A stretch of DNA of 10,707 nt from Candidatus Poseidoniaceae archaeon (GTDB taxonomy: Archaea > Thermoplasmatota > Poseidoniia > Poseidoniales > Poseidoniaceae): contig DUIP01000205.1 of assembly GCA_013330285.1 (NCBI GenBank), forward strand, positions 1 to 10,707. Reading direction: 5' to 3'. Below the pieces are notes generated by a model, which saw only the letters and a program-made list of their open reading frames with translations, had not been told where the DNA came from and searched no databases. Position numbers and translations under genes: made by a program. Of the stretch, positions 1 through 10,707 are shown one piece after another. Numbering within the stretch: the stretch's first letter is position 1; each line of letters starts with the position of its first letter.

Positions 1-857
1 TCGAGGTTGCCACTGAAAGAGCCGGATTGGCCTGGAGCAACAACATTGAGTTGCACGGTGATCTCGCTGGCTGGAGCGTCGGGATCAACTGTGCTTTCTG
101 CTTGGAAAATAACAGGTAATCGAATGTCTGCTGTCAACTCAGCTGGGGAGCGTACTGTGAGCGTGCGTAGGCTCGATGTGCCTTGATATGGTACGTCTTC
201 AGCAACAAAAGCACCGGTTGGGAACGAGAAGCCTGCTGCTGCAAGATCGGCCTCATTTGCGATGGTCACTCGTATTTTGTCGTCATCGTTGCCCTTGTTT
301 GTGAATTGGAAAGTAAAGTCAACTTCCTCTGCTACTGTCATTTCTCGGGTCGTCTTGTCAGACATTGAAAGTTCAATCATGCCATACGAGGCAATAGAAA
401 AATCGCCGCTGTAGGATTGATTGACGACCCAAGGTCCATCGGGAAGTTGTCCATAAGGCAATCCGTTCCACGAGGTGACTTTTGCCTCAAGTTCAAAGCC
501 ATAGGTCAGCGATGCTGGAAGCCGTGTTTGACCAGTAAAGATGACATTGAAGGTTTCTTCATCACCGGCAGCGAGTGTAAATTCATCTTCGCTTAGGGTC
601 ATTTCGACATTGACTCCATCCCATTCGACTTTGCTGACTTCGATGACTTCACTTGCTGAAGTCGGGTTGCTCACGGTACATTCGAGGATCGCATCTTCGT
701 AGGAATTGGGGTGAACGTCCATCACAGGGTCTGCCCCGCAATCAAGTTGCACTGCGGGCAGAGGCGACTCCTGTGCAGCGACGGATGTACCCAGCGCAGG
801 GAGCATGAACAAAGCCACCACGAGCGCAGCGGTGAAGGTCTTGCCAAAGCGTCCCAT
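1..857 (-). CDS. Secreted or surface protein with beta-sandwich modules, 3' end beyond the window
   Basis: I translated this frame by eye; it is open from the ATG at 857 to the left edge, giving 285 residues without a stop. Residues 1-27 form a signal peptide: a start with Arg and Lys, then a hydrophobic core (AALVVALFMLPALG) and a small-residue end before AQ. The visible ectodomain is acidic and beta-rich, with two modules. The first, about residues 35-150, holds two Cys (in LDCGADP and ILECTVSN) that could pair. The second, about 160-285, has a segment like FTNKGNDDDKIRVTI, typical of CARDB/NEW3-type extracellular domains. An in-frame TAG lies 18 bases upstream, so this ATG is the first possible ATG start. 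No clear Shine-Dalgarno is seen. It follows the TatD gene by 77 bases on the same strand. Its function is not recognised; a C-terminal anchor, if any, lies outside the window. Confidence 0.85.
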   Translation of the reverse strand, partial: MGRFGKTFTAALVVALFMLPALGTSVAAQESPLPAVQLDCGADPVMDVHPNSYEDAILECTVSNPTSASEVIEVSKVEWDGVNVEMTLSEDEFTLAAGDEETFNVIFTGQTRLPASLTYGFELEAKVTSWNGLPYGQLPDGPWVVNQSYSGDFSIASYGMIELSMSDKTTREMTVAEEVDFTFQFTNKGNDDDKIRVTIANEADLAAAGFSFPTGAFVAEDVPYQGTSSLRTLTVRSPAELTADIRLPVIFQAESTVDPDAPASEITVQLNVVAPGQSGSFSGNL

Positions 858-934
858 GCTCTTGCGGTAGCGACTCTATCTCATCAATGTGATGGAGAAT
901 CGGGCCCGTACCGAACCATCCTTTTTGGCTCATC

Positions 935-1819
935 TCATTCCGAGGGGCCGTACAATAAATCCGGCAACTCTTGGTGCGCTTTCCACAGAAATGATTCGTC
1001 AATGCCTGCCTGAAGGAGTTGCTGAGTCCGTTTTGGAACTGTTTTAGGACCAAGTACTGCGCCTGGCCGCCTCAGATCGTCCATGTAATCGGTCTCAAGC
1101 AAGAAGCCGTGGCTCGATGATTCTGCGGTGGCAAGCACCTCTTCGATGGCGCCTTTCCCAATCAACACACTTGGTGTCACCCCTTGGGTAATGCTCGAAG
1201 TCAGTGTTGGAGGAGCGTAATGTCGGACCAGTCGTTGCTTATCGAAGCCCACCTTATCTGCCATTTGTGCAAGGCTGGCATAGGTTGATTCTAATTCCCC
1301 CTCCACGTGCAACTGAAGCGTAATGCCCTCTCTTTTGGCCATGGCCATGGTCTCTTCTAACAAGAGATTCGATAGGTCCCAGACCCGGTCGCTCACAGGC
1401 CAGTGAGGCCGACCCACTTCACCCACTGCGTGTGCCTTTCCTTCGTGGACGAGTTCAACCGCCGCGTCAATGCTGTTGCGGTAATTGTCCATGGCGCGTT
1501 CTGCACCTGATTCACCATCCTCATTCAACCAAGCCTCAAACTGATGGGCAAAGGCTGCCGGGTGAGGCCCTAAGACAACACGTACTCCAAGCCCATGCAC
1601 ATCACGAACTTCCGCTGCCATCGCCACCGTATCGTTGTAGGTCGCTAGATGACCTTCCCTTGTCGTTGGGGGTGATTGGAAATCAGGACAGTGTACAAGG
1701 ATAAGATCGGTTCCACCCGCTCGCTTAAACTCGCCAGCTGCTTGAAGAAAGAGGCCTTGACGATTAAGGTGGAAATGATTGTCCACGATTGGACCATTCC
1801 ATTGCTGAACAGAACTCAA
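935..1819 (-). CDS. TatD-related TIM-barrel metal-dependent hydrolase
   Basis: A predicted amidohydrolase-superfamily enzyme of the TatD type, in its archaeal branch (COG1099-like). Numbered from the start at 1819 (294 residues), all expected metal ligands are present in order: His15 and His17 in VDNHFHLN, Glu134 in GEVGRPH, His171 in LQLHVEG, His200 in RHYAPP and Asp244 in ETDYMDD. A GPHP segment (His86) matches the GxHP of the family. The ending RPGAVLGPKTVPKRT is typical of the archaeal group. Some TatD proteins are Mg-dependent DNases, but the substrate of the archaeal branch is not settled, so I call only a metal-dependent hydrolase. The longest frame begins at TTG 1825, directly abutting a GAGGG at 1826-1830. 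TTG 1819 has better spacing (6 bases) and was chosen. It lies about 60 bases downstream of the TBP-like gene. Cytoplasmic: no signal peptide. Confidence 0.85.
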   Translation of the reverse strand: MSSVQQWNGPIVDNHFHLNRQGLFLQAAGEFKRAGGTDLILVHCPDFQSPPTTREGHLATYNDTVAMAAEVRDVHGLGVRVVLGPHPAAFAHQFEAWLNEDGESGAERAMDNYRNSIDAAVELVHEGKAHAVGEVGRPHWPVSDRVWDLSNLLLEETMAMAKREGITLQLHVEGELESTYASLAQMADKVGFDKQRLVRHYAPPTLTSSITQGVTPSVLIGKGAIEEVLATAESSSHGFLLETDYMDDLRRPGAVLGPKTVPKRTQQLLQAGIDESFLWKAHQELPDLLYGPSE

Positions 1820-1825
1820 AGCCAA

Positions 1826-1830
1826 CCCTC
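1826..1830 (-). promoter_or_regulatory. Ribosome binding site of the TatD-like gene
   Basis: GAGGG on the minus strand. It directly touches TTG 1825 and lies 6 bases before TTG 1819, which favours the latter as the start. An in-frame TGA just upstream excludes any earlier start, so a non-ATG start is unavoidable near here. Confidence 0.45.
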
Positions 1831-1879
1831 ATGCTTCTGAAGACGGTGATGGTTTTCAACGCATGGGCGAAAGATGGTC

Positions 1880-2422
1880 TCAAATGCGCTCAATCAAGAG
1901 GTTCTTGTCGCTAAACCGCCCTTTCCAATAGACTGCAGCCATAGCAACCATGTTTCGATGGCGTGCATCGGTGGCTACACATCGTCCATTTGGCCACATG
2001 TGGAGGGTGAGATTATGGCGAGAATCTTCGATGATGGTGCAGCCCAATCGTTCGTCAAAGGTGGCGGTTCCAGCACCGAAATCACCTACAACGTTCTCGA
2101 CAAGGAGCGCTTGGCCAAATTCGAATGAAGCAACAACGGGGCCGAGTTCAGTCTCAAGACCAGCGTCATCACGCCCAAGACGGAGCATGAGTTCCTTTGC
2201 AGCCGCTCGAGCAGCTTCGACTCGATGTGTGCCATGGACCACAATTCGACCCTCTTGGTCGATGACGATCGTTGCACGTGGTCGGTCAAGGACTTTGATG
2301 ACCACCCCCCCAGTTTGTTGACCACCAAGTTGGGCCACGACGGCATCTTGGTCGACGGGACGAGGAGGGACGAAGCGAACCAGTTGATTTTCGATTCGTA
2401 CATCGATTGCGCTTGCCACCAT
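1880..2422 (-). CDS. Divergent TATA-binding-protein-fold protein
   Basis: A 180-residue protein with the two-repeat layout and size of archaeal TBP. By eye, repeat 1 (residues 6-83) follows the TBP pattern: IDVRIEN at the start, then GGVVIKVLDRPRATIVI, the turn DQEGRIVVHGT and a helix EAARAAAKELMLRLG, matching FPG..., FSSGKxVxTGAKS and the repeat helix of canonical TBP. Repeat 2 (104-168) is more diverged (GQALLVENVVG, then MWPNGRCVATDAR and a helix). The Phe pair that wedges into TATA DNA appears replaced by Thr37 and Asp55 in repeat 1 and by Leu126 and Trp143 in repeat 2. This suggests a paralogue not acting as the general initiation factor: it might bind DNA differently, or bind protein or another ligand. 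The chosen ATG has AGGAGG 7 bases upstream. GTG 2428, which overlaps the upstream stop, lies only 1 base from that site and is less likely. Confidence 0.6.
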   Translation of the reverse strand: MVASAIDVRIENQLVRFVPPRPVDQDAVVAQLGGQQTGGVVIKVLDRPRATIVIDQEGRIVVHGTHRVEAARAAAKELMLRLGRDDAGLETELGPVVASFEFGQALLVENVVGDFGAGTATFDERLGCTIIEDSRHNLTLHMWPNGRCVATDARHRNMVAMAAVYWKGRFSDKNLLIERI

Positions 2423-2424
2423 GC

Positions 2425-3246
2425 TCACTCCTCCTCTGTGTCGGCCGTGTCGGTTGTGTTTGAAGTAATCTCCTCTGGTTCTGGAAGAGATTCAAGCGCC
2501 GCAAGAACGGCATTTCTGTGAGGTAAAAACAATGGTAGAAGCAACACTGCGTCGCTTCCATGAGTGATTCGTAAGTCCGCCAGTGCACCTCTTAACCGCT
2601 CTGCATACCTTTGGTCACGTGCTTCAACCACAGGTTCACCGACGATCCACTCATTGAGGTCCCACCATGTGGTCGACAGTACGGCTGCAGAACCAAAATT
2701 TGGTGATACTCCTTTTGGTGGTTTTTGAGCAAGGAAGATGTTTTTCTTGACTCGCTTTCGCCACTTCCCACCCAAGGAAATCATACCAAGCAATTTTTTC
2801 CAATGGGACGCTGCTTTGGCCTCATTGGTCAAGTGTTCACTCCACCTCTCATCATCGGCAGTGGGTTCGACAAAATACACCGGACGTTGGTGTCGTTCTG
2901 CATTCCTATGCAATCTTCGGGGTTCCGGATCTGGAAAACGGCCGGATGTCACATCCTCAACGAGTGATATTTCATCGAGATAAATGGCCATAGCTCCACC
3001 AGAGATCAAGCCGTGAGCAAGGTTCACTCCCGGTGACTCTGCTTCGTCTTTTTCCTCTTGGACCCACATGTCGACAACATCGGGTGCTTCCAAAAGTGCA
3101 AGACCGTGCCATTCGATTCGAGGACGCATCGAACGAGGGTAAACCACGGTTGGAAGGACGCCGTGAAGGATGATTTGGCCTCCATCAGGGTCGGACCACG
3201 TGTGGTCAGCCCAATCCAGTCGCTCTGGCAAAAGAGCCACGCTCAC
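2425..3246 (-). CDS. Conserved-looking protein of unknown function, possibly TraB-like
   Basis: I do not recognise this 273-residue protein with confidence. There is no signal peptide or membrane helix, so it should be cytoplasmic. The N-terminal half is mixed alpha/beta (IILHGVLPTVVYP, ALLEAPDVVDMWVQEE, GGAMAIYLDEIS). A basic stretch follows at about 149-175 (WKKLL, KWRKRVKKN), then FGSAAVLSTTWWDLNEW, and the end is acidic and disordered (PEPEE, DTEEE). The order of three elements recalls the TraB/PrgY superfamily: APDVV in place of the 'PDvVavEL' strand, EARDQRYAERL in place of 'ERDxxMaxxL', and LLLPLFLPHRNAVLAAL in place of the 'VvGxgHxxGi' strand. This is only a by-eye likeness. Start GTG 3246 overlaps the surface gene's TGA (GTGA) and has no Shine-Dalgarno of its own, indicating coupled translation. 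The stop is 2 bases before the TBP-like start. Confidence 0.8.
   Translation of the reverse strand: MSVALLPERLDWADHTWSDPDGGQIILHGVLPTVVYPRSMRPRIEWHGLALLEAPDVVDMWVQEEKDEAESPGVNLAHGLISGGAMAIYLDEISLVEDVTSGRFPDPEPRRLHRNAERHQRPVYFVEPTADDERWSEHLTNEAKAASHWKKLLGMISLGGKWRKRVKKNIFLAQKPPKGVSPNFGSAAVLSTTWWDLNEWIVGEPVVEARDQRYAERLRGALADLRITHGSDAVLLLPLFLPHRNAVLAALESLPEPEEITSNTTDTADTEEE
2430..2435 (-). promoter_or_regulatory. Strong Shine-Dalgarno AGGAGG deciding the TBP-like start
   Basis: AGGAGG on the minus strand, 7 bases before ATG 2422. It lies inside the Glu-Glu-Glu codons that end the upstream gene, so ribosomes finishing that gene pass straight onto it. The spacing supports ATG 2422 over GTG 2428. 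Confidence 0.75.
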
Positions 3247-6200
3247 TGTTCGTTAACCCAATCTTGGAGTGCTTGAACGCTCCATCCTTGGTCAAAGTAG
3301 CCTTGAATTTCTTCTTGACTCCATTGTGGGAACTTCGCCATTGCATCTGCCATTTCCGGAGATACATTTGCTGCAGGAGCAGGTGTTGATTGTCCTGGGA
3401 GTTCAACATAAGCCTTACTTGACTCATCTTCGTATTCATCGTCAGCAAACATGTCTTCACCATCGCCTCGGCGTACGAGAACGAAAACAACAACACCAAG
3501 GATGGCGACAATGGTGATCAAAGCCACAAGAATGAGCAAGACGGTCGTTCCATCGTCCGATTCACTCTGTACCTTGACGTTGAATTGTTCACCTTCTGCT
3601 GAACCATTGTACAAGAGTTCGTTTGTGGTGTCATCGGAGATGAGGTAGTACATTCCAGTCGTTGCTTGGGTAAATTCTGTCAATTCAATCGTGACCCATT
3701 TCTTGTCAAGAATATTGATGTCGCCAGTTTCGACGGTTCCTTCGAGCACTGGAACACCACCTGCGGTGACGGAGCGCACCGAAAGGGTGGTTCCACCAGC
3801 CATTGTTCCGTCATTACGAACTTCGATTTGGAGTTCCATAGATTCGCCGACTTCTGGTGAAGAAGGTGTCAAGATTGTGTTTTCAACAGCAAAACTTGGT
3901 TCCTCGTGGATGAAACGGTAGTTCGACTTGTGTTCTTCTGAACTGGAGAAGATTGCTGCAATGCCGCCTTCTTCAGTGGGCCCACCACCAAAGATGACGC
4001 CGGCTCCTGCAGAGTCCTTCGCATCGATCCACATGACGAGTTCGACATTGTTGATCTGTTCTTCATCAGGCTCAAATTGGCCCTCTTCCAACGGCCACAA
4101 ATCAATGCAAGATGCGGAGGCAGCGTAGGAGCCGCCAAGCGGTGAAAGGGTCAATTCTGCCATCATTGGTTCGTCACCAAACGACGTTCGGTAAATCGGC
4201 CAGAGAATGTCATTGCTCGCATCGGAGTAGAAGGCCCAAGCCACATTGACATCACCTTGGAAGAGTGCTTCACGTTCCTTGAGAACCACTTCAACATCGA
4301 CACAGTGGTAGGTCGAGGTTGGCATGTCGCCTGAGATGACCTCACCGGTTGCACCGCGCTTAGCAGTCCAGGAATCGGTGTTGACTTCAGGAGGGTTGCC
4401 ATCGACCTTGATGTTGAATGTCGAACAGCCATACGAACTCGAACCAGCGCACACTGCTGGCGTGGTATCGACGGCCCCTTCAGGGAGGCCCGTTTGATCA
4501 TTGCCACAGGAAATGGCATCGTCGAGAGCAGTGGTTGGATCATCGAATGGGCACAAACGGAACGAATATTGGTAATCGTTGGCAACCGGTGCTGCTGTGA
4601 GGTTGATTTCAAAGACACCACCAGTGAATGTATGGTAAGTCACTTCGCCCGGGAATGGAACGTATCCTTTCGCGCCATCAGCAAAAGCGGCCGACCTCGT
4701 AATCTCGAGGGTGAGAGGGATCTCTGGAGTGATGAACACGTTGTTGTTGATTCCGTCTAAGTAAGCGTATTGACCGTGGAAGGCAATGGTGTCACCGGGG
4801 TAAACGAAGCCTTTGCGTACATCTTCTGTTTGTGGTTCAGAGAGATCTTCAAACACTGGTGTAACCATGAGATCGTTGACTTCATCAGTTCGGAAGTCAA
4901 GTTGGATACCGTCGCTGTAGTACCAGTCTTGGATGTGCCTTCCTGGGGCAGGAAGCATTCGGTACCTTGGGTTGTCAAGGTCTTGCATGTAGAGCACAGG
5001 ATTGTTGAGTGCAGTGGTCGCACCGAGCACACCCCAATCGATTCGAATTGGTAGATCAAGCATGAAGTCCGCTTCGAACGGATCGATCAGTGCGCCACCA
5101 TCCATTCGCAGCATGCGCGGTCCATCTGAAACTTCACTTTCTTCGAGGATTGTAATCCAAGGCGAGTCGGTCCAAGCGGATTGGTTTCGAGGGTAGTAGT
5201 AGACGTTCATGTCGTCACGGTCATCCGCAAGATCGATGTGGAAGTACGAGATATCTCGCCATCCATTGTCATCATTAGCTTCGACAACCAATGAGTATTG
5301 GTTGCCAGCGTACATGGTTTGATTCCATTTTCCATCATACTGAGGCTGGTTCGAGTTAAGGAAACGACCGTCCTTTGAATCATCGATGAAGAAGTTTCGA
5401 ATGACTGGAGACTTCGAGTTCATGGAGACATAGGTGAAGTGATCGTTTTCAAATCCAGGTGCGCCTCCATCAATCGGGTTTCCTGCAAGGTCGTAGCCTT
5501 CAATCCAAACTGAGACTTTGCCGACAGGGTCTGCACCAATGTTGGCCATATCACTGAAGCTTCCAGAGTAGTTTGCGAACGGTGCTTCGCCATCGTCATT
5601 GACTGTGACGGTGATGTATTCGCTCGCATCTGCAATGCCGTCACCATTTGTATCGTGATCGTTTTCGACCCAGATCTTGATGTCAAGGGTTGCTGGTGGA
5701 TTTGGCAAATCGTAAGCGCTGAGACGGATTTGTTGGTTGGCAGATGGCACAACCCATGTGTCATCGACCATTGTCCTCCAATTGCTTTCCAATGACGGGT
5801 CAACTTGACCGTTGAGGATTTTTACATTGAGCAGGCTCGGGTCGAGTGTGTCGATGGAGAGGTTGAACGGAATGGCACAGTCGCTGTCTGGGCGGTATAT
5901 TGCTGCAGGGCACAACGTGTCGCCGCCTTCGTAGCCGTCAATTCGGAACCTGTAGGTTTCATCACCTGCTGCAAAGCCAAGATCGATGTTGAGGTCAAAG
6001 TCGCCACCAATCACACCCGATTGGTTGTCAACGCTGACCCATTCGACCGAGAAGTTCTCATCGGATGTGTTGATTGTCTTCTGCTCTAAAACCATGTAAT
6101 ATCGGCTTGGGTCAGGGGAAATGTCGAGGTTCTCAAGTCGGATGCTACCAGCGATGTTCACGATTTGATTGGATTTACCATTGTCCAAATCTTGAGCAAG

Positions 6201-9143
6201 ACCAATGTCATTTCGAACTTCGAAGTTGGTAATCATTGCATCGTTCTCGACAGCATTGCCGCCAGGTGGAGCAAGTAGAACTGCCGATGGAAGCCCATTG
6301 ACACCATTTGCTGCAAGCAGGCCGGAATAGATGCGAACTTCATCGGTATCCTCCCAATATGAGTTGACGATGAATCGCCAGGTGATTTGTTTTCCATCGG
6401 TGATGTCAGATTGCATCGAGGTGGATTCAAGCGTAATTAAATCGTTGACGTCTGAAGCCTCAGCAAAGCCCATCGCATCAGAATACGAAAGCACGACTGT
6501 ACCAGTATTGGATTCAAGAGTCAAACGACTCTCAACCAAAGATGAGGTGGTCGATGCCGCAACGGTGTGAGTGGTCACGACCTCATACAGTTGTCCGTTT
6601 GGATAGAATCCGACCGGGTTTCCGGTCAAACTGAGTGTGTTGTCATACCCGCTTGCTGTGACAACAGCGAGGTTGGAGAAGGTCAATCCTCCTCCACTTG
6701 TCGAGGTTACAGCCACTTCAACATTGGCCATTGATCCACCAGTCCAAAGGGCTACACCCTTGTTCAACTCAAGGTCAAGGCCATCAGAATTGTCGAGTGT
6801 GGTTGTGAAATTGTAGATGACATCGAGGTCTCGAATCACCATTGTGGCACCAGTTTCGGAACTTGGTGAATCCGCCTTGAAGCGGAACGTCATCCATTCG
6901 TTTCCATAGGCATCGACATGGCTCACTGGGACAAGTGGGTTGTTCAGCAACGAGTTCAATGCGGTGGTAAGGTCTGTTGATGAGAGGTATTCAGGGAGCG
7001 CTCGTGTGATGTTTTCGATGGCTCCAAGGCTTTCTTCCTGGGTTCCTGAAAGAACTGAGAAATTGAATCCTTCCATTGGATCGGTGCTTGAATGGATCAT
7101 CACTTCGTCAAGGACAAAATCAGAAGAGAGAACGACTGCACCCTTGGGAAGCATGAAGTTTCCACCTTCTGCAACACCTGTCAAATCGGTGCTGATGTTT
7201 GCGGAGTCTGTACCGTAATTGATTCCGTCAATCTTGTTGAGCAAGAAATTTGTTTGGCGGCCAAATGAACCAAATGCTGGCTCATCAAAGCCCCAGTCGA
7301 CGTTTGAATCATTAGCGACATCAACTTGGAAATTGTCGGCGTGGTGACCGAAGTGAAGGTCAAACCATAGACCTGCAACGTTACAGTTGTTTTGATAGGA
7401 CATCATTGATTCAAAGCCAAAGATTGGAGCATCGAGGACATACTCCGTGTCTGGAATCATACCAACCAATCCGTTGCCACCATACCCTTGAAGATCGATG
7501 GAAGGTATTTCGCTACAGTCGTCTTGGACGTGGGCTGTAATTCGAGTGATCGGTTTCGAGAAGCTGCTTCGTTGGAGGGCAGGATTGTACGAATTATCCG
7601 TCAGCAATGGAGAATAGGTCATCGGCTCTCCGCCTCCGGCCTCCCAGACACCATTGATGACGCCCGTGGTCATCTCATCGGTTTGATTGAAGCCGGTTCC
7701 GACACGCGTACCAATGCTAAATCCATGGAAAACTGGGCTCGAAAGTCGAGAAGAACCTGAATCAAAACTCATCCTAAAATTAACAGAGGGGTATTCTGTG
7801 GAATTGATCTCCCACAACTCGATGATTTTACCTTGCAAGCCAACCATTGGGTTGCCATGGTTGTCGATGACAGTCAGGCCTGTTGCAGAATCGATGACTT
7901 CAAGCGAAAGGGTGGCTGAAGAAGTGGTTTCGGATTCGATGGTGAGGATACCATAGCCGTTTGGTTGATTGTCACCACTTTGAACCGATGGGAGGAAACC
8001 ATTGATGTCCATGGTTGCTGTTTGAGGCAATCGGTCGCCGACTCGGAAGTTGTCGATGTACCAACCGGCTGCGCCGCCATCAGAGCCGGAGATGTCGTTG
8101 TCGTCCAAGACAAACCGAAGTTGAATGTACTGTCCGACGTATTGAATCAGGTCAATCGCAATGTTGGCCCAACCAGTAGGATTTCCAGTGCTGACTGAGG
8201 TGCCGCCAAGAGCGTAGTCACCTGATGGAACTTGGTTGCATTGGTTGTAGATTTCACCAGCATTGTTTGAGCCGGTGCTGACCCGGTAGTAGCCGTTTGA
8301 ATAGCCTACGCCAGTCGAATTACCAATGTCGATATCGATGTATTGGAAGCCAGAAGCATCCGGTGGGAACACGCCGTTACTGGAGGTTCGAATCTGAACG
8401 TAAGCACAGTCGGTGTACTTGATTGCAGGGTTTGTACCGCCGGGCGTAATGCGGTCAAGATCGTGATAGGAGTCAAAGTAGGCGGTGGTATCTTTCAGAG
8501 CAAGATCGATGTACATCGAGGGGGAATGGAGGGCATAGGTAAATCCGTAGTTGTTGCCTTGATTGTAGTCGTTGTCGGTGTAATCATTGTCGTTCAGACC
8601 TGTTCCCCAGCAGTATGTGCCAGAGTAGCAATCAGGGACGCCAGGAGGTGCTGGTCCACCTTGTCCGCTGGTTTCGCCGTGGTCAAAACCATACCACTTT
8701 TGATAGAAATCCCGCTGATCGACGAAACCACCCATGGTTTCTTCGAAATCGGTAAGGTATCCTTCTGCAGTTAACGAGACTGGTGTTGCAGTAGCACCGT
8801 CTTCGAAAGTAAAATGAGACTGGTTAGAGAACTTCGTAAGTTGATTGTTATAGCTCGGGTTCCAAACCCTCGACATGGTTTCAGTGTCGATTCGCTGGTG
8901 AGCAGCATGTTCAACCATGTTGACTGAGAGATCCATACTTGCGCTTGTCACCGTATCACCTGCTGGCAAATCGATACTGCCACTGTCTCGGTCCAAAAAG
9001 GCAGCACCATCACGCATTTCGATGTCTGCTTCAGTATCTTGGTTAGCGAATGTTGTCACGTTGGCAGCACCCGCAAACGGGGCTAAAACCATCAATGCGA
9101 CAAGGAACAATGGGGCTCTCAAACTTCGGTTATCGTGTGTCAT
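3243..9143 (-). CDS. Giant secreted, C-terminally membrane-anchored surface protein (1966 residues)
   Basis: A type I membrane protein of the cell surface. Residues 1-26 form a signal peptide (basic start, core APLFLVALMVLAPFAGA). About 132-370 is a jelly-roll or MAM-like module ending in GWYIDNFRVG (360-369). The long middle is beta-rich, acidic and rich in Asn-X-Ser/Thr sequons, and contains a calcium-loop-like DTNGDGIAD (1164-1172). About 1749-1845 resembles CARDB (PSFAVENTI..., IEVRNDGTMAGGTTLSV). A single membrane helix spans about 1866-1890, followed by RR, an acidic linker and a Trp-rich tail (1938-1966). I count 14 Cys, all outside, several closely spaced, which suggests disulfides. 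No protease or glycosidase catalytic motif was found, so an adhesive, binding or envelope role is more likely than an enzymatic one. ATG 9143 has AGGTGA 4 bases upstream. It is the first gene of the minus-strand unit. Confidence 0.93.
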   Translation of the reverse strand: MTHDNRSLRAPLFLVALMVLAPFAGAANVTTFANQDTEADIEMRDGAAFLDRDSGSIDLPAGDTVTSASMDLSVNMVEHAAHQRIDTETMSRVWNPSYNNQLTKFSNQSHFTFEDGATATPVSLTAEGYLTDFEETMGGFVDQRDFYQKWYGFDHGETSGQGGPAPPGVPDCYSGTYCWGTGLNDNDYTDNDYNQGNNYGFTYALHSPSMYIDLALKDTTAYFDSYHDLDRITPGGTNPAIKYTDCAYVQIRTSSNGVFPPDASGFQYIDIDIGNSTGVGYSNGYYRVSTGSNNAGEIYNQCNQVPSGDYALGGTSVSTGNPTGWANIAIDLIQYVGQYIQLRFVLDDNDISGSDGGAAGWYIDNFRVGDRLPQTATMDINGFLPSVQSGDNQPNGYGILTIESETTSSATLSLEVIDSATGLTVIDNHGNPMVGLQGKIIELWEINSTEYPSVNFRMSFDSGSSRLSSPVFHGFSIGTRVGTGFNQTDEMTTGVINGVWEAGGGEPMTYSPLLTDNSYNPALQRSSFSKPITRITAHVQDDCSEIPSIDLQGYGGNGLVGMIPDTEYVLDAPIFGFESMMSYQNNCNVAGLWFDLHFGHHADNFQVDVANDSNVDWGFDEPAFGSFGRQTNFLLNKIDGINYGTDSANISTDLTGVAEGGNFMLPKGAVVLSSDFVLDEVMIHSSTDPMEGFNFSVLSGTQEESLGAIENITRALPEYLSSTDLTTALNSLLNNPLVPVSHVDAYGNEWMTFRFKADSPSSETGATMVIRDLDVIYNFTTTLDNSDGLDLELNKGVALWTGGSMANVEVAVTSTSGGGLTFSNLAVVTASGYDNTLSLTGNPVGFYPNGQLYEVVTTHTVAASTTSSLVESRLTLESNTGTVVLSYSDAMGFAEASDVNDLITLESTSMQSDITDGKQITWRFIVNSYWEDTDEVRIYSGLLAANGVNGLPSAVLLAPPGGNAVENDAMITNFEVRNDIGLAQDLDNGKSNQIVNIAGSIRLENLDISPDPSRYYMVLEQKTINTSDENFSVEWVSVDNQSGVIGGDFDLNIDLGFAAGDETYRFRIDGYEGGDTLCPAAIYRPDSDCAIPFNLSIDTLDPSLLNVKILNGQVDPSLESNWRTMVDDTWVVPSANQQIRLSAYDLPNPPATLDIKIWVENDHDTNGDGIADASEYITVTVNDDGEAPFANYSGSFSDMANIGADPVGKVSVWIEGYDLAGNPIDGGAPGFENDHFTYVSMNSKSPVIRNFFIDDSKDGRFLNSNQPQYDGKWNQTMYAGNQYSLVVEANDDNGWRDISYFHIDLADDRDDMNVYYYPRNQSAWTDSPWITILEESEVSDGPRMLRMDGGALIDPFEADFMLDLPIRIDWGVLGATTALNNPVLYMQDLDNPRYRMLPAPGRHIQDWYYSDGIQLDFRTDEVNDLMVTPVFEDLSEPQTEDVRKGFVYPGDTIAFHGQYAYLDGINNNVFITPEIPLTLEITRSAAFADGAKGYVPFPGEVTYHTFTGGVFEINLTAAPVANDYQYSFRLCPFDDPTTALDDAISCGNDQTGLPEGAVDTTPAVCAGSSSYGCSTFNIKVDGNPPEVNTDSWTAKRGATGEVISGDMPTSTYHCVDVEVVLKEREALFQGDVNVAWAFYSDASNDILWPIYRTSFGDEPMMAELTLSPLGGSYAASASCIDLWPLEEGQFEPDEEQINNVELVMWIDAKDSAGAGVIFGGGPTEEGGIAAIFSSSEEHKSNYRFIHEEPSFAVENTILTPSSPEVGESMELQIEVRNDGTMAGGTTLSVRSVTAGGVPVLEGTVETGDINILDKKWVTIELTEFTQATTGMYYLISDDTTNELLYNGSAEGEQFNVKVQSESDDGTTVLLILVALITIVAILGVVVFVLVRRGDGEDMFADDEYEDESSKAYVELPGQSTPAPAANVSPEMADAMAKFPQWSQEEIQGYFDQGWSVQALQDWVNEQ
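3246..3332 (-). other. Trp-rich cytoplasmic C-terminal tail motif of the surface protein
   Basis: Codes for the last 29 residues, beginning FPQWSQEEIQGYFDQGW and ending LQDWVNEQ. It has three Trp and two Phe in an amphipathic helical pattern and is separated from the membrane helix by an acidic, Pro/Ala-rich linker. From memory, many large membrane proteins of Marine Group II archaea end in a similar W-S-x-E-x-I-x-x-Y-F-D-x-G-W pattern. It may be a small docking domain for a shared cytoplasmic partner. Confidence 0.6.
3474..3548 (-). other. Single transmembrane helix of the surface protein
   Basis: Codes for residues 1866-1890, an uninterrupted hydrophobic run (VLLILVALITIVAILGVVV) followed at once by Arg-Arg. 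The flanking charges (acidic SESDDG outside, RR inside) fit an extracellular N-terminus and a cytoplasmic tail. Confidence 0.9.
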
Positions 9144-9401
9144 GGACTCACCTGCTCATTAGGCGAGGTTTCTTTCACCTAAAATCGCATCGGACTCACG
9201 CCTCCGAATAAGGGGTCAAATTCGAACCCACTTCGACGAAGCATTTCACGAAGGAACATGCCACCGTTGAACCCATGCCACTTGAGAGATTCACACGTTG
9301 AACTCATCCATCTCTGGCGGTCATGCATTGAGATGATGAAACAACCTCCTCAGCGGTTTGTCCTTCCCAGAGTTCATGAGGGTGAAGGCCTTGCGGAACA
9401 T
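9144..9401. promoter_or_regulatory. Divergent intergenic region with the promoters of both transcription units
   Basis: The minus-strand surface operon and the plus-strand thioesterase unit start back to back here, so both promoters should lie in or near this stretch. Candidates are weak. On the minus strand an ATTTTAG at 9185-9179 would place a start point roughly 10 bases before ATG 9143. For the plus strand only GAATAAGG near 9206 is A/T-rich. A near-perfect 11-base inverted repeat, CTTCGACGAAG, lies at 9231-9241, and a TTCGAA palindrome at 9221-9226. The right part (9258-9401) is also open in the thioesterase frame, so the true intergenic region may be shorter. No RNA gene was seen. Confidence 0.45.
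9148..9153 (-). promoter_or_regulatory. Ribosome binding site of the giant surface protein
   Basis: AGGTGA on the minus strand, complementary to the usual archaeal 16S 3' end, 4 bases before ATG 9143. The spacing is a little short but the match supports this start. Confidence 0.6.
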
Positions 9402-9863
9402 ATGGAACACTACTCGAAAGAACCCGTGACGCTCATCGAACACATTTTTCCGGGCGACACAAATGACCACGACACGTTGTTTGGTGGCCGGCTTCTGTCC
9501 ATTATGGACAAAGCTGGAGGCATTGCTTGTTCGAAGTTCGCCCATCGTGAATTCGTCACCATTTCAATTGACACATTGAAATTTATCGCTCCTGCCCGGC
9601 AGGGCGACTTGTTGGAAGTGACAGGAAAAGTCGTCTTCACCAGCACACATACAGCCTGTACCAAAGTCACTGCTATGGCGGTTGATAAGGCGACCTGGAA
9701 GAAAAAGAAGATTTGTGAAGGCTACTTTTTCTTTGTTGCCATCGATTCGATGATGCGACCAATCCCAATCCCACAACTTGAGGCACAAACCGATGATGAA
9801 AAGGCAGATTGGGCCCATGCTGAGCGCATCCGAGAACAAATGCGCAGCAACAAAACCGACTGA
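9402..9863 (+). CDS. Acyl-CoA thioesterase, hot-dog fold, YciA type
   Basis: Predicted to hydrolyse acyl-CoA thioesters to free acid and CoA in the cytoplasm. The sequence follows YciA-type enzymes closely: HIFPGDTNDHDTLFGGRLL, then SIMDKAGGIA with the family's catalytic Asp, the strand FVTISIDTLKFIAPARQGDLL, and near the end EGYFFFVAIDSMMRPIP. One hot-dog domain in 154 residues is the usual length, and such proteins work as dimers, trimers or hexamers. The frame is open further upstream, with ATGs at 9258 (201 residues), 9333 and 9336. I chose 9402 because the family normally has only a short leader before the first strand and because GGGTGAAGG lies just upstream (9380-9388). The extra N-terminal residues look atypical. 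It is followed after 41 bases by the SelB-like gene on the same strand, so the two are probably cotranscribed; no functional link is evident. Confidence 0.88.
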   Translation: MEHYSKEPVTLIEHIFPGDTNDHDTLFGGRLLSIMDKAGGIACSKFAHREFVTISIDTLKFIAPARQGDLLEVTGKVVFTSTHTACTKVTAMAVDKATWKKKKICEGYFFFVAIDSMMRPIPIPQLEAQTDDEKADWAHAERIREQMRSNKTD

Positions 9864-9904
9864 TTCACCCCTACATTGATGTGGACCTCGCTGGTGGGCG
9901 GGAC

Positions 9905-10707
9905 ATGCCTGTACTCAACATAGCCATGGTTGGTAGCGATGATTTGGCTCGTGAAATCGCAAAGCCAACCGACCAACGTGATGTTCACACCTATGTGCAC
10001 AAGGAATCCGGTGCAGATGGACCTCGAATTCTATCGATCATTCGGCCAGCAAAGTACCCAGAGCGTCTGCGCCCATTTCTCAATGCGCTTTCCGCAGCCC
10101 GAGTCGGCATCATCGAAGTCCAACGTATCGATGCGACCTTAGGGGAAGCACTGGTGGCTTTTGCAAGTTCAGGGCTCACCAAAGGAATGGCCATCATCAA
10201 CGCACCTGAAGGTGAATGGGTCGACGAAGAGCAGGCGAAAATGTTGTTCAAGCAGGCTGGTTTAGCAGATTGGACCTTTGCTCAAGGCGACGGTATCGAG
10301 CTTCGGACGATTTTATACGGCTTCATGGATGACATTGCTGATGAATTGAGAGCAAATGCAGAGGCTCCGTTGGTGATTCCTGTCGATCAATATTTCAACG
10401 TCAAAGGCATTGGACTTGTGGCGATTGGTTATGTCCAATCAGGCACCGTTCATGTACACGATGAGCTTGTTCTTCTTCCGGCGAATGGAACGGGGAATGC
10501 CAAATCTCTCCAAGTGATGGATGATGATGTCCCTGCTGCTTTGGCAGGTGACAGAGTTGGGTTAGCCCTTCGAAACGCAAAGGAAGATCACCTCGGGAGT
10601 GGAACACTGCTTGTGCGACCGGCGGTTGAAGATAAAAAGACAAACACAAGCATACCGCTTGCCGTCATAGCCCATGAGCGTTCAACCATTCATCTCCAAC
10701 GATCACC
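9905..10707 (+). CDS. SelB/EF-Tu-like protein with a degenerate GTPase domain, 3' end beyond the window
   Basis: Translated by eye from ATG 9905; open to the right edge (267 residues visible). Domain 2 (about 153-238) is clearly of the EF-Tu/SelB kind: PLVIPVDQYFNVKGIGLVAIGYVQ matches PFLLPIEDVFSIxGRGTVVTGRVE, and ALAGDRVGLALRNAKEDHLGSG matches AxAGxNVGxxLRGIxxxxIxRG. The N-terminal domain (1-150) keeps the order of G-domain strands but lacks its motifs: the P-loop is GSDDLAREIA instead of GxxDxGKST, the DTPG position reads RPAK, and NKxD reads NAPE. It therefore should not bind or hydrolyse GTP in the normal way. Archaea carry a described SelB-like (SelBL) family with divergent G domains, and this fits it; a role in translation is inferred only. 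GGTGGGCGGG upstream may serve as the ribosome site. The frame is open upstream, but the first strand (VLNIAMVG) begins at residue 3, supporting this start. Confidence 0.8.
   Translation, partial: MPVLNIAMVGSDDLAREIAKPTDQRDVHTYVHKESGADGPRILSIIRPAKYPERLRPFLNALSAARVGIIEVQRIDATLGEALVAFASSGLTKGMAIINAPEGEWVDEEQAKMLFKQAGLADWTFAQGDGIELRTILYGFMDDIADELRANAEAPLVIPVDQYFNVKGIGLVAIGYVQSGTVHVHDELVLLPANGTGNAKSLQVMDDDVPAALAGDRVGLALRNAKEDHLGSGTLLVRPAVEDKKTNTSIPLAVIAHERSTIHLQRS

Follow-up and report, generated by a model that had tools for sequence, protein, structure and literature searches.

The window, that is, the whole stretch of 10,707 nucleotides analyzed, from a Poseidoniaceae archaeon, encodes a TBP-like protein (TBPL, a label used here for the protein of positions 1880..2422 and for its family) that has the fold of the TATA-binding protein and, judging from its sequence, probably serves some purpose besides the usual binding to promoters. 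Among archaeal and eukaryotic proteins, TBP usually ranks as one of the most tightly constrained. In the order-wide TBPL family, the saddle is conserved but the DNA-kinking chemistry is not, and N.L5.1, which PMC7221094 describes as a universally conserved Phe position, has become fixed as an acidic residue. The family can be viewed as a natural experiment on the capabilities of a TBP fold that lacks the Phe wedges. No publication on the TBPL family was found among the matches listed (titles and openings of abstracts), which is no proof of its being unpublished. The gene and its neighbors in the window are as follows.

935..1825, minus strand: TatD-related metallohydrolase downstream of TBPL (Pfam PF01026, E 2.1e-23)
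1880..2422, minus strand: TBPL, the TBP-like gene, 180 aa, with a TBP fold according to prediction and profile alignment
2425..3246, minus strand: p273, an order-specific orphan directly upstream of TBPL, with 2 nt between the p273 stop and the TBPL ATG
3243..9143, minus strand: predicted surface protein of 1966 aa, upstream of p273, an inconstant member of the cluster

Fold and intercalating residues of TBPL

The first-pass annotation had assigned the TBP fold to this protein by eye, an assignment that profile alignment bears out. In the hhalign comparison PHENYLALANINES, 83 TBPL sequences (54 from family f1 and 29 from family f2, which are the rows used for the residue counts) align with 56 TBP sequences with a prob of 97.5 and an E-value of 8.8e-12 over the full length, and the two-repeat saddle characteristic of the TBP superfamily is predicted for the entire TBPL chain. 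This full-length saddle is common to TBPL and canonical archaeal TBP (PF00352, e.g., 1mp9), as is, for f1 members, the Glu-Asn motif of S1 (IENVVAST in canonical TBP and IENQLVRF in TBPL). The identity to solved TBPs is 15-20%, and it is ~16% to Sulfolobus acidocaldarius TBP (1mp9). In TBPL, other residues stand in place of all four intercalating Phe of canonical TBP, of its repeat-1 Thr, and of its repeat-2 Asn, and the TBPL sequences form a separate clade. The minor-groove contacts of TBP involve Asn in both repeats and Thr in repeat 1. The codons at the corresponding sites in the window are given below.

2309..2314, minus strand: T37-G38, site of the first intercalating Phe of repeat 1 (which we take to be yeast F99), from hhalign with a one-residue alignment ambiguity
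2258..2260, minus strand: D55, site of the second intercalating Phe of repeat 1 (F116, N.L5.1), from hhalign
2234..2236, minus strand: H63, site of the repeat-1 minor-groove Thr (presumably yeast T124, with that role), His in 82/83 rows
2045..2047, minus strand: L126, site of the first Phe of repeat 2 (presumably yeast F190), from hhalign
1994..1996, minus strand: W143, site of the second Phe of repeat 2 (C.L5.1; which we take to be yeast F207), from hhalign

The canonical F2, F3, and F4 positions correspond to D55, L126, and W143 in the hhalign alignment, and Leu126 and Trp143 are thereby confirmed at the repeat-2 positions to which they had been assigned by eye. According to our reading of the alignment, the canonical F1 aligns with G38, or with T37 if an extra hairpin residue is gapped. 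The alignment leaves 0/4 of the Phe in the TBPL of the window, and the first-pass observation is confirmed. In this respect, TBPL differs from a TATA-binding protein proper, which has all four. The four Phe are present in 50 of the 56 comparison TBPs; the other six comprise one paralogue and five second TBPs of family f3, of which two are truncated.

The loss of the repeat-1 Phe pair and the presence of an acid at an intercalating position, both previously proposed for the single protein, hold throughout the family. Phe is found at residues 36-39, 55, or 126 in 0/83 TBPL rows, residue 37 in the 54 f1 rows being T (34), N (18), A (1), or S (1). Residue 55 is acidic in 83/83 (D in 54/54 f1; D in 13 and E in 16 of the 29 f2). 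The description of the saddle as "half-preserved" stands at the family level for C.L5.1, where residue 143 is aromatic in 82/83 rows (W in 54/54 f1, F in 27/29 f2), but not for the other repeat-2 Phe, since residue 126 is L, I, or V in 83/83. The minor-groove set is also altered. In the comparison TBPs, the repeat-1 Asn is present in 53 (with three gaps), the repeat-2 Asn in 56 and the Thr in 56/56, while TBPL has His at residue 63, the Thr124 site, in all rows but one, and its repeat-2 Asn is replaced (P in 53/54 f1; P10, E8, D7, G2, and S2 in f2). The repeat-1 Asn of the S1 Glu-Asn pair (N12) is present in 54/54 f1 and in just 8/29 f2. TBPL lacks the full Asn/Asn/Thr set of a TATA-binding protein proper. 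Residue 16 is R in 80/83 rows.

The acidic pair C.L3.2/C.L3.4 in the C-lobe of TBP contacts TFB (PMC7221094). In TBPL, residue 123, which is near one of these contact positions, is D or E in 79/83 rows, and the second contact Glu falls in an alignment gap; one stirrup acid is kept, and the other may be missing.

The query TBPL and that of locus L004 are identical, and both are counted. Locus L057, at a contig edge, is absent from both residue counts. Locus L055, which has a broken frame, was left out of the 83-row counts and was included with an out-of-frame tail in an earlier 54-row count. In this locus (CM001443.1, a published MG-II chromosome, 8001-8390), the TBPL match ends near residue 130.

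Distribution, descent, and selection

TBPL is present in 248/292 genomes of a class-wide sample, with one match in 246 of these and two in G260 and G270. Among the class genomes with ≥90% completeness and ≤5% contamination, 35/38 carry it; G001, G003, and G005, which belong to family f3, fit the three good-quality genomes without TBPL. Of the 44 class genomes with no match, at least 20 are Poseidoniales that are 63-94% complete, and MAG incompleteness is a simpler reason for these 20 than decay of the gene. In the phylum sample (389 genomes for TBPL), a clear match is seen in 123/126 Poseidoniales, and one more, G050, which has no match in the class-wide sample, gives a weak one (E 0.003). TBPL was not found in the eight f3 genomes listed in the phylum sample. 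Outside the class, 22 genomes of this sample matched with hits of ≤32 bits, and 20 stretches fetched from 16 of them encode a TBP with all four Phe in 20/20 cases, one of the stretches (L152) having a paralogue besides.

A search for relatives outside the order with the most divergent f2 member gave 12 proteins, and both of the named ones are from Thalassarchaeaceae; for this reason, f2 is read as probably representing Thalassarchaeaceae. Where TBPL records state an order or family, they point to Poseidoniales, Poseidoniaceae, or Poseidonia; the others give just Euryarchaeota. A viral origin was considered and rejected, as no relative was confirmed among 21 pattern matches when viral contigs were scanned with the f1 alignment.

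In a tree of 46/83 TBPL and 44/56 TBP rows (the TBP rows dropped being ten near copies and two truncated sequences), TBPL forms a single clade with 100/100 support, separated by a long branch from every TBP included. The TBPL dN/dS values are 0.015-0.08 in the 13/15 pairs that gave a value; the ratios are rough, because 11 of these 13 pairs are saturated (dS >1); for the remaining two, which are not, the values are 0.015 and 0.068. With p273 included (9/10 pairs), values were obtained for 22/25 pairs, three being not computable; TatD had no pair. In the relatives tested, purifying selection acts on TBPL. The gene nearly always occurs in single copy. TBPL is an order-wide paralogue of TBP and may well be an old one.

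Gene neighborhood and canonical TBP

The order p273-TBPL-TatD is observed in 83/84 loci, and the exception is ended by a contig edge; p273 lies upstream of TBPL in 83/84 loci and TatD downstream in 84/84. The first-pass annotation had placed TBPL in an operon with a surface protein. In that form, the link finds no support: the surface protein is present in 51/54 loci of the first sets but in the short flanks of just 6/30 further loci (L082-L111, of which 29 are f2 and thus probably Thalassarchaeaceae), and it is p273 and TatD that flank TBPL throughout. In the 1966-aa surface protein, we recognize by eye a signal peptide and, toward the C terminus, a membrane segment with a short cytoplasmic tail.

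The range of p273 approximates that of TBPL: in a phylum sample of 378 genomes, 120/122 Poseidoniales match, and the single hit elsewhere scores 17.7 bits. On the basis of Pfam and the gene order in the 84 loci, none of the constant neighbors of TBPL is a known transcription gene. The 27 f1 sequences of p273 compared share an invariant PDPEP motif, and their C-terminal tail is acidic. For our reading of p273 as a TraB (TraB/EreA-like) protein, which came from its pattern, profiles gave no support.

The first-pass annotation had also asked whether the genome encodes a second, canonical TBP. A four-Phe TBP is encoded in the same genome, and 33/33 Poseidoniales tested contain a protein that matches canonical TBP strongly, with a best E-value of at most 1.5e-23. 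Viewed by eye, the canonical TBP of Poseidoniales (L001, on contig C59 of G000, and L117-L141) has an insert of ~20-65 residues early in repeat 2, which appears longer in most f2 members.

Possible uses of the TBPL fold

The reading that we favor, although at roughly even odds, is that TBPL is an exapted TBP fold, in which the saddle has been kept, the kinking of the TATA box has been given up and the protein works together with p273 and/or TatD. In this scenario, the concave face of repeat 1 would now be polar (R16, D/E55, and H63, each in at least 80/83 rows) and would bind a protein or undistorted nucleic acid instead of prying a TA step open, while the C-lobe side may still contact nucleic acid. 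The partner of TBPL would most likely be p273, the TatD hydrolase would act in the p273-TBPL pathway, and promoter recognition would fall to the cell's canonical TBP. Replacement of F116 (N.L5.1) with Ala is reported to reduce DNA binding by yeast and human TBP (PMC7221094), and because of this effect an Asp at N.L5.1 is expected to be at least as harmful. Counted in favor of an exapted fold are the loss of the Phe, the fixed acid, the altered minor-groove residues, the canonical TBP, the lone clade, the gene order, and the dN/dS values, together with the similar ranges of p273 and TBPL and the persistence of TBPL in genus g14 without TFB2, the divergent second TFB (see below). A tentative proposal, which we place somewhat short of even, is that Poseidoniales fixed a duplicated TBP outside promoter recognition, with a charged repeat-1 face, as one of the three proteins of a new unit that also includes p273 and TatD.

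Other data are counted against an exapted fold. The aromatic residue at C.L5.1, the N12 pair in f1, and the acid at residue 123 are kept, so that some DNA or TFB binding may survive. Moreover, gene adjacency is no proof of an interaction of TBPL with p273 or TatD, and TatD belongs to a generic family. Furthermore, PMC7221094 and PMC4230888 still consider a transcription-factor role for metazoan TBPL1 and haloarchaeal tbpC, which have changed Phe.

It is conceivable, although on the whole unlikely, that TBPL is an alternative basal factor that acts at another class of promoters, kinks the DNA on one side, and recruits TFB and RNA polymerase. Its homology to TBP is clear, and the retained C.L5.1 aromatic residue and C-terminal stirrup acid are in keeping with such a role. 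In addition, the genome with TBPL has both a canonical and a divergent TFB. The latter, TFB2, is present in 27/30 Poseidoniales tested, with 51-92% identity across them (in G000 it is L060, on contig C16); in most tested Poseidoniales, genes of the TBP type and of the TFB type are present in two copies each. The GRSI Arg is kept in 28/28 TFB2, whereas Thr at the VPRT position, which presumably corresponds to the TBP-contacting Thr of PMC7221094, is found in 2/28 TFB2 vs 18/18 TFB1-type sequences (14 from Poseidoniales and 4 from f3). An obligate TBPL-TFB2 pair looked attractive in view of the matched change in the VPRT Thr and the stirrup acid, but it is weakened by genus g14, where TFB2 was not found in 15/18 genomes and TBPL is present in 18/18. 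TFB2 is detectable in this genus, since three g14 genomes carry it with ~50% identity. Among the 15 g14 genomes without TFB2, TFB1 was found in 14, and the remaining one, G036, shows no TFB whatever, for which reason this MAG is probably incomplete at TFB. Therefore, TFB2 is unlikely to be an obligate partner of TBPL. The g14 data bear on TFB2 and not on TFB1; further points against an alternative basal factor are that the minor-groove Asn/Thr/Phe set is mostly changed and that neither of the constant neighbors, p273 and TatD, is known as a transcription gene.

A role in regulating canonical transcription, for instance as a decoy for TFB1 or as a pairing partner of TBP that binds no DNA, appears improbable to us. 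A protein that retains the fold and one acidic stirrup residue and has lost the TATA-binding residues could act in this manner, but the second TFB-contact Glu falls in the hhalign gap, and the cluster with p273 and TatD would be left unexplained. Even less can be said for TBPL as an ordinary TATA-binding TBP in which the substitutions are tolerated. Some database entries bear the name "TATA-box binding protein"; the absence of all four Phe in the TBPL of the window, the low identity to solved TBPs, and the canonical TBP present beside it make this very improbable, and the name is probably misleading. A decaying duplicate without function, to which the long branch and the at least 20 Poseidoniales genomes without a match might point (the latter having a simpler reason in MAG incompleteness), is for practical purposes refuted by the low dN/dS, the wide presence, the fixed residues, and the fixed gene order.

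The exapted fold can also be set beside known TBP paralogues. TRF2 is a synonym of metazoan TBPL1, which, like TBPL, is a paralogue with an altered residue at N.L5.1. It has Trp there (PMC7221094) and is eukaryotic, with another context, unlike TBPL, where this position is Asp or Glu in 83/83; the tree described above holds no eukaryotic sequences. Haloarchaeal tbpC resembles TBPL in that the N-terminal Phe pair is gone from a second TBP while other TBPs are present (PMC4230888). The tbpC group is mixed, the N-terminal pair being missing in 18/21, and its C-terminal pair is kept (PMC4230888); deletion of tbpC has no apparent phenotype (PMC2121645). Unlike tbpC, the TBPL of the window lacks both repeat-2 Phe (L126/W143), and the TBPL family has a fixed acid, fixed neighbors, and an order-wide range, the comparison being one of features.

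Closer at hand, the second TBP of f3, a sister family within the same class, is, like TBPL, a second TBP without the first repeat-1 Phe, which is T or N in three full-length sequences. Unlike TBPL, it keeps the other three Phe, lies at another genomic place, and does not join TBPL in the tree. Kinship between the two is accordingly unseen in the tree, although long branches leave the placement of TBPL unsure. The f3 second TBP (L146, L149, and L150) adjoins a gene that we read by eye as dph2. At locus L152 (G388, contig C1), two TBP genes are adjacent, and the second has the pattern Phe-Ile-Phe-Phe, with Ile at the second repeat-1 Phe position.
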